This document shows positions 1 to 50,894 of a stretch of 50,894 nt of DNA, piece after piece. The stretch covers positions 1 through 50,894 of the IMG/VR virus record IMGVR_UViG_3300017743_004392; one strand, written 5' to 3'. Source of the stretch: a virus. Each line of letters begins with the position of its first letter. The stretch's first letter is position 1. The notes under the pieces were generated by a model. It had not been told where the DNA came from and did not search any database. It saw only the letters and a program-made list of their open reading frames with translations. The position numbers were made by a program, and so were the translations under genes.

Positions 1-813
1 CTAACTAAAAACCTAGCCCATAAAGGTAAAATCAACTATAGAGACGTTTACAAAAATAGTTGGGTGCATGATGGTGCTATTTCTACTTATCTATTAGGTA
101 ATAATCAAGTACCTCCTTCAAAAGATCCAAACCCAATTACTAAAAAGAATTACGCAGGAGCATATTTATTTTGTCCTAATGCGGGATTATACCGTTATAT
201 GTTCGATGAAGATTTAACTTCACTATATCCATCGATTATTATGTCTATTAATATAGGAAAAGAAACTTACATAGGTAGAATTTTCCCTGATGGAGACACA
301 GTACAAGAAAAAGTTGTAGTAGAAGGCAAAGAAATATTTAATTGTAGATTAGGTCTAAATGATCTTGAACAAATGGATCCTGATACTCAACTTGCAGTAG
401 AGAATGCTAAACGAGAACTCACCCAACTCCCAGTAAAAACTCTTATTAAAACTATTAAAGAAAAAAACATCCATGTCTCAGCAAATGGGGTTATGTTTAG
501 ACCAGATAAAAAATCTGTGTTATCTAAAGTTTTATCTAAATGGTTTGATGAAAGGGTAGAGTATAAAAATAAAATGAAAGAAGCTTACAAATCTAAAGAT
601 ACCGAAAAAGGTGAGTTTTGGCATTTGAGACAATATACAATGAAAATCTTACTTAATTCTTTATATGGTGCTCTGGCTTTATCAAGTTTTAGATTTGGTA
701 GTGTTATACTTTCTGAGGCCATTACATTGAGCGGTCAAAGAATAATTCAAGAAAGCTCTTTATTTGTAAATAGACATATGAATAAGGTATTAAAACAAGA
801 AACAATATCGTGA
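1..813 (+). CDS. 43A: DNA polymerase family B, N-terminal cistron (partial)
   Basis: The frame is open from base 1, so the true start lies upstream and the exonuclease domain is outside the window; the TGA is at 811-813. It carries the palm and fingers of a T4-type replicative polymerase: motif A (DLTSLYPSII, about residues 71-80 counted from base 1) and motif B (KILLNSLYG, about 215-223). The reading frame stops about 45 residues after motif B, before motif C, which is encoded in the gene at 1022. The protein should therefore assemble with that second chain to form an active site. It overlaps the next gene by four bases (GTGA), which suggests translational coupling. The call is firm from motifs and from clamp and clamp-loader neighbours. 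The split is real in the sequence as given; a sequencing frameshift is unlikely because a complete small gene lies between the halves. Confidence 0.93.
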   Translation, partial: LTKNLAHKGKINYRDVYKNSWVHDGAISTYLLGNNQVPPSKDPNPITKKNYAGAYLFCPNAGLYRYMFDEDLTSLYPSIIMSINIGKETYIGRIFPDGDTVQEKVVVEGKEIFNCRLGLNDLEQMDPDTQLAVENAKRELTQLPVKTLIKTIKEKNIHVSANGVMFRPDKKSVLSKVLSKWFDERVEYKNKMKEAYKSKDTEKGEFWHLRQYTMKILLNSLYGALALSSFRFGSVILSEAITLSGQRIIQESSLFVNRHMNKVLKQETIS

Positions 814-1025
814 AAGAATTAGATTTACACGGAGTAAAGCATATTGATGTTGAAAATAGATTAACTCAACATTTCTTCTGGGAACACCCAGATCAAAAAC
901 ATTATAAAATTGTTACAGGAAATTCTCAAAAAATGCAAGATCTTGTAACAGAATGGCTTGATGGATTAGAATACAAGTATTATATTCCGGCTAATAATTT
1001 AGGCGAAATACGAGTAGTTGCATGA
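810..1025 (+). CDS. small Smr-domain protein between polymerase halves
   Basis: A 71-residue protein starting at a GTG that overlaps the upstream TGA. It looks like a stand-alone Smr domain (the C-terminal domain of MutS2): LDLHG at residues 4-8, an ITGNS-like turn near 34-39 where Smr nucleases usually have HGxG, and a closing GEIRVV strand. Known Smr domains bind and often nick branched DNA or cleave RNA; the HGxG position is altered here, so catalysis is doubtful. It sits exactly between the two polymerase cistrons with 4-base overlaps on both sides (GTGA and ATGA), so all three are probably made from one message by coupled translation. It may act in replication or be a passenger that entered the polymerase gene. 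Family call fairly sure; role unknown. Confidence 0.75.
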   Translation: MKELDLHGVKHIDVENRLTQHFFWEHPDQKHYKIVTGNSQKMQDLVTEWLDGLEYKYYIPANNLGEIRVVA

Positions 1026-1948
1026 AGCATTTAGAGAAAGTACCTTGGTTTATATGTGATGAGGGAGATACTAATTTTATCTCTTATAATGATACAGATT
1101 CTCTTTATGTAAACGCCGAACCTCTAGTAAAACACCTTTATCCTGATTTTGAAGAAAAAACAGATGAAGAAAAAGATAATTTACTAGAGAGTGTTGCTTT
1201 AAAATACCAAGACCTTATAAATGAGTATTATGATGAAATGGCTAAGACCATTTTTAATATAAATGATTCTCACAGGTTTGAAATGAAAACCGAAGCGGTA
1301 ATTAGAGCAGCTTACTTTAGAGCAACCCGCAGATATGCTCAATGGATTACTAAATCAGAAGGAGTAGACGTAGATAAACTTGATATTAAAGGTTTAGAGT
1401 TTATGAAAGCTAATTTCCCACCTTTGTTTGGGAAGTTTTTTAATAAATTGTTAGACCAAGTCATAAGAGGAGTTACTCAAGATGAAATTGATAAGCAAAT
1501 CCACGAGTTTAGAGATAAAGTATTAACTAATTTAGATCCCGTACTGTTAGGTAACCCAACCTCAGTTAAAAAATTAAATAGTTATGTTGGTCCTAGACGA
1601 AATGGGGAAATACTCTCAAGTATAAAATTAGGTGCTCCTGCTCCTGTTAAGGCAGCTATTCGTTATAATGACCTTTTACATTTATGGAAATTAGATAAAA
1701 AATATTCCGAAATAGTACAAGGTGATAAAGTTAAGTGGGTATACCTAAAACCTAACTCATATAAAATAGAAACATTAGCATTCCTAGAATTTGACATCCC
1801 AGATAAGATTCGTACATTTATGGAAGAATATGTTGACAGAAAAAAATCATTTGATACTATTCTATTAAATAAATTAGAAGGATTCTATTCAGATTTAGAA
1901 TGGCAATTAAATGTTAACCCTTATATTAAACAATTTTTTAATTTTTAA
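1022..1948 (+). CDS. 43B: DNA polymerase family B, C-terminal cistron
   Basis: A 308-residue chain that completes the polymerase begun at base 1. Motif C (SYNDTDSLYV, catalytic DTDS at residues 24-27) is followed by the rest of the palm and a thumb region. The C-terminus is hydrophobic and aromatic (IKQFFNF), as expected for the peptide by which T4-type polymerases bind the sliding clamp, and the clamp gene follows with no gap. The ATG overlaps the Smr gene stop (ATGA). Split gene 43 is known in some T4-like phages, usually linked to homing endonucleases; an Smr gene at the junction is unusual as far as I know. Split and identity are seen directly; reassembly of the two chains is inferred. 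Confidence 0.93.
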   Translation: MKHLEKVPWFICDEGDTNFISYNDTDSLYVNAEPLVKHLYPDFEEKTDEEKDNLLESVALKYQDLINEYYDEMAKTIFNINDSHRFEMKTEAVIRAAYFRATRRYAQWITKSEGVDVDKLDIKGLEFMKANFPPLFGKFFNKLLDQVIRGVTQDEIDKQIHEFRDKVLTNLDPVLLGNPTSVKKLNSYVGPRRNGEILSSIKLGAPAPVKAAIRYNDLLHLWKLDKKYSEIVQGDKVKWVYLKPNSYKIETLAFLEFDIPDKIRTFMEEYVDRKKSFDTILLNKLEGFYSDLEWQLNVNPYIKQFFNF

Positions 1949-2689
1949 ATGTTAATAGAAAAAGTATTATTAAGTTCTGCTCTTAACAAGTATTACTTAG
2001 CAGGTGAATGTGAATCAGTTTTGTGGACTGTGGATAATAATGTCTTGAATGTAGACTTTAAACCCACTAATACAGCTGGTGTAGTTGGTAATTTAAGAGT
2101 GCCTAATTTTCCCTTAAAGGATTGTAAATTGGGAATTTATGAAACCTCTAAGTTATTAAAGCTCTTAAATGTAACTCAAAACCATTTACAACTTCACGTA
2201 GATAGTAATAAAGGAGTATCTACAAAATTATATATATCAGATTCATCATTTAATCTAGAGTATAATCTATCAGATATTCTTTTAATTTCAAAAATTCCTA
2301 CAGTTAATACACCACCTTCACATTTTGTTAATGCAGAATTGGAGATGACTGATATGGATAATTTAATTAAAGCTAAAAACGCTTTAGAGAACAAAAAAGT
2401 AATTATCAAATCGGCTAAAAGTATAGATGGTGATGATGTTTTAGAATTTATATTTGGTGAGGATTCTGCCTATTCAAATAGACTGACCTTTACTTTAGAG
2501 AATGTAAAATTTGAATCCGAAACTCAAATCGAATTACCCTTCAATTCCGAAATATTCTCCAGAATCTTACAAGTAAATAAAGATATGGAAAGGTTTAACA
2601 TTATTGTTTACAAAGAAGGATTGCTTAAACTAGAATTTTGGAGTGAAGAAGTTCAATCTGTTTATCACTTAGCTAGGCTTGACGATTAA
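1949..2689 (+). CDS. 45: sliding clamp (gp45-like)
   Basis: A 246-residue protein close in size to T4 gp45 (228). It has the repeating beta-alpha-beta pattern of PCNA-type clamps without conserved catalytic motifs. Identification rests on length, fold-like pattern and position directly after the polymerase and before clamp-loader genes. The ATG follows the polymerase TAA immediately. In T4 the clamp also activates late transcription with gp55 and gp33; a gp55-like sigma lies at 45.9 kb here, so the same coupling of replication to late transcription is likely. A promoter -33 element for the downstream genes lies inside its last codons. Confidence 0.85.
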   Translation: MLIEKVLLSSALNKYYLAGECESVLWTVDNNVLNVDFKPTNTAGVVGNLRVPNFPLKDCKLGIYETSKLLKLLNVTQNHLQLHVDSNKGVSTKLYISDSSFNLEYNLSDILLISKIPTVNTPPSHFVNAELEMTDMDNLIKAKNALENKKVIIKSAKSIDGDDVLEFIFGEDSAYSNRLTFTLENVKFESETQIELPFNSEIFSRILQVNKDMERFNIIVYKEGLLKLEFWSEEVQSVYHLARLDD

Positions 2690-2704
2690 TTTTTCGTATA
2701 TTCA
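2674..2704 (+). promoter_or_regulatory. promoter, TAGG-N19-TATATTCA type
   Basis: TAGG at 2674-2677, 19 bases, then TATATTCA at 2697-2704, preceded by TTTTTCG. The arrangement equals the repeated promoter cassette of the 30-41 kb region and fits the Bacteroidetes pattern TTTG-N19-TAnnTTTG. It overlaps the clamp stop and probably drives the 2719 gene, GroES, GroEL and perhaps the clamp loader. Confidence 0.65.
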
Positions 2705-2718
2705 CCGAAACACACTAT

Positions 2719-2973
2719 ATGAATTCAATCAAAGACAAAGTAATTGAACCATATTTCATTAATTTGGAAAATGGTTATGTTTTAAACAAAATGGTCCAAT
2801 CTGGGGAATCAGATACCATTTATGAAAAATTTGTAGGTCATTATAGAAATTTAGATTCTTGTATTAAGGCAATGGCCCGAGATAAGATGATGAATAAATC
2901 TTATGATAGTCTACAAGGTTTCATCTCAGAATATCAACAAGTAGTAAATAGTTTAAATAAAGTTTTATGTTAG
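2719..2973 (+). CDS. hypothetical protein, 84 aa
   Basis: Not recognised. A mixed alpha/beta-looking soluble protein without Cys clusters, signal peptide or membrane segment. It is the first gene after a clear promoter and overlaps the GroES start by seven bases, so it is probably co-expressed with the chaperonins. Start is the first ATG after the promoter, 14 bases downstream of the TATATTCA box. Confidence 0.75.
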   Translation: MNSIKDKVIEPYFINLENGYVLNKMVQSGESDTIYEKFVGHYRNLDSCIKAMARDKMMNKSYDSLQGFISEYQQVVNSLNKVLC

Positions 2974-3299
2974 AAAATAAAAACTTATATGCATTGTATA
3001 ATGCCCTCATTGTAAAACCAATTGAGGAACAAGAAACCAATTATGGTTCTATTGTAGTCCCAGATCTGGGAAATGAAAAGAATAAAATCGGAGAGGTCGT
3101 AGATGTTGGGGAAGGACATTACTCTGTAACAGGGGCGTGGATTTCAACCACTTGTAAAAAAGGAGATTTAGTAGTTCTCCCAACCCAAGGTTTTACTAAG
3201 TTTGAATTTAAGGGAGAAGAGTATTATATTGGCCCTGAAAATCAAGTATTGGCAGTTATTAGTGAAGAAAAACCAAAATCACAAGAATTACCTTTTTAA
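2967..3299 (+). CDS. groES: GroES-like co-chaperonin
   Basis: A 110-residue protein with the Cpn10 layout: N-terminal strand ending VKPIEEQE, a glycine/serine mobile-loop region near residues 24-35 (TNYGSIVVPDL), then the IGEVVDVGEG strand, KKGDLVVLP, and a final EEYYIGPENQVLAVI strand. It would cap the chaperonin encoded immediately downstream. T4 supplies only its own co-chaperonin (gp31) and uses host GroEL; here both partners are present. It is slightly longer than cellular GroES (about 95) because of a polar C-terminal tail after residue 100. Confidence 0.88.
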   Translation: MLENKNLYALYNALIVKPIEEQETNYGSIVVPDLGNEKNKIGEVVDVGEGHYSVTGAWISTTCKKGDLVVLPTQGFTKFEFKGEEYYIGPENQVLAVISEEKPKSQELPF

Positions 3300-3302
3300 A
3301 TT

Positions 3303-4910
3303 ATGGCAAAACAGATAGTTATAGGACCCGAAGCAAGGGAAAAAGTAGTACAAGGTATTACTAAATTGGCAGACGCAGTTACGTCTACATTAGGACCAAA
3401 TGGTAGAAACGTACTCTACTCAGATGGTTATTCTACTTACTCTACTAAAGATGGAGTTACAGTAGCTAAAAATATTGAGTTTTCAGACCCATTTGAACAA
3501 ATTGGAGTAAGCTTAATTAAACAAGCAGCAGTTAAAACCGCAGATTATGTAGGTGATGGTACAACTACTTCTACATTACTAGCTTCTGAAATTGTAAATG
3601 CAGGAATGAAGCATCTTACAAATGGAGTAAATGCCGTTCAACTTAAAAGAGAAATTGATCAAGCTGTAGAAGCTGTTGTTGAATATCTCCAAACCGAACT
3701 CTCAGTGGATATCGAAAGTGAAGAGCAACTTGAAGATATTGCTACAATCTCTGCTAACGGAGATAGTAAATTAGGACAACTTATTGCTACTGCAATCCAA
3801 AAGGTAGGTAGAGATGGAGCAGTAGTTATAGAAGAGTCTAAAGCATATGATGATTCATTAGAAATTGTAGAAGGTATACAATTTGATAGAGGTTATAAAT
3901 CTCACTATTTTGTTACTGATAACAATAATATGACTAGTGTTTTAGAAAACCCCTACATTCTTATTGCAGATAATAAATTTACACAAGTAAAAGAACTTCT
4001 ACCTATATTAGAAGGTGTTTCAAACACAAACCGTCCCCTCCTGGTTATCGCTGATGATATTGAAGGAGAGGCTCTAGCAACCCTTATTGTTAATAAAATG
4101 AGAGGCACTCTTAAAGTTGCAGCTGTTAAAGCCCCAGACTTTGGAGACCGCAAAAAACTCATTATGGATGATATTGCTGTCCTAACAGGTGGTGAAGTAT
4201 ATTCCTCAGATAAAGGAATGAAGCTAGATAAATTTTCTTGGGATTGGTTTGGTGAAGCAAGAACAGTAACAATTACAAAAGATCAAACCACAATCGTAGA
4301 TGGAAAAGGACGAGATGAATCAATACAAACACGTATTGAAGAACTACAACAACAAATCGAAAAAGCACAAACCCCTTTCGAAACGGAAAAACTCCAAGAG
4401 AGACTTGCGAAATTCACAGGAGGAATCGGAATCGTAAATATCGGAGGTGCTACTGAAACTGAAGTAAAAGAGAAAAAAGATCGAGCAGAAGACGCTTTAT
4501 TTGCAACTCGTGCAGCCGTTGAATCAGGAATTGTTCCTGGTGGTGGGTGTGCATTACTTAAAGCTTCTAAGGAGGTAGATTCTAAAACCTTAGGAGGTGA
4601 AATTGTTGAGAGTATTTGTCGACTTCCATCCACAAAAATCCTAAGGAATGCAGGGTGTGATGATTACGAAATCTATAGTATATTGAATGGAATTTCTTTA
4701 AGTAAAGAGGATTGGATGGGATATAACCTATCAGTAGGAAATATAGACACCATTGATTTTTATGAAGAAGGTATTTTGGATCCAACTAAGGTAACAGTAT
4801 CAGCTTTACAAAATGCTTCCTCGATTGCCGGAACTATATTATTGACAGAAACAGTTATTGCAGACGAACCTAAAGACGAAGATGAGCAAGAACCATTCCC
4901 TATGGGTTGA
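3303..4910 (+). CDS. groEL: GroEL-like chaperonin
   Basis: A full-length 535-residue group I chaperonin. Visible landmarks are the N-terminal TLGPNGRNVLYSD, the nucleotide-binding GDGTTTSTLLA, the apical stretch around GYKSHYFVTDN with PYILIADNK, LLVIADDIEGEALATLIVNK, APDFGDRKK, and the C-terminal DRAEDALFATRAAVESGIVPGGG that contains the catalytic Asp equivalent to D398. The C-terminus ends EPFPMG instead of the usual GGM repeats. It should fold phage (for example capsid) or host proteins together with the adjacent GroES. The 3' end overlaps the clamp-loader gene by 29 bases, placing chaperonin and replication genes in one transcript. Confidence 0.96.
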   Translation: MAKQIVIGPEAREKVVQGITKLADAVTSTLGPNGRNVLYSDGYSTYSTKDGVTVAKNIEFSDPFEQIGVSLIKQAAVKTADYVGDGTTTSTLLASEIVNAGMKHLTNGVNAVQLKREIDQAVEAVVEYLQTELSVDIESEEQLEDIATISANGDSKLGQLIATAIQKVGRDGAVVIEESKAYDDSLEIVEGIQFDRGYKSHYFVTDNNNMTSVLENPYILIADNKFTQVKELLPILEGVSNTNRPLLVIADDIEGEALATLIVNKMRGTLKVAAVKAPDFGDRKKLIMDDIAVLTGGEVYSSDKGMKLDKFSWDWFGEARTVTITKDQTTIVDGKGRDESIQTRIEELQQQIEKAQTPFETEKLQERLAKFTGGIGIVNIGGATETEVKEKKDRAEDALFATRAAVESGIVPGGGCALLKASKEVDSKTLGGEIVESICRLPSTKILRNAGCDDYEIYSILNGISLSKEDWMGYNLSVGNIDTIDFYEEGILDPTKVTVSALQNASSIAGTILLTETVIADEPKDEDEQEPFPMG

Positions 4911-5805
4911 GAAGTATAGGAGCAATTCCCTACAAGAATTTGTAGGGAATCCTTCTATTAAGGAATCTATTAAGTTGTTTATAGAACAAAATGATATTCA
5001 AAATCTATTGTTCTATGGCCCCGCAGGCACAGGTAAAACTACTCTAGCTAAGCTAATTGTAGATAATATTAACTGCGACCACATCTACATCAACGCGAGT
5101 GATGAAAGGGGGATTGACACAATTAGAGATAAAGTAGTTAGTTTTGCTTCGGCTGCTTCGTTTACCCCTCTAAAGGTAGTAATTCTAGATGAGGCTGATT
5201 TTCTTACACTTAATGCACAAGCATCTTTGAGGAATGTAATTGAGACATTCTCACGTTCAACAAGATTTATTTTAACTTGTAATTTTGTAGAACGTATCAT
5301 TGACCCAATTCAATCAAGGTGCCAAACATTTAAAATCCTCCCACCATCTAAATCCCAGACTGCATCACATGTAAATGAGATTTTAGAGAAGGAAGAAGTA
5401 AAAGTTGAGGTAAATGATCTAAAAACACTAGTAAATCAATTTTATCCTGATTTAAGGAAGATGCTTAACACATCCCAAGCATTCTCTAAAACAGGTACAC
5501 TAGTATTAGATACAACAGCAATAGCATCTTCAAATTATATGTTTGAGGTACTTAAGGAATTAAAATCAAAACCAAACTTTAAGAAAATTAGACAAATAAT
5601 TCAAGACTCAAACGTGTCTGATTACGAGGGATTTTATAGATTCCTATACGATAATGCTTCAGAGTATGCATCAGGTAAAGAAGGTACAATAGCAATCCTA
5701 CTAAACAAGTATGCATATGAAGCAAATTTTAAAATAGATAAAGAAATCAATCTTATGGCTTTAATTTCGGAAATAATCAGCCATACTAAACCACAGGTAA
5801 TATGA
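4882..5805 (+). CDS. 44: clamp-loader ATPase subunit (gp44-like)
   Basis: A 307-residue AAA+ protein related to RFC small subunits and T4 gp44. It opens with LWVEKYR, the hallmark of this family, followed by Walker A GPAGTGKTT (residues 46-54), Walker B ILDEAD (101-106), and the SRC box with the arginine finger (145-147). The ATG at 4882 is chosen because MSKNHSLWVEKYR is the family N-terminus; an upstream in-frame ATG at 4858 would add eight residues inside groEL. It loads the gp45-like clamp with the small subunit at 6034. Confidence 0.95.
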   Translation: MSKNHSLWVEKYRSNSLQEFVGNPSIKESIKLFIEQNDIQNLLFYGPAGTGKTTLAKLIVDNINCDHIYINASDERGIDTIRDKVVSFASAASFTPLKVVILDEADFLTLNAQASLRNVIETFSRSTRFILTCNFVERIIDPIQSRCQTFKILPPSKSQTASHVNEILEKEEVKVEVNDLKTLVNQFYPDLRKMLNTSQAFSKTGTLVLDTTAIASSNYMFEVLKELKSKPNFKKIRQIIQDSNVSDYEGFYRFLYDNASEYASGKEGTIAILLNKYAYEANFKIDKEINLMALISEIISHTKPQVI

Positions 5806-6044
5806 ACCAACCACAACAACAAGGTCCAAATATCGACTTTAAAAACACAACAGCCCTTAATACACCATCAGGGGGAAAAATTTGGCAACAAGGAGTAATC
5901 CTTAGAAAAGTATCTAAATTTGTAACAGGAACTTCTGATGATGCTATTCTCCCCATTCCGGTATTTTACGATCCTGAAACAAATGAAATTTTGAAAGAAG
6001 GTGTACCTAAAGAACTAGTGGACGTAATTTTCAATGAAGAGTAA
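5802..6044 (+). CDS. hypothetical protein, 80 aa
   Basis: Not recognised. A small protein with a Gln/Pro-rich N-terminus (MNQPQQQGPN) and a compact C-terminal half containing PIPVFYDPETNEIL. It overlaps the clamp-loader genes at both ends (four bases upstream, eleven downstream), so it is made with them. A role near the replisome is suggested only by position. Confidence 0.75.
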   Translation: MNQPQQQGPNIDFKNTTALNTPSGGKIWQQGVILRKVSKFVTGTSDDAILPIPVFYDPETNEILKEGVPKELVDVIFNEE

Positions 6045-6465
6045 ACCTGTAAATATTTTTACAATTCTAGATTATCTTACCTACAGTAAGAAGCCATACG
6101 AGCAACTTACAGATGAGGAAAAGGAGGTGATAAATCCCTATATGTTACATAGATTCATCTCCATGAACGAGAATTATGTAGGTATAACTAATCTAGCACA
6201 AAACTTCCCCCCAACAGAAAAGGAAAAAATATATAAATTCTATTTTGAATTCATTCCTAAAAATAAAGTGTACTTAAAGTATATTAAATCAAATAAAAAG
6301 AATCTAAATTCAAAACTATTAGAAATTCTATCTAATTATTTTAAAGTCTCGTCCCGAGAAGTTTTAGATTATATTCCTTTGTTGGGGGGATCAATAGTGA
6401 AAGAAATATTAGGAAATTATAATTTAGAGAAAAAAGAAGTTAAAGAACTTTTAAAGGGCTTTTAA
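6034..6465 (+). CDS. 62: clamp-loader small subunit (gp62-like)
   Basis: A 143-residue protein with the pattern of T4-like gp62: an N-terminal helix (IFTILDYLTYSKKP), the NPYMLHRFISMN segment, a Phe/Lys-rich YKFYFEFIPKNKVYLKYIK middle, and a C-terminal helical SREVLDYIPLL...KELLKGF portion. Gp62 is the non-ATPase subunit that completes the clamp loader with four gp44 chains. It is a little shorter than T4 gp62 (187). Placement after a gp44 homologue matches T4-type order. No regA homologue follows, unlike T4. Confidence 0.8.
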   Translation: MKSKPVNIFTILDYLTYSKKPYEQLTDEEKEVINPYMLHRFISMNENYVGITNLAQNFPPTEKEKIYKFYFEFIPKNKVYLKYIKSNKKNLNSKLLEILSNYFKVSSREVLDYIPLLGGSIVKEILGNYNLEKKEVKELLKGF

Positions 6466-6497
6466 CATCCCTCAATCCACACATACGTATAACCGGA

Positions 6498-6505
6498 TAT
6501 AAATA
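6498..6505 (+). promoter_or_regulatory. TATAAATA, possible T4-type late promoter
   Basis: A perfect TATAAATA, the T4 late-promoter consensus, lies nine bases before the ATG at 6515 in a 49-base gap. The genome encodes a gp55-like late sigma and a clamp, so a late promoter is plausible, but a chance AT-rich match cannot be excluded. Confidence 0.3.
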
Positions 6506-6514
6506 AATAATATT

Positions 6515-6694
6515 ATGAATAATAGAAAATTAGTATTAACTTCGGTTAAAGTAGAACAACAGAACTTTGAAGATTTTAAAGTCGAGTGTGTAAAAAGAAA
6601 ATTCACACTCCAAAAACTCGTAGAACGTACCATGCATAAGTACTTGAACGACGAGGACTTTAGAAAACAAATTCACTCTTATACTACCAACTAA
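6515..6694 (+). CDS. small protein, possible ribbon-helix-helix
   Basis: A 59-residue basic protein. An N-terminal strand (KLVLTSVKVEQ) followed by two predicted helices (NFEDFKVECVKRK, then TLQKLVERTMHKYL) resembles the beta-alpha-alpha plan of ribbon-helix-helix DNA-binding proteins. It is the first gene after the replication block and stands five bases before the sugar cluster, so it could regulate that cluster. The fold call is tentative. Confidence 0.6.
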   Translation: MNNRKLVLTSVKVEQQNFEDFKVECVKRKFTLQKLVERTMHKYLNDEDFRKQIHSYTTN

Positions 6695-6699
6695 AATTT

Positions 6700-8121
6700 A
6701 TGGAAAACAAGTTTCGTTATAAAGAACAGAAAGATCGAAAAAAGATACTTCTGTTAGGAGATGACATCAGATTACATTCCGGAGTAGCAACCGTAGCTAG
6801 AGAGATAGTTATTCAAACTGCCCACCATTTCAATTGGCTAACCATTGGGGCAGCTATTAATCACCCCGAAAACGGAAAACGATTTGATATATCCGGAGAT
6901 GTAAATGAGCAAGCCAAAATTAAAGATAGTTGGGTTCATGTTTTATGTAACAACGGATATGGAGACCCCGATTTAATTAGAACCATCATTAGGGAAGAAA
7001 AACCTGATGCATTGTTTTTAATTACAGATCCACGCTATTATACTTGGTTGTTTCAAATTGAAAATGAGATTAGGAAAACCACCCCAATAGTATATCTAAA
7101 CATTTGGGATGACCTTCCAGCCCCAAACTACAATAGAGCATTTTATGAGTCATGTGATGCGTTGTTGGCTATCTCAAAGCAAACAAAGTTTATCAATGAG
7201 ATTGTGCTGGGAGAAAAGGCTAATGATAAGACAATTAGGTATGTTCCTCATGGTTTGAATCCGGAAATCTATAAGCCAACAGAGGTTCCTGCTGATTTTA
7301 GAAAACAAGTAGTGGGAGATAAGGAGTTTGTAGTGTTCTTTAACTCGAGGAATATCCGTAGGAAATCTGTTCCGGATCTAATTTGGGCATATAGGGAATT
7401 CATTGAAAGACTAACAGTTGAGGAAAGGAAAAAATGTACTCTATTGTTACATACTCAACCCGTTGATGAAAATGGAACTGATTTACCTAAGGTAGTTGAA
7501 ACCCTAAACAATATTGAAGGGTTTGATGTAAGGTTCTCTCATCAAAAACTATCAGCAGAACAACTAAATTGGTTATATAATATAGCTGATGTTACTTGTT
7601 TGTTAACCTCAAATGAGGGATGGGGACTTACCTTAACTGAATCTATGTTAGCGGGAACTATGATTTTAGCTAACGTAACAGGAGGTATGCAAGATCAAAT
7701 GGGATTCACTGATGAGAAAGGGAATTGGTTTACACCATCAAAAGATGTTCCTTCAAACAATACAGGAAGATATACCAAACATGGAAAGTGGGCCCTCCCG
7801 GTTTACCCATCATCCCGTTCAATTCAAGGTTCTCCTGCCACACCTTACATTTGGGATGATAGATGTAATCCCTTAGATGTTACTCAAAAACTAGAAGAAT
7901 TATATTGGATGGTTAGTAAAGAGGAAAGAAAAGAAAATGGGTTAGCAGGAAGGGAATGGTGCTTGTCTGAGCAAGCCGGATTTAATACATTCGCTCAAGC
8001 CCAAAGGGTAATTGAGGCAATCGATGATTTGTTTGAGAGTTGGACCCCTAGAGAGGAATTTGAGTTTTTTAAAGTAGATGGTTTACCTGATAACACCACA
8101 AAACATAAATTAGTTTATTAA
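6700..8121 (+). CDS. glycosyltransferase, GT4-like
   Basis: A 473-residue GT-B-fold transferase. The N-terminal Rossmann half opens LLLGDDIRLHSGVATVAREI; the C-terminal half has the donor-binding NSRNIRRKSVPDLIWAY and the retaining-enzyme motif E-x7-E in NEGWGLTLTESMLAG. It probably transfers a nucleotide-activated sugar. It is first in the sugar block and its TAA overlaps the next ATG by one base. Tandem GT4 genes followed by a polysaccharide cluster suggest assembly of a multi-sugar glycan. Confidence 0.88.
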   Translation: MENKFRYKEQKDRKKILLLGDDIRLHSGVATVAREIVIQTAHHFNWLTIGAAINHPENGKRFDISGDVNEQAKIKDSWVHVLCNNGYGDPDLIRTIIREEKPDALFLITDPRYYTWLFQIENEIRKTTPIVYLNIWDDLPAPNYNRAFYESCDALLAISKQTKFINEIVLGEKANDKTIRYVPHGLNPEIYKPTEVPADFRKQVVGDKEFVVFFNSRNIRRKSVPDLIWAYREFIERLTVEERKKCTLLLHTQPVDENGTDLPKVVETLNNIEGFDVRFSHQKLSAEQLNWLYNIADVTCLLTSNEGWGLTLTESMLAGTMILANVTGGMQDQMGFTDEKGNWFTPSKDVPSNNTGRYTKHGKWALPVYPSSRSIQGSPATPYIWDDRCNPLDVTQKLEELYWMVSKEERKENGLAGREWCLSEQAGFNTFAQAQRVIEAIDDLFESWTPREEFEFFKVDGLPDNTTKHKLVY

Positions 8122-9416
8122 TGAAGAATACGTTTTATATAAGTTGTCCTATTGATACTTACAGTGGGTATGGTAGTCGAAGTAGAGATTTAGTAAAAAC
8201 AATTATTGAATCTAACAAGTATGATGTTAAAATTATCCCACAAAGGTGGGGTAATACCTCTTGGGGTTATATTAAAGACCATAGTGAAAAATGGGGATTT
8301 TTAGAGCAATATCTCTATAAGCAACCTCAACTTAATCAACAACCTGATATTTGGGCTCAAATTACTGTACCTAATGAGTTTCAACCCGTAGGAAAATACA
8401 ACATTGGTATTACAGCTGGGATGGAAACTACCGGAGTGCATCACACTTGGGTAGAGGGTGTAAATAGAATGAATTTAACATTAGTTCCCTCGGAACATTC
8501 TAAAAACTCATTTATTAACTCCCATTTCCAGCAACAGAACCCACAAGGTCAAGTAGTTGGAGAGGTTAAAGTAAACAAACCAATTGAGGTATTGTTTGAG
8601 GGAGTTGATTTAGATACATTTGTAAGTAAAAAAGGTAATCTTCCTTTGGATATTAAAGAAGATTTTGCTTATCTGTGTGTGGGTCATTGGTTGCAAGGGG
8701 ATTTTGGTGAGGATAGAAAAAACATTGGCTACACAATTAAAGCATTTCTAGAGGTATTTAAAAATAAAAAGAAAGCTCCCGCACTCATTTTGAAAACCCC
8801 AGTTGGTAATTCCTCCTATATGGGAAGAGATGAGTTAGTAAAAAGAGTAGAACAACTTAAATCCTCTGTAAACGCAACTCGTTTACCTTCTATCTATATT
8901 TTGAATGGAGATTTATCTGAGGAACAATTAAATGAGCTCTATAATCATCCTAAAGTAAAAGCATTTATGATGTTTACTAAAGGTGAAGGTTATGGTAGAC
9001 CATTGTTAGAATTTTCATTATCCAAAAAACCTATTTTAACTACAAACTGGTCTGGTCATATAGATTTTTTAAAGAAAGATTTTTGTTGTTTGGTTGATGG
9101 AGAATTAAAGAATGTTCATTCATCAGCGGCACAAAAAGATATGATCCTCCCGGAGTTCCAATGGTTTACCCCTAATGATGGTGAAGTTGGTTTTTATATT
9201 AAAGATGTTTATGAGAATTATAAAAAGTATCAAGAGTTGGCTAAGAGACAGGCTTATCATTCCAAAGAAAACTTTAGCCTTTCAAAAATGGGAGAAAAAG
9301 TTATGGAGATTCTAGAACAAAATGTTCCTGAAATCGCTAAAGAGGTAAAGCTTGAACTCCCTAAATTGAAACTTCCTAAATTGAAAAAACCTTCTTCATT
9401 CCCAAATTTAAGCTAA
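8121..9416 (+). CDS. glycosyltransferase, GT4-like, with Lys-Pro tail
   Basis: A 431-residue GT-B-type transferase. It opens with YSGYGSRSRDLVKTI, the usual acceptor-side loop, and has the donor site GEGYGRPLLEFSLSKKPI (E-x7-E). The last 25 residues repeat LPKLK-type units and end in a Ser/Pro-rich tail, perhaps a membrane or partner contact. It follows a similar enzyme directly, so the two probably add successive sugars. Confidence 0.87.
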   Translation: MKNTFYISCPIDTYSGYGSRSRDLVKTIIESNKYDVKIIPQRWGNTSWGYIKDHSEKWGFLEQYLYKQPQLNQQPDIWAQITVPNEFQPVGKYNIGITAGMETTGVHHTWVEGVNRMNLTLVPSEHSKNSFINSHFQQQNPQGQVVGEVKVNKPIEVLFEGVDLDTFVSKKGNLPLDIKEDFAYLCVGHWLQGDFGEDRKNIGYTIKAFLEVFKNKKKAPALILKTPVGNSSYMGRDELVKRVEQLKSSVNATRLPSIYILNGDLSEEQLNELYNHPKVKAFMMFTKGEGYGRPLLEFSLSKKPILTTNWSGHIDFLKKDFCCLVDGELKNVHSSAAQKDMILPEFQWFTPNDGEVGFYIKDVYENYKKYQELAKRQAYHSKENFSLSKMGEKVMEILEQNVPEIAKEVKLELPKLKLPKLKKPSSFPNLS

Positions 9417-9423
9417 AATTATT

Positions 9424-9870
9424 ATGGATAATTTAATAACTTGTAATAGATGTGGTTCGGATGCCTGTTACGTTCAAGAGGTAAACGAGAAGATTAAAAA
9501 CTATATGTGTTATGGTTGTGGTTTTATCTCAAACACTCTATATAAAAAAGGAGAAGAACTATTTGAACAAATGTCTGAAACACTCCCAGAACTATATAAA
9601 GTTTTAATGGGAGAGGAAGAAGATACAGGTATGATTTGGGTTCCCTCATATGTAAATGTTCCTGATAAAGGAATGGTATTTGCTAATGGAACTAATTTAA
9701 ACCAGTGGAAATGGGCAGCAGTAAAATCTACCACAGTTAAAGAAGAAGAGAAGGATAAATTCAAGAAAAAAGATGGCACTTACTTTGAAAACAAAATGGA
9801 TATGTCTACAATGAAGGAGTTTGTTGAGCGTGACTATATGGATGCTCTTGAGTATATTGGAGTATTATGA
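9424..9870 (+). CDS. zinc-ribbon protein
   Basis: A 148-residue protein with an N-terminal zinc ribbon (CNRCGSDAC at residues 8-16 and CYGCGF near 34-39) and a C-terminal region with WVPSYVNVPDKGMVFANGT and WKWAAVKS. I recall similar conserved proteins of unknown function in marine T4-like phages, but I cannot name the family. It interrupts the glycosyltransferases yet stays in the operon (four-base ATGA overlap with the next gene). Confidence 0.75.
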   Translation: MDNLITCNRCGSDACYVQEVNEKIKNYMCYGCGFISNTLYKKGEELFEQMSETLPELYKVLMGEEEDTGMIWVPSYVNVPDKGMVFANGTNLNQWKWAAVKSTTVKEEEKDKFKKKDGTYFENKMDMSTMKEFVERDYMDALEYIGVL

Positions 9871-10034
9871 AAATAGGAGACTTTGTTAAATTTAAATTTG
9901 TAGGGGAGTTACAGGAAGGTTATATTTCCTCAATTAGGAGAGCAAACCATAAAGGAAAATATTATACTCTTTATATGATAAGAACCCATAACGGAACTAC
10001 TCTCCCTTGTCAAGAAGAAAACTTTATTAAATGA
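9867..10034 (+). CDS. hypothetical protein, 55 aa
   Basis: A 55-residue basic protein beginning MKIGDFVKFKFVGELQEG and ending CQEENFIK. The short strands with G-D-x-V-K-F and G-Y-I-S look like a small SH3-like/KOW barrel, a guess from pattern alone. It overlaps neighbours with ATGA at both ends, strong support that it is a real gene. Confidence 0.65.
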   Translation: MKIGDFVKFKFVGELQEGYISSIRRANHKGKYYTLYMIRTHNGTTLPCQEENFIK

Positions 10035-10675
10035 AAACAGTTACTTATGCCATTACAGTTTGTAATGAGCTAGAAGAGTTAAAACAATTAACTGAGTTTT
10101 TAGATCAAAACAAAAACCCTAATGATCAGATTCTAGTAGTTTTCGATTTTACAAATGGTGATCTTAGAGTAAAAAAATGGATCGAACGAAACTGTGATTA
10201 TTTTAGATTTAAGTATCAAATAACTAAATTTGAAGGTGATTTTGCTGCTTATAAAAATAAATTATTTGAGTGGTGCAACACAGAATATATTTTTCAAATT
10301 GATGCTGATGAATTACCTCACAAAAATCTAATTGTAAATCTCCCTGCTTTACTAGAAAATGATATAGACCTTTTCTATGTCCCTAGAGTAAATACTGTAG
10401 CAGGTATCACCCAAGAACATATTCAAAGATGGAGATGGAAACAAGATGAAAATGGTTGGGTTAACTTCCCAGATTTCCAAGGTAGAATCTATAAAAATAG
10501 TAAGCACCTGTGTTGGGAAGGAGAAGTAAATCTAAAATGGGAAGGTAAAGTACATGAGCGTATCGTATCACATTCTAGATATGCTCATTTACCCAAACAA
10601 GAGGAATGGTCTTTGTATCATCCTAAAACTATAGATAAACAAGAAAAACAAAATAATTTTTATAATAAATTATAA
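10031..10675 (+). CDS. glycosyltransferase, GT2-like
   Basis: A 214-residue GT-A-type transferase. It starts TYAITVCNELEELKQLTEFL, typical of GT2, has the metal-binding DxD equivalent in FQIDADELPHKN (about residues 89-100), and ends with HERIVSHSRYAHLP. It is short for GT2 but keeps the core. It overlaps the next gene by one base. Confidence 0.82.
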   Translation: MKTVTYAITVCNELEELKQLTEFLDQNKNPNDQILVVFDFTNGDLRVKKWIERNCDYFRFKYQITKFEGDFAAYKNKLFEWCNTEYIFQIDADELPHKNLIVNLPALLENDIDLFYVPRVNTVAGITQEHIQRWRWKQDENGWVNFPDFQGRIYKNSKHLCWEGEVNLKWEGKVHERIVSHSRYAHLPKQEEWSLYHPKTIDKQEKQNNFYNKL

Positions 10676-11718
10676 TGGAGGGTAAAAAAAATATATTGTT
10701 TATAACCACTCAATATCGTAGTGGGGAAAGAATATACCCTGTTATCCCTTTTTTATCTGAGAAATACAATTTAGATTTACTTACAATTTATCATATGCAC
10801 CCCACCCAAGGAAAATGGGGGGGTAATACAGACGGGAGAAAAATATTTAATAAAACGTATAGACCATTTTTTAAAACTACTTTGTCTGAGGTGGATGATA
10901 CTTCATTTGAAAAATATGATTTAATTATAGCTGATGATTGCAGACTTCAAAGTGGTTTAGGAGAAATTTACCAAAGAAGAAAATGTCTAATGATTGGCAA
11001 TTCTCATGGAAACAATAGATTTAACTACCCAGTTATAAATTATCAAAAATGTTTTGATGGGTGTTTTGTCTTCGGAGAAAAAGAAGCTACTCACCAACAT
11101 TTAATACCCGGGGGGATTCCTTCAAATGATAAATTGAAAAATTATCAAGGTATTGAAAAAAAACATATATTATTAATTACTAATTTTTTGGGAAATAAAC
11201 CCACATATACAGATCCTTTTGGGTTCCATTTTTTACCTATGGATGAAAGTTTTTTTAATAGTTTAAGGTTATTAGAATTACAAAAAAAATATAATAAACC
11301 AATTGTTATTAAAATTAAAAGTAGGGAAGATGGGAATTATAAAGAAGATATAAATTATGTAAAAAATTTACTCCCTGAAGGATTGGACTATAAAATAGTT
11401 GTTGATGTAGAAGATGATAATTTATTGATCTCAGAAAGTGAAATTGTAATAGGTCATCCTTCTACTATGATGCTTAAATCCCTTCAATTAAAAATACCAA
11501 CAGCCATGTTTAAAAATTATGGATATGGGGATGAAGGAGGTTGTATATATAAAAATTGCAATCAATTAATTGAACTCGAATATAATCAAATAATTGAAAC
11601 CTTAAAATCCCCACCAGATTTAAAATTTTTAGAAAAAACAATATTAGGAGGGCTTAGTTTTAATAGTACAGATTATTATATTCACTATATAGATCAACTT
11701 ATTAATGGGTACAAATAA
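10675..11718 (+). CDS. GT-B-like glycosyl/glycerophosphotransferase
   Basis: A 347-residue protein with two Rossmann-like halves (KNILFITTQYRSGERIYPVIP and KKHILLITNF). The late segment SESEIVIGHPSTMMLKSLQL resembles the donor-site loop of CDP-glycerol glycerophosphotransferases and related GT-B enzymes. I do not recognise the exact family. The gene carries an 8-A tract just after its start (10684-10691) and a 7-G tract at 10817-10823, both possible slippage sites. Confidence 0.6.
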   Translation: MEGKKNILFITTQYRSGERIYPVIPFLSEKYNLDLLTIYHMHPTQGKWGGNTDGRKIFNKTYRPFFKTTLSEVDDTSFEKYDLIIADDCRLQSGLGEIYQRRKCLMIGNSHGNNRFNYPVINYQKCFDGCFVFGEKEATHQHLIPGGIPSNDKLKNYQGIEKKHILLITNFLGNKPTYTDPFGFHFLPMDESFFNSLRLLELQKKYNKPIVIKIKSREDGNYKEDINYVKNLLPEGLDYKIVVDVEDDNLLISESEIVIGHPSTMMLKSLQLKIPTAMFKNYGYGDEGGCIYKNCNQLIELEYNQIIETLKSPPDLKFLEKTILGGLSFNSTDYYIHYIDQLINGYK

Positions 11719-12601
11719 AATTTTAGTTACTGGGGGAAGTGGAATGGTAGGGAAACATCTTAAACGTATACTCCCAAACTCTATTTATATATCAAGTAAA
11801 GATGGTGATCTTAGAGATCCAACTTATGTAAAATATCTCCTTTCTTCACTTACCCCTGATACTGTAATACATTTAGCTGCTCGTGTAGGAGGAATTCAAG
11901 AAAATATAGATAATCCCGCAGAATTTTTTGATGATAACATTTTAATAAATACTAACGTATTAAAATATTCTTATAAATATAATGTAAAAAGATTTCTCGG
12001 AATACTAAGTACTTGCATCTACCCAGATAAAATGAATAATTACCCAATGGTTGAAAGTGATATATTTTCGGGTCCTCCATCACCAACTAATTTTAGTTAT
12101 GGGTATGCCAAAAGATGTTTAGCTGTTCAAATTGATTCATATAATAAACAATATAATACTAAGTATAATTATTTAATTTCAAGTAATTTATATAGTGAAT
12201 TAGATAATTTTGAACATGGTAGAAAAATGCATTTTATAACTGCATTACTTAAAAAAATCTATACTCAAACACAAAAAATTGAATTATTAGGAACAGGTAA
12301 ACCTTTAAGACAATTTATGTATGCTGGGGATTTTGCCAGAATAATAAAAAAAGTAATAGAAAAAGACATTACAGAAAGTTTTAATGTAGCTTGCCCTGAA
12401 AACCTTTCTATACAAAAAATGGCTGAGATTGCAATTAAAACTTTAAAACCTAATTTAAATCTAGAATTCAACAACCACCCAGAATTAGATGGACAATATC
12501 GTAAAGATGTTAGTTGTAAAAAAATGGAAAAATTCATTCCTAATTTTAATTTTACTCCATTTTCAAAGGGAATAAAAATAGTTTATGATAAAATTAGTTA
12601 G
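11705..12601 (+). CDS. NAD(P)-dependent SDR, GDP-fucose/colitose synthase-like
   Basis: A 298-residue extended short-chain dehydrogenase. It has the nucleotide-binding TGGSGMVGKHL at residues 8-18, HLAARVGGIQENIDNP (typical of GDP-L-fucose synthase), catalytic Ser/Cys in GILSTCIYP, and the YxxxK pair in YGYAKR. Enzymes of this family epimerise and reduce GDP-4-keto-6-deoxymannose to GDP-L-fucose, or act as ColC on the 3-deoxy analogue. The next gene is a ColD-like 3-dehydratase, which favours the ColC reading. It overlaps the neighbours by 14 and 17 bases. Confidence 0.85.
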   Translation: MGTNKILVTGGSGMVGKHLKRILPNSIYISSKDGDLRDPTYVKYLLSSLTPDTVIHLAARVGGIQENIDNPAEFFDDNILINTNVLKYSYKYNVKRFLGILSTCIYPDKMNNYPMVESDIFSGPPSPTNFSYGYAKRCLAVQIDSYNKQYNTKYNYLISSNLYSELDNFEHGRKMHFITALLKKIYTQTQKIELLGTGKPLRQFMYAGDFARIIKKVIEKDITESFNVACPENLSIQKMAEIAIKTLKPNLNLEFNNHPELDGQYRKDVSCKKMEKFIPNFNFTPFSKGIKIVYDKIS

Positions 12602-13760
12602 CGATACAATAGATAGACAAGATATTAATGCACTTGTCGAATGGTTACAACAAGACCCTATACCAAGACTTACTAAAGGAGATCTAACAAAACAGTTAGA
12701 GGAAAAATGGGCAAAAAAGATAGGTACGAAGTATTCGGTATTCGTTAATTCTGGATCTTCTTCAATTTTACTAACATTAGCAGCACTGAAAGAATCTGGT
12801 AGGCTAAAAAATAATAAAATAGTAGTACCCGCATTGAGTTGGGCTACTGATGTTAGTTCCCCTATGCTACTAGGGTATGATATTATAATGTGTGATTGTA
12901 ATTTAAGTGATTTATCCTGTGATTTAAAAGCATTAGAAAAGATATTTCAACAAGAAAATCCTGCTACACTTATTTTAGTATCACCATTAGGATTAGTTCC
13001 TAATATGTTAGATGTAACAAATTTATGTGCTAAATATGATGTAACTCTATTAGAAGATGTCTGTGAGAGTATGGGATCAAAATATCAACAACAATATTTA
13101 GGTTCATTTGGACTTGTATCTTTTTTCTCAATGTATTTTGGACATCATTTATCGACCATTGAAGGTGGATTTATAAATACAGATGATGAAGACCTTTATC
13201 ATTTACTGCTTATGATAAGAAGCCATGGTTGGGATAGAGATTTACCAAAAGAAAAACAAAAGGAATTAAGAGAACAACATAATTGTACTGATTTTGATGC
13301 TTTATATAACTTTTATGTCCCTGGGATGAATTTGAGATCTACAGATCTTCAAGCATTTATTGGATTGCGAGCCATAGATAAGCTAGATCGTTATTCACGA
13401 ATTCGACGAGATAACTTTCATTTCTATATGAATTCTTTAACAACTAATCAATTAGATTTGATAGAAAGAAACGGTGATTATGTTTCAAGTTTTGCAATAC
13501 CAATTATACATCCTCAACGTAAAAATATTATTAGAGATTTGCAAGATGAAGGTGTAGAGGTAAGACCATTAATCGCAGGTAACATGGCAAATAAACCAAT
13601 GTGGAAAGGAAGTAAAGTAGGATTAGAAAATTGTGAATTAATAGAAGCACAGGGGTTTTATGTCCCAAACCACCAAGATCTTACGACACAAGAAATAAAA
13701 ATAATAGTAAACATAATTAATCAATATAAAAATGAAAACAGGAATATTATTTACAAGTAG
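12585..13760 (+). CDS. DegT-family PLP enzyme, ColD-like 3-dehydratase
   Basis: A 391-residue sugar PLP enzyme of the DegT/DnrJ/EryC1/StrS fold. PLP-contact regions are NSGSSSILLTLAAL (residues 55-68) and LLEDVCESMGS (about 155-165). Where aminotransferases carry the PLP-binding Lys, this protein has FGHHLSTIEGG, with His at 187-188. This His-for-Lys change defines the ColD/RfbH-type 3-dehydratases, which remove the C3 hydroxyl of a 4-keto-6-deoxy sugar. With the adjacent SDR it could make a colitose-like GDP-3,6-dideoxy sugar from host GDP-4-keto-6-deoxymannose. Substrate is inferred; no gmd homologue is in the window. Confidence 0.85.
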   Translation: MIKLVSDTIDRQDINALVEWLQQDPIPRLTKGDLTKQLEEKWAKKIGTKYSVFVNSGSSSILLTLAALKESGRLKNNKIVVPALSWATDVSSPMLLGYDIIMCDCNLSDLSCDLKALEKIFQQENPATLILVSPLGLVPNMLDVTNLCAKYDVTLLEDVCESMGSKYQQQYLGSFGLVSFFSMYFGHHLSTIEGGFINTDDEDLYHLLLMIRSHGWDRDLPKEKQKELREQHNCTDFDALYNFYVPGMNLRSTDLQAFIGLRAIDKLDRYSRIRRDNFHFYMNSLTTNQLDLIERNGDYVSSFAIPIIHPQRKNIIRDLQDEGVEVRPLIAGNMANKPMWKGSKVGLENCELIEAQGFYVPNHQDLTTQEIKIIVNIINQYKNENRNIIYK

Positions 13761-14631
13761 AAACAATTATGATTTATTAGATTATTGGTTAAGTAAGGTA
13801 GATACTGAAAATTTATTTATTTTAAGTATTGATGAAGATTCTACCTTAGAAAATAAAATTAAAGGAAAAGAAATATGTAAAAAACATAAAATTACATATA
13901 TGGATAGAGAAGATAGAGGTATGCAGAATAATCTTACATCTGCTTGTTCTATTTTTAAAAAAAACAATTTAGATTGGATAATATGGTTCCAACATGATTG
14001 TTTTCCTATTACTGAAGGATTTTTTACTAAATTTAATAAGTTAGCTGAAACAGGAAAATTAAACGAATTTGGTGTTATAGGATTCAACATTAAACACGAT
14101 GGAGTATACCAGATGCTTTCACGCACCCCCTTACAACAACCTAATGAAAATATGTGGAATAGATTTGATATAAATTCCCAACTTCCCTTAAACTATAATA
14201 AAATCCACTCAGTAGAATCAGTTTCTTGGATGTGTGCTGCGGTTAATATTGATCAATATAAAACCCAAATTGCCCCTACAGGAGATTATCAATTTTTTCA
14301 TGCTTGGGATGATATAGCTTTCCAATTTATGTATAAAAATATTCACAACATATGTATTCCTTTTTTAGAACTTTCCCATGAACAAATTATAAAAAAAGAA
14401 TTTAATATTCCTGTTAAATCCCCACTTGCTAAAAATAAAGAAGAAGAAAGGGAAAGAGAACATTTTTATGGAAAATGGGGACACCATGATGTATGGGAAA
14501 ATAGATGGGGATTTTTATATGATGATAACTTAACATTTGAAGAAGTTAAAGAAAATTATAATGGAACATTAATTAATAAATTTTATAATCATAACATTAA
14601 TGAAGGTCCATTAAAAACCTTTGAGATATGA
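13732..14631 (+). CDS. GT-A-like glycosyltransferase
   Basis: A 299-residue protein with a GT-A-like N-terminus (TGILFTSRNNYDLLDYWLSK), an acidic WFQHDCFPIT segment in the place of a metal-binding DxD, and a conserved-looking FFHAWDDIAFQFMY. It overlaps the PLP enzyme by 29 bases and the neuA-like gene by four. Probably an unusual glycosyltransferase; the family is not identified with certainty. Confidence 0.6.
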   Translation: MKTGILFTSRNNYDLLDYWLSKVDTENLFILSIDEDSTLENKIKGKEICKKHKITYMDREDRGMQNNLTSACSIFKKNNLDWIIWFQHDCFPITEGFFTKFNKLAETGKLNEFGVIGFNIKHDGVYQMLSRTPLQQPNENMWNRFDINSQLPLNYNKIHSVESVSWMCAAVNIDQYKTQIAPTGDYQFFHAWDDIAFQFMYKNIHNICIPFLELSHEQIIKKEFNIPVKSPLAKNKEEEREREHFYGKWGHHDVWENRWGFLYDDNLTFEEVKENYNGTLINKFYNHNINEGPLKTFEI

Positions 14632-15323
14632 TTAAAAATAAATCGGTATTAGCAATCACTTTAGCTCGGGGTGGATCTAAAGGCATTTTTAAAAAAAACA
14701 TTACTCCTTTAAATGGAAAACCATTATTAGAATATACTATAGAAGAAGTAAAAAAGAGTAAATTTATAGATCAATATGTTGTAGGAACTGATGATAAAGA
14801 AACAAAACAGGTATGTAACAAAAATAATGTAAATGTAATAGATAGAAAACCTGTTAAAGATACTCAAACTACTGCCGAAGGGTTATTAGAAATTTTAAAT
14901 CAATTACCTAAATATGATTATGTTATTGAAATAATGTGTACTAACCCATTTAAAACAGTTGAAGATATAGATTCTATTATTAAAAAATTATCTAAATCTA
15001 ATGGCAACTCAGTTACTTCTGTAACTAGAATATGGGATAATCATCCTAATAGAGTAAAATTTATATCAAATGGAATTTTAAAAGGATTTAACTCCGAAGA
15101 AGACCCAGATAAGCCTGGTTGGAGAAGACAAGATTTATCCCCTCCGGCATATGTAAGAAATGGGTCTTTATACGCTATGACTTATGACCAAATAGTAAAA
15201 CATAAAAAACGTTTAACCCTAAAAACTATTCCGTATATTATGGAAGCTAAAAAATCTATTAATATAGATGAACCCCTTGATTTATTAATAGCTGAACATT
15301 TAATGAAAAATGAAAATAACTAA
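14628..15323 (+). CDS. neuA: acylneuraminate cytidylyltransferase (NeuA-like)
   Basis: A 231-residue CMP-sugar synthetase. The signature LARGGSKGIFKKNITPLNGKPL (cytidylyltransferase P-loop-like region) starts at about residue 12; later features are VGTDDKET, DRKPVKDTQTTAE, and IEIMCTNPFKTVEDID. It should activate a 2-keto-3-deoxy acid sugar (sialic-type nonulosonate or relative) with CTP. The neuB-like gene lies at 17246, so synthesis and activation of such a sugar are both present. Length matches cellular NeuA catalytic domains. Confidence 0.9.
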   Translation: MIKNKSVLAITLARGGSKGIFKKNITPLNGKPLLEYTIEEVKKSKFIDQYVVGTDDKETKQVCNKNNVNVIDRKPVKDTQTTAEGLLEILNQLPKYDYVIEIMCTNPFKTVEDIDSIIKKLSKSNGNSVTSVTRIWDNHPNRVKFISNGILKGFNSEEDPDKPGWRRQDLSPPAYVRNGSLYAMTYDQIVKHKKRLTLKTIPYIMEAKKSINIDEPLDLLIAEHLMKNENN

Positions 15324-16383
15324 AGTTATAGGATATGGATTATCATCCCCAGTAAAATCTAAGTTTACTTACTACGGGTATCAAACTAATATAAAAAATA
15401 TTGGTATAGTAGAAGTACATACCGATAACGGTTTAGTGGGATTTGGAGAAACGTATGCTGGGGTGTATTGTGCTGAATTAATAGAACCAACAGTTAAATA
15501 TTTAGAAAATTATCTATTAGGGGCTGATTTAAATAATAATATAATTGATAACATCCCCTTTATAGGGAGAAGTGGATTAATAAAATGTGTATATAGTGGG
15601 ATTGATATTGCCATACATGATATTTTAAGTAAAAATCAAAATGTTCCCCTATACCAATACTTAGGAGGAAAAAATACAGATATAAAATTATATGCAAGCA
15701 ATGGATCTTCCAGGTTTTCACCTAAACAAATAGAAGATGATGTTAAACATATTACTGATTTAGGTTATACTTCTTATAAAATGAGAATTGGTGTACAAGA
15801 CAAAAGTGTAGACTTAAAAAGATTAGAATCAGCTAGAAAATATTTGGGTGAAGGTGATTTGATGGTAGATGCTATTATGGGTACTAATCCTATTAAATGG
15901 AACTATAATGAAGCTTTAAATTGGAGTAAAAATTTAGAACAATTTGATACATTATGGTTAGAAGAACCTTTTACCCCTACTTTTATAGATGATTATAGTA
16001 AATTATGTCTTGAATCAAATCTAAAGGTAGCAGGGGGGGAATCTTTAAATCAATATTTAGAATTTAAAACTTACAAAGATAAAAAATCTGTGGATATAAT
16101 TCAACCTGATGTAACCAATAGTGGGGGTGTAAAAGAATGTGTCAAGGTTATAAATTTATTTGGAAATAAAAATACAGCTATGCATGTGTGGGGAAGTCAA
16201 GTAGCTATAAATGCTAATGAACATTTTTCAAAAGCATACGAAGTTAATTACCTAGAAGTTCCTTTAATGGAACTGGAAATTAATGATTATATTAAAGGAG
16301 AAGGGATAGGAATAGGAATTAATATAACAGATGATGTTAAATCTAAATATAAATTAAAAAATAAAATAGATTTTAAAATATGA
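15310..16383 (+). CDS. enolase-superfamily (MR/MLE) enzyme
   Basis: A 357-residue mandelate racemase/muconate lactonizing-type enzyme. Metal ligands are visible: Asp187 (MVDAIMG), Glu219 (LEEPF), Glu244 (AGGES). The K-x-R catalytic motif is at 157-159 (KMR), Asp267 (QPDVTNSGG) and His292 (MHVWGS) form the usual His-Asp side. Family members dehydrate or epimerise sugar acids through an enolate. Between neuA- and neuB-like genes it may shape the acid sugar precursor. The substrate cannot be read from sequence. A 7-G tract lies at 16033-16039. Confidence 0.88.
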   Translation: MKITKVIGYGLSSPVKSKFTYYGYQTNIKNIGIVEVHTDNGLVGFGETYAGVYCAELIEPTVKYLENYLLGADLNNNIIDNIPFIGRSGLIKCVYSGIDIAIHDILSKNQNVPLYQYLGGKNTDIKLYASNGSSRFSPKQIEDDVKHITDLGYTSYKMRIGVQDKSVDLKRLESARKYLGEGDLMVDAIMGTNPIKWNYNEALNWSKNLEQFDTLWLEEPFTPTFIDDYSKLCLESNLKVAGGESLNQYLEFKTYKDKKSVDIIQPDVTNSGGVKECVKVINLFGNKNTAMHVWGSQVAINANEHFSKAYEVNYLEVPLMELEINDYIKGEGIGIGINITDDVKSKYKLKNKIDFKI

Positions 16384-17249
16384 TAATCTACACTGATTTA
16401 TACAACAGAACTAAAAACTACACTGTCCCCGAAAAAACTTTATCTTACATAGAAGATAAATTTAATGTAAATATTACAACTATTCTAAACCCTGATGCTG
16501 AGATTTATTGGGGGGATAAATTAACAGATCATCATTTAAAAGTAATGCCTAATATTAAATGGATCCACTTATCAAAAACAGGATATGGTAAATTCAATCT
16601 CCCCCCTAAAACAATTATAACTAACACCCCAGATAGTTCTAATGGAGTAGCCGAATATGCATTAACTGGGGTGCTTAATATGTTAAGGGGGGTGAATAAT
16701 ATGCCTTTAACTAGGATGGAATTTGATCCTAATATAGACTATATTTTACCCTTTAATCAAGTAAAATGTTTAATTGTGGGGTATGGTAATATAGGGAAAC
16801 AATTAAGTAGATTACTATCTTCATTAGGGATTAAAAATGATAAAGTAACTAGAAATGATAACATAAAAAATATCTTACTTAAAGAAAAGTATAATTTTAT
16901 AATTAACTGTTTACCTTTTAATCCTACTACTTTAAATTATTTTAATTTAAGTACATTTGATTGTATGCAAAATTCTTCGTATTTTATAAATGTTGGGAGA
17001 GGGGAAACTGTGGATGAAAATGATTTATATGATTCTTTAAAAACCAATAAAATTAGAGGAGCTTTTTTGGATGTAGTTAAAAATGAACCTCTGCAAAAAG
17101 ATAATAAATTACTATCTTTAGATAATGTTTTTATTTCCCCCCACATAGCTAATGCCATGCAAAATAGTTTGGATACCCAAATAAATGTTTTTACAGATAA
17201 CCTAATAAAGTACCAAAATAAACAACCCTTAAATAATATTATAAAATGA
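16380..17249 (+). CDS. D-2-hydroxyacid dehydrogenase-like protein
   Basis: A 289-residue NAD-dependent 2-hydroxyacid dehydrogenase. The nucleotide-binding VGYGNIGKQL is at 133-142; the catalytic Arg, Glu and His positions are suggested by NVGRGETVDENDLYDSL, DVVKNEPL and ISPHIANA. It is about 30-40 residues shorter than usual members. Its placement between the MR/MLE enzyme and the neuB-like gene suggests it oxidises or reduces a 2-keto/2-hydroxy acid in the same pathway. Confidence 0.85.
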   Translation: MIIYTDLYNRTKNYTVPEKTLSYIEDKFNVNITTILNPDAEIYWGDKLTDHHLKVMPNIKWIHLSKTGYGKFNLPPKTIITNTPDSSNGVAEYALTGVLNMLRGVNNMPLTRMEFDPNIDYILPFNQVKCLIVGYGNIGKQLSRLLSSLGIKNDKVTRNDNIKNILLKEKYNFIINCLPFNPTTLNYFNLSTFDCMQNSSYFINVGRGETVDENDLYDSLKTNKIRGAFLDVVKNEPLQKDNKLLSLDNVFISPHIANAMQNSLDTQINVFTDNLIKYQNKQPLNNIIK

Positions 17250-18043
17250 AAGTAATAGCAGAAATCGGATGGAATCATTGTGGTAATATGAAACTCGCAA
17301 AAGAAATGATTCTAGCAGCAAAAGAAAGTGGTGCAACCTACGCCAAATTCCAAAGTTGGTCTGTTAATAGACTTAAACCCGGGGAGTGGGATAATGATGG
17401 TCGGAGAGAAATTTATGAAAAAGCAGAACTTACAAAAGAACGACACATCGAACTAATTGATTATTGTAATAAAGTTGATATTAAATTTATGTCGAGTGTA
17501 TTTAGTATTCAAGACGCAGAACTACTTGTGGAATTAGGGGTGGAAGATGTAAAAATCCCAAGCTTTGAATCTCGTAATCATAAACTAATTAAGTATTGTG
17601 ACGATAACTTCAAAACAGTATTTATGTCGACCGGAACATCTACATTATTTGAGATTGAGGATAGTGTAAAACATATTAGACATTCCGATTTTTATCTATT
17701 ACATTGTGTATCTACATACCCCTGCAATCCCAATATGGCAAATATTCCACGAATGAATAAATTAAAAGAATTAGGATTTAAAGTCGGATATTCTGATCAT
17801 ATCCAAGGTGTAGAATCTGCTAAAGTAGCAATCGGGGAAGGCGCTTTAGTAATCGAAAAACATTTCACTACTAATAATTCACTCCCAGGAAGAGATAATA
17901 AATTTGCTATATTGCCCCGTGATATGTCCGACCTTATTTCGTATATTCAACTTAGAAAAGATATGTCCATTCCCCATGGTAATGATTATCAAAAAAATGA
18001 ATTAGACTCAAGAAATAATTATACAGGAAGATTTAATGGTTAG
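17246..18043 (+). CDS. neuB: N-acetylneuraminate synthase-like (NeuB), catalytic domain only
   Basis: A 265-residue TIM-barrel enzyme: AEIGWNHCGNMKLAKEMI (residues 4-21), AKFQSW (33-38), SVFSIQDAELLVELGVEDVKIPS, MSTGTSTLFEI, LLHCVSTYPCNP, VGYSDHIQG and IEKHFTTNNSLPGRDNK all match the NeuB family, which condenses phosphoenolpyruvate with an amino-sugar to give a nonulosonic acid. The C-terminal antifreeze-like (SAF) domain of cellular NeuB (about 350 residues) is missing. The SAF domain normally helps sugar binding, so the substrate may be different. Base composition is less AT-rich than in the preceding genes. Confidence 0.92.
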   Translation: MKVIAEIGWNHCGNMKLAKEMILAAKESGATYAKFQSWSVNRLKPGEWDNDGRREIYEKAELTKERHIELIDYCNKVDIKFMSSVFSIQDAELLVELGVEDVKIPSFESRNHKLIKYCDDNFKTVFMSTGTSTLFEIEDSVKHIRHSDFYLLHCVSTYPCNPNMANIPRMNKLKELGFKVGYSDHIQGVESAKVAIGEGALVIEKHFTTNNSLPGRDNKFAILPRDMSDLISYIQLRKDMSIPHGNDYQKNELDSRNNYTGRFNG

Positions 18044-18677
18044 TGTCATAATTAGAAATAGAAATGAAGGTGATTATATAGGATTTTCTCTTCAATCCGT
18101 AGTAGATAATTTTATAGATCCCGAGGTTATAGTTATTGATAATAATTCAACAGATGATTCTTTAGAGGTGGTTAGTTTATTTAGACCTATTCTCAAAAAT
18201 AATCTTAAAGTTATTAATATAGATAATTATACCCCCGGGTTATCTTTAAACGAAGGGGTAAAGTATTGTTCTAAGGATACAATATTAATTTTATCAGGTC
18301 ATTCCCAAATTACTAAAATGGATATTTCTTTTGTGAAAACAAAACTTCAAGAATACTCTGCGGTGTTTGGGAAACAAACCCCAATTTATAAAGGTAAAAA
18401 AATAGGAAAAAGATATATTTGGTCTCATTTTAAAGATAAGGGCATACCTAATATGTGGTCTGATATTGAAGATAGACATTTTTTACATAATGCATTTTGC
18501 TTTTATAATAAAAAACATCTTATGGAAACTCCATTTGATGAGATGCTACAAGGGAAAGAAGATAGATATTGGGCTAAAGATATTATAGAAAAAGGACAAT
18601 CATACTTTTATACTCCGGCTATAGAAGTAAATCATTATTACACTAAAAATGGTGCAACTTGGAAAGGAATAGGATAA
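18036..18677 (+). CDS. glycosyltransferase, GT2
   Basis: A 213-residue GT2 transferase. It opens VSVIIRNRNEGDYIGFSLQSV, has VIDNNSTDDSLEVV (nucleotide-binding Asp) and the C-terminal KEDRYWAKDIIEKG, matching the ED-W acceptor-base motif of GT2 enzymes. It overlaps the neuB-like gene by eight bases. Confidence 0.9.
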   Translation: MVSVIIRNRNEGDYIGFSLQSVVDNFIDPEVIVIDNNSTDDSLEVVSLFRPILKNNLKVINIDNYTPGLSLNEGVKYCSKDTILILSGHSQITKMDISFVKTKLQEYSAVFGKQTPIYKGKKIGKRYIWSHFKDKGIPNMWSDIEDRHFLHNAFCFYNKKHLMETPFDEMLQGKEDRYWAKDIIEKGQSYFYTPAIEVNHYYTKNGATWKGIG

Positions 18678-19417
18678 TGGATAATCATATACTAATAACA
18701 CATTTTAATTTAGAAGGGTTGAATGGATTCGAGAATTTATACAAGGATCCTTCATGGCTAGAACTTAGATTAAATATTTTTAAAAAGTATACTCTTCCAT
18801 CTTTATCTAATCAAACTGATTCTGGTTTTCATTTAGTGATGTTTTGTCACACAAACACCCCAGAACCCTATAAAACAGAATTTTTAAATTTAGAGAAAGA
18901 ATACTCGTTCCTTAAATTAATTTGGGATCAAACTCATTTTACTGGGTTAGGTGGGAGTGTCCCTTCGTTTTATAATTCCATTAAATCTGCTTATTTGGAA
19001 GTAAGAAATAATATTTCCGATGAAGTTATTTGTTCCAAAATAGGAACAGATGATCTGGTTGAAACCAGGTATAATGAATTTATTAAATCATCCCTTAGTA
19101 ATGGTTCTACTCTTTCTTTAGCCAGGGGATTGTATTGGGATATAAATCAAAATAAATTTCTAGATTCAACCTTCCCAACAGGACCATTTATAAGTGTTAA
19201 ATCAACATTATCAGATTTTAAGGGAGATATGAGAGAACTTTCTCACCATGATGTTATACCAAAAACCCAAGGGATAATAGCTAACACAGAACTCCCCTTA
19301 TGGATACAACTAATTCATGGAACTAATGTATGGAACCAATTGAATAGAATGCCTGGCCACCATATTGATCCCCCTAATAAAGATTATTTAGCAATCAATT
19401 TTGGTTATAAAGATTAA
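18677..19417 (+). CDS. putative rhamnosyltransferase-like protein
   Basis: A 246-residue protein similar in pattern to the putative rhamnosyl transferase family (Rhamno_transf): HILITHFNLEG at the start, then WLELRLNIFKKYTLPSLSNQTDSGFHLVMFC and an acidic KIGTDDLVETR. The ATG at 18677 overlaps the upstream TAA (TAATG); an in-frame ATG at 18659 would give six more residues inside the previous gene and is less likely. Confidence 0.72.
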   Translation: MDNHILITHFNLEGLNGFENLYKDPSWLELRLNIFKKYTLPSLSNQTDSGFHLVMFCHTNTPEPYKTEFLNLEKEYSFLKLIWDQTHFTGLGGSVPSFYNSIKSAYLEVRNNISDEVICSKIGTDDLVETRYNEFIKSSLSNGSTLSLARGLYWDINQNKFLDSTFPTGPFISVKSTLSDFKGDMRELSHHDVIPKTQGIIANTELPLWIQLIHGTNVWNQLNRMPGHHIDPPNKDYLAINFGYKD

Positions 19418-19420
19418 AAT

Positions 19421-20587
19421 ATGAAAAATATAAATGTATTTGTGCCTAAATTCAGGAAGAAAGAGATTTTATCCCAAATTGAAGAATGTCTAGATAAGGG
19501 ATGGACTGGGATGGGGTATAAGACTGTAGAGATTGAAGAAGAGTGGAAAAAGTATACTAATTTCTCTAATGCCCATTTTTTAAATTCCAACACAGTAGGA
19601 CTTCATTTAGCAGTAAAAATTCTTAAGCACGTTAACCAATGGAAAAGAAATGATGAAATAATCACCACCCCTTTAACATTTGTATCCACTAACCATTCTA
19701 TTCTATACGAAAATCTAACCCCAGTATTTGCTGATGTCGATGAACAACTTTGTTTAGATCCCAAAGATGTAGAACTCAAGATAACCAGAAAAACAAAAGC
19801 AGTATTATTTGTAGGGATGGGAGGGAATATAGGACAATATAGTAAAATCAAAGAAATTTGTGATAAACATAATCTTAAATTGATTTTTGATGCTGCCCAT
19901 TGTGCCGGGACAAAAACAGAAAAGATTATAGAGGGATTTGGAAGCTCTTTTCAACAGGTAGGATGGGATGCTGATGTTTCTGTTTTCAGTTTCCAAGCAG
20001 TAAAAAATTTACCTACTGCCGATTCCGGAATGATTTGTTTTAAAAATCAAGATTATGATCAACTAGCTAGAAAAATGAGTTGGTTAGGGATTGATAAAGA
20101 TACTTTTAGTAGAACTAATTCAAAAGGAAGTTATAAATGGGATTATGATGTCCCTACTTTAGGGTATAAATATCATGGTAACTCTATTATGGCATCAATG
20201 GGTTTAGTAGGGTTGAAATATTTAGAAGAGGATAATCAAAGGAGAAGAGAGATTGCAGAAATTTATACACGGGAACTTATAAAAGTAAAAGGTATCACTC
20301 TTGTTCCCCATAATCCTGAATGCATTTCTTCAAGACATTTATTTCAAATTATAGTTCCCCACCGAGATCAAATTATGAGTTATTTAAACACCCATAAAAT
20401 TTATCCTGGGGTGCATTATAAGGATAATACATTATATGATTTATATAAAAAAGGATTTGGTACTTGCCCTAATGCCCATAAAGTAAGTAATAAATTAATT
20501 ACATTACCGATCCATTGTAATATGGCAAATGATGATTGTTTATATGTGGTAGATACTTTAAAAGAAGCTATTAAACTTTGGGTCTAA
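19421..20587 (+). CDS. DegT-family sugar aminotransferase
   Basis: A 388-residue PLP-dependent sugar aminotransferase. Unlike the 12585 gene, it keeps the catalytic Lys in VFSFQAVKNLPTADSG (about residues 187-202). Other landmarks are the PLP-phosphate loop LNSNTVGLHLAVKIL, LIFDAAHCAGT, and the C-terminal ISSRHLFQIIVP. Such enzymes transfer an amino group from glutamate to a keto-sugar nucleotide. It may supply the amino sugar used by the glycan pathway. It overlaps the next gene start by one base (TAATG). Confidence 0.9.
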   Translation: MKNINVFVPKFRKKEILSQIEECLDKGWTGMGYKTVEIEEEWKKYTNFSNAHFLNSNTVGLHLAVKILKHVNQWKRNDEIITTPLTFVSTNHSILYENLTPVFADVDEQLCLDPKDVELKITRKTKAVLFVGMGGNIGQYSKIKEICDKHNLKLIFDAAHCAGTKTEKIIEGFGSSFQQVGWDADVSVFSFQAVKNLPTADSGMICFKNQDYDQLARKMSWLGIDKDTFSRTNSKGSYKWDYDVPTLGYKYHGNSIMASMGLVGLKYLEEDNQRRREIAEIYTRELIKVKGITLVPHNPECISSRHLFQIIVPHRDQIMSYLNTHKIYPGVHYKDNTLYDLYKKGFGTCPNAHKVSNKLITLPIHCNMANDDCLYVVDTLKEAIKLWV

Positions 20588-21282
20588 TGAAGGTTGGAGT
20601 TTGGCAGTCTAATTATATTCCTTGGAAAGGGTACTTTGATTACATAAATGATGTAGATATATTTTGCTTTTACGATGAAGTCCAGTATACTAAGAATGAT
20701 TGGAGAAACAGGAATAGATTATTAGATAATAATGGACTATTTTGGGTTACTATCCCTATTAAATCTTCATTTGTTAATTATAAAATTTCAGAAGTTAAAA
20801 TAGAAAACTCTAAAATTTTGGATAAACATTTTAAATCTATTCAACAATGTTATTCTAAATCTCCTTATAAATCCCAAGTATTGGATTTACTTTCTCCTAT
20901 TTACTCACAAAAATGGGATTATTTATCTAAGTTAAATCAAATTTTAATTAAAACTATATCTGAGTATATTGGCATCACAACTAAATTTGTTAATTCTCAA
21001 GATTATATTTTGCCCCCAACTAGGTTAGAAAGATTAATTAACTTAAATGTTCAATTAAAAGCTACTACTTACCTTTCTGGGTTAAATGCAAAAAATTATA
21101 TTAGAGGGAATGAACATTTGTTTGAAAAAAATCAAATAAAACTTGAATGGAAGAATTATGGTCCCTATCTTGAATACCCAAGACCAACACTATTATATGA
21201 TGATCAAGTAAGTATTATAGATTTGCTTATGAACATCCCCCAAAATAAATTATTAAATTATATTACTTCCCAAAATGGTTAA
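20587..21282 (+). CDS. WbqC-like family protein
   Basis: A 231-residue protein with the WbqC signature: WQSNYIPWKGYFDYINDVDIFCFYDEVQY at residues 5-33, then NDWRNRNRLLDNNGLFWVTIPI and a C-terminal TYLSGLNAKNYI segment. WbqC proteins occur in O-antigen clusters and are linked to amino-sugar modification; the reaction is not firmly known. The ATG at 20587 overlaps the preceding stop and is preferred over the upstream ATG at 20578. Confidence 0.85.
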   Translation: MKVGVWQSNYIPWKGYFDYINDVDIFCFYDEVQYTKNDWRNRNRLLDNNGLFWVTIPIKSSFVNYKISEVKIENSKILDKHFKSIQQCYSKSPYKSQVLDLLSPIYSQKWDYLSKLNQILIKTISEYIGITTKFVNSQDYILPPTRLERLINLNVQLKATTYLSGLNAKNYIRGNEHLFEKNQIKLEWKNYGPYLEYPRPTLLYDDQVSIIDLLMNIPQNKLLNYITSQNG

Positions 21283-22012
21283 AAAGTTATTAGTTATAGT
21301 TCCTATTTGGAACAAAGAGCAGTTTTTAGAAAATACTATTGAAAGCATACTCCAACAAACATTTACTAATTTTGAATTGATTTTAATAGATGATTGTTCC
21401 AAAGATAATTCATTAAAAATAGCAAAATCATATGAGCATTTAAAAAATGTAACAGTGATCGAAAATAAAGAAAATAAGGGGTGTTATTATACTAGAAATA
21501 AAGGATTAGAATATTTTGCAAACAAAGAATGGGATTATTTTACGATACATGATGCCGATGATATTTCTGATTTAAGAAGATTTCAACATTTTATAGATAC
21601 TTTTGAATCAAACCCTAACTTAGTTTATTTAAAATCAACTTCCATTAATTATGATTCTAAAACCAACGAACCTCTTTTAAAAGAAGACGGAAACCCTAAT
21701 ATTTTTACTGGGGAAGGGACAGCTTTTATCTCGAGAAAATTATTTGATAAAATCGGGTATTTTGATAACACTAGATTTTCTGGGGATACAGATTATATGT
21801 GGAGAGCAGAAGCTTTATGTTCTACTTCTAATTTAGGATGGCAGATTGGAGAATCAAAAGAAATTTTGTACATTAATTTTAGCCATGAAAATAACATTAC
21901 TAAAATATATGATTGGCACACCACTCGACCCAGATATTGGGGAAAAATAAGAGACGAAATACAAACTAAAATGATTCCTAGTAATAATTTTTACAGAAAT
22001 AAATTTGAATAA
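21275..22012 (+). CDS. glycosyltransferase, GT2
   Basis: A 245-residue GT2 enzyme: LLVIVPIWNKEQFLENTIESI, then LILIDDCSKDNSLKIA (UDP-binding Asp), the DxD equivalent in IHDADDISDLRR, and FSGDTDYMWRAEA as the likely catalytic-base region. It overlaps neighbours by eight and one bases. Confidence 0.92.
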   Translation: MVKKLLVIVPIWNKEQFLENTIESILQQTFTNFELILIDDCSKDNSLKIAKSYEHLKNVTVIENKENKGCYYTRNKGLEYFANKEWDYFTIHDADDISDLRRFQHFIDTFESNPNLVYLKSTSINYDSKTNEPLLKEDGNPNIFTGEGTAFISRKLFDKIGYFDNTRFSGDTDYMWRAEALCSTSNLGWQIGESKEILYINFSHENNITKIYDWHTTRPRYWGKIRDEIQTKMIPSNNFYRNKFE

Positions 22013-22605
22013 TGAAGTATTATAATTTTATAGAAGCATTCAACACCCCTTTACTAAATAAAAAAGGAGAATATCAAAAATCAGATAAAAATGATTTACA
22101 TAAATATGTAGTTCTTTACGATTACATAATTAACACCCAGTATTTAAAGAATCAGTCCCCTCTTAGTATGTTAGAGATTGGAATTAGACTTGGGGATTCA
22201 ATCAAAGTATGGGATGATTCACTTTTATTTAATAAAATTGTAGGAGTAGATATTACTCCTAAAGATGAATACCCTGATTTATTTGATTTTTCTGATAAAG
22301 TAACTTTAGAACAGGGGGTGGACGGGTATGACCCCGAAGTAGTAAAATCATTAGGAGAAAAACATGGTAAATTTGATATTATTCTAGATGATGGAGACCA
22401 TATGTGGGAGAGCCAGGTAAAGTTTTTTAATTATTATTATTCCTTATTAAATGATGGGGGGGTTATTATGTGTGAAGACATATCCCAAAACTATCTAACC
22501 CAACTCCAACAATTTTGTTCTCAATATGAGGATTTTTATGTTTTTGACTTAAGAACTAAATCAAATGTACATGGAAATGAAATTGTGGCTATTATAAAAA
22601 AATAA
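22012..22605 (+). CDS. class I SAM methyltransferase, CmcI/TylF-like
   Basis: A 197-residue Rossmann methyltransferase. The SAM-binding loop is LEIGIRLGDSIKVW (about residues 54-67), the acidic strand end is VGVDI, and FDIILDDGDHMWESQVKFF with LLNDGGVIMCEDI resembles metal-dependent sugar O-methyltransferases of the TylF/CmcI group. It could methylate a sugar of the glycan. A 7-G tract lies at 22456-22462 in the GGV codons. Confidence 0.78.
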   Translation: MKYYNFIEAFNTPLLNKKGEYQKSDKNDLHKYVVLYDYIINTQYLKNQSPLSMLEIGIRLGDSIKVWDDSLLFNKIVGVDITPKDEYPDLFDFSDKVTLEQGVDGYDPEVVKSLGEKHGKFDIILDDGDHMWESQVKFFNYYYSLLNDGGVIMCEDISQNYLTQLQQFCSQYEDFYVFDLRTKSNVHGNEIVAIIKK

Positions 22606-22607
22606 AT

Positions 22608-23300
22608 ATGATAAGAATATTTCAACGACATTGTAATTTTTCATCCAACTCAGAACATAAACCAAGACCTGAATGGTTTAATAGAGAAAAAATATTTGAT
22701 TCTTTTATTTCTACTTTAGATGATAGAACAGAATATACTGCTTTCCATGATTGTGGGAATGGGGATATCAAAGATCATTTCTTAAATAGTAAAAATGTAA
22801 ATAAAATATCTAAAAAAGGGGGAAATGATGCCCAATCATTCTTAAATTTACTTAATTATGTAAATGAACAAGAATATCAAAATGATGATATTATTTACTT
22901 TTTAGAAGATGACTATCTTCACCGATCTGGGTGGGTTGATGTTTTATTGGAAGGATTTGAATATATAGGAGCAGATTATTATACCCTTTATGACCACCCA
23001 GATAAGTATTATCTACCAATGTATGAAGATTTACAATCTAAAATTATAGCAACTAAATCTATTCATTGGAGAACAGTTCCTTCAACAACTAACACATACG
23101 CTTGTAAGTTTTCTACATTAAAACAACATTTTGACATTCATGTCCAACATTGTGATTTAATAGAGAAATGGACAAAAGATCATGCTAAATTTACTCAACT
23201 TTGGAGTATTGGATCTAATTTAGTATCTTGTATTCCTGGGTATAGTACTCATGTAGAAAGTGGAATGGAATCCCCATTAATAGATTGGTCAAAAATATGA
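22608..23300 (+). CDS. GT-A-like glycosyltransferase
   Basis: A 230-residue protein. The DIIYFLEDDYLHRSGWVDVLLEGF segment (about residues 94-117) is a typical GT-A DxD region with metal-binding acidic residues. The N-terminus (IRIFQRHCNFSSNSEHKPRP) is not typical GT2. A C-terminal VESGMESPLIDW closes the protein. Exact family not recognised; it overlaps the next gene by four bases (ATGA). Confidence 0.65.
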   Translation: MIRIFQRHCNFSSNSEHKPRPEWFNREKIFDSFISTLDDRTEYTAFHDCGNGDIKDHFLNSKNVNKISKKGGNDAQSFLNLLNYVNEQEYQNDDIIYFLEDDYLHRSGWVDVLLEGFEYIGADYYTLYDHPDKYYLPMYEDLQSKIIATKSIHWRTVPSTTNTYACKFSTLKQHFDIHVQHCDLIEKWTKDHAKFTQLWSIGSNLVSCIPGYSTHVESGMESPLIDWSKI

Positions 23301-24076
23301 TTTCAGTAATAATTCCAACATATAAGGAACCCGAATATTTAGATTTATGTTTAAAGTCTATCTTTGAGGGGCAAACAAATAAAAACGAGATAATTGTTGT
23401 TGTAGATGGGTTTCTAGAATTAAATCAACCTGTTCTAGAGAAGTATCCTGATGTAAAAGTATTAGATTTAGGTTCAAATCAGGGGTTAGCTGTAGCAACA
23501 AATTGGGGAGTTTATAATGCGACCTCAGAATACATTTTAGTTGTTAATGATGATAATGTATTTCCTTTAAAATGGGATGAAGTTCTAGAATTATATGCTA
23601 AAGATAGGAAGAAATTTGTATTATCTCCTAACCAAATTGAACCTAACCCTTCAATGTTCCAACAATTTGTAATTGAAGATCTAGGAAAATCCCCTGAAGA
23701 ATTTGATTTGGAAAAATTTCAAAAGTGGGAGGTGGAGAATAAAAAGTATGAACACGATTATAAAGGTTCAACACTCCCTTTCTTTATGAGTAAATATGAT
23801 TTTCTAGCAGTTGGGGGGTGGGATGTTATGTATCCTTCCCCCCATGTTGTAGATTGGGACTTTTTTGCTAAATGTGAACACGTAGGGTATTCCATGATGA
23901 GAACTTATACAACTCAATTTTACCATTTTGCGGGGGCTGCTACTCGAAAAACATCTGAACAAAGTGAACAATCTACTTTAAAAGAAAATGAAGCACATTT
24001 ATTCTTTCAAAATAAATGGGGTCAACCCGCTCAACATAACCCCGAGAATAACTCAAAATCCTTAAAATTTCTATAA
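23297..24076 (+). CDS. glycosyltransferase, GT2
   Basis: A 259-residue GT2 enzyme: ISVIIPTYKEPEYLDLCLKSI, IIVVVDGFLE, SNQGLAVATNWGVYNA, the DxD equivalent LVVNDDNVFP, and FFMSKYDFLAVGGWDVMYPSPHVVDWDFFAKCEHVG near the C-terminus. The ATG at 23297 overlaps the previous TGA; an in-frame start four codons earlier is possible. Confidence 0.92.
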   Translation: MISVIIPTYKEPEYLDLCLKSIFEGQTNKNEIIVVVDGFLELNQPVLEKYPDVKVLDLGSNQGLAVATNWGVYNATSEYILVVNDDNVFPLKWDEVLELYAKDRKKFVLSPNQIEPNPSMFQQFVIEDLGKSPEEFDLEKFQKWEVENKKYEHDYKGSTLPFFMSKYDFLAVGGWDVMYPSPHVVDWDFFAKCEHVGYSMMRTYTTQFYHFAGAATRKTSEQSEQSTLKENEAHLFFQNKWGQPAQHNPENNSKSLKFL

Positions 24077-24934
24077 ATGAAAATACTAGTTACAGGAGGA
24101 GCAGGTTTTGTAGGAACAAATCTTATTAAAAGGTTACTGAAAGAAGGCCACACCGTAACCTCCATAGATAATTATAGTACCGGAAAGAAAGAAAATCATA
24201 TAAAGGGTTGTTCTTATTGGGAAGCTGATTTAAAAGACTTCCATGAATACTTTAATGAATCCCCATCTGATGAAAAATTTGATTTAGTATACCACTTAGC
24301 AGCAGTAGCTAGAATACAACCCTCATTTGAAAAACCAAAACAATATTTTCAAGTAAATGCTAATGGTACTTTAAATGTGGTTGATTGGTGTGTTCAAAAC
24401 GATATACCATTGATCTATGCTGGGAGCTCTTCAAAACATAGTGGTAGATTCAAGAACCCATATACATTTTCAAAAGACATAGGAGAAGATATTATTACCT
24501 TATGGGAAAGACATTTTGGATTAAAAGCTAGTATTGCACGATTCTACAATGTTTATGGTCCCTATCAACTAACTGAGGGTGGATACACTACTTTAATTGG
24601 GAGATGGATTAATAACATTGAAAATAATACCCAATGTGAAATCTATGGGAATGGGGAACAAAGACGAGATTTTACTCATGTTGATGATATAGTTGATGCC
24701 CTAGTTAAGATTATGGAACAACAAGCATATGGTTATGAATTTGAATTAGGCAGGGGTAAAAATTACTCTGTAAATGAAATAGCAACTATGTTTGGTATCA
24801 AGCCTATTTATAAAGATGCTAAAAAAGGTGAAGCTAGAATTACTTTAAATGAGGACACTACTGCATATGAAGTATTGAAATGGGAACCTAAATTAAATTT
24901 AGAGGATTATATTAAAATATTTATAAACAAATAA
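24077..24934 (+). CDS. NAD-dependent sugar epimerase/dehydratase
   Basis: A 285-residue extended SDR. It has the NAD-binding TGGAGFVGTNLIKRL (6-20), YHLAAVARIQPSFEKP, the catalytic region YAGSSSKH with YTFSK (YxxxK), and RRDFTHVDDIVDAL, a segment typical of UDP-glucose 4-epimerase-like enzymes. The catalytic Tyr-x-x-x-Lys is preserved. It is the last gene of the sugar block; substrate not determined. Confidence 0.88.
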   Translation: MKILVTGGAGFVGTNLIKRLLKEGHTVTSIDNYSTGKKENHIKGCSYWEADLKDFHEYFNESPSDEKFDLVYHLAAVARIQPSFEKPKQYFQVNANGTLNVVDWCVQNDIPLIYAGSSSKHSGRFKNPYTFSKDIGEDIITLWERHFGLKASIARFYNVYGPYQLTEGGYTTLIGRWINNIENNTQCEIYGNGEQRRDFTHVDDIVDALVKIMEQQAYGYEFELGRGKNYSVNEIATMFGIKPIYKDAKKGEARITLNEDTTAYEVLKWEPKLNLEDYIKIFINK

Positions 24935-24946
24935 TCAAAACAGAAG

Positions 24947-25123
24947 ATGGAAAGAAATAATTATTTTTGCTACGCCAAAAACGATAAAACTAAGGAACCT
25001 GTCTATAAACTTACAGCTAGTACATTATACGGGGCAATTTCAAGTTTTGCCCAACTAAAACAACTCCCCCCAGAAAAACTTCTAGAAATATATTCTGTTG
25101 AAAGAATTGAAGAAAATACTTGA
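24947..25123 (+). CDS. hypothetical protein, 58 aa
   Basis: A 58-residue protein (starts MERNNYFCYAKNDKTKEP, ends ERIEENT). The order aromatic-rich strand, then KLTASTLYGAISSFAQLKQLP helix, suggests a small alpha/beta domain. Thirteen bases after the epimerase stop; its 3' end overlaps the next gene. Not recognised. Confidence 0.6.
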   Translation: MERNNYFCYAKNDKTKEPVYKLTASTLYGAISSFAQLKQLPPEKLLEIYSVERIEENT

Positions 25124-25499
25124 ACCACTCCTAGGAAATAAGAGTGTAGTAATAGAATCTCCTCGTAGTGAATTATTGAGGGAACAGAATCAGTTCTGTG
25201 ATTTAATGGAACGATTAGATCAAGTTTGGAAAAAAGATAATTCACTATTTGAGGAGTATAATTTAGATTTATCTGCTTATCTAGAACATTATTATGGTAT
25301 AATCGAGCTTCAAATGATAATGATGTTTGGTTATAGTAAAGCTGAGTTAATTTGGTGGTATATTCTGGAAAGAAAAGATGCAGATGGAAAATTATTACCC
25401 ATAGAAGATGAAAATGGGAAAGAATATACTTTCGAAAACCATTCCGAATTTTATGAGTTTTTAAAAATTGCCGAAGTAAAGAAAACTGATGAAGCCTAA
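25098..25499 (+). CDS. hypothetical protein, 133 aa
   Basis: Not recognised. A mostly helical acidic protein; a central DLSAYLEHYYGIIELQMIMMFGYSKAELIWWYI contains a hydrophobic aromatic helix pair but is too charged overall for a membrane protein. Start is a TTG at 25098 (no ATG until residue 37), overlapping the upstream gene by 26 bases; a second TTG lies at 25107. The end overlaps the next gene by eleven bases. Confidence 0.65.
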   Translation: MKELKKILEPLLGNKSVVIESPRSELLREQNQFCDLMERLDQVWKKDNSLFEEYNLDLSAYLEHYYGIIELQMIMMFGYSKAELIWWYILERKDADGKLLPIEDENGKEYTFENHSEFYEFLKIAEVKKTDEA

Positions 25500-26148
25500 A
25501 CCGATATCTAAAACTCAGTGTCTAGTAGCGCTTAAAAAAACAAAGTCGATTAAGGCGGCGTCTCGCTATTTAGGATGCTCATACCAACATTTACGCAAGT
25601 ATACAATGTTGTATATTGATGAGGATACCGGTAAAACATTACACGAGGTATACAAAAACCAAGCAGGTAAAGGTATACCAAAATATCTAAAAAATAGAAA
25701 AAACGGTAAGGAACCTAACTTAATGGATATTATAGAAGGTAGGGTCCCACCCACTTCATTTCATGTAGATAAGTTAAAATTAAGATTGTTTGAGGAGGGC
25801 TACTTACATGAAACCTGCTATAATTGTGGATTTTCAGAACGTAGGGTCTCTGATTATAAAGTCCCATTGTTAATCCATTTTAAGGATGAGAATAAAAACA
25901 ATTGGAAACTAAATAATCTAGAAATGATGTGCTACAATTGTTATTTTCTCTATATTAAAGATGTTTTCGAGGCCAAACAGGTCCAAATGATAGAAACCCC
26001 AACCACCCATCTTAATGGAGTAAAAGAAGTAACCTGGGAATTAGATGAGTATCAACAAAAAAGATTAGAGGAATTAGGTTTAATGAAAAAAGATAAACCC
26101 ACATTTGGTGAGGATGCTTATGATTTTGTAAGTTGGCAAAACAAATAA
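25489..26148 (+). CDS. HNH-like protein with N-terminal HTH
   Basis: A 219-residue basic protein. The N-terminus SIKAASRYLGCSYQHLRKY (about 20-38) is a helix-turn-helix; the middle has two CxxC knuckles (CYNCGF and CYNCYF) around IHFKDENKNNWKLNNLEMM, the layout of zinc-bound HNH domains. The final His of a classical HNH (usually CxxCH) is replaced, so nuclease activity is uncertain. It could be a homing endonuclease or a transcription regulator. It follows smoothly in the operon and interrupts no recognisable gene. Confidence 0.68.
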   Translation: MKPKPISKTQCLVALKKTKSIKAASRYLGCSYQHLRKYTMLYIDEDTGKTLHEVYKNQAGKGIPKYLKNRKNGKEPNLMDIIEGRVPPTSFHVDKLKLRLFEEGYLHETCYNCGFSERRVSDYKVPLLIHFKDENKNNWKLNNLEMMCYNCYFLYIKDVFEAKQVQMIETPTTHLNGVKEVTWELDEYQQKRLEELGLMKKDKPTFGEDAYDFVSWQNK

Positions 26149-26150
26149 TT

Positions 26151-26249
26151 ATGCAAGGAAAAAAAGACCAACAATATAGAGACAGTGTTTTATTTAGTGT
26201 TTTAGCTTTAATAGGGATGGGTATTACTTTGTTAATAGCATTAATCTAA
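26151..26249 (+). CDS. single-pass membrane micro-protein, 32 aa
   Basis: A 32-residue protein with a short polar N-terminus (MQGKKDQQYRDS) and one hydrophobic segment to the end (residues 13-32), so a likely single transmembrane helix. Its TAA overlaps the following ATG. No family recognised. Confidence 0.5.
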   Translation: MQGKKDQQYRDSVLFSVLALIGMGITLLIALI

Positions 26250-26404
26250 TGAAGCATAAAAAACACGATAAGATAGTAAACGATTACGAGAAAACTAAAG
26301 CTAGGCACCTGGAACAATTAGCTACTAAACAGTTAAAACATCAAGAAAAGATGGATAAACTTAAAGAAAAGCAAACTAAAGGTGGATGGTTAGATCTTTT
26401 TTAG
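26249..26404 (+). CDS. hypothetical basic coiled-coil protein, 51 aa
   Basis: A 51-residue Lys-rich helical protein (MKHKKHDKIVNDYEKTK at the start, KGGWLDLF at the end). The long charged stretch is likely one helix or coiled coil. Translationally coupled to the membrane micro-protein upstream. A promoter -7 box starts at its stop codon. Confidence 0.55.
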   Translation: MKHKKHDKIVNDYEKTKARHLEQLATKQLKHQEKMDKLKEKQTKGGWLDLF

Positions 26405-26412
26405 TATATTTA
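26405..26412 (+). promoter_or_regulatory. possible promoter -7 box (TATATTTA)
   Basis: TTTTTTAG directly followed by TATATTTA and TCGTATAATTTATT, close to the cassette core TTTTTCGTATATTTAC..TGTAATTA. The -33 position (26382-26385, GTGG) is poor, so this is a weaker member. The gene at 26431 starts 18 bases downstream. Confidence 0.4.
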
Positions 26413-26430
26413 TCGTATAATTTATTTTAA

Positions 26431-26733
26431 ATGGTAAAAACACTAAAAGTGCCCTCTAGAGAAGTATTAGAGGAAATGACTCACGAAAAAGATCTCTCTA
26501 TATCTAAAATTGTTATAGATCGTATAGCAGAGACAATTGAGAGTGAAGAAGAAATGATCCATATTATGGATATTGAAATTGATGATGAGGAAGAGATTCT
26601 TGAGGTTAAATTACCCAAAACCGAATTCCAACAAGCATTAGAGAGAAACCTTGTAATCCATGAACTACACGAGGATTATGAGAATTGTACCAAAATCAAA
26701 AGTTTACTTAATAAGTTTTATAATGAGCGTTAA
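26431..26733 (+). CDS. hypothetical acidic protein, 100 aa
   Basis: Not recognised. A 100-residue acidic, helical protein (EEEMIHIMDIEIDDEEEILEV in the middle). The N-terminal basic stretch VKTLKVPSREVLEEM is followed by a helix, suggesting a dimeric alpha-helical protein. It overlaps the next small gene by eleven bases. Confidence 0.65.
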   Translation: MVKTLKVPSREVLEEMTHEKDLSISKIVIDRIAETIESEEEMIHIMDIEIDDEEEILEVKLPKTEFQQALERNLVIHELHEDYENCTKIKSLLNKFYNER

Positions 26734-26854
26734 TTCAAACAAACAAACACACGAGGCATACACAGAATGGCTAGAATGGGCAAGGAAGAGGAAAATTATT
26801 ACGAAGAGGAAAAAGGGGAGACCTATAGTACCAATGCAATGGACCCAGTCCTAA
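26723..26854 (+). CDS. hypothetical basic protein, 43 aa
   Basis: A 43-residue protein with a helix (TEWLEWARKRKIITKRKKG) and the end RPIVPMQWTQS. The gene overlaps neighbours at both ends in a different frame, which fits the tight packing here. No family recognised. Confidence 0.45.
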   Translation: MSVNSNKQTHEAYTEWLEWARKRKIITKRKKGRPIVPMQWTQS

Positions 26855-26991
26855 GTACTCCATCTGATACTTTATTAAATATGACCCAACAGGATTTCGA
26901 GTTTATTATGGCTACAAATCCTTTTATTTTAAAACATCTGTGTGTGGCTGCCTCCTTGGAAATGTCCGAGGAGGATGATCTCCTAAATTAG
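26839..26991 (+). CDS. hypothetical protein, 50 aa
   Basis: A 50-residue helical protein starting at ATG 26839 (MDPVLSTPSDTLLN). An in-frame ATG at 26767 would add 24 charged residues but would overlap the preceding gene by 88 bases, so the later start is preferred. Its last four bases overlap the end of a minus-strand gene. Confidence 0.45.
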   Translation: MDPVLSTPSDTLLNMTQQDFEFIMATNPFILKHLCVAASLEMSEEDDLLN

Positions 26992-27146
26992 AAATCGTCT
27001 GAATGAACATGATCATGGATTCCATTAATGTTACATCCTTGATGGTAACAGTTATGTGTATTTGTATCGTTTGCAATTAGATTAGAGGTACCACATCCAC
27101 AAGTGGTCAACATTAAAATAATAAAAAATATTAAGCGTTTGTTCAT
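26988..27146 (-). CDS. small predicted lipoprotein (minus strand)
   Basis: A 52-residue protein read on the minus strand from ATG 27146-27144 to the TAA whose complement is at 26988-26990. The start MNKRLIFFIILMLTTCGCG is a textbook lipoprotein signal peptide with Cys at 16 (or 18); the mature part is rich in His, Cys, Asn and Asp (HNCYHQGCNINGIHDHVHSDD), suggesting metal binding or a disulfide. It is isolated on the minus strand among plus-strand genes, opposite a region with no plus-strand gene. TATAAATA lies seven bases upstream (27161-27154). Signal peptide quality is the main evidence that it is real. Confidence 0.6.
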   Translation of the reverse strand: MNKRLIFFIILMLTTCGCGTSNLIANDTNTHNCYHQGCNINGIHDHVHSDDF

Positions 27147-27201
27147 AGGGGTTTATTTATACATATTAACGTCATATGTGTCATGTCAAAGACATATTAA
27201 A

Positions 27202-27215
27202 ACGTCATATGACGT
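27202..27215. promoter_or_regulatory. 14-bp perfect palindrome, likely operator
   Basis: ACGTCATATGACGT is its own reverse complement. It ends two bases before the TTTG -33 element of the promoter at 27217. A partial copy, ACGTCATATG, occurs upstream at 27169-27178. Location between divergent genes (27146 minus, 27271 plus) fits a repressor or activator site. Confidence 0.5.
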
Positions 27216-27216
27216 C

Positions 27217-27248
27217 TTTGGAGGTGCCAAATACTTTTCGTATATTTA
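27217..27248 (+). promoter_or_regulatory. promoter, TTTG-N20-TATATTTA
   Basis: TTTG at 27217-27220, 20 bases, TATATTTA at 27241-27248, followed by GGTATAATAAAAAT. It matches the Bacteroidetes promoter pattern and the phage cassette. It should drive the 27271 micro-protein and the genes after it. Confidence 0.7.
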
Positions 27249-27270
27249 GGTATAATAAAAATTTAAAACC

Positions 27271-27345
27271 ATGTACCAATTTATAGCTTTGCTATGCATA
27301 ATTTCGCTTGTAGTGCTATTTGCATCAAAACCCCCTAAACAATGA
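27271..27345 (+). CDS. membrane micro-protein, 24 aa
   Basis: A 24-residue peptide, mostly one hydrophobic helix (QFIALLCIISLVVLFAS) with a KPPKQ tail. It is the first start codon after a clear promoter, and its stop overlaps the next ATG (ATGA), which supports it despite the small size. Function unknown. Confidence 0.5.
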   Translation: MYQFIALLCIISLVVLFASKPPKQ

Positions 27346-27566
27346 ACACAGAAGATACATTAAAAAAGATTGTTGAGATTGCTACTGATACTGCTATTGT
27401 GACGACTGGGGCTAGTATTTTAAAGAAATTGAATGATTTTCTCACGGAAGCAAAAACACATGAAAAAACATTTGATTTTAGAGCGGGTTATCTCCAAGCC
27501 ATTACGGACGCTACAGCTGCAGTTACTTTAGTTGTAAATGAAAAACATAGTATGAAAAATGAGTGA
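27342..27566 (+). CDS. hypothetical protein, 74 aa
   Basis: Not recognised. A helical protein with an Ala/Thr-rich centre (IATDTAIVTTGASILKKLN) and a second Ala-rich helix (AITDATAAVTLVV). It might be membrane-peripheral. It overlaps both neighbours by four to eight bases. Confidence 0.6.
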   Translation: MNTEDTLKKIVEIATDTAIVTTGASILKKLNDFLTEAKTHEKTFDFRAGYLQAITDATAAVTLVVNEKHSMKNE

Positions 27567-27873
27567 AAAAAGAGGACATACCGAAAAACTCAAGTATGAT
27601 TTCAACTCCGCTAGATGCTGTGAAATCCAACTAGGAGGGAAATGGCATAGAGTTACTGCTAGAGAATTTAGATCATTTCACGGACCCAGAAGAATATTGA
27701 ACGTGGATAATCCAACAAGTGTTTTTTATCAAGAGTATAATGGTCCTGTTTATCTATTCGGCACAAATAAAATTGTTAGGGATTCTCAAAAAACAGATGG
27801 AGTTAACTTTGAAAATGGAGAAGATCCTCGTACATTCGGTACACGAAGAAAACATGAGAACATAACCGTATAA
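27559..27873 (+). CDS. hypothetical protein, 104 aa
   Basis: Not recognised. A basic beta-rich protein with FNSARCCEIQLGGKWHRVTAREFRSF and the segment YNGPVYLFGTNKIV, suggesting a small barrel. Overlaps the previous gene by eight bases. Followed by TATAAATA at 27878. Confidence 0.6.
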   Translation: MSEKRGHTEKLKYDFNSARCCEIQLGGKWHRVTAREFRSFHGPRRILNVDNPTSVFYQEYNGPVYLFGTNKIVRDSQKTDGVNFENGEDPRTFGTRRKHENITV

Positions 27874-27877
27874 TATT

Positions 27878-27885
27878 TATAAATA
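27878..27885 (+). promoter_or_regulatory. TATAAATA, possible T4-type late promoter
   Basis: A perfect TATAAATA in a 16-base gap, four bases before the ATG at 27890. If used as in T4, transcription would start at or inside the gene, giving a leaderless message, so this may only be an AT-rich initiation region. Confidence 0.25.
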
Positions 27886-27889
27886 AAAA

Positions 27890-28102
27890 ATGGGCAAACC
27901 AGATCCAAAATATTACACAGCATTTAGAAAGTACCTTAGAGAAGGTATGGAAGGTGGACAATTAGGTGCTGATGTTGTTAGCTACATTGAATCTATAGCT
28001 TATAATGTCAGAAGAGGGGATAGAAGATTTTTTGAGGAGGACTTTGATTGGGAACAAGATTTCCAAGACTATCTCTCCCAAGATGTAGACTTCCCGGATT
28101 AA
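27890..28102 (+). CDS. hypothetical acidic protein, 70 aa
   Basis: Not recognised. A 70-residue acidic protein with YYTAFRKYLREGMEGGQ at the start and repeated Asp/Glu and aromatic residues at the end (EEDFDWEQDFQDYL). Highly acidic C-terminus may mimic nucleic acid or bind a basic partner. Confidence 0.6.
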   Translation: MGKPDPKYYTAFRKYLREGMEGGQLGADVVSYIESIAYNVRRGDRRFFEEDFDWEQDFQDYLSQDVDFPD

Positions 28103-28112
28103 ACTCTACTAG

Positions 28113-28460
28113 GTGGATTTATTTAAACTAGTTATGGGGTGTGTTCTGTTTGTTTTGGGTCAAACAGGAGCTTGGTACCAATCAAACTTACAATTTTTTA
28201 ATAGTTGGGCCAAGGCACACCCTATCTTATTATCAGTAGTTTTAGGTATTCCTATTTCATACCTTTATATTATTGCTTCCCAATACACATTTCAAGCATT
28301 TAATGGTGATTTATGGCCTACTAGACTACTAGCATTTGCAATGGGTATACTAGTATTTACTATTTTAACCTGGGTGCATTTAGATCAAGGCATTACTATG
28401 AAGACAGCAGTATCATTGATGCTAGCAACTACAATCGTTTTAATACAAGTATTTTGGTAA
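28113..28460 (+). CDS. four-helix integral membrane protein
   Basis: A 115-residue protein with four hydrophobic segments (about residues 3-22, 36-55, 71-90, 98-115). Size and helix number resemble small multidrug-resistance-type proteins, but I see no conserved Glu in helix 1, so no transport role is claimed. Starts with GTG at 28113; an ATG at 28134 would cut into helix 1. Its stop overlaps the next gene. Confidence 0.65.
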   Translation: MDLFKLVMGCVLFVLGQTGAWYQSNLQFFNSWAKAHPILLSVVLGIPISYLYIIASQYTFQAFNGDLWPTRLLAFAMGILVFTILTWVHLDQGITMKTAVSLMLATTIVLIQVFW

Positions 28461-28639
28461 CATTCAAGTGGTTAGATAAAACATATGAAATCCTTGGTGA
28501 ACGGAAAGAACAACTACTAAGAGATTTTCAACATTGTGAGGAAATAAAAGATTACGGAACAATCAATAATAGAATAATAAAAGGAACCAAATGGGGTTGG
28601 TTGAAAGACCTCAATAATTTAAAACAAACAAATAAATAA
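28454..28639 (+). CDS. hypothetical protein, 61 aa
   Basis: A 61-residue protein with an alternating-charge helix (YEILGERKEQLLRDFQHCEEI). It begins at a TTG inside the end of the previous gene (no ATG in frame) and its TAA overlaps the lipoprotein ATG by one base. Not recognised. Confidence 0.5.
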   Translation: MVTFKWLDKTYEILGERKEQLLRDFQHCEEIKDYGTINNRIIKGTKWGWLKDLNNLKQTNK

Positions 28640-29856
28640 TGACAAACTCAGTTACAAAATGGGGTATAGCAGTAGCGATCCTTACAATGTTAGGTTGTGA
28701 AAAAGATAATTCAAGTAATAATACACCTCGACCACCACTTTCTAACATAATTAAATCAGGTCAAATCACAGCAGATGAAACATGGGATTCAACCTCCGTA
28801 ATTCAACTTGATGGGAGGGTAGTAGTTACAAACGGAGCCACTCTTACTATTAAACCCGGAACTATTATTAAATCATCTGCGGGTCAAGAGGCAAATGCAA
28901 CTAATTTAATTATAACTAGAGGTTCAAAAATTATGGCTGAGGGTACTCCTAATGCGCCAATTATTTTTACTTCAATTGCTGATGCAATCCAACCTGGGGA
29001 GATTGTATCTTCTAACCTTAACTCTACCTATAGTGGTTTATGGGGTGGGTTACTTATCTTAGGTAAAGCTCCTATTTCAGCTCAAGGTGATGTTATATCA
29101 ACTCAAATTGAAGGTATCCCCCCATCTGATACTAGTGGTTTATATGGAGGAAATGACTCACTAGATAACTCAGGAGTATTAAAGTATGTATCCATCAGAC
29201 ATGGAGGTGCTTTAATTGGAGCAGGAAACGAAATTAATGGTCTAACACTTGGTGGAGTAGGTAGTGGTACTACTATAGAAAATATAGAGGTAGTAGCTAA
29301 TTTTGACGATGGAATAGAGTTTTTCGGTGGAAATGTAAATTGCACTAATCTACTAGTATGGCATCAGGGAGATGATGCATTTGATATTGACCAATCCTAT
29401 AGTGGAACTATTAATAATATTGCTTACTTTGCAAATAATGCTTCTGATCATGCCCTAGAAATTGATGGTCCTGAGGGTTCAATGGATGGTTCATTTACTC
29501 TTACTAATGGAACATTCATCGGTGACTCTACCTTTAGTGGAGAGTATGCTGACTTTAGAGATGGGGCTATGGGTACTCTTACTAATTTATGTTTCGAAGA
29601 CTTTTCGAGTGATGCTGATGTAGAAATAGATGATAATACTACCTCAGATAATTATAAAAATGGTAAACTAGTATTTAATTACCCCTGGGAGTTCAGGTCA
29701 ACTCAGACTTTTAAGGACATTTTTAAAGATAATTCAGACAATGGAGATGCGTTCCAGGACTCCTCATTTGTATTCTTCACCAAGACAACTTCAACAGGTG
29801 CTAATATGGGACCATTTGTTGGATGGACTTGGGGAAGTATTGTATTTAGTTTCTGA
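28639..29856 (+). CDS. surface lipoprotein with right-handed beta-helix
   Basis: A 405-residue secreted protein. The signal peptide (VTKWGIAVAILTMLGC) ends in a lipobox with Cys20, followed by EKDNSSNN, an acidic/Lys stretch like the lipoprotein export signal of Bacteroidetes that sends proteins to the cell surface. The mature part has repeated glycine/asparagine turns and short strands (GATLTIKPGTII, GGLLILGKAPI, SGVLKYVSIRHGG, NIEVVANFDDGIEFFGG, NCTNLLVWHQGDDAFDID), typical of a parallel beta-helix seen in Bacteroidetes cell-surface proteins. It looks host-derived. A role in host-surface change or blocking superinfection is inference. Confidence 0.82.
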   Translation: MTNSVTKWGIAVAILTMLGCEKDNSSNNTPRPPLSNIIKSGQITADETWDSTSVIQLDGRVVVTNGATLTIKPGTIIKSSAGQEANATNLIITRGSKIMAEGTPNAPIIFTSIADAIQPGEIVSSNLNSTYSGLWGGLLILGKAPISAQGDVISTQIEGIPPSDTSGLYGGNDSLDNSGVLKYVSIRHGGALIGAGNEINGLTLGGVGSGTTIENIEVVANFDDGIEFFGGNVNCTNLLVWHQGDDAFDIDQSYSGTINNIAYFANNASDHALEIDGPEGSMDGSFTLTNGTFIGDSTFSGEYADFRDGAMGTLTNLCFEDFSSDADVEIDDNTTSDNYKNGKLVFNYPWEFRSTQTFKDIFKDNSDNGDAFQDSSFVFFTKTTSTGANMGPFVGWTWGSIVFSF

Positions 29857-29858
29857 TT

Positions 29859-30020
29859 ATGGCAAGAAAGAAACTTAAAGTATTTAAAGAATACTGTGAT
29901 CCTTTTATTTATTGCATTAATAGGGACATTAAATATTCTAGAGTAGTAAAACATGATTGCTCAGAAGGTTCTAGAGATTGGTATGTAGTTCTAAAAAATG
30001 GGAAAGTATTAAAAGAATAA
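29859..30020 (+). CDS. hypothetical basic protein, 53 aa
   Basis: A 53-residue Lys/Arg-rich protein starting MARKKLKVFKEYCDPFIY and ending KNGKVLKE. Two Cys and mixed strands suggest a compact fold. Two bases after the lipoprotein stop. Not recognised. Confidence 0.55.
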   Translation: MARKKLKVFKEYCDPFIYCINRDIKYSRVVKHDCSEGSRDWYVVLKNGKVLKE

Positions 30021-30032
30021 GTATGAATAAAA

Positions 30033-30119
30033 ATGGACCACTTAGATGCACTAATAGTTGCATTCCTAGCTTACACTGCAGTTACCTATTTAAGATATTT
30101 CTTTAAGAAAAATCTTTGA
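30033..30119 (+). CDS. membrane micro-protein, 28 aa
   Basis: A 28-residue peptide with one hydrophobic segment (ALIVAFLAYTAVTYL) and a basic end (RYFFKKNL). A second, overlapping small frame from ATG 30023 is possible but encodes no recognisable feature. Its TGA is part of the start of the promoter cassette that follows. Confidence 0.4.
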   Translation: MDHLDALIVAFLAYTAVTYLRYFFKKNL

Positions 30120-30124
30120 TGGTC

Positions 30125-30155
30125 TTTGGGGGTTAAGTTTATCTTCGTATATTCA
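30125..30155 (+). promoter_or_regulatory. promoter cassette, TTTG-N19-TATATTCA
   Basis: GATGGTC then TTTG at 30125-30128, GGGGTTAAG, TTCG, TATATTCA at 30148-30155 and CGGAGTAAATTAAAAACCCAA before the ATG at 30180. Member of the repeated cassette family. Confidence 0.8.
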
Positions 30156-30179
30156 CGGAGTAAATTAAAAACCCAAGAC

Positions 30180-30407
30180 ATGAAAAAAGCAACTAGAATT
30201 GACAATCTTCATCAAGCAATAGAACTCATTCACGAGGCAGTTGGATTGATTAGATGGTCAGTTGATGGAACCGAGGAGGAAGGAATGGCAAACGCCTATA
30301 TTATTCCTCATCTGGAAAATTGGGCTGAAGGAAACAATCCATACGACCACTCCCTTCCTAGAATTATTGAAAATCTAGAGAACGAATACGAAGACCCCGA
30401 AGATTAA
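30180..30407 (+). CDS. hypothetical protein, 75 aa
   Basis: A 75-residue acidic helical protein (RIDNLHQAIELIHEAVGLI, ending NEYEDPED). The ATG at 30180 is chosen because the promoter -7 box lies at 30148-30155; the longer in-frame version would begin upstream of the transcript. Not recognised. Confidence 0.65.
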   Translation: MKKATRIDNLHQAIELIHEAVGLIRWSVDGTEEEGMANAYIIPHLENWAEGNNPYDHSLPRIIENLENEYEDPED

Positions 30408-30419
30408 TCTTTGAGGGTC

Positions 30420-30450
30420 TTTGTTGGTTAAGAGATTCTTCGTATATTCA
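30420..30450 (+). promoter_or_regulatory. promoter cassette, TTTG-N19-TATATTCA
   Basis: CTTTGAGGGTC, TTTG at 30420-30423, TTGGTTAAGAGATTCTTCG, TATATTCA at 30443-30450, then TGGAGTAAG and an A-rich leader with AAAAAACCCAAATT before ATG 30482. Confidence 0.82.
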
Positions 30451-30481
30451 TGGAGTAAGTTAAAAATAAAAAACCCAAATT

Positions 30482-30985
30482 ATGCTTAAAAATTTCAAGA
30501 ACGGTTATGCTGTATGTGGTAATGATGAAACTGCCAAGCGTGAAAAGAACGATTGTGTGGTTAGAGCAATTGCCAATGCCTGTGATATCAATTATGAGCA
30601 AGCTCATGCCTTTGTAAAGGAAAAGTTTGGTCGTAAAGATGGACAAGGGACTTTAATGTTTAATCATGTTCTAAAGGAACTGAAAACAGTTCAATTTGAA
30701 CAAGTTGGTCAGTTGGATCTGTTCAATCCCACCAATGAAAGACAAATCAAGCACCTTGGTGATTGTCCTAAGTTTGGTGGCACATTGCGAAATCCAAAAT
30801 ACAAGCACAAGCCTGTTGCTTATACTGTCAAAGAGTTTGCCCGTCGTTTTAAGAAAGGCAATTTCATCTTGCAAGTAAACAAGCATGTCTTGGCAGTTAA
30901 GGATGGAGTGATTGTGGATAACAAGAACTACCAAACAGATGGTTATCGTCGTGTTGTAGAAAGTGCATTTCAAATTACTGTGTAA
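30482..30985 (+). CDS. papain-like cysteine protease-fold protein (putative)
   Basis: A 167-residue protein with KNDCVVRAIANACDINYEQAH at about residues 22-42, in which Asn-Asp-Cys at a helix start resembles the Cys nucleophile of papain-fold/NlpC-like enzymes, and HVLAVKDGVIVDN near 140-152, giving a His and Asn/Asp for a Cys-His-Asn triad. It may cleave a peptide or isopeptide bond, or deconjugate a host modifier. Its codon use is richer in G/C (GCC, CAAG) than the neighbouring late genes. The catalytic reading is inference from motif positions. Confidence 0.55.
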   Translation: MLKNFKNGYAVCGNDETAKREKNDCVVRAIANACDINYEQAHAFVKEKFGRKDGQGTLMFNHVLKELKTVQFEQVGQLDLFNPTNERQIKHLGDCPKFGGTLRNPKYKHKPVAYTVKEFARRFKKGNFILQVNKHVLAVKDGVIVDNKNYQTDGYRRVVESAFQITV

Positions 30986-31177
30986 ATGGAACAGGGAAAA
31001 CGTTTTAAAGGAGAAGTAGGGGAAATAGTAAAACACTGTGGTGTCAAGGCTAAAATTACTAGCATTAGTTGGTGTAGCTATACAAAACAATTCTTGTATA
31101 ATATTCAAGAGTTAAGATCCCCATTTTATCGAGTTCAGGCAGTAGGTGCTTTATGGGGGGCTTTAGAAAAGTATTAA
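30986..31177 (+). CDS. hypothetical protein, 63 aa
   Basis: A 63-residue protein with FKGEVGEIVKHCGVKAKITSISW, which looks like a small beta barrel. It starts with the ATG directly after the previous stop and is followed by ATG 31181 three bases later. Not recognised. Confidence 0.6.
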   Translation: MEQGKRFKGEVGEIVKHCGVKAKITSISWCSYTKQFLYNIQELRSPFYRVQAVGALWGALEKY

Positions 31178-31180
31178 GTA

Positions 31181-31624
31181 ATGGCATTGTGGGAATTTTC
31201 AAATCAGAACAAACACGGGAATTGGAGGTCCCGTGTTGTGTTCGTTCCTGAAGGCAAATCGTTCTCAATTCCTAAAGGGTTTGGGAACGTTTGTGCTTCT
31301 AGATTCAAGTATGTCCATAGACATCCTATCTTACCTCCTGTTTTAACAACAGGTCAAGATGGAAACAAATACATAATCCCAGGATCGACTAAAGTGCACC
31401 CACAAACAACACTAAAGGACATCAAATGGGAGAAACCACCCATTGTAAAAATTGAACGTAAAACAGAGAAATTCGAGTTCACATCGAGTTCTGATCCGAA
31501 TGTGACCTACATTACTAAAATGTATACAACGGGGTCAAACGTAAGTTACGCGTGCAATTGTCCTGGAGTTTGGCGGTCCAAGGATAAGAAATGTAAGCAT
31601 ATTAAATCGCTAGAAAATGGGTAG
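31181..31624 (+). CDS. SWIM zinc-finger protein (putative)
   Basis: A 147-residue protein. The C-terminus has C-N-C, twelve residues, C-K-H (YACNCPGVWRSKDKKCKH, about residues 124-141), which fits the SWIM zinc-finger pattern CxC-xn-CxH used for DNA or protein binding. The rest is basic and beta-rich (SRVVFVPEGKSFSIP). Role unknown; no SWI2 helicase or transposase domain is attached. Confidence 0.6.
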   Translation: MALWEFSNQNKHGNWRSRVVFVPEGKSFSIPKGFGNVCASRFKYVHRHPILPPVLTTGQDGNKYIIPGSTKVHPQTTLKDIKWEKPPIVKIERKTEKFEFTSSSDPNVTYITKMYTTGSNVSYACNCPGVWRSKDKKCKHIKSLENG

Positions 31625-31757
31625 GAAGGACACTAAAGACGAAAGAGCAGGAGCTCAACAGGTGCGTAGACGAACTATTACCAAGATCATCCCAGATAAA
31701 AGGAACAAGGAACGAGAAAATCAAATTAAAAAAGACATTCGAAAAGAAAATCTTTGA
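31617..31757 (+). CDS. hypothetical basic protein, 46 aa
   Basis: A 46-residue, strongly basic protein (starts MGRKDTKDERAGAQQ; contains DKRNKERENQIKKDIRK). Overlaps the SWIM gene by eight bases in another frame. Its TGA coincides with the 5' end of the next promoter cassette (CTTTGAGGGTC). Confidence 0.5.
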   Translation: MGRKDTKDERAGAQQVRRRTITKIIPDKRNKERENQIKKDIRKENL

Positions 31758-31762
31758 GGGTC

Positions 31763-31793
31763 TATGATGGTCTAAATATTTTTCGTATATTTA
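31763..31793 (+). promoter_or_regulatory. promoter cassette, TATG-N19-TATATTTA
   Basis: GAGGGTC, TATG at the -33 place (31763-31766), 19 bases ending TTTTTCG, TATATTTA at 31786-31793, CCCTGTAATTAAAAACCCAATT before ATG 31816. Confidence 0.78.
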
Positions 31794-31815
31794 CCCTGTA
31801 ATTAAAAACCCAATT

Positions 31816-32553
31816 ATGAACAAAGTAAAATTAGTGACACTTAAGGATGTCAAGTTCAACAAAGACTTGTTTGTTCCTATGAAAACAGGAACCAAGGTTG
31901 ATGAGATGTTCTCTTCCGATGGTGGTTTGATGCCCGCCACAAACACAATCCTCACCGGTGATCCAGGTGCAGGTAAGACAACCGTGTTGTTAGATATTTT
32001 GGGGGATTTGCAAGCCAAGGGCAAAAAGGTTTTGTTCGTGTCTGCAGAGATGAACCAAATTGACATGCACGGTTATGTAAAACGATTCCCAAAGTTTGGT
32101 AAGATTCCAACTTTGTTTCTAGGGGATTATGGTGAGTTTCCAAAGCAAGCAGTTGAATCAGTCCTCAATGAGGGTTGGGATGCTGTTGTAATGGACAGTT
32201 GGGCAGAGGTTTCTGAGCAACTCAAAGGTGCTTCTTCCAGTTATATGTCCGAAACAAAAGCCGATTCCATTATTTTGAGTTGGTTAGAGGAACACAACAA
32301 TGGTAATAATAAAGCCAAAAAGAACACAGCATTTCTAGTGGTCCAACAGATTACTAAGGGTGGTAAGTTCACAGGTTCAAATCGTTTGAAGCACATGACT
32401 ACAGCAATGGGTCATATTGAGTTTAAGAACGAAGTCCGTTCATTGTATTTTTCCAAGAACCGGAGAGGTGGTCGTATGGATAAGCTCAATTTCCACTTGG
32501 CGGCTTCAAACAAAGTAGGTTACACAAGTTTCACTTCAGCAAACGAGGAATAA
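31816..32553 (+). CDS. RadA/Sms-like RecA-fold ATPase
   Basis: A 245-residue ATPase. Walker A GDPGAGKTT at 48-56, VLFVSAEMN, Walker B AVVMDSW, the VVQQITKGGKFTGSNRLKHM segment and the KNRRGG motif correspond to the RadA/Sms ATPase core (in RadA: ITKxG-x-(A/G)GP-x-x-LEHM and KNRFG). The N-terminal zinc finger and C-terminal Lon-like domain of cellular RadA are missing. It may drive branch migration or D-loop processing in recombination-dependent replication. A DnaB-like helicase ATPase is less likely because KNRFG-like and ITK motifs are present. Codon use is richer in G/C than the sugar genes. Confidence 0.8.
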   Translation: MNKVKLVTLKDVKFNKDLFVPMKTGTKVDEMFSSDGGLMPATNTILTGDPGAGKTTVLLDILGDLQAKGKKVLFVSAEMNQIDMHGYVKRFPKFGKIPTLFLGDYGEFPKQAVESVLNEGWDAVVMDSWAEVSEQLKGASSSYMSETKADSIILSWLEEHNNGNNKAKKNTAFLVVQQITKGGKFTGSNRLKHMTTAMGHIEFKNEVRSLYFSKNRRGGRMDKLNFHLAASNKVGYTSFTSANEE

Positions 32554-32569
32554 ATTAAAAAACACAACT

Positions 32570-32782
32570 ATGGATTTGACAACAATTTACAATGAGGCTC
32601 GCACCCTAGTGGATTCAAATAAAATGGATGAAGCTAGAGATATGTGTGATTTGGGGATACTAAAAGTTGCCCAACATCGAATGGAAGGTATCCAAGTAGA
32701 AGAAAAAATTGAACGCATAAAAGTGGGTGTTTGGTTAGAACGGTTCTGGTTTTTGCTAGAAAATAATAATCTTCTTCTTTGA
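32570..32782 (+). CDS. hypothetical helical protein, 70 aa
   Basis: A 70-residue, helix-rich protein: TTIYNEARTLVDSNKMDEARDMC resembles a single TPR-like helix pair. The stop (TGA) forms the beginning of the following promoter cassette. Not recognised. Confidence 0.6.
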   Translation: MDLTTIYNEARTLVDSNKMDEARDMCDLGILKVAQHRMEGIQVEEKIERIKVGVWLERFWFLLENNNLLL

Positions 32783-32787
32783 GGGTC

Positions 32788-32818
32788 TTAGAGGGTTAAG
32801 AGATTTTTCGTATATTCA
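32788..32818 (+). promoter_or_regulatory. promoter cassette, TTAG-N19-TATATTCA
   Basis: TTTGAGGGTC, TTAG at 32788-32791, AGGGTTAAGAGATTTTTCG, TATATTCA at 32811-32818, CGTGTAAGAAAAAA before ATG 32840. Confidence 0.78.
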
Positions 32819-32839
32819 CGTGTAAGAAAAAAAAGAGAT

Positions 32840-33133
32840 ATGCCAAAAACAGTTGTATTAGACGAGTTCCAAATAAAGGAACTTGTGGAAAATGGGGAAA
32901 CAATATCTGATGGAGTCAGTATTGTAAGTGAATTTCAAGCAAGAAAGCCTGAAAGACTTAAGGAGTTACAGACCCACCTAAATGACGTAATGGTCTCTTA
33001 TCATCCCGAAACGTATTTGAATGATCAGATATGGGGAAAGTTCAATGAACTAAAACAAGAAATCCAAAAGGAAATCGATCAATCACTAATTAAAGAAATC
33101 AAAAGGAAGCAAGCAAATGGCGACACGAAGTAG
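32840..33133 (+). CDS. hypothetical protein, 97 aa
   Basis: Not recognised. Helical, charged protein (VVLDEFQIKELVENGETISDGVSIV at the N-terminus, a helix-rich C-terminus rich in Lys/Glu). Overlaps the next gene by 17 bases in another frame. Confidence 0.65.
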   Translation: MPKTVVLDEFQIKELVENGETISDGVSIVSEFQARKPERLKELQTHLNDVMVSYHPETYLNDQIWGKFNELKQEIQKEIDQSLIKEIKRKQANGDTK

Positions 33134-33470
33134 AATTGCAGTAAAGGAAGGTAAGGTCTGGAAAAGTGTTTATGTGCACTGGGATGGTTATCCTGATGGT
33201 GTTGGAAAAGAACTAGTTGAAAACTATGCCCTACCCAGGGAAATAAACAAACTTCTAGACATTGCCCACCGAAGTTCTCTTATAGGGGATCCGGAAGGAG
33301 AAACAGGGTATGGGGATTTATGTGATGAATTTGAAACCCTTCAGAACCTTATGGAGGCCTTTAATCAAGAGGATACTGAATACCTTTACCAGCTAGATGA
33401 AGTTATTGATGGTGAGGTCATTTGGAAGTGTTTTGGAAAAAAAGAAAATAAGGAAATTAACCTTTACTGA
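33117..33470 (+). CDS. conserved phage protein (MATRSRI-type), unknown function
   Basis: A 117-residue protein with MATRSRIAVKEGKVWKSVYVHWDGYPDGVG, a pattern I know from many phage hypothetical proteins (short strands with HWDGYP). It is followed by an acidic helical region with a Gly-Tyr-Gly (GYGDLCDEF) turn. No enzymatic function is known for the family as far as I am aware. Confidence 0.75.
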   Translation: MATRSRIAVKEGKVWKSVYVHWDGYPDGVGKELVENYALPREINKLLDIAHRSSLIGDPEGETGYGDLCDEFETLQNLMEAFNQEDTEYLYQLDEVIDGEVIWKCFGKKENKEINLY

Positions 33471-33475
33471 TGGTC

Positions 33476-33506
33476 TTTGAGGGTTAAGAGATTTTTCATA
33501 TATTCA
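33476..33506 (+). promoter_or_regulatory. promoter cassette, TTTG-N19-TATATTCA
   Basis: TGATGGTC, TTTG at 33476-33479, AGGGTTAAGAGATTTTTCA, TATATTCA at 33499-33506, then CGCTGTAATTAAAAAG before ATG 33531. Here TTTCG is changed to TTTCA. Confidence 0.8.
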
Positions 33507-33530
33507 CGCTGTAATTAAAAAGAAAAAAGG

Positions 33531-33815
33531 ATGCGGATTACACCAACACAAGAATCAAGAGTAAAATTGCTTTTAGCCATGAAAAGAGATTTGGCTCATT
33601 CATTTGCAGAAATGTTTGCTGATATGTCTGAGGACATGATGGATGGAGGTATGGAACATTTAAAAAATGATTTTGCGGGACTTGGTGAAAACATTTACCG
33701 AATCTTTTCAGCAACCAAGTTCAGTGAACTTGAAATGTTGTGTGGAGAGATGTATGGGTGGGGTGCCTCAGAATGGCTTGATTACCTAAATAAATTTCTG
33801 GATGGAAATGAGTAA
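33531..33815 (+). CDS. hypothetical helical protein, 94 aa
   Basis: Not recognised. Mostly alpha-helical with Met-rich stretches (MFADMSEDMMDGGMEHL). ATG 33531 follows a cassette promoter. Overlaps the next gene by 14 bases. Confidence 0.65.
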   Translation: MRITPTQESRVKLLLAMKRDLAHSFAEMFADMSEDMMDGGMEHLKNDFAGLGENIYRIFSATKFSELEMLCGEMYGWGASEWLDYLNKFLDGNE

Positions 33816-34125
33816 TTCAATGGAATATGTCTCTCGTTTTAGAGCCCTAGCTGAAATTCTAGAAAGGATAGGTGCCCAACTCGAAATGAAAGATGAAAAA
33901 CCCCTAATTAGGAGTTTTAATAATGGGAAGGAACTCATATATTATTTTTCTAGTATTGGGGATTTTGGAATGGGTCCCCAAGAGGAGGAAAAACTATTGG
34001 ATGTTTTCCCTCTTAAAGTAGGGGGCCTAGAATTTTCCAACCCAATTTATCACCCCTATGAGGTCGAATATGATGGGGACAATGCTTCTTCGGCAACGTT
34101 GTCCTTTACAATTCGTTGGACTTAA
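33802..34125 (+). CDS. hypothetical protein, 107 aa
   Basis: Not recognised. An N-terminal helix (YVSRFRALAEILERIGAQLE) followed by strands with acidic loops (FGMGPQEEEKLLDVFPLKVGG, then SATLSFTIRWT at the end). Alpha/beta protein, no Cys motif. Confidence 0.6.
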   Translation: MEMSNSMEYVSRFRALAEILERIGAQLEMKDEKPLIRSFNNGKELIYYFSSIGDFGMGPQEEEKLLDVFPLKVGGLEFSNPIYHPYEVEYDGDNASSATLSFTIRWT

Positions 34126-34142
34126 AGTATTTACTGAGGGTC

Positions 34143-34173
34143 TTTGATGGTTAAAATACTTTTCGTATATTTA
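34143..34173 (+). promoter_or_regulatory. promoter cassette, TTTG-N19-TATATTTA
   Basis: GAGGGTC, TTTG at 34143-34146, ATGGTTAAAATACTTTTCG, TATATTTA at 34166-34173. The stretch from GAGGGTC through TATATTTAC is identical to the cassette at 35088. Confidence 0.82.
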
Positions 34174-34193
34174 CCACGTTGAAAATTACAGAT

Positions 34194-34490
34194 ATGACGA
34201 TCCAAGAAGCAATTGACAAGTGCCAAAATGTCCAAGTTGACCAACAAGTAAGCTTTAAATTCAGTTATAAGGGAACAGCCGGTCCTAAAACATATGAACT
34301 AATTTCAAGCAAGTATGGTACCAATTCACCACCTCTAATGTCTGTGAGTGAGGGGGGTTGGAGGTCAATGAATGTATTAAAGACGACCAAGCAATACATT
34401 ACCTTGTACGATTACAACATGATGGGAGTCCGATCCAGTTACAAAATGGCAATTGACAAGATCCAAGTAATAGAAGAAACCACAAAATAA
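34194..34490 (+). CDS. hypothetical protein, 98 aa
   Basis: Starts at ATG 34194 (MTIQEAIDKC). A TTG at 34179 in frame lies where transcription should begin (six bases after the -7 box), so it is not used. Beta-rich protein with VSFKFSYKGTAGPKTYEL and YNMMGVRSSYKMAIDKI. Not recognised. Confidence 0.6.
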   Translation: MTIQEAIDKCQNVQVDQQVSFKFSYKGTAGPKTYELISSKYGTNSPPLMSVSEGGWRSMNVLKTTKQYITLYDYNMMGVRSSYKMAIDKIQVIEETTK

Positions 34491-34648
34491 TGGAAACAAA
34501 CAGCTTATTCCAGGACATCATTGCTGAGTGTCTTTACTTGGCCCATGAATTTGAATGTGAAGGGGACTTGTCCCGTGCACGTGAATTTTTTGAGTTGGGG
34601 GTTTGGTATGTTAAACAAGGTCTACTAGATACTCCAATGGAGGTCTAG
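34490..34648 (+). CDS. hypothetical acidic helical protein, 52 aa
   Basis: A 52-residue acidic protein (METNSLFQDIIAECLYLAHE, ends DTPMEV) resembling a helix pair. One-base overlap with the previous stop (TAATG). The TAG stop lies inside the next promoter cassette (GGTCTAGGATGG). Confidence 0.55.
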   Translation: METNSLFQDIIAECLYLAHEFECEGDLSRAREFFELGVWYVKQGLLDTPMEV

Positions 34649-34676
34649 GATGGTTAAAGTTTTTTTCGTATATTTA
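34646..34676 (+). promoter_or_regulatory. promoter cassette, TAGG-N19-TATATTTA
   Basis: GGAGGTC, TAGG at 34646-34649, ATGGTTAAAGTTTTTTTCG, TATATTTA at 34669-34676, then GGTGTAAGAAAAAA before ATG 34700. Confidence 0.78.
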
Positions 34677-34699
34677 GGTGTAAGAAAAAAATAAAAAGA

Positions 34700-34777
34700 A
34701 TGAAGGACTGTAATAATTGTTCCGATACGTACCTGTACCCTGATGAAATGTGTCCAACTTGTAATAGGATTGGGTGA
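34700..34777 (+). CDS. tiny zinc-ribbon peptide, 25 aa
   Basis: A 25-residue peptide (MKDCNNCSDTYLYPDEMCPTCNRIG) with two CxxC pairs twelve residues apart, enough to bind one zinc ion. It is the first start codon after a cassette promoter and its TGA overlaps the next ATG. Its small size lowers confidence. Confidence 0.5.
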   Translation: MKDCNNCSDTYLYPDEMCPTCNRIG

Positions 34778-35082
34778 TGAATAAGGACTGTAAGAGGTGG
34801 AATTTTGTAAGTACTTACTACAAAAACCAACCCAAAGAGGAGGTTGCCAATGACATCTTGAAGTATTTCAAGTATGAAAGAGATGAACGACCTGCAGACA
34901 TGGGTGACCCTAGGTGGTGGGATGGAAATCCCCCATTTGATGGAATGTCAGACGAGCAAATCCTTGAAATAATAGAAGGATACATGAACGATCAATTTTT
35001 CCAAAGTCCTGTGGTCCAAGAAAACTATGACACACCCTCAGATCTAGCATGGGAAATTTACTGCAGATTAAATCGTTTTTGA
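34777..35082 (+). CDS. hypothetical protein, 101 aa
   Basis: Not recognised. Starts at the ATG overlapping the previous TGA (TGATG); a GTG three bases earlier is possible. Acidic with Trp and Asp repeats (ADMGDPRWWDGNPPFDGMSDE). The TGA stop merges with the following cassette. Confidence 0.65.
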   Translation: MNKDCKRWNFVSTYYKNQPKEEVANDILKYFKYERDERPADMGDPRWWDGNPPFDGMSDEQILEIIEGYMNDQFFQSPVVQENYDTPSDLAWEIYCRLNRF

Positions 35083-35087
35083 GGGTC

Positions 35088-35118
35088 TTTGATGGTTAAA
35101 ATACTTTTCGTATATTTA
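35088..35118 (+). promoter_or_regulatory. promoter cassette, TTTG-N19-TATATTTA
   Basis: GAGGGTC, TTTG at 35088-35091, ATGGTTAAAATACTTTTCG, TATATTTA at 35111-35118, CGTGTAAGAAAAAATAAAGAAACCCAAT before ATG 35147. Same sequence as the 34143 cassette through TATATTTAC. Confidence 0.82.
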
Positions 35119-35146
35119 CGTGTAAGAAAAAATAAAGAAACCCAAT

Positions 35147-35497
35147 ATGACTAAGAAAGACCAAAGGAAAGAGATTGAAAGTGCAATTTTTGACTATGCC
35201 AAAAAGGCAGGGTTTGAAGTAGACACTGATGAGGGTCGTTACATTAATGTGTATCTTGACAACACCTCAGAAAATGTGGTTGAAATATGTCGTTCCAAAT
35301 TCACGACTGCCATTTGGAATAGTGCATCTGATGAGACCAAGGAGGTTGAAAAAGAACTACAGTATGTTATCCAAGATGCCCGAATGACAATTGAAATGAT
35401 TGAGCGGGCAGAGTCCAATAGGTGCAATTCAGAGTATTCTGAAAGGCAATATAGAGAGGCTTGCATGGCACATGCTGAACGTTTTTCTTACGATTGA
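35147..35497 (+). CDS. hypothetical protein, 116 aa
   Basis: Not recognised. Alpha/beta protein with KKDQRKEIESAIFDYAKKAGFEVD at the start and acidic helices (EVEKELQYVIQDARMTIEMIERAE). Single gene behind its own promoter, followed by the hairpin leader at 35523. Confidence 0.65.
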   Translation: MTKKDQRKEIESAIFDYAKKAGFEVDTDEGRYINVYLDNTSENVVEICRSKFTTAIWNSASDETKEVEKELQYVIQDARMTIEMIERAESNRCNSEYSERQYREACMAHAERFSYD

Positions 35498-35522
35498 TTG
35501 TTGGGTTTATTTTGTTCCCTTA

Positions 35523-35556
35523 AGCCGCCTCAGTGCGGCTTTCGGGGGCGAACAAA
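35523..35556 (+). promoter_or_regulatory. hairpin leader with TTTCGG..GGCGAACAAAAA
   Basis: AAGCCGC (35522-35528) and GCGGCTT (35535-35541) form a perfect stem with loop CTCAGT, followed by TCGGGGGCGAACAAAAAAC. The flanks TTTTGTTC (upstream) and GAACAAAA (downstream) can also pair, making a longer hairpin. A very similar hairpin leader precedes the minus-strand gene at 37231. It may be a terminator, processing site or translational control element; there is no U-run after the stem. Confidence 0.6.
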
Positions 35557-35565
35557 AAACAAGCT

Positions 35566-35952
35566 ATGTTTAAATTTAAAAACCTCGTATTTACGCACAA
35601 GCCATTGGGTGGAGTTGGATCTCACACTGTATTTGATAATGGAATGACTGTTAGTGTCCAAGCTAGTAAGACGAATTACTGTAGCCCCCGAGAAGATCTT
35701 CCCAATAAGAACGAGTATGAATCGTTTGAGGTGGCAGTCTGGGATGAGGTAGGAAATTGGCGGACTAGAGAATTCATTGATGACCCTAAGCATAATGATG
35801 ATGTTGCCGGTTGGCAATCCAGGGAACAAATTGATGAGTTGCTTAAGAAAGTACAAAAGTTTTGGGAACTAAAACCCGTTAAAGAGGATTTAGAAAATGA
35901 AATTTTGGCCGCCAAAGAGACCTTAGATATTAGGATTGAACACACAAAATAA
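35566..35952 (+). CDS. hypothetical protein, 128 aa
   Basis: Not recognised. ATG 35566 is chosen because a hairpin occupies 35522-35541 and a GTG start at 35533 would lie inside it. Contains FTHKPLGGVGSHTVFDNGMTVSVQASK and WDEVGNWRTREFI, giving a beta-rich N-terminus and a helical C-terminal part (EDLENEILAAKETLDIR). Confidence 0.65.
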   Translation: MFKFKNLVFTHKPLGGVGSHTVFDNGMTVSVQASKTNYCSPREDLPNKNEYESFEVAVWDEVGNWRTREFIDDPKHNDDVAGWQSREQIDELLKKVQKFWELKPVKEDLENEILAAKETLDIRIEHTK

Positions 35953-35965
35953 TTTAATGAGGGTC

Positions 35966-35996
35966 TAGGATGGTTAAAGCATTTTTCGTATATTTA
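35966..35996 (+). promoter_or_regulatory. promoter cassette, TAGG-N19-TATATTTA
   Basis: GAGGGTC, TAGG at 35966-35969, ATGGTTAAAGCATTTTTCG, TATATTTA at 35989-35996, then AGGGTAATAAAAAAG before ATG 36020. Confidence 0.78.
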
Positions 35997-36019
35997 AGGG
36001 TAATAAAAAAGAAAAAGGT

Positions 36020-36277
36020 ATGAGAATGTCAAGAAAATATCCCAATGGTTACCTCCCCAAGATTGCCTATTGGATGTGGTTGGGGAATTTGGTAAGGGTG
36101 GATTACTTTAGGGAACGACAGATTGAAAAGTATGGTCCTATTTCTCCTGACGATTATGAAACTGTAGCTAGAATTTATAATGAAATTGAGGCATTCGAAA
36201 CGTATGAGGGGTATATGGATGTAGGTGTGCCTCTTTCTGAAGCAACAGTGGAGGAATGGATGGAAACAAAAAAATAA
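36020..36277 (+). CDS. hypothetical protein, 85 aa
   Basis: Not recognised. Helical with Tyr/Trp-rich start (KYPNGYLPKIAYWMWLGNL) and acidic C-terminus. First ATG after a cassette promoter; the next gene starts six bases after its stop. Confidence 0.6.
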   Translation: MRMSRKYPNGYLPKIAYWMWLGNLVRVDYFRERQIEKYGPISPDDYETVARIYNEIEAFETYEGYMDVGVPLSEATVEEWMETKK

Positions 36278-36282
36278 AGAAC

Positions 36283-36600
36283 ATGAGAAATTTCAAAATT
36301 GAAACCGATAGCGGATTCAACCGGGTTGATGAGGTGTCAACTGAAAAACTGACCCAAATAAGGGAAGAATACATGGTGGAAGCAAGCTATAATGCCAGGG
36401 CAATTGAAGCGATCGAGGAGGAACTCGACCGCCGACACATTGCAACAGCCATCGAACTTAGTAAAGAACGAGACGGTGAGGAAAATACCATTTCAGTAGG
36501 CATCTATTGGTATGAGAAAGAGGACGGAACGAGAGAATATGATGTGGAGGAAATGAGGGAGGAATTTGAGGAAAAATTGAAACGATTGATAGAAGATTAA
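36283..36600 (+). CDS. hypothetical helical protein, 105 aa
   Basis: A 105-residue charged protein. Start at ATG 36283 rather than an in-frame ATG at 36256, because 36283 avoids overlap with the previous gene. Long helices (IREEYMVEASYNARAIEAIEEELDRRH and REYDVEEMREEFEEKLKRLIED). Last plus-strand gene before the convergent region. Confidence 0.6.
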   Translation: MRNFKIETDSGFNRVDEVSTEKLTQIREEYMVEASYNARAIEAIEEELDRRHIATAIELSKERDGEENTISVGIYWYEKEDGTREYDVEEMREEFEEKLKRLIED

Positions 36601-36922
36601 GTCCCGGTATGATCGAACAAAAAGGGGAGTAAGTTTTACCTTGAAAAATAGGCATCCCCGCCGGGCAATTATTTTGCCATAATAATTTTAGTAAATTAAA
36701 TGTAATGGATGGAAAGTAAAGAATAAAGGAGGGACAATGATAGGGGGATAAATGAGGGCAGGTGGAATGGTAAATTAATGTGGATTGGTAAAAAAACGTC
36801 CTATCTAACCCCTCCCCCCCACTCATCCAAGCCTAATTTAGGTAGAAAAATATATAAGAAATTAAAAAACCCCCGGGGGATGCGGGGGTAGGGGGTGTAG
36901 ATCTATAAAAAAATGTGGAGGT
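36601..36922. other. convergent intergenic region
   Basis: About 320 bases with no convincing gene. It contains a GGCAA/TTGCC hairpin (36664-36678, loop TTATT), a 7-C tract at 36814-36820, and the minus-strand terminator at 36864-36888. Plus-strand transcription from the left and minus-strand transcription from the right meet here. Confidence 0.6.
36864..36888 (-). terminator. rho-independent terminator, minus strand
   Basis: Read on the minus strand: CCCCC, GCATCCCCC loop, GGGGG, then TTTTTT. The GC-rich stem followed by a T-run lies 35 bases downstream of the minus-strand gene stop at 36923. Confidence 0.65.
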
Positions 36923-37231
36923 CTAATCCTCCATCATATCCTCTAGGTCATATTCATCCATGACCTTCATGTTCTCAAACTCATAGTCAAGAACCGTATA
37001 CCTAAATAGGTTGGAACTCTCCAAACAGGCAATATAGGCCAACTTCCTCCGAAGGCTATCATCATCCCACATCCAGAACATTGTCTGGGGTTTGATGGGG
37101 AAAATCCACTGAACGCTCCCTTTGGGTTTCCAGTGAGGCTTATAGGAAGGGTCAGTGCTCTCGACCATGGAATAATCCATACCATGGGCACCATAATTCT
37201 CTTCAACCTGTACAGTTACAACTAGATCCAT
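36923..37231 (-). CDS. hypothetical protein, 102 aa
   Basis: A 102-residue protein on the minus strand (starts MDLVVTVQVEENYGAHGMD, ends DLEDMMED). Trp/Pro-rich middle (WKPKGSVQWIFPIKPQ, MFWMWDDD). Preceded by a hairpin leader and an AAAAAACCCAAATT tract directly before ATG. Not recognised; DNA here is more GC-rich than the surroundings. Confidence 0.65.
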   Translation of the reverse strand: MDLVVTVQVEENYGAHGMDYSMVESTDPSYKPHWKPKGSVQWIFPIKPQTMFWMWDDDSLRRKLAYIACLESSNLFRYTVLDYEFENMKVMDEYDLEDMMED

Positions 37232-37234
37232 AAT

Positions 37235-37280
37235 TTGGGTTTTTTGTTCGCCACCGAAACCCGCTCTAGGCGGGTCCGGA
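37235..37280 (-). promoter_or_regulatory. hairpin leader (second copy)
   Basis: On the minus strand: ACCCGC, CTAGA, GCGGGT, then TTCGGTGGCGAACAAAAAACCC just before the gene at 37231. Matches the leader at 35523 in hairpin position and in TTTCGG(G/T)GGCGAACAAAAAAC, although the stem bases differ, which is what one expects of a conserved RNA structure. Confidence 0.6.
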
Positions 37281-37302
37281 TCTGATCATATGAATTCCCT
37301 AT

Positions 37303-37587
37303 TTATTCTGCAGGGAACTCAATTTCAACTTGCACGTCCTTGTTTTTGGAAGGACGACCACGCTTGGCAAGCACAAACTCATCACCCATGTAGGCTTTGA
37401 GGGTTTTGTAAATAAACGCGTGACGATCTTTAGGACCGAACAATGCCTCCATTTCGGCCTTGATCTCAGAACGGGACAAACCGGCCAAATGCAATCCAAT
37501 GATTGCTTGCTTTTTGTTCATTCCGAAGTTGGCAACTGCATTCTGGACATCAGCTACTACGGGGTTGGAAGTTGTGGTATTGGACAT
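37303..37587 (-). CDS. hypothetical protein with basic AT-hook-like motif
   Basis: A 94-residue protein. The middle (KKQAIIGLHLAGLSRSEIKAEMEALFG) looks like helix-turn-helix-type helices and the tail has KRGRPSK, similar to an AT-hook that inserts in AT-rich minor groove. It may be a DNA-binding regulator or architectural protein. It sits behind its own cassette promoter on the minus strand. Confidence 0.65.
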   Translation of the reverse strand: MSNTTTSNPVVADVQNAVANFGMNKKQAIIGLHLAGLSRSEIKAEMEALFGPKDRHAFIYKTLKAYMGDEFVLAKRGRPSKNKDVQVEIEFPAE

Positions 37588-37625
37588 AGGTGTTTGTTTT
37601 GGGTTTTTATTTTTTTTCTTACACG

Positions 37626-37656
37626 TAAATATACGAACTCTTACTCTGCCATCCTA
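37626..37656 (-). promoter_or_regulatory. promoter cassette, minus strand (TAGG-N19-TATATTTA)
   Basis: Reverse complement reads GAGGGTC, TAGG (37656-37653), 19 bases ending AGTTCG, TATATTTA (37633-37626), CGTGTAAGAAAAAA. Drives the 37587 gene leftward. Confidence 0.78.
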
Positions 37657-37661
37657 GACCC

Positions 37662-37850
37662 TCAATCGATTCTTTTAATAATCTGCATTGAGGAAAAACA
37701 GCAGGTGAAAAACACAGCAGCCATAAAGATAAATTCATTCATGCCTGCGGTTCCAGATTCAATTTGAGTGTTAATGGTGACCATGATGGACAATGCAAGT
37801 GTTCCAATGATCATCAACAGGGTAGCGAGGGAATATTTGAAGTAGTTCAT
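37662..37850 (-). CDS. two-helix membrane protein, 62 aa
   Basis: A 62-residue protein with two hydrophobic helices (ATLLMIIGTLALSIMV and FIFMAAVFFTCCF) and a basic tail. ATG 37850 is chosen because a GTG at 37868 would lie close to the promoter start. Minus strand, with cassette promoter upstream. Not recognised. Confidence 0.65.
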   Translation of the reverse strand: MNYFKYSLATLLMIIGTLALSIMVTINTQIESGTAGMNEFIFMAAVFFTCCFSSMQIIKRID

Positions 37851-37881
37851 GGTGTGTATTTTTTTCACGTTTCTTACAATG

Positions 37882-37912
37882 TAAATATACGCACAGATCT
37901 TGTGCCAACCTA
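37882..37912 (-). promoter_or_regulatory. promoter cassette, minus strand (TAGG-N19-TATATTTA)
   Basis: Reverse complement: TTAGGGTC, TAGG (37912-37909), TTGGCACAAGATCTGTGCG, TATATTTA (37889-37882), CATTGTAAGAAACG. Drives the membrane gene at 37850. The spacer contains the inverted repeat GCACAAGATCTGTGC. Confidence 0.75.
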
Positions 37913-37956
37913 GACCCTAAAAAAAGAAAAATAAAAAAATTTTGTGGGGCGTACGG

Positions 37957-37982
37957 GCGTACGGTGGGGGCATACCGTACGC
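37957..37982. repeat. 9-bp inverted repeat with 8-base loop
   Basis: GCGTACGGT (37957-37965) and ACCGTACGC (37974-37982) are perfect reverse complements around GGGGGCAT. A direct copy of GCGTACGG precedes it at 37949-37956. Related GCGTGCGTA follows at 37981-37989. Confidence 0.7.
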
Positions 37983-38150
37983 GTGCGTATAGTAGTAATA
38001 TGGGCCCACGCGCGCCGTTGTCCATATGGCGTGTATATGTCCAAAAAAGGGATTAGACGGCTTTAATGCACGTAAGTAACTATAGTATAGGGAAATCGTA
38101 TATACAAATCTTTAACATTCGACAAATATATCAAAATATCCCCACCTAAA

Positions 38151-38181
38151 TTGTATACACAAAATATTCTTTTTATATTCC
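38151..38181 (+). promoter_or_regulatory. weak promoter, TTGT-N19-TATATTCC
   Basis: TTGT at 38151-38154, 19 bases, TATATTCC at 38174-38181, followed by AGTGTATATAAAA. Spacing and the AGTGTA-A-rich tail match the cassette although the -33 element is degenerate. Would drive 38205. Confidence 0.45.
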
Positions 38182-38204
38182 AGTGTATATAAAACCAAAT
38201 AAAG

Positions 38205-38294
38205 ATGAAAATAAAGTGTGAAGAATGTGGAAAGGAGATTACCTCACCTTCACTTTTTAGAATTTGTATTAACTGTCTAACAAAACAAAAATGA
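38205..38294 (+). CDS. zinc-ribbon peptide, 29 aa
   Basis: A 29-residue peptide (MKIKCEECGKEITS, ends CINCLTKQK) with CxxC at 5-8 and CxxC at 21-24, a minimal zinc ribbon. Its stop overlaps the next start (ATGA), which supports translation. Confidence 0.5.
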   Translation: MKIKCEECGKEITSPSLFRICINCLTKQK

Positions 38295-38515
38295 GTGAAG
38301 AAAACCAAAACGGGGAAAACGAATGGGAAAATGACCCAGATATGCAAGAATTTTTAGAATGGGCGGACGAACCCGGACCATGGGACGAAGAAGACGATAA
38401 AATCCATACCGTGGGGGGACTCACCAACGATAAGAAAAATGGATTTATGAGCTTTGTAAATAAAACAAAAGACAATAAACCAGACGAAGACCAAGATGAG
38501 TCTCCCGCGCAGTAA
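38291..38515 (+). CDS. hypothetical very acidic protein, 74 aa
   Basis: A 74-residue protein rich in Glu, Asp and Asn (MSEENQNGENEWENDPDM, ends DEDQDESPAQ). Probably disordered with a central EFLEWADEPG motif. Such acidic phage proteins often mimic DNA or inhibit host factors, which is inference only. Confidence 0.6.
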   Translation: MSEENQNGENEWENDPDMQEFLEWADEPGPWDEEDDKIHTVGGLTNDKKNGFMSFVNKTKDNKPDEDQDESPAQ

Positions 38516-38516
38516 A

Positions 38517-38548
38517 TTTGGATGCGCCGGAGAATTTTCGTATATTCC
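38517..38548 (+). promoter_or_regulatory. promoter, TTTG-N20-TATATTCC (class B)
   Basis: TTTG at 38517-38520, GATGCGCCGGAGAATTTTCG, TATATTCC at 38541-38548, CGGTGTAATAAAAAAA before ATG 38575. Upstream spacer differs from class A cassettes but matches the promoter at 40787. Confidence 0.75.
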
Positions 38549-38574
38549 CGGTGTAATAAAAAAATATATACCAA

Positions 38575-39381
38575 ATGCTTGATATCAATAACGAGGATTT
38601 CCTCACCCGTGAACAGATTGCTAAAATGGCACCAACTGTGTTTGCCTCTAACCCATCCCCAGATGTATCAAAACACTATACACACATTTCTACCTCAACA
38701 ATTTTGGAGGATATGGAAAAACTAGGATGGGGAGTAGTTGATGCCCAAGAGGTTCGATCACGTACCCCATCCACAATGGGTTTCCAAAAACACCTACTAG
38801 TGTTTAGAAACAACGATATCGTGATCAATGGCGAGGACGGTGACACAGTTTTCCCCCAAATTCTACTAACGAATTCTCACGATGGTAAAAACGCATTCAC
38901 TTTCCAAGCCGGTCTTTTCCGTATGATTTGCTCTAACGGACTAGTTGTTTCCACCCAGGATTTTGAAAACGTAAAGATGCGTCACATGGGATATACGTTT
39001 GAGGATCTTCAAGAAAACATCCACGAGATGGTTAACCGTTTGCCTCTAACAGTTGAGTCCATGAACAAGATGAAAAGCACTATTTTGTCTGAACCACAAA
39101 AAGTTGATTTCGCCAAGAATGCTCTCAAATCCCGTTTTTCAGATCAAGAACTCAACCGTATTGAGATCAATTTGGAGCAACTGTTGAATCCTGTCCGTCG
39201 AGAGGATGTAGGTGATGATCTCTGGAGTGTTTTCAATGTGGTTCAAGAAAAGATCATTGAGGGTGATTTTGATTATACCTTCGGTACTAAGTCTCGTAAG
39301 GCTCGCAGAATCAAGAATTTCCAACAGGACCAAAAAATCAATACTAAGCTCTTTTCCACCGCTCTTGAGTATGCTTCTTAA
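38575..39381 (+). CDS. DUF932-family protein
   Basis: A 268-residue protein with FPQILLTNSHDGKNAFTFQAGLFRMICSNGLVV (about residues 92-124), the pattern of the DUF932 phage/plasmid family, whose function is unknown. The rest is helical and ends with a basic stretch. It is single behind a class B promoter and has relatively regular codons, suggesting strong early expression. Confidence 0.78.
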   Translation: MLDINNEDFLTREQIAKMAPTVFASNPSPDVSKHYTHISTSTILEDMEKLGWGVVDAQEVRSRTPSTMGFQKHLLVFRNNDIVINGEDGDTVFPQILLTNSHDGKNAFTFQAGLFRMICSNGLVVSTQDFENVKMRHMGYTFEDLQENIHEMVNRLPLTVESMNKMKSTILSEPQKVDFAKNALKSRFSDQELNRIEINLEQLLNPVRREDVGDDLWSVFNVVQEKIIEGDFDYTFGTKSRKARRIKNFQQDQKINTKLFSTALEYAS

Positions 39382-39450
39382 TATTATCGAGAGTATATAC
39401 GTAGATTACAAGGGTGGTATGAAGCAGTGCTAAAGTTTTAAACTAAACTA

Positions 39451-39750
39451 ATGAAGCTATTAACAGAAGAAATTTTTGATGATAGTGGGAGGGTTATATA
39501 TCACAAACATGGAAAAACTTGGTGGAAAGATGAGTATGATGAACGAGGTAATTTAATCAGACATGAAACCTCTGATGGGTATTGGAGAATCGCAGAGTAT
39601 GACTCCCAAAATCGAATTACAGGATGGGAAACATCAGCCGGATTTTGGGAAAAGGACATTACCTATGATAAAAACGGAATTAAAACCTATTCAAAACATT
39701 CAAGATATGGAAAATGTGGTGTGGGTTTAAGAATTTATGTTGAAAAATAA
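39451..39750 (+). CDS. YD-repeat-like small protein, 99 aa
   Basis: A 99-residue protein with repeated YD/E-x-x-G units (DEYDERGNLIRHETSDGYW, AEYDSQNRITGWETSAGFW, ITYDKNGIKTYSKHS), similar to Rhs/YD repeats. Three repeats of about 22 residues are visible. Function unknown. 69 bases after the previous gene; the gap holds no clear signal. Confidence 0.65.
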   Translation: MKLLTEEIFDDSGRVIYHKHGKTWWKDEYDERGNLIRHETSDGYWRIAEYDSQNRITGWETSAGFWEKDITYDKNGIKTYSKHSRYGKCGVGLRIYVEK

Positions 39751-39757
39751 TAAAAAT

Positions 39758-40186
39758 ATGAAAATAGCTATAGGAGGTGACCATGCTTCACCTGATTTAA
39801 AAGAATTTATTATTGGATATCTCCAAAAAGAGGGATATGAAGTTGGAGACTTTGGAACTAACTCTTCAGAAAGTGTTGATTATCCTGATTTTGGGCATAA
39901 GGTTGCTAGATCTATTTACTACAAATATTCCGATTTGGGAATTGTTATTTGTGGGTCTGGGAATGGGATTAATATGTCTGTAAATAAATGGCCTAATTTA
40001 AGGTCGGCTTTGTGTTGGAATCCCGAAATAGCAGAACTAGCTCGCCAACATAATGATGCCAATATATTAGCCCTCCCAGCTAGGTTTGTATCCTTGGCAG
40101 AAGGTTTAGATATTGTAAAGTCTTTTTTGAATACTGAGTTTGAAGGAGGAAGACACCAAAAGAGAGTAGATAAAATAACACCATAA
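39758..40186 (+). CDS. rpiB: ribose-5-phosphate isomerase B
   Basis: A 142-residue sugar-phosphate isomerase: IAIGGDHASPDLKEFI at the start, SVDYPDFGHKVA, VICGSGNGINMSVNKW (catalytic Cys and anion hole), RSALCWNPEIAELARQHNDANILALPARF and EGGRHQKRVDKI all match RpiB. It interconverts ribose-5-P and ribulose-5-P in the pentose phosphate pathway and could feed nucleotide synthesis during infection. ATG 39758 gives the usual RpiB N-terminus. Size is typical (about 140-150). Confidence 0.95.
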   Translation: MKIAIGGDHASPDLKEFIIGYLQKEGYEVGDFGTNSSESVDYPDFGHKVARSIYYKYSDLGIVICGSGNGINMSVNKWPNLRSALCWNPEIAELARQHNDANILALPARFVSLAEGLDIVKSFLNTEFEGGRHQKRVDKITP

Positions 40187-40187
40187 A

Positions 40188-40469
40188 ATGGACTATACTA
40201 AATTAATTAAAGAAACCTGTGATGAGGTTCGTGATTTACTCATAGAGAAGAATACAGCATACGGGCATTCTGTGTTTAAACCCATAGATAAGTTTGGTAT
40301 ACGCATTCCTCCTATAGAATCCATACTTGCGCGTATGGCCGATAAGGAAGCACGTATAGCAAATAAAGGATTCAATGACCAAACAGAAGATACTCTTAAA
40401 GATTTGATTGGTTATATGATCCTCCTATATGTTGTTGTTAAAATCCAAGAACAAAATAAAGATGAATAA
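40188..40469 (+). CDS. DUF1599-like phage protein
   Basis: A 93-residue helical protein: LLIEKNTAYGHSVFKP, then ILARMADKEARIANKGFNDQTEDTLKDLIGYMILLYV. The pattern (Lys-Asn-x-x-Tyr-Gly, acidic EDTxxDLIGY) resembles the DUF1599/MazG-like nucleotide-related family common in phages. A nucleotide-pool function is possible but not shown. Confidence 0.65.
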   Translation: MDYTKLIKETCDEVRDLLIEKNTAYGHSVFKPIDKFGIRIPPIESILARMADKEARIANKGFNDQTEDTLKDLIGYMILLYVVVKIQEQNKDE

Positions 40470-40785
40470 AATACTCTTATTGATTCCACTTATGATAGGG
40501 TGTACGGCAACCGACGTAAATTACAAATACGACTTTTCAGCTATATACACTGTAGATAGATTAGGTAGAGCAGAATGGGGTGGACATCAATTTATAGTGG
40601 ATGAACCTATCACCAATATGAACTCATTTAAAGAATGTTATGTAAACTATCTTAATGAGCAAAAAGGAATTGGTAGATACAAACAAATATACTATAACGA
40701 TTCAAATAATGTTCAGATAACATTTATGAAGGAAACATATGTGCCCTACCACACAGTAGAATATTCACTAAATTCCTGTAATTAA
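40462..40785 (+). CDS. small predicted lipoprotein
   Basis: A 107-residue protein with signal peptide MNKILLLIPLMIGC, Cys at 14, then TATDVNYKYDF. ATG 40462 overlaps the previous stop by eight bases; an in-frame upstream ATG at 40429 would spoil the signal peptide. The mature protein is beta-rich with two late Cys. Probably envelope-located; function unknown. Confidence 0.7.
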   Translation: MNKILLLIPLMIGCTATDVNYKYDFSAIYTVDRLGRAEWGGHQFIVDEPITNMNSFKECYVNYLNEQKGIGRYKQIYYNDSNNVQITFMKETYVPYHTVEYSLNSCN

Positions 40786-40786
40786 G

Positions 40787-40818
40787 TTTGGATTCACCGG
40801 AGATCTTTCGTATATTTC
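40787..40818 (+). promoter_or_regulatory. promoter, TTTG-N20-TATATTTC (class B)
   Basis: TTTG at 40787-40790, GATTCACCGGAGATCTTTCG, TATATTTC at 40811-40818, GGTATAATAATAAAAAATA before ATG 40844. Shares CCGGAGA with the 38517 promoter. Confidence 0.75.
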
Positions 40819-40843
40819 GGTATAATAATAAAAAATAAAAGTT

Positions 40844-41017
40844 ATGCGTATTCGTTTCACACCCCAAACCAAAGCTGCTCTTCGTATTAATTTAGTTCTC
40901 CTTGCTACATTTGTAGGGTTGGATATGGTCGGAGTTGATTCTTTTGGTTTAGGTTTTCTAGTTGGAGTATTGAACTACTTCTATGTGTTGGCAGAGGTTG
41001 ATAAAGCTAGATCTTAA
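40844..41017 (+). CDS. small membrane protein, 57 aa
   Basis: A 57-residue protein with two hydrophobic stretches (INLVLLATFVGLDMV and GLGFLVGVLNYFYVL), a basic N-terminus (MRIRFTPQTKAALR) and a class B promoter upstream. Not recognised. Confidence 0.6.
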   Translation: MRIRFTPQTKAALRINLVLLATFVGLDMVGVDSFGLGFLVGVLNYFYVLAEVDKARS

Positions 41018-41041
41018 TATTTATCAATAAACCTTTTAATC

Positions 41042-41233
41042 ATGGATAACGAATGTACCTGCGAGGAATACCTCGATATTAAAGAACGTATAGAAGATTC
41101 TTTTGAAACTCTACCTGATCAAATCACTGATGCTCTTACTGAATTTGTATGGGTTGATTCGGATCAATACGAAGAAATTAGAGATGTTGTTAATGCTATT
41201 CTAACAGATTCTCTAAATTATATCACAGAATAA
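41042..41233 (+). CDS. hypothetical acidic protein, 63 aa
   Basis: A 63-residue acidic helical protein (starts MDNECTCEEYLDIKERIED). AATATTTATCAATAAACC lies between it and the previous gene. Not recognised. Confidence 0.6.
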   Translation: MDNECTCEEYLDIKERIEDSFETLPDQITDALTEFVWVDSDQYEEIRDVVNAILTDSLNYITE

Positions 41234-41250
41234 ATAAAGTATAAAAAGTT

Positions 41251-41727
41251 ATGAAGTGTATTTCTTGGGAAGAGTCATTAAATTACATACCCCTAGGGGA
41301 ACAAGAAGGAGTTAGTTTTTCTGATTGCAAGTATTATACTTTTACTCCTGAAGAGAATGAATGGGAATCTGTAAAATATTTCACAGGAACTAAACGTAAT
41401 AGATTTAATGGTCTATCTGCTGAGGGTACACATTGGGTATATGTGTTAGAAAATAATGCTATGCCCGGACTTTATAAAATAGGTTTTACAAAAGATGGTG
41501 TTGGACCTGAAAAAAGAGCAAAACAAGTATCTCGTTCATCGGGTGTTCCAACTCCATTCACTGTAAAATGGGCTTTTAAATGTTTTGATGGAATGGCTTT
41601 AGAACAACAAGTACATAAAAAACTTAACCATTCCAGAATAAATAACGATAGAGAATTTTTTAATGAAGATTTTGAAGTTATAAAAGAAACTATAGAAACA
41701 CTAGGACAAAACTTTATAAAAGCATGA
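41251..41727 (+). CDS. T5orf172/GIY-YIG-like domain protein
   Basis: A 158-residue protein. HWVYVLENNAMPGLYKIGFTKDGVGPEKRAKQVSRSSGVPTPF is the T5orf172 (MUG113-like) variant of GIY-YIG nuclease domains: Tyr-Val-Leu, Tyr-Lys-Ile-Gly, and Arg. The C-terminal ALEQQVHKKLNH and REFFNEDF complete the domain. It may be a DNA-cleaving or binding protein. It ends in a four-base overlap with the next gene. Confidence 0.75.
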   Translation: MKCISWEESLNYIPLGEQEGVSFSDCKYYTFTPEENEWESVKYFTGTKRNRFNGLSAEGTHWVYVLENNAMPGLYKIGFTKDGVGPEKRAKQVSRSSGVPTPFTVKWAFKCFDGMALEQQVHKKLNHSRINNDREFFNEDFEVIKETIETLGQNFIKA

Positions 41728-41942
41728 TAAAAACCATAAAAAAATTATTTGTGAACCCACATGACGATCTTAAGACACAATTGATCAACCGTTTGATCTC
41801 TATCCAAAACCAAATGGAAAATATTTGGGAATACCACCCAGGTAACCCAGAAAGAATTTCACCCGAAGAACAATGGGAAAAATTGAGAATAGAAAGAGAA
41901 AAAGTAAATAAGGCTATTGGAACTATTTACGAGGAAGAATAA
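41724..41942 (+). CDS. hypothetical helical protein, 72 aa
   Basis: A 72-residue charged helical protein (TIKKLFVNPHDDLKTQLINRLISIQN). Overlaps the previous gene by four bases; ten bases before the first tRNA. Not recognised. Confidence 0.6.
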   Translation: MIKTIKKLFVNPHDDLKTQLINRLISIQNQMENIWEYHPGNPERISPEEQWEKLRIEREKVNKAIGTIYEEE

Positions 41943-41951
41943 ATTAAAAAT

Positions 41952-42036
41952 GCTCGGGTGGTGAAATAGGTAGACACGAGGGACTTAAAATCCCTTGGCC
42001 ATCGCGGCCGTGCCGGTTCGATCCCGGCCCCGAGTA
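41952..42036 (+). tRNA. tRNA-Leu (anticodon TAA)
   Basis: Acceptor GCTCGGG pairs with CCCGAGT; anticodon arm AGGGA-CTTAAAA-TCCCT gives TAA; a long variable arm (GGCCATCGCGGCC-type) is typical of Leu; T arm GCCGG-TTCGATC-CCGGC. Discriminator A at 42036. Decodes UUA, common in this AT-rich genome. Confidence 0.95.
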
Positions 42037-42040
42037 CTAA

Positions 42041-42114
42041 GCACCTGTAGCTCAATTGGATAGAGCATCTGCCTTCTAAGCAGACGGTTACAGGTTCGAT
42101 TCCTGTCAGGTGTA
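42041..42114 (+). tRNA. tRNA-Arg (anticodon TCT)
   Basis: Acceptor GCACCTG pairs with CAGGTGT; anticodon arm TCTGC-CTTCTAA-GCAGA gives TCT; T arm ACAGG-TTCGATT-CCTGT; discriminator A at 42114. Decodes AGA, frequent in the phage genes. Confidence 0.95.
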
Positions 42115-42129
42115 CTAAAATAAAACAAA

Positions 42130-42420
42130 ATGTATAGACCATTACCAGATTGCTTAACAATTGATAAATCCACAATTGAAGGTATTGGATTATTTGCTAA
42201 AGAAGAAATTTCTAAAGGAGTTTATTTAGGAATTACTCATATTCAAACCGAAAAATATGCTTTAGTAAGAACCCCTTTAGGTGGATTTATCAACCATAGT
42301 GAGACCCCAAATTGTAAAATTAAAAAAGATGGGGATACAAAATATTTAACCACTCTAGCTGATATCCAACCCGGAGAAGAATTAACAGTTAAATACACAA
42401 TGTATAATCCTTCTAAGTAA
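42130..42420 (+). CDS. SET-domain protein, minimal
   Basis: A 96-residue protein that is nearly only a SET domain: IEGIGLFAKEEISKG (16-30), the SAM/pseudoknot motif FINHSETPNC (53-62) and GEELTVKY (82-89). SET domains methylate lysine using S-adenosylmethionine. Cysteine-rich pre/post-SET regions are absent, so it is at the short end of the family. Substrate may be a phage or host protein. It lies directly after two tRNAs and before a ferredoxin. Confidence 0.85.
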   Translation: MYRPLPDCLTIDKSTIEGIGLFAKEEISKGVYLGITHIQTEKYALVRTPLGGFINHSETPNCKIKKDGDTKYLTTLADIQPGEELTVKYTMYNPSK

Positions 42421-42427
42421 ATAAAAA

Positions 42428-42685
42428 TTGAGTCATATAATAGGTAAAAAATGTATTGGAGTTAAAGATGGGGTATGTATAGAAGTTTGCCCCATTGATG
42501 ATTGTATACAAGAAGCCGAAGACTCAATGTTTATTAATCCCGAGGAATGTATAGATTGTGGAATGTGTATATCTGAATGCCCTGTAGCAGCTATTTATGC
42601 AGATGAAGATGAAGCAATATCCGAGGAAGGAGTTGAAGTAGTTAAAAATAATTACGAGTTTTTTAATGTAGAGTATAACCCCTAA
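42428..42685 (+). CDS. 7Fe-type ferredoxin
   Basis: An 85-residue protein with Cys at 9, 17, 21, 26 and 41, 44, 47, 51. CIDCGMCISECPV is a clear [4Fe-4S] motif. In the first half, the second Cys of a classical CxxC is missing (CIGVKDGVC, then CP), as in bacterial FdxA, giving the 3Fe/4Fe arrangement. An acidic tail follows. It starts at a TTG (42428), with no in-frame ATG before the first Cys. It could supply electrons to a host or phage reductase; no obvious partner is in the window. Confidence 0.85.
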   Translation: MSHIIGKKCIGVKDGVCIEVCPIDDCIQEAEDSMFINPEECIDCGMCISECPVAAIYADEDEAISEEGVEVVKNNYEFFNVEYNP

Positions 42686-42705
42686 TAATTAAATAAAAAC
42701 CAAAC

Positions 42706-43011
42706 ATGGAACAGTTCACGATTAAAGGTTCATCCTTGCCACATAGGATTTATTCAAATATTTTAGCTTATGCCCAAAATAAGGTACGAAGATATGAGGA
42801 TAAAGTAGTAGATGTTATATCGGTTAAGCTACCATCTGCGTTTTGTATGGTGATTAGATTTTCTATATTAAACAAAAATGATAAATACGAGATAGTATTG
42901 CAAGGTCAATTTGCAGCCGCATATAAACAACAAGAAGAAGGTAAAGCAATAGATTTTAATGCCGAAATCCTCATTAGAGAAAACCTAAAGGACGCCTATA
43001 AAATTGGATAA
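42706..43011 (+). CDS. hypothetical protein, 101 aa
   Basis: Not recognised. Alpha/beta protein with RIYSNILAYAQNKVRRYEDK helix and KYEIVLQGQFAAAYKQQEEGKAIDF. Preceded by the leader AAATAAAAACCAAAC. TATAATAA-like sequence follows before the tail-fibre-like gene. Confidence 0.55.
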   Translation: MEQFTIKGSSLPHRIYSNILAYAQNKVRRYEDKVVDVISVKLPSAFCMVIRFSILNKNDKYEIVLQGQFAAAYKQQEEGKAIDFNAEILIRENLKDAYKIG

Positions 43012-43037
43012 GCCATATATTTATAATAAAAATATTT

Positions 43038-44168
43038 ATGGCTCTCCTCCAACCAGGTGACTTATTCCCAAATGGAACAGCTTCTATTGAATTTACTTCG
43101 GGTTCAGGGACCACAATTACCCCATTTTCCCAATCGGGAAATGCATATGTAGTTTTTGAAACGGATTTAATAAATAATCCTAACGAACCTACTAAATCTT
43201 TATCAGGAGCTACCTTTACCTCTCTTACTGCTTCAACCGGAGCAGTAATTGATGGTGCAGGATATCATGCAGCAATTGTAACTTCCCCAGGTTCTTCATT
43301 TACTTTTACCCCCTCAGTGAATATTCCTGCTGGGAGAGTGTTGTTGAGAGCTACAGGGAATATTGGATTAGATGTAGCTAGTTTCACAGGTTTGCTTGAT
43401 ACCTTTACGGCAGCGGTTGGGTATTCAGTACGGCAACTTAGAGCTGATGCAACCTCATCCCTACGAGTACGTAGAAGTAGTGATGACGCCGAGCAAGATA
43501 TCGGCTTTAATACCTCAAATGAACTTGATACTACAGCACTACTTGCCTTTGTGGGAACGGGAGGTTCAGACAATGGCTTTGTGACAATTTGGTATGACCA
43601 AACGGGCAACGGCAACGATGCGACCAACGCGACCGAAACGCAGCAGCCACTTGTAGTGAGTGCGGGGGCATTGGTAACCGAGAACGGAAAGGCGGCAGTT
43701 GAGTTTGATGGGAATCCCTATGCGTTGAACTTTACAGAGTTGAATCTCGGTGACAATAGTTGGTTCATCAATGCGGTGTACAAGAGTACACGCACCACAT
43801 TGGAGGATTATTTATTGTATGGTGATTCGGGTCAAACTCGGATACGTATGTACACAACAACGGCAAGGATGTATGTCAGCAATGTATCTTATTCATTCAC
43901 CATAGATAGTCACCGCAACACTCAACAACTTTTCACCTTTGAGGCAGACGCATCCAAAGGCTTGTCGGTATATCAAAATGGAACGGAGAAAGGAACGGAG
44001 CAGACCATAGCAACGAATGATAGTTTCAACCCGTCATCATTGGGTCAAGCGGGAAGCAGCCGCACCATTGATGGACTTGTTCAAGAGATTATCATCTTCA
44101 ATTCCGACCAATCAGCCAACCGCACGGGCATTGAAACAAACATCAACACTCACTTTAGTATTTTTTAA
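43038..44168 (+). CDS. tail-fibre-like protein with LamG/arabinofuranosidase-type module
   Basis: A 376-residue protein. The N-terminal ~120 residues are repetitive, Ser/Thr/Gly-rich structural sequence (virion attachment-like). From AAVGYSVRQLRADATSSLRVRRSSDDAEQDIGF through VTIWYDQTGNGNDATNATETQQP it matches a module found in phage tail fibres and related to arabinofuranosidase B-like jelly rolls; the end resembles a concanavalin/LamG fold (DGLVQEIIIFNSDQS). Probably a receptor-binding or glycan-binding protein. The gene becomes clearly more GC-rich from about 43490 to the end, as if that part was acquired. Confidence 0.72.
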   Translation: MALLQPGDLFPNGTASIEFTSGSGTTITPFSQSGNAYVVFETDLINNPNEPTKSLSGATFTSLTASTGAVIDGAGYHAAIVTSPGSSFTFTPSVNIPAGRVLLRATGNIGLDVASFTGLLDTFTAAVGYSVRQLRADATSSLRVRRSSDDAEQDIGFNTSNELDTTALLAFVGTGGSDNGFVTIWYDQTGNGNDATNATETQQPLVVSAGALVTENGKAAVEFDGNPYALNFTELNLGDNSWFINAVYKSTRTTLEDYLLYGDSGQTRIRMYTTTARMYVSNVSYSFTIDSHRNTQQLFTFEADASKGLSVYQNGTEKGTEQTIATNDSFNPSSLGQAGSSRTIDGLVQEIIIFNSDQSANRTGIETNINTHFSIF

Positions 44169-44169
44169 T

Positions 44170-44394
44170 ATGTGGTATATAGGAACATTTGATGGGGTGA
44201 CTGCCTACAATGACAAAGTTAATGAGGTAAAACATTATAAGGGGCATATAACAAATAATTGGGCGAACCCACTACAGCATCCTAATGAGAATAGGTGGGC
44301 AATCATTGCGAACTTAGGAGTTGAGCCTGATGAAGGAAGTAATTTTGAGACTGTGGAGAAACTTAGTGATGATTGGTTTCCATCTGACGAATGA
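44170..44394 (+). CDS. hypothetical protein after tail fibre, 74 aa
   Basis: A 74-residue protein starting MWYIGTFDGVTAYNDKV. ATG 44170 is two bases after the fibre stop; the longer in-frame start at 44017 lies inside the fibre gene. May be a fibre tip or chaperone by position; not recognised by sequence. Confidence 0.6.
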   Translation: MWYIGTFDGVTAYNDKVNEVKHYKGHITNNWANPLQHPNENRWAIIANLGVEPDEGSNFETVEKLSDDWFPSDE

Positions 44395-44804
44395 TATCCC
44401 CCGAAAAAATATTTAGCGTATTTGAATCAGGATCTTCCTCACAAGAGGAAGTCGCCCTCGATTACTCTAAACACCCAGTTTATATTTTGGGTATGTTTAA
44501 AAAAATGGTGCTAAATCTCGAGAGTTTTGCAATCAAGCTTATAAACACGTTTCCTGATTTTAACGCCGACAGCGATAACGTTCAAGAGGCCGGCGAATAT
44601 ATGGTGTATAATCGCGCATATAACATGCTTAAAGAATTAGATACATCATCAGATCAACATGAACATATACAAATGTGCGCAGATATATTCACTCAACGCG
44701 CTCTTTCAAATACTTTACTTTATTTTGAGGGTAAAGAAGAATTTGAAAAATGTATCATAATCAAAGAAGTTTTAGATCAGATTAACTTAGGTTTGGAGGG
44801 ATAA
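44391..44804 (+). CDS. hypothetical helical protein, 137 aa
   Basis: Not recognised. Predicted helical bundle (ILGMFKKMVLNLESFAIKLINTF; NRAYNMLKELDTSSDQ). Four-base overlap with the previous gene. Confidence 0.65.
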   Translation: MISPEKIFSVFESGSSSQEEVALDYSKHPVYILGMFKKMVLNLESFAIKLINTFPDFNADSDNVQEAGEYMVYNRAYNMLKELDTSSDQHEHIQMCADIFTQRALSNTLLYFEGKEEFEKCIIIKEVLDQINLGLEG

Positions 44805-44841
44805 AACCCCTCTCGTACCTTTGGATACAAATAATAAAATT

Positions 44842-45597
44842 ATGTTATCAGAAGAAAAGATTCTTGAGAATTGGGAAACATTTTTGAGTTATGTTGATAG
44901 AACAGGAGAGGAGAGGAAAGAAAAACTAAAACAATTCTACCTCAAACATCAGGATCATCTAGTATTGATGCCTGCTTCTCACAAGAAAGCATATCACAAC
45001 GCATTTCCCGGAGGATACATTGACCACGTTAATAGAGTGGTTGAAGCATCGTTAAAACTCTATGATGTGTGGGCTGAAATGGAGATGGATAGGTCAACGT
45101 TTACTGTTGAAGAACTTATCTTTTCTGCAATCAACCACGACCTAGGGAAGATGGGGGATGGGGAAAAGTACGCACATATTCCTTCTACAGATGAATGGCG
45201 TAAGAAAAACCTAGGGGAAATGTATTCTTTTAATAAAGAGATTGCATTTATGTCTGTTCCTGATCGTTCTATTTTCTTGTTAACCCAAGCTGGGATTGAA
45301 ATTTCACAAAATGAGTGGTTAGCCATTAAATCACACGATGGTTTATATGATGTCTCGAACGAAGCATATTTGAAATCATTTATGCCTGAAACAAAACCAC
45401 GCTCATCAATTATCTATATTCTCCACCAAGCAGATTTGCTGGCAGCTAGAGTAGAATTTGAAAAAGAATGGTTACCTAAATTCACCACCCAGCAAAAAAC
45501 AAATGATGCTTTTGAACTTAAGAAAAAATCACCAAAGGATAAAGCACTATCATCCGTAAAATCAGAAAATCTATCAAATTTACTTAAAAATCTATGA
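44842..45597 (+). CDS. HD-domain phosphohydrolase-like protein
   Basis: A 251-residue protein with GGYIDHVNRVVEASLKLYD (first metal His), INHDLGKMG (HD pair), IKSHDGLYDVSNE (further His) and ILHQADLLAAR (final Asp), the order expected of an HD hydrolase that acts on nucleotides or other phosphoesters. ATG 44842 is preferred; a TTG at 44821 in frame would add seven residues. It overlaps the next gene by four bases. Confidence 0.82.
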   Translation: MLSEEKILENWETFLSYVDRTGEERKEKLKQFYLKHQDHLVLMPASHKKAYHNAFPGGYIDHVNRVVEASLKLYDVWAEMEMDRSTFTVEELIFSAINHDLGKMGDGEKYAHIPSTDEWRKKNLGEMYSFNKEIAFMSVPDRSIFLLTQAGIEISQNEWLAIKSHDGLYDVSNEAYLKSFMPETKPRSSIIYILHQADLLAARVEFEKEWLPKFTTQQKTNDAFELKKKSPKDKALSSVKSENLSNLLKNL

Positions 45598-45899
45598 TTT
45601 ATTTAGCAATTGGTTCCGTAATATTATCATTAGTCCTCGGGTTTACTACATTCAATCTAATGAGAAAAATAGAAAAATACGAGGATTGGAGCACATCCCA
45701 GCAAAATTACTTGGAGGAGGTATCCTCTGTCATTACGTTTATAGATGAACGCATTCAAGAATTAGATAAGAAGCAGTCTTTTTCTTCGGATGATGAAGTA
45801 GGTTTCTTTTTTGAAAGGGTAAAAATGTTAAATGACCTACTAAAACGATATGAACTAGATTATGGCAAAAAAGACTCGAAAGAAAAAGTCATCAAATAA
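45594..45899 (+). CDS. membrane-anchored coiled-coil protein, 101 aa
   Basis: A 101-residue protein with one N-terminal membrane helix (IYLAIGSVILSLVLGFTTFNL) and a long charged, probably coiled-coil tail. Overlaps the sigma-factor gene by 38 bases in another frame. Not recognised. Confidence 0.65.
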   Translation: MIYLAIGSVILSLVLGFTTFNLMRKIEKYEDWSTSQQNYLEEVSSVITFIDERIQELDKKQSFSSDDEVGFFFERVKMLNDLLKRYELDYGKKDSKEKVIK

Positions 45900-46608
45900 T
45901 TATTTTACACAAGACACAGAAGATGCTATAGTAGAATATAATAATTGTGATGATTCCGATGTAAGATCCCGATTATATGAAAGAAGAATACATTATCCTT
46001 TTTTCAAACTTACAGAAAATATAATCCACACCTACAAATTCTACCACACTGAGGTAGACGAATTAGAGCACCTACAACACGAGGTAATTACCTTTTTGCT
46101 CTCCAAAATTCATAAATTCGATCCTACAAGGGGGGCTAAAGCCTATTCTTACTTTGGAACTATAGCTAAAAGATATCTTATCTTAAGCAACCAAAAAGTC
46201 TATAAAAAGAAGGTAGAAAAAACACAAGTAGAAGAAGTAGACAAGTACGATAAGTTTTCTTATACTATAGAAAATTCTCCTACAGGTGGAGACCCATATT
46301 ACTCAGAAAAATTATCTAAGTATATGGATGAATTTATAGATTATCATACCCATTATTTATATGAAATTTTTCCTAATTTTGAAGATGCTCAAATAGCAGA
46401 TGCAATTTTAGAGATATTCCGTCAAAGGGAAAATATTAACATTTTTAATAAAAAGGCCTTATACATTTATATTAGGGAAATGGTTGACGTACCTACCCCT
46501 AAAATTACTAAAGTAGCTCGTATTATGTATGACGAGATATTTCAACCTAATTACCTTTTTTACCTTAGTAATGGATATATTGACTTCCCTCAGAAGCAAT
46601 ATTTATAA
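45862..46608 (+). CDS. 55: late-transcription sigma factor, gp55-like
   Basis: A 248-residue protein. The N-terminal IHYPFFKLTENIIHTYKFYHTE and KIHKFDPTRGAKAYSYFGTIAKRYLI resemble sigma region 2 and the T4-like gp55 family (gp55 is shorter, 185). Gp55 directs host RNA polymerase to TATAAATA late promoters with clamp assistance. A gp45-like clamp at 1949 and TATAAATA sequences in the window fit this. It directly precedes the baseplate genes. Confidence 0.78.
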   Translation: MAKKTRKKKSSNNYFTQDTEDAIVEYNNCDDSDVRSRLYERRIHYPFFKLTENIIHTYKFYHTEVDELEHLQHEVITFLLSKIHKFDPTRGAKAYSYFGTIAKRYLILSNQKVYKKKVEKTQVEEVDKYDKFSYTIENSPTGGDPYYSEKLSKYMDEFIDYHTHYLYEIFPNFEDAQIADAILEIFRQRENINIFNKKALYIYIREMVDVPTPKITKVARIMYDEIFQPNYLFYLSNGYIDFPQKQYL

Positions 46609-46610
46609 AT

Positions 46611-46949
46611 ATGAGCCAATTTGATAAGACTATATTTGGGAAAAAGAAATTCTCTGATTTGTTGGAAGAAGTTTATCAAAATCAAAAGAAAAAAGATAAC
46701 CAAATTTCAGCTTTAATCGGAGAATTAAAACCCCTAATCCAAGAAATTGGGGATGCTACTTTAATTGTACCCCTAATTAAGGAGTACATGGAGTTAGGAA
46801 TTAAAAACGATGATATTTTAGTTAAAATGTTAACTTTAGCTCAACGTGCCTTACAAAACCAAACAGAATCTGATTCTTTAGGTATTTCTGACGAAGAAAA
46901 AGCACAACTTTTAGAGGAAATAGAAAAACTAGGACAACAGAATGGCTAA
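46611..46949 (+). CDS. conserved T4-like small protein, 112 aa
   Basis: A 112-residue helical protein with FGKKKFSDLLEEVYQNQKKKDNQI and ALIGELKPLIQEIGDATLIVPLIKEYMELGIKNDD. I recall this pattern from marine T4-like phages but no function is known to me. Next to a gp55-like gene it could be a gp33-type coactivator; the length fits (T4 gp33 is 112), the sequence does not clearly show it. Confidence 0.65.
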   Translation: MSQFDKTIFGKKKFSDLLEEVYQNQKKKDNQISALIGELKPLIQEIGDATLIVPLIKEYMELGIKNDDILVKMLTLAQRALQNQTESDSLGISDEEKAQLLEEIEKLGQQNG

Positions 46950-48216
46950 ATACGGGTTTTCTTCCCTTAACTCTAATTTAAATAGATCTCAACAGGGAAA
47001 TTTTCTGTCTAATTTAAACCTAGACTTAAATCAGATCCGTAATAACGCTGTCCGTGTTAAAGATATAGTATTAGACCAAACCCACCCCAGATTTGAGGAA
47101 TTAGGGGCGTATGCTGCTATTGGTACTATTGAATTTGCGGATATTACAATCCCAACTGGAAAATCAAATAAAGGGGATGTTAAAGTAGCTCGTCCTTTAT
47201 TTATTAACGAGAAACATTTTCCTGTACCTAATGAGATTGTTTATTTAGTTAAAGGATTACCTACAACTTCCACCCAAGAGGACGTAGATAATACAATCTT
47301 ATATTATATTACAGTAGTAAACATTTGGAACCATCCACACCATAATGCTTTACCTGCTCCTCAAGATTCAAGAGCATCCTCTGATAGAAAATCTTATAAT
47401 CAAGCCGAAGCAGGTTCGTTTAATATTGTAAATGAGAGTGGAGAAGCTGATTTTTTCTCTGGGAATTTTGAGGGTCAGTTTGTAGAGCGTGAAAATATTC
47501 ATCCTTTACAACCCTTTATTGGAGATGTAATTAAGGAAGGTAGATGGGGTAATTCAATTCGATTAGGTTCTACTGTAAAAGGAGCATCTAATAGTTGGTC
47601 TTCTACGGGACAAGATGGAGACCCTATAACTATTTTTAGGAATGGTCAAAACGTAGATGCAGATGATAAAGGATTTATCCCTATCCCTGAAGATGTTAAT
47701 AAAGACCAATCTTCTATTTACCTTACTTCTACCCAAAAATTACCATTAGAAACAAATTCGGAGTTTGGTTCGTATAAGGATTCAAATTCAAGTGATACCC
47801 CCGAAAAACAAGATCAATATTCAAACTCTCAAGTTATACTAAATTCAGGACGATTAGTATTCAATGCTAAAAACGATCATATACTTTTATCAGCAGATAA
47901 ATCAGTTAATATAAATGCCGCAGGATCTATTAATTTAGATTCAAATAAAAATATTATTTTAAATTCTAAGGGGGTGCAATTAGGGGTTGATGCTGAAGAA
48001 CCCTTAGTGTTAGGAAATGAATTAACAGACTTTTTAGAGGGATTTATAGAGGATTTACTTGAATTTACAAACACAGGTATAACCCCCGCTGTAGGAATAG
48101 CCCCAGGAACTCCTATAGCTAGTTTAAGTGCTACAGGTCCTATTTTAGCTTCTAAATTAAGAATTAAAAAAACCCAATTACAAACTTTATTATCCAAAGA
48201 AAATAAAACGTTATAA
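46942..48216 (+). CDS. 5: baseplate hub/spike protein (gp5-like)
   Basis: A 424-residue structural protein. The N-terminal half holds an OB-fold-like region (PLQPFIGDVIKEGRWGNSIRLGST about 190-213). The C-terminal half has the repeated hydrophobic strand pattern of a trimeric beta-helix (SADKSVNINAAGSINLDSNKNIILNSKGVQLG, about 313-344), as in gp5/VgrG spikes. No lysozyme domain is seen, unlike T4 gp5. It overlaps the preceding gene by eight bases. Confidence 0.78.
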   Translation: MAKYGFSSLNSNLNRSQQGNFLSNLNLDLNQIRNNAVRVKDIVLDQTHPRFEELGAYAAIGTIEFADITIPTGKSNKGDVKVARPLFINEKHFPVPNEIVYLVKGLPTTSTQEDVDNTILYYITVVNIWNHPHHNALPAPQDSRASSDRKSYNQAEAGSFNIVNESGEADFFSGNFEGQFVERENIHPLQPFIGDVIKEGRWGNSIRLGSTVKGASNSWSSTGQDGDPITIFRNGQNVDADDKGFIPIPEDVNKDQSSIYLTSTQKLPLETNSEFGSYKDSNSSDTPEKQDQYSNSQVILNSGRLVFNAKNDHILLSADKSVNINAAGSINLDSNKNIILNSKGVQLGVDAEEPLVLGNELTDFLEGFIEDLLEFTNTGITPAVGIAPGTPIASLSATGPILASKLRIKKTQLQTLLSKENKTL

Positions 48217-48243
48217 AAACCTACTAACCAAATATTTATAAAC

Positions 48244-48609
48244 ATGCGAGTATCACAATTAAAAACACTTATTAAAGAAACTGTAAGAGAAGTATTTCAA
48301 GAGGAAATTAAAGGTTTACTAATGGAAGCCTTAACCTCTAAAACTTTACCATCTACTTCACACCCAATACAAGAAGCTGTTTCTCCTACACCACCTCCAC
48401 CACCACCCTCTCCCCAAATGAGAGATTCATTTAGACAACAATACTCCCAAATGATGAATGGAGAAATGAATTTTAACACTCAAAACACTCAAGTCCAACC
48501 AGCATACCGACCAATTTCACCACAAATGACGATGGGAGAGAATGCATCATTACCTCCGGGTGAGGTCAATTTAGATCAGATTGCTGGTATAATGACTCCT
48601 AAGAAATAA
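48244..48609 (+). CDS. small virion-associated protein with Pro run
   Basis: A 121-residue protein with an N-terminal helix (RVSQLKTLIKETVREVFQEEIKGLLMEAL) and a Pro/Ser/Gln-rich centre (TPPPPPPSPQ). Similar helix-led small proteins occur in T4-like baseplate clusters. One-base overlap with the gp25-like gene suggests structural co-expression. Confidence 0.6.
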   Translation: MRVSQLKTLIKETVREVFQEEIKGLLMEALTSKTLPSTSHPIQEAVSPTPPPPPPSPQMRDSFRQQYSQMMNGEMNFNTQNTQVQPAYRPISPQMTMGENASLPPGEVNLDQIAGIMTPKK

Positions 48610-49016
48610 TGGCATTTAACGCTAAAAAAATATTTCCCATTGATACTAAGCCAAGGCAAGCTATTGGGGTAGATTTACCTTTTAGTGCTCCTGCGGTATT
48701 TAGAAGTACTTTTTTAACTAAAGATGCAATTAGAAATAACCTTGTTAATTTTTTCCTTACAAACCCCGGAGAAAGATACTTAAACCCAACATTTGGTGGT
48801 GGTATTAGAGCTTTTATTTTTGAGCAAATAGCAAATGATAATTTAGATTTTTTAAAAGAAGATATTTCTTCTAAGATAAGTCAATTTTTCCCAAGTGTAA
48901 GAGTAGGTTCTCTTGAAGTTTTGTCTAACCCTGATCGAAATGAAATTACTGTTAAATTTACATATGATGTAATTGATACAGGTATTACAGATGAAGTCGA
49001 AATAGCATTTACTTAA
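48609..49016 (+). CDS. 25: baseplate wedge protein, gp25-like
   Basis: A 135-residue protein of the gp25/lysozyme-like baseplate family: AIRNNLVNFFLTNPGERYLNPTFGGGIRAFIFEQ (about 39-72) is the family signature, followed by a C-terminal beta region (VRVGSLEVLSNPDRNEITVKF). It is the core wedge subunit of contractile tails. Two bases before the gp6-like gene. Confidence 0.93.
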   Translation: MAFNAKKIFPIDTKPRQAIGVDLPFSAPAVFRSTFLTKDAIRNNLVNFFLTNPGERYLNPTFGGGIRAFIFEQIANDNLDFLKEDISSKISQFFPSVRVGSLEVLSNPDRNEITVKFTYDVIDTGITDEVEIAFT

Positions 49017-49017
49017 A

Positions 49018-50862
49018 ATGGCAGAATTAAAAAGAGATATAAAATATTTAAACAGGGATTTCAACTCTTTCAGAAATTCCCTAGTTAATTTTTCTAAAAC
49101 ATATTTTCCTAATACATTTAATGATTTTTCACCCTCATCCCCAGGAATGGTATTTATGGAGATGGCTTCTTATGTGGGTGATGTAATGTCATTTTATTTA
49201 GATAATCAAATTCAAGAAAATTACGTTCAATTAGCTAAACAATCAAATAATTTATTTGAGTTAGCTTATATGTTTGGTTATAAACCTAAAGTAACTGGGG
49301 TTGCTACTGCTGATATTGATTTTTTTCAAACAGTCCCTTCAGTTAATGGAGAACCGGATTACACTTATACTTTAAGTATAGCTGAAAATGCACAAATTAC
49401 TTCAGTTTCTAACAATAATGTTAAATTTTTAGTTGAAGATCCAATTGATTTTTCAGTTTCATCTTCTCAAGATCCTACTGAAGTTACAGTTTATAGACAA
49501 ACCGGAAACATTCCTTCCCAATATTTGTTAAAGAAAACTCGTAAGGCGATTTCTGCAACAATTAACACAACTACTTTTTCAATTGGAAATCCAACTCAAT
49601 TTTTAACTTTAGATATTAATGATAGTAATATTATAGGAATCCTAGATATTACAGATTCAGATGGAAACAAATATTCTGAGGTAGATACATTAGGGCAAGA
49701 TGTTGTATTTGATTCAATTAAAAACACTAACACAAACGATCCTAATACTTTTAATAATAACGATACTCCATTCTTACTTAAAGTAAAACAAGTCCCTAGA
49801 AGATTTATAGCTAGAGTAATATCTCCTACCCAAACTCAAATTCAATTTGGTGCTGGTACAGCAACTGATAATGAAGAAGATATTACTCCTAATCCTGATA
49901 ATGTAGGGTTAGGTTTACCATTTGAGCAAAATAAACTTACTACAGCATATTCTCCTACAAACTTTTTATTTACAAATACCTATGGTATCGCTCCTTCAAA
50001 TACTACCTTAACAGTAAGGTATTTGACAGGAGGGGGGGTTGTATCTAATGTACCTTCAAATGATTTAACAACTTTATCTTCTACAGCTACTTTAAATAAT
50101 ACTGGGTTAGATGGTACATTAGCGAGTGAAACCGTAGCTTCTTTAGCTGTAACTAACCCTAGAGCAGCTAAGGGTGGTCAAGACGGAGATTCATTAGAAG
50201 AACTAAGACAAAATATCATTTCCACCCAGGGTTCACAATTACGTAGTGTAACAACTGATGATTATCTGATTAGAGCATTATCATTACCTTCTAGATTTGG
50301 GGTAATTTCTAAAGCGTTTATAGAAAAAACTAAATTGCAAAACACCACCCCCGGTGAAACCCCTTCGACACTCGATTTATACGTTTTATCTTACGATATA
50401 AACAAGAATTTATCGTCACCCTCATCAACACTAAAACAAAATTTATCAAACTATCTTTCCCAATATAGAGTAATAGGAGATACTATAAATATTAAAGATG
50501 CTTTTGTAATTAATATTGGAGTTGATTTTGAAGTCACAGTTCGTCCTAATTTTAATTCAAACGAGGTATTAAGAAATTGTATTAATGGTTTAATATCTTA
50601 CTTTAATATAGATGATTGGCAAATTAATCAACCCATTCTTTTAAAAGATATAGAACTTTTATTAGATAGAATAGAGGGTGTTCAAACTGTTAAAAAAGTA
50701 GAAATTACAAACAAAGCAGGAGTTTCATTAGGATATTCACAATACTCATATGATGTTGAACAGGCCACACGAGATCGAGTAATTTATCCATCATTGGATC
50801 CTATGATATTTGAAGTAAAGACCCCTTCAACTGATATTAAAGGTAGAGTAGTAACATTCTAA
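49018..50862 (+). CDS. 6: baseplate wedge protein, gp6-like (baseplate J family)
   Basis: A 614-residue protein close to T4 gp6 (660). N-terminal DIKYLNRDFNSFRNSLVNFSKTYFPNTF and PGMVFMEMASYVGDVMSFYLDNQIQEN are typical; the central NPRAAKGGQDGDSLEELRQNI and ITRDLLIRALSLP-like region matches the baseplate J domain; the C-terminus has INVGVDFEVTVRP-type strands. With gp25 it forms the tail baseplate wedge. A 7-G tract lies at 50032-50038 in a GGG-coded glycine stretch. Confidence 0.93.
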   Translation: MAELKRDIKYLNRDFNSFRNSLVNFSKTYFPNTFNDFSPSSPGMVFMEMASYVGDVMSFYLDNQIQENYVQLAKQSNNLFELAYMFGYKPKVTGVATADIDFFQTVPSVNGEPDYTYTLSIAENAQITSVSNNNVKFLVEDPIDFSVSSSQDPTEVTVYRQTGNIPSQYLLKKTRKAISATINTTTFSIGNPTQFLTLDINDSNIIGILDITDSDGNKYSEVDTLGQDVVFDSIKNTNTNDPNTFNNNDTPFLLKVKQVPRRFIARVISPTQTQIQFGAGTATDNEEDITPNPDNVGLGLPFEQNKLTTAYSPTNFLFTNTYGIAPSNTTLTVRYLTGGGVVSNVPSNDLTTLSSTATLNNTGLDGTLASETVASLAVTNPRAAKGGQDGDSLEELRQNIISTQGSQLRSVTTDDYLIRALSLPSRFGVISKAFIEKTKLQNTTPGETPSTLDLYVLSYDINKNLSSPSSTLKQNLSNYLSQYRVIGDTINIKDAFVINIGVDFEVTVRPNFNSNEVLRNCINGLISYFNIDDWQINQPILLKDIELLLDRIEGVQTVKKVEITNKAGVSLGYSQYSYDVEQATRDRVIYPSLDPMIFEVKTPSTDIKGRVVTF

Positions 50863-50894
50863 ATGGAAAATATTAATTTAAATAAAGAAGTTTA
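50863..50894 (+). CDS. start of next structural gene (partial)
   Basis: ATG directly after the gp6-like stop, reading MENINLNKEV to the window edge. By T4-like order probably another baseplate wedge protein such as gp7/gp8; not identifiable from ten residues. Confidence 0.5.
   Translation, partial: MENINLNKEV

Follow-up and report, generated by a model that had tools for sequence, protein, structure and literature searches.

A T4-type DNA polymerase divided between motifs B and C in an uncultured viral clade, with a seam that probably serves as a cargo slot

Introduction

The window, by which we mean the whole stretch of 50,894 nucleotides analysed here (IMG/VR virus record IMGVR_UViG_3300017743_004392), opens with a T4-type family B DNA polymerase whose reading frame ends after motif B and is taken up again just before motif C, beyond a small gene for an Smr-like protein. 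The locus poses two questions: can a replicase interrupted between its catalytic motifs be a working enzyme, and what, if anything, does the small protein between its halves contribute to it? The initial annotation had suggested that the Smr protein may help to join the two polymerase chains, or may mark an old invasion. Here we argue that the locus very probably represents an ancient, fixed two-chain polymerase (gp43), the seam of which has become a slot for cargo genes.

Results and Discussion

The two halves and their break point

Open reading frames, motifs and the profile of PHROG 262 agree on where the polymerase frame ends and resumes, and they bear out the initial reading (Table 1). 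In the numbering of the N-terminal piece, motif A (DLTSLYPSI) occupies residues 71-79 and motif B (KILLNSLYG) residues 215-223, and the piece ends in ...FVNRHMNKVLKQETIS at its stop codon. The C-terminal half begins with MKHLEKVPWFICDEGDTNFISYNDTDS, 23 residues before motif C (NDTDS, residues 23-27), and continues through the remaining palm and the thumb. Against PHROG 262 (DNA polymerase, 856 positions) the two pieces cover positions 333-569 (E 1e-56) and 565-852 (E 1.5e-48), so that nothing is missing between the halves. On solved structures of RB69 gp43 the alignment of the N-piece runs out near residue 609 and that of the C-piece sets in near residue 608, so that the break falls in the segment linking the palm helix behind motif B to the motif C hairpin. 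The catalytic aspartates D71 of the N-piece and D24 and D26 of the C-piece are invariant in 26 relatives, and motifs A, B and C are all present; at the level of sequence, this directly shows that a single active site has its catalytic residues spread over two chains.

Table 1. Features of the locus in the window and of the GIY-YIG-type genes found at the same break point in related loci
Feature	Position	Strand	Basis or remark
N-half, T4-type family B DNA polymerase	1..813	+	5'-truncated by contig start; PHROG 262, motifs
Smr-fold protein, 71 aa, GTG start	810..1025	+	relatives' Pfam Smr matches, predicted fold
GTGA stop-start overlap, N-half/Smr	810..813	+	sequence
ATGA stop-start overlap, Smr/C-half	1022..1025	+	sequence
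C-half of polymerase, 308 aa, ATG start	1022..1948	+	PHROG 262, motif C
Sliding clamp, gp45-like	1949..2689	+	PHROG 223; abuts C-half stop codon directly
Clamp loader large subunit, gp44-like	4858..5805	+	PHROG 168
Clamp loader small subunit, gp62-like	6034..6465	+	PHROG 225
GIY-YIG-type gene just before motif C	L153:2005-2637		
GIY-YIG-type gene just before motif C	L154:2502-3131		
GIY-YIG-type gene just before motif C	L152:3870-4499		

The exonuclease region is cut off in the window. Contigs L002 and L003 repeat the window's three-gene order at protein identities of 89-100%, and their full N-half of 572 residues carries the 3'-5' exonuclease motifs FFDIEIEMGG, YNSDYFDIPYL and YNFRDVEIL (assigned by eye); 572 plus 308 residues compare with 882 in the intact polymerase of L233. 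Among the window, L002 and L003, both halves are under purifying selection, with dN/dS of 0.13 for the N-half and 0.08 for the C-half. An assembly or sequencing error, or a polymerase gene in decay, might be suspected from the fact that the polymerase begins at a contig end; the arrangement is, however, repeated in independent contigs and 203 locus records, and dN/dS lies well below 1 on both halves, so that we give such an explanation next to no credence. Assembly error, the objection that the initial annotation had itself put forward, is excluded by the same recurrence in independent contigs.

Two adjacent, conserved cistrons on the same strand are also what is seen for the split gp43 of Aeromonas phages 25 and 44RR, and by analogy we infer that the working enzyme is a non-covalent assembly of both chains. 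In phage 25 the 43A and 43B products purify together and are active in polymerisation (PMC2988022), which provides a functional precedent, albeit with the cut elsewhere. Chain 1 comprises the exonuclease, the opening portion of the palm (motif A) and the fingers (motif B), and chain 2 motif C, the remaining palm and the thumb. The aspartates that motifs A and C provide for catalysis therefore reside on separate polypeptides and would be brought together by non-covalent association.

Conceivably, the halves could instead be joined covalently by way of an intein, an intron or programmed frameshifting, given that PolB genes with split inteins have been described (PMC4104785, PMC10189870) and that gene 43 of phage 25 has an intron. 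However, no Rfam match was obtained in the window's seam or in ten related loci, and an intein would find no room, as the N-half stops a few residues past its last helix and Met1 of the C-half is invariant. Moreover, most loci have whole genes of other function in the seam, and the empty seams show no apparent conserved slippery heptamer in the sequence listing. We therefore find covalent joining scarcely credible.

Distribution and age of the split

Relatives of the C-half were taken from IMG/VR and from genome bins, and profile searches sorted the two-part loci into split and intact ones. This gave 203 locus records in the window's uncultured clade, in which some contigs are counted twice and which reduce to 55 representatives at 90% identity. 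A search for the same split in relatives, as the initial annotation had advised, thus found it in all 203 records, 192 of them with ATGA at the C-half start; no re-fused locus was found among the 203. The nearest relatives (L229/L228 type, comprising L233-L243 and L313) are intact, with a linker before motif C that by eye measures 40 residues, versus 38 for both split ends summed.

In a tree of 87 representatives, the 55 split ones are grouped with an SH-aLRT of 85, below the value of 95 by which we mark a node as supported, and the split clade as a single unit is thus less than certain; the intact sister group beside it has a support of 96. The next group out, of the L087 type, is intact but for three rows, which are GIY-YIG-associated splits. 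As part of our preferred explanation, and with the same high confidence that we place in it as a whole, we consider the split to be old and to have arisen once on the stem of the clade, although the split may have arisen a second time, or the intact sister group may have re-fused its polymerase. The single event would have hit the linker that precedes motif C at the cost of hardly any sequence, and would have left an ATGA overlap at which re-initiation could couple the translation of both chains.

Splits associated with GIY-YIG genes

Most members of the L087-type group are intact at the break point, but four loci (L151, L152, L153 and L154) carry 0.7-2.3 kb of intervening DNA there, and each gap contains one ORF of about 210-230 residues. 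The ORF of L154 matches the Pfam GIY-YIG family with an E-value of 9.7e-5, above the curated cut-off, and that of L152 with 0.0013, below the cut-off; the L153 ORF is a clear GIY-YIG homologue by sequence, and the L151 ORF, with no Pfam match, is GIY-YIG-like only by eye. The C-part restarts with an ATG before motif C, and the break point is that of the window's clade to within a few residues, from which these loci differ in the GIY-YIG gene that fills the gap and in belonging to a group that is mostly intact. Between L153 and L154 the dS of the GIY-YIG gene is 0.39, compared with 0.89-1.99 for the polymerase halves, as would be expected of a self-moving gene, and the halves themselves are under purifying selection (dN/dS 0.06-0.12). 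The splits in L151-L154 are recent and independent of the split in the window's clade.

Extending these four cases to the window's clade, we propose that such splits likely start with a homing endonuclease that invades the break point and is later lost. Inspection of the clade's seams, with Pfam run on a few representatives, recognised no endonuclease gene in them, and this split could thus just as well go back to a plain frameshift within the long linker, with the ATGA overlap as its trace.

The seam and its changing contents

Where the seam is empty, it usually consists of nothing but an ATGA in which stop and start overlap; among the first 112 non-redundant loci, the number of genes in it ranges from none to six. 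The commonest families there are KQSIR (95 ORFs), DUF6165/DUF4254 (40) and Smr (22), followed by cupin-like (17, named by reading), cytidylyltransferase-like (15) and DUF2452 genes (5), with aminotransferase-like and sugar-metabolism-like genes, likewise named by reading, as rarer finds; the Pfam names of three families were taken from representatives. In the full set of 203 loci, KQSIR is present in 157 and Smr in 39, both in 32 and neither in 39, and 31 seams are gene-free. The spacing at both junctions, N-half to cargo and cargo to C-half, is most commonly -4 or -1.

The turnover of these genes is illustrated by L063 and L065, the flanks of which are 96% and 99% identical: L065 carries an additional gene of 123 residues exactly from ATGA to ATGA, and the seam of L063 reads ...ACGCTATGAAACATT... 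without the insert. L303 and L288 form a second near-identical pair that differs in the seam, with a left end that is no simple ATGA-to-ATGA step. Altogether, 154 locus pairs (some redundant) have seams of unequal length between C-flanks at least 88% and N-flanks at least 85% identical, and the tree calls for at least five changes of state for Smr and at least seven for KQSIR. Invasion of the seam, which the initial annotation had considered, has proved a fruitful theme in the form of cargo turnover between near-identical flanks. On our preferred reading the seam would be a cargo slot in which small genes (Smr, KQSIR, DUF6165/DUF4254, cupin-like, cytidylyltransferase-like, DUF2452 and sugar-metabolism-like) are gained and lost from ATGA to ATGA while the halves stay undisturbed.

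In L053, L055 and L057 the N-half is extended and the run ends ...PGERMTVVGTSFSLGTSESLER before TAATGA, which may mark the place where a cargo gene was deleted. At L027:1834-2093 there is no open KQSIR frame where relatives have one, and a fused ORF of 119 residues continues into Smr, which suggests cargo decaying in place.

The Smr protein

That the small gene in the window's seam is Smr-like is upheld by the Pfam matches of its relatives, by its predicted fold and by its LDLH motif. The window's copy alone stays below the reporting limit, with no Smr match in Pfam or PHROGs; 16 of its 21 relatives match Pfam Smr (PF01713; best E 1e-5). Its AlphaFold2 model (pLDDT 90.8) has human Smr 3fau as the first-ranking Foldseek match (probability 1.00, but E 6.5e-3), and the VIA comparison with the Smr domain of T. 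thermophilus MutS2 (2zqe) gives a Z of 11.0 and an rmsd of 1.5 over 70 residues. The protein thus shares its fold with E. coli YdaL, SmrB and the Smr domain of MutS2 (VIA Z 8.8-11.0) and its LDLH with SmrB, D5, L6 and H7 of this LDxH motif being invariant in 21 Smr sequences. It differs from stand-alone Smr proteins in its mere 71 residues, in the lack of an N-terminal extension and in the HGxG/TGxG motif, which is absent: most of the 21 sequences have TGNS there, with S39 invariant, and nuclease activity must therefore not be assumed. Non-conservation of the frame, a second objection raised at the outset, is excluded by a dN/dS of 0.04-0.38 among the window, L002 and L003, indicative of purifying selection.

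Should the Smr protein be a third subunit or an assembly factor that joins the polymerase chains, its position between the halves, the overlapping frames and the conservation of its own frame would all make sense. Yet the identical split occurs without Smr in most loci (Smr is absent from about 80% of them, and 31 seams are free of any gene), and Smr relatives are found in unrelated places: in a separate scan of 80 Smr loci, 42 lay between polymerase halves and 35 had no polymerase within the flank covered. The GTGA and ATGA overlaps, which are seen in the sequence just as first described, had been taken as coupling, from which a joining role might follow, but 8 of 79 gene junctions in the window are 4-bp overlaps and 33 of 79 abut or overlap (both counts from a rough ORF set), and overlaps this common across the genome say little about a protein complex. 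A joining role for Smr, as initially conjectured, is consequently very improbable.

Smr domains nick DNA, and in all three Smr subfamilies nicking or endonuclease activity has been demonstrated, branched DNA being preferred (PMC3200294); SmrB cuts mRNA between collided ribosomes, its DLH residues being involved in catalysis (PMC10897456). Fold and LDLH make it probable that the window's protein has a function of its own, as a small endonuclease or in RNA binding, and is not a polymerase subunit; it most likely acts on nucleic acid independently, its activity being uncertain given TGNS.

The nicking activity and branched-DNA preference of Smr subfamilies raise the alternative that Smr is a mobile nickase gene which caused or exploits the split and spreads in the manner of a homing endonuclease. 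The presence of Smr at several genomic places would fit, as would the fact that, between the window and L002 (L002:4789-5004), Smr differs at 13 of 213 sites and the flanking halves at 22 of 1732 (p 4e-5), a far greater divergence that points to an exchange of alleles or a separate history. Genes downstream of the clamp diverge between these two as well, however, which weakens the case for an exchange of Smr alone between near-identical phages. Furthermore, the rarity and derived placement of Smr in the clade, with none in the L244 group at the base of the split loci, disqualify it as the cause of the split, and its 71 residues include no sequence-specific recognition part; we thus hold a mobile Smr nickase to be unlikely.

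Away from polymerases, Smr lies in L098:2705-6098 between a QueE-like gene (named by reading) and folE, near queC. In L087-like phages (L098, L084 and L103) it adjoins queC, QueE-like and folE genes, a cluster of the 7-deazaguanine type.

The KQSIR protein

The commonest seam gene encodes a protein of about 87 residues (A4 family; for example L004:3824-4087 and L077:4362-4622), here named KQSIR after its pattern MxLKKQSIRxG...SExWSExQExFFRKMLKQGGxFxI. It is a single-domain alpha/beta protein that matched no Pfam or PHROG family, and its model, of middling quality (pLDDT 77.2), gave no useful fold match in the PDB.

KQSIR rather than Smr could be the functional partner of the split polymerase, either by forming a third subunit or by regulating assembly. 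It occupies 157 of the 203 seams, is a single-domain protein without known relatives, and in a separate scan 69 of 80 KQSIR loci lay in the polymerase seam (65) or in a locus showing one polymerase half only (4). Against this, neither the window nor any empty seam has KQSIR, further split loci lack it as well, and 11 of the 80 loci have no polymerase in a flank of about 1.8-4 kb on the shorter side. Such a partnership is therefore rather unlikely, and as Smr and KQSIR are both found away from polymerases, neither is bound to the polymerase. A further idea, to which we give some weight but which we doubt, is that the seam is used and not just tolerated: the ATGA within an essential gene would be a docking point that takes promoter-less genes in register, and KQSIR an early, semi-permanent resident that has by now become a part or a regulator of the two-chain polymerase.

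Relation to known split enzymes

The explanation that we favour, a two-chain gp43 with a cargo slot, does not stand alone. Gene 43 itself is already known in a split form, as phages 25 and 44RR also have a T4-type PolB in two adjacent cistrons (43A/43B). In phage 25 (NC_008208) a homing endonuclease lies between 43A and 43B, whereas the window's clade has changing cargo instead. In phages 25 and 44RR the cut lies within the fingers, upstream of motif B (the last residue of 43A is 498, and 43B starts ahead of KILINSLYG), while the window's clade, which is uncultured and distinct from these phages, is cut between motifs B and C, and its split is clade-wide. What appears to be new is the break point between motifs B and C, its fixation throughout a large clade and a seam with changing cargo, of which we found no description in the literature searched (subscription papers, notably those of Petrov and Karam on gene 43, lay outside its scope).

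In Methanothermobacter, too, the split separates motif C from the rest of the polymerase. Family B replicases made as two chains are likewise known from the Methanobacteriales (Kelman 1999) and from Nanoarchaeum equitans; these are, however, archaeal PolB3 enzymes without cargo genes. The split of the Methanobacteriales is regarded as an intein remnant (PMC4104785), and the Nanoarchaeum halves are spliced by a split intein, of which the window's seam has no sign. NrdA of phage Aeh1 and the T4 topoisomerase are further essential enzymes that were cut by a free-standing homing endonuclease and work as two chains (PMC2988022), although they are other enzymes, with the endonuclease still present and no cargo slot.

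Split replicases have previously been isolated cases, and here a large clade of environmental, aquatic phages has a replicase cut between its catalytic motifs as the norm. With an intact sister group, empty and filled seams and an independent endonuclease case at hand, the route from one gene to two becomes directly testable, and biochemistry gains a large supply of natural polymerases in which two chains share an active site. The analysis also corrects automatic annotation, which would otherwise call each half a fragment, and gives a name to KQSIR, an abundant protein without a family that is tied to a replisome operon.

Genomic surroundings

As to cultured relatives, the closest phage record is Microcystis phage Mel-JY01, at only 36% identity. 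As regards the host, relatives were binned with Flavobacteria and one with a Pelagibacter bin, which is weak evidence. Between the clamp and the clamp loader, within the replication gene cluster, the window carries a GroES-like gene (2967-3299, Pfam Cpn10) and, adjoining it, a GroEL-like gene (3303-4910, named by reading). Two glycosyltransferase genes follow 3' of the clamp loader (window 6700-9416), and several cargo genes in the seams of relatives look sugar-related as well.

Follow-up and report, generated by a model that had tools for sequence, protein, structure and literature searches.

A family of promoter-like cassettes in a T4-like Bacteroidota phage, with a core common to its relatives and a -33 region that differs by lineage

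The DNA considered here is the IMG/VR virus record IMGVR_UViG_3300017743_004392, which was analysed whole (50,894 bases) and is referred to below as the window. Its products include a family-A DNA polymerase, GroEL and glycosyltransferases, as well as a baseplate wedge protein and a virion structural protein, and a region of small genes holds the cassettes described in this study. Because the baseplate wedge protein is 47% identical to its counterpart in Flavobacterium phage immuto, and because the order PolA, GroES/EL, glycosyltransferases, small-gene run and baseplate is common to the immuto map and the window, the window represents part of the genome of a T4-like myovirus of Bacteroidota, a relative of immuto. 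Nucleotide searches of phage records with the window returned matches only to tRNAs and one match of 49 nt, and a search of genome contigs by protein found a single distant MAG contig, which gave no clue to the host.

Eleven cassettes, which we refer to as class 1, lie between positions 30112 and 37925, nine on the plus strand and two on the minus strand (Table 1). They had been proposed as a dispersed promoter family in an earlier reading of the letters alone (the sequence-only reading), and all eleven are present where that reading placed them. Alignment of all the cassettes, which it had suggested as a check, requires no gaps in any of the 11 between -36 and roughly +20 relative to TATATT, a stretch of more than 50 nt, and the boxes are exactly 19 nt apart in every copy. 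When each cassette was scored by a weight matrix built without that copy, the left-out copies received 30-71 bits, far above the maximum of 6.9 bits in 20 dinucleotide shuffles of the window; the top non-member in the window, at 27241, received 24.7 bits and belongs to a related second class. The copies with -33 elements at 34143 and 35088, said to be identical over about 38 bases, are identical over 40 nt. The elements described as shared are less uniform than had been thought: the family is real, but only five of the 11 cassettes have an exact TTTG at -33 (TATG, TTAG or TAGG in the remainder), seven have an exact GAGGGTC and eight an exact GGTTAA, and the two minus-strand copies carry GGCAGA/GGCACA and lack TTTTTCG. 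Conservation in the class-1 cassettes runs over 45 nt.

The upstream part of the cassette is a 10-bp direct (tandem) repeat, TGAGGGTC/TGATGGTT, with the pattern TGAGGGTCtt/TGATGGTTaa. A test for direct repeats gave 5.1 matches out of 8 at an offset of 10, compared with 1.1-2.8 at other offsets. The repeat is absent from the sequence-only reading, and it is the variant proper to the lineage of the window.

All eleven cassettes are followed on the same strand by the start of an ORF, 28-46 nt after TATATT, which supports the proposal that they are promoters before small phage genes, and equivalent families are found in immuto and other relatives. The accompanying claim of one cassette per small gene was too strong, because the 11 cassettes serve some 22 genes, giving one cassette per one to four genes. 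In seven cases the gene lying upstream terminates within the cassette, at a TGA at -31 in six and at a TAG at -23 in one; the seventh case to be recognised (TATATT 30148) involves a preceding gene that is a 28-aa ORF read directly from the sequence. No recognisable paralogy was found among the genes downstream of the cassettes (best E 0.056), and the idea that the cassettes spread by duplication of genes was accordingly rejected.

Table 1. Positions of the cassettes, class-2 promoters and sigma-like gene in the window
Feature	Position	Strand	Remarks
Class-1 cassette	30112..30168	+	TATATT 30148; upstream 28-aa ORF ends at the TGA of the cassette
Class-1 cassette	30407..30463	+	TATATT 30443; sole copy with a spacer hairpin beating shuffles
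Class-1 cassette	31750..31806	+	TATATT 31786; before RecA/DnaB-like ATPase gene; TGA stops upstream gene
Class-1 cassette	32775..32831	+	TATATT 32811; TGA stops upstream gene
Class-1 cassette	33463..33519	+	TATATT 33499; TGA stops upstream gene
Class-1 cassette	34130..34186	+	TATATT 34166; 40 nt identical to copy with TATATT 35111
Class-1 cassette	34633..34689	+	TATATT 34669; TAG stops upstream gene
Class-1 cassette	35075..35131	+	TATATT 35111; TGA stops upstream gene
Class-1 cassette	35953..36009	+	TATATT 35989
Class-1 cassette	37613..37669	-	TATATT 37633; TGA stops upstream gene
Class-1 cassette, most diverged	37869..37925	-	TATATT 37889; perfect GCACA-AGATC-TGTGC hairpin in spacer
Class-2 promoter (TTTGG type)	27205..27261	+	TATATT 27241
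Class-2 promoter	38505..38561	+	TATATT 38541; before phrog_12094 gene; conserved in orthologs
Class-2 promoter	40775..40831	+	TATATT 40811; L010 homology restarts at 40779
Divergent sigma-like protein, candidate late sigma	45862..46608	+	Profile matches and fold neighbours

Families built de novo in relatives comprise 25 copies in immuto, where they lie in a region syntenic with the small-gene region of the window, 28 in L115, 24 in L147, 21 in L122 and 14 in L125, with smaller families in L156 (13 copies), L176 (12) and L135 (11). These families have the core TTCGTATATT, or a close form of it, in common, and their -33 region goes by lineage: immuto has AGTTGC, group A has TTTGGnnnCC and group B has AAGGAATA, groups A and B being our own sequence-based sorting. 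The window itself contains three promoters of the TTTGG type (class 2), so that two classes coexist there, as two promoter types are mixed in L115. The suggestion of conservation that reaches beyond the boxes themselves is supported. Because the exact class-1 patterns have no match in IMG/VR or GTDB genomes, class 1 so far appears private to this record.

A distinct late-type motif, TATTTATAA, occurs upstream of structural genes, and its plus-strand copies precede an ORF in five of six cases in the window and nine of ten in L097. The likely reader of this motif is the product of the conserved ORF 45862-46608: a match to Sigma70_r2 was obtained in the genome search (E 2e-5, below the Pfam cut-off), one of 24 orthologs matches the phrog_234 'late sigma' profile (E 0.0035), and phage sigma factors make up most of its viral fold neighbours, but at low TM-scores. 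From the separate motif and the sigma-like ORF it therefore appears that the clade divides its promoters, as T4 does, into pre-replicative and late.

Over -36..-5 the class-1 cassettes of the window show an identity of 0.72 among themselves. Compared with cassettes standing before orthologous genes, they have an identity of 0.35 in group A (18 pairs; 0.35 for random pairs) and of 0.41 in group B (10 pairs; 0.42 for random pairs), and the promoters of genes 30482 and 31816 taken individually show no ortholog-specific similarity (0.36/0.36 and 0.35/0.38). The class-2 promoter of gene 38575 has kept its similarity to the promoters of its orthologs (0.49 vs 0.37). The similarity of class-1 cassettes goes by genome, not by gene. 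Since identity within the genome is high, ortholog pairs resemble random ones and the downstream genes lack paralogy, the -33 region appears to have been exchanged jointly across the whole promoter set of this lineage, and either copying between cassettes or selection by a common trans-acting partner may have been the cause.

We infer that class-1 cassettes have promoter activity, and the reading that we think probable is that they serve a T4-like Bacteroidota phage as promoters of pre-replicative, most likely early, type; they would be read by the host RNA polymerase with a probable phage helper and would evolve together as a set. Early timing is favoured because of the placement and number of the cassettes. 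The Bacteroidetes promoter spacing noted in the sequence-only reading is found in full (19 nt in 11/11, within the 19-21 of sigma-ABfr promoters), but the boxes do not agree with the host consensus. The -7 element of F. johnsoniae is TAHHTTTG, with a nearly invariant G at -5, and the -33 motif is weak (PMC6847099); all eleven class-1 cassettes have A at -5, and across all sets G is found there in 4 of 207 (immuto 0/30; other relatives 1/76, 3/41 and 0/49). Sites of the form TTTG-N19-21-TAHHTTTG show no clear excess in the phage loci (0-2 per locus, with 0.3-1.0 expected). It is very unlikely that these are ordinary host-consensus promoters that merely look alike: the spacing and the TA..TT fit a -33/-7 layout, but host promoters have neither the A at -5 nor the upstream TTCG, the conservation across 45 nt and the 40-nt identity between two copies would be left over, and relatives combine the same core with a different -33 region. 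Recognition by an unaided host sigma factor is uncertain because of the A in place of G and the frequent departures from TTTG, and the same two features could mean middle instead of early timing.

Middle-type promoters are the chief alternative, in view of a -33 box that is degenerate and has a one-turn repeat in its place. A MotA-like phage activator would then sit on the tandem repeat, with the host sigma factor on the -7 element, and the TTTGG class-2 promoters would be the early ones. The spacing of the repeat by exactly one helical turn, the occurrence of two promoter classes together in the window and in L115, and the precedent of T4 middle promoters, in which a MotA box (the activator site) takes the place of -35 (PMC2988021), speak for such an arrangement; against it, no activator, and no relative of MotA or AsiA, was identified within the 50,894-base fragment, and the cassettes chiefly precede small genes whose function is unknown, not replication genes, and we consider it rather unlikely. 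A cassette-linked HTH-like protein (37303-37587) was tried as a regulator and set aside, having no family match and a poor single-sequence model (pLDDT 56). Dispersed protein-binding or recombination sites might also show extended conservation and a tandem repeat, but the fixed place and strand before an ORF, the -7-like box and the leader to the ATG, found in 11/11 here and in nearly all of the 192 copies in relatives, make a non-promoter role hardly credible.

The arrangement had also been likened to the PeSL, reportedly described by Comeau in 2014 as the promoter early-stem loop of T4-like phages, and such a mobile cassette would consist of a promoter with a terminator stem-loop, its main role being to provide homology for gene shuffling. 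A stem-loop in the spacer that beats shuffles is present in a single class-1 cassette of the 11, and no plus-strand terminator was found adjacent to or preceding the class-1 cassettes of the window. The corresponding counts in relatives are 10/26 in immuto, 16/76 and 8/41 in group A and 9/49 in group B, the hairpin, where present, lying downstream of the -33 region and ahead of the T-run that precedes TATATT, so placed that the promoter seems to enclose something like an intrinsic terminator. An embedded terminator as the explanation of the TTTTTCG run was accordingly rejected for class 1 and is supported in a minority of the cassettes of relatives.

As to gene exchange, when relatives are compared, 102 homology blocks have their left end at -60..-20 of promoters, where about 22 are expected, and 43 have their right end at +20..+60, where about 21 are expected. 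Gene junctions are broken in 138 of 271 cases (51%) with a promoter and in 337 of 982 (34%) without, counts that are to be read with the caveats that similar cassettes extend alignments and so inflate breaks at cassette edges, that any gene junction tolerates breaks and that the loci are non-independent. Both class-2 promoters common to L010 adjoin homology breaks, at 38494 and 40779, the homology at the former beginning 47 nt upstream of TATATT 38541. Cassette-bounded gene exchange in relatives, which the sequence-only reading had advised looking for, is moderately supported by these breaks, although their excess over other junctions is modest. The PeSL analogy holds to the extent that homology blocks start at the upstream edge of the cassettes; membership of the window cassettes among PeSLs is not supported, because of the near lack of the stem-loop, and notwithstanding the strong spacer hairpins of some relatives we judge it unlikely that class 1 is a mobile cassette of that type.

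In the favoured reading, each unit carries stop codons, mostly the one ending the preceding gene, and then the tandem repeat, which would be the upstream specificity element of this lineage, followed by the core TTCGTATATT(T/C)A common to the clade and an untranslated, A-rich leader that runs to the next ATG. The core would be read by the host RNA polymerase, with probable help or modification from a phage factor, and the -33 region is set genome-wide and differs between phage lineages. The cassettes would evolve jointly, through copying from one to another or selection from one trans-acting partner, and each may also serve as a tolerated junction for gene exchange. A bolder version, which we put forward only tentatively, is that the -33 element is re-coded in concert in each lineage over a fixed core and read by a phage-encoded or phage-modified polymerase partner, so that related phages would hold mutually private early or middle codes, while the cassettes would spread as stop-to-start-codon units irrespective of the genes downstream.

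Targeted searches of the open-access literature found no paper on the promoter sets of Bacteroidota T4-like phages, and class 1 is the window's member of a wider and apparently undescribed promoter set in these phages. The notable point is less that cassettes exist than that the lineages have re-coded them in a coordinated way while the core stayed fixed. If the set was re-coded together, it amounts to a natural experiment in how a phage alters its transcription code at a dozen sites or more; immuto and its Flavobacterium host make concerted re-coding testable at the bench, and the cassettes would be candidate strong promoters for Bacteroidota genetics.

Among known systems, the PeSLs of T4-like phages are similar in being repeated promoter units at junctions with homology breaks in relatives, but a significant stem-loop is missing in ten of the 11 window cassettes and the hairpin of relatives sits within the promoter spacer. 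Flavobacterium sigma-ABfr promoters (TTTG / TAHHTTTG) share the layout, the spacing and T-12, A-11, T-8 and T-7, whereas class 1 has A and not G at -5, frequent C at -6, TTCG upstream and a degenerate TTTG. The T4 middle promoters, with their MotA box, likewise have the -33 region replaced and the -7 box kept, the repeated upstream element being longer here. The T4 early promoters, which have extra consensus regions outside the sigma boxes and occur as many strong promoters before small early genes (PMC2988021), are matched by class 1 in its multiple copies, its extra consensus and its position before small genes; they differ in that the core here is the Bacteroidota TTCGTATATTNA and not -35/-10, with an upstream tandem repeat and a -33 region that is lineage-specific and uniform inside a genome.

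In a minority of the relatives' promoters, terminator-like hairpins sit between the -33 region and TATATT, as in GGAGC-GAGA-GCTCC-TTCG-TATATT. Loci with such spacer hairpins include L096, L125, L127, L135, L159 and others, and several of the hairpins are capped by GNRA or UUCG tetraloops.

A separate, late-type motif, TATTTATAA, lies upstream of structural and other genes in both the window and the related locus L097, and displays a strand bias. Its positions are compiled below with those of the remaining features.

Features of the window and related loci outside the promoter cassettes
Feature	Location	Remark
GC-rich palindromic CGTACGG stretch	37930-38030; L096 16309-16827	gap where transcription diverges
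Stem-loop, then GGCGAACAAAAAAC	35532-35560 (+)	runs to start codon
Second copy of stem-loop, then GGCGAACAAAAAAC	37239-37267 (-)	runs to start codon
Late-type motif	24918, 27874, 43018, 46600, 48233; also L097	
Divergent sigma-like protein	45862-46608	adjoins baseplate genes, conserved there in many relatives
Ribose-5-phosphate isomerase B-like protein (putative)	39737-40186	by eye
Protein with lipoprotein-type N-terminus (putative)	28639-29856	by eye

Both stem-loop copies stand without a promoter cassette. In L010, a roughly 90% identical relative, a repeated leader, TTAACACCAAAGAGAGATG, is found between small genes without promoters (288-895), and the window carries other genes at the corresponding place.

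The related Flavobacterium phage immuto has ACCCGT repeats directly ahead of its own promoter array; these and the CGTACGG stretches are possibly origin or control regions.

Window genes at 40429-40785, 41251-41727 and 42130-42685 are missing from L010, among them one for a T5orf172 nuclease-like protein; putative SET-like and ferredoxin-like proteins, recognised by eye, are also encoded by the missing genes.
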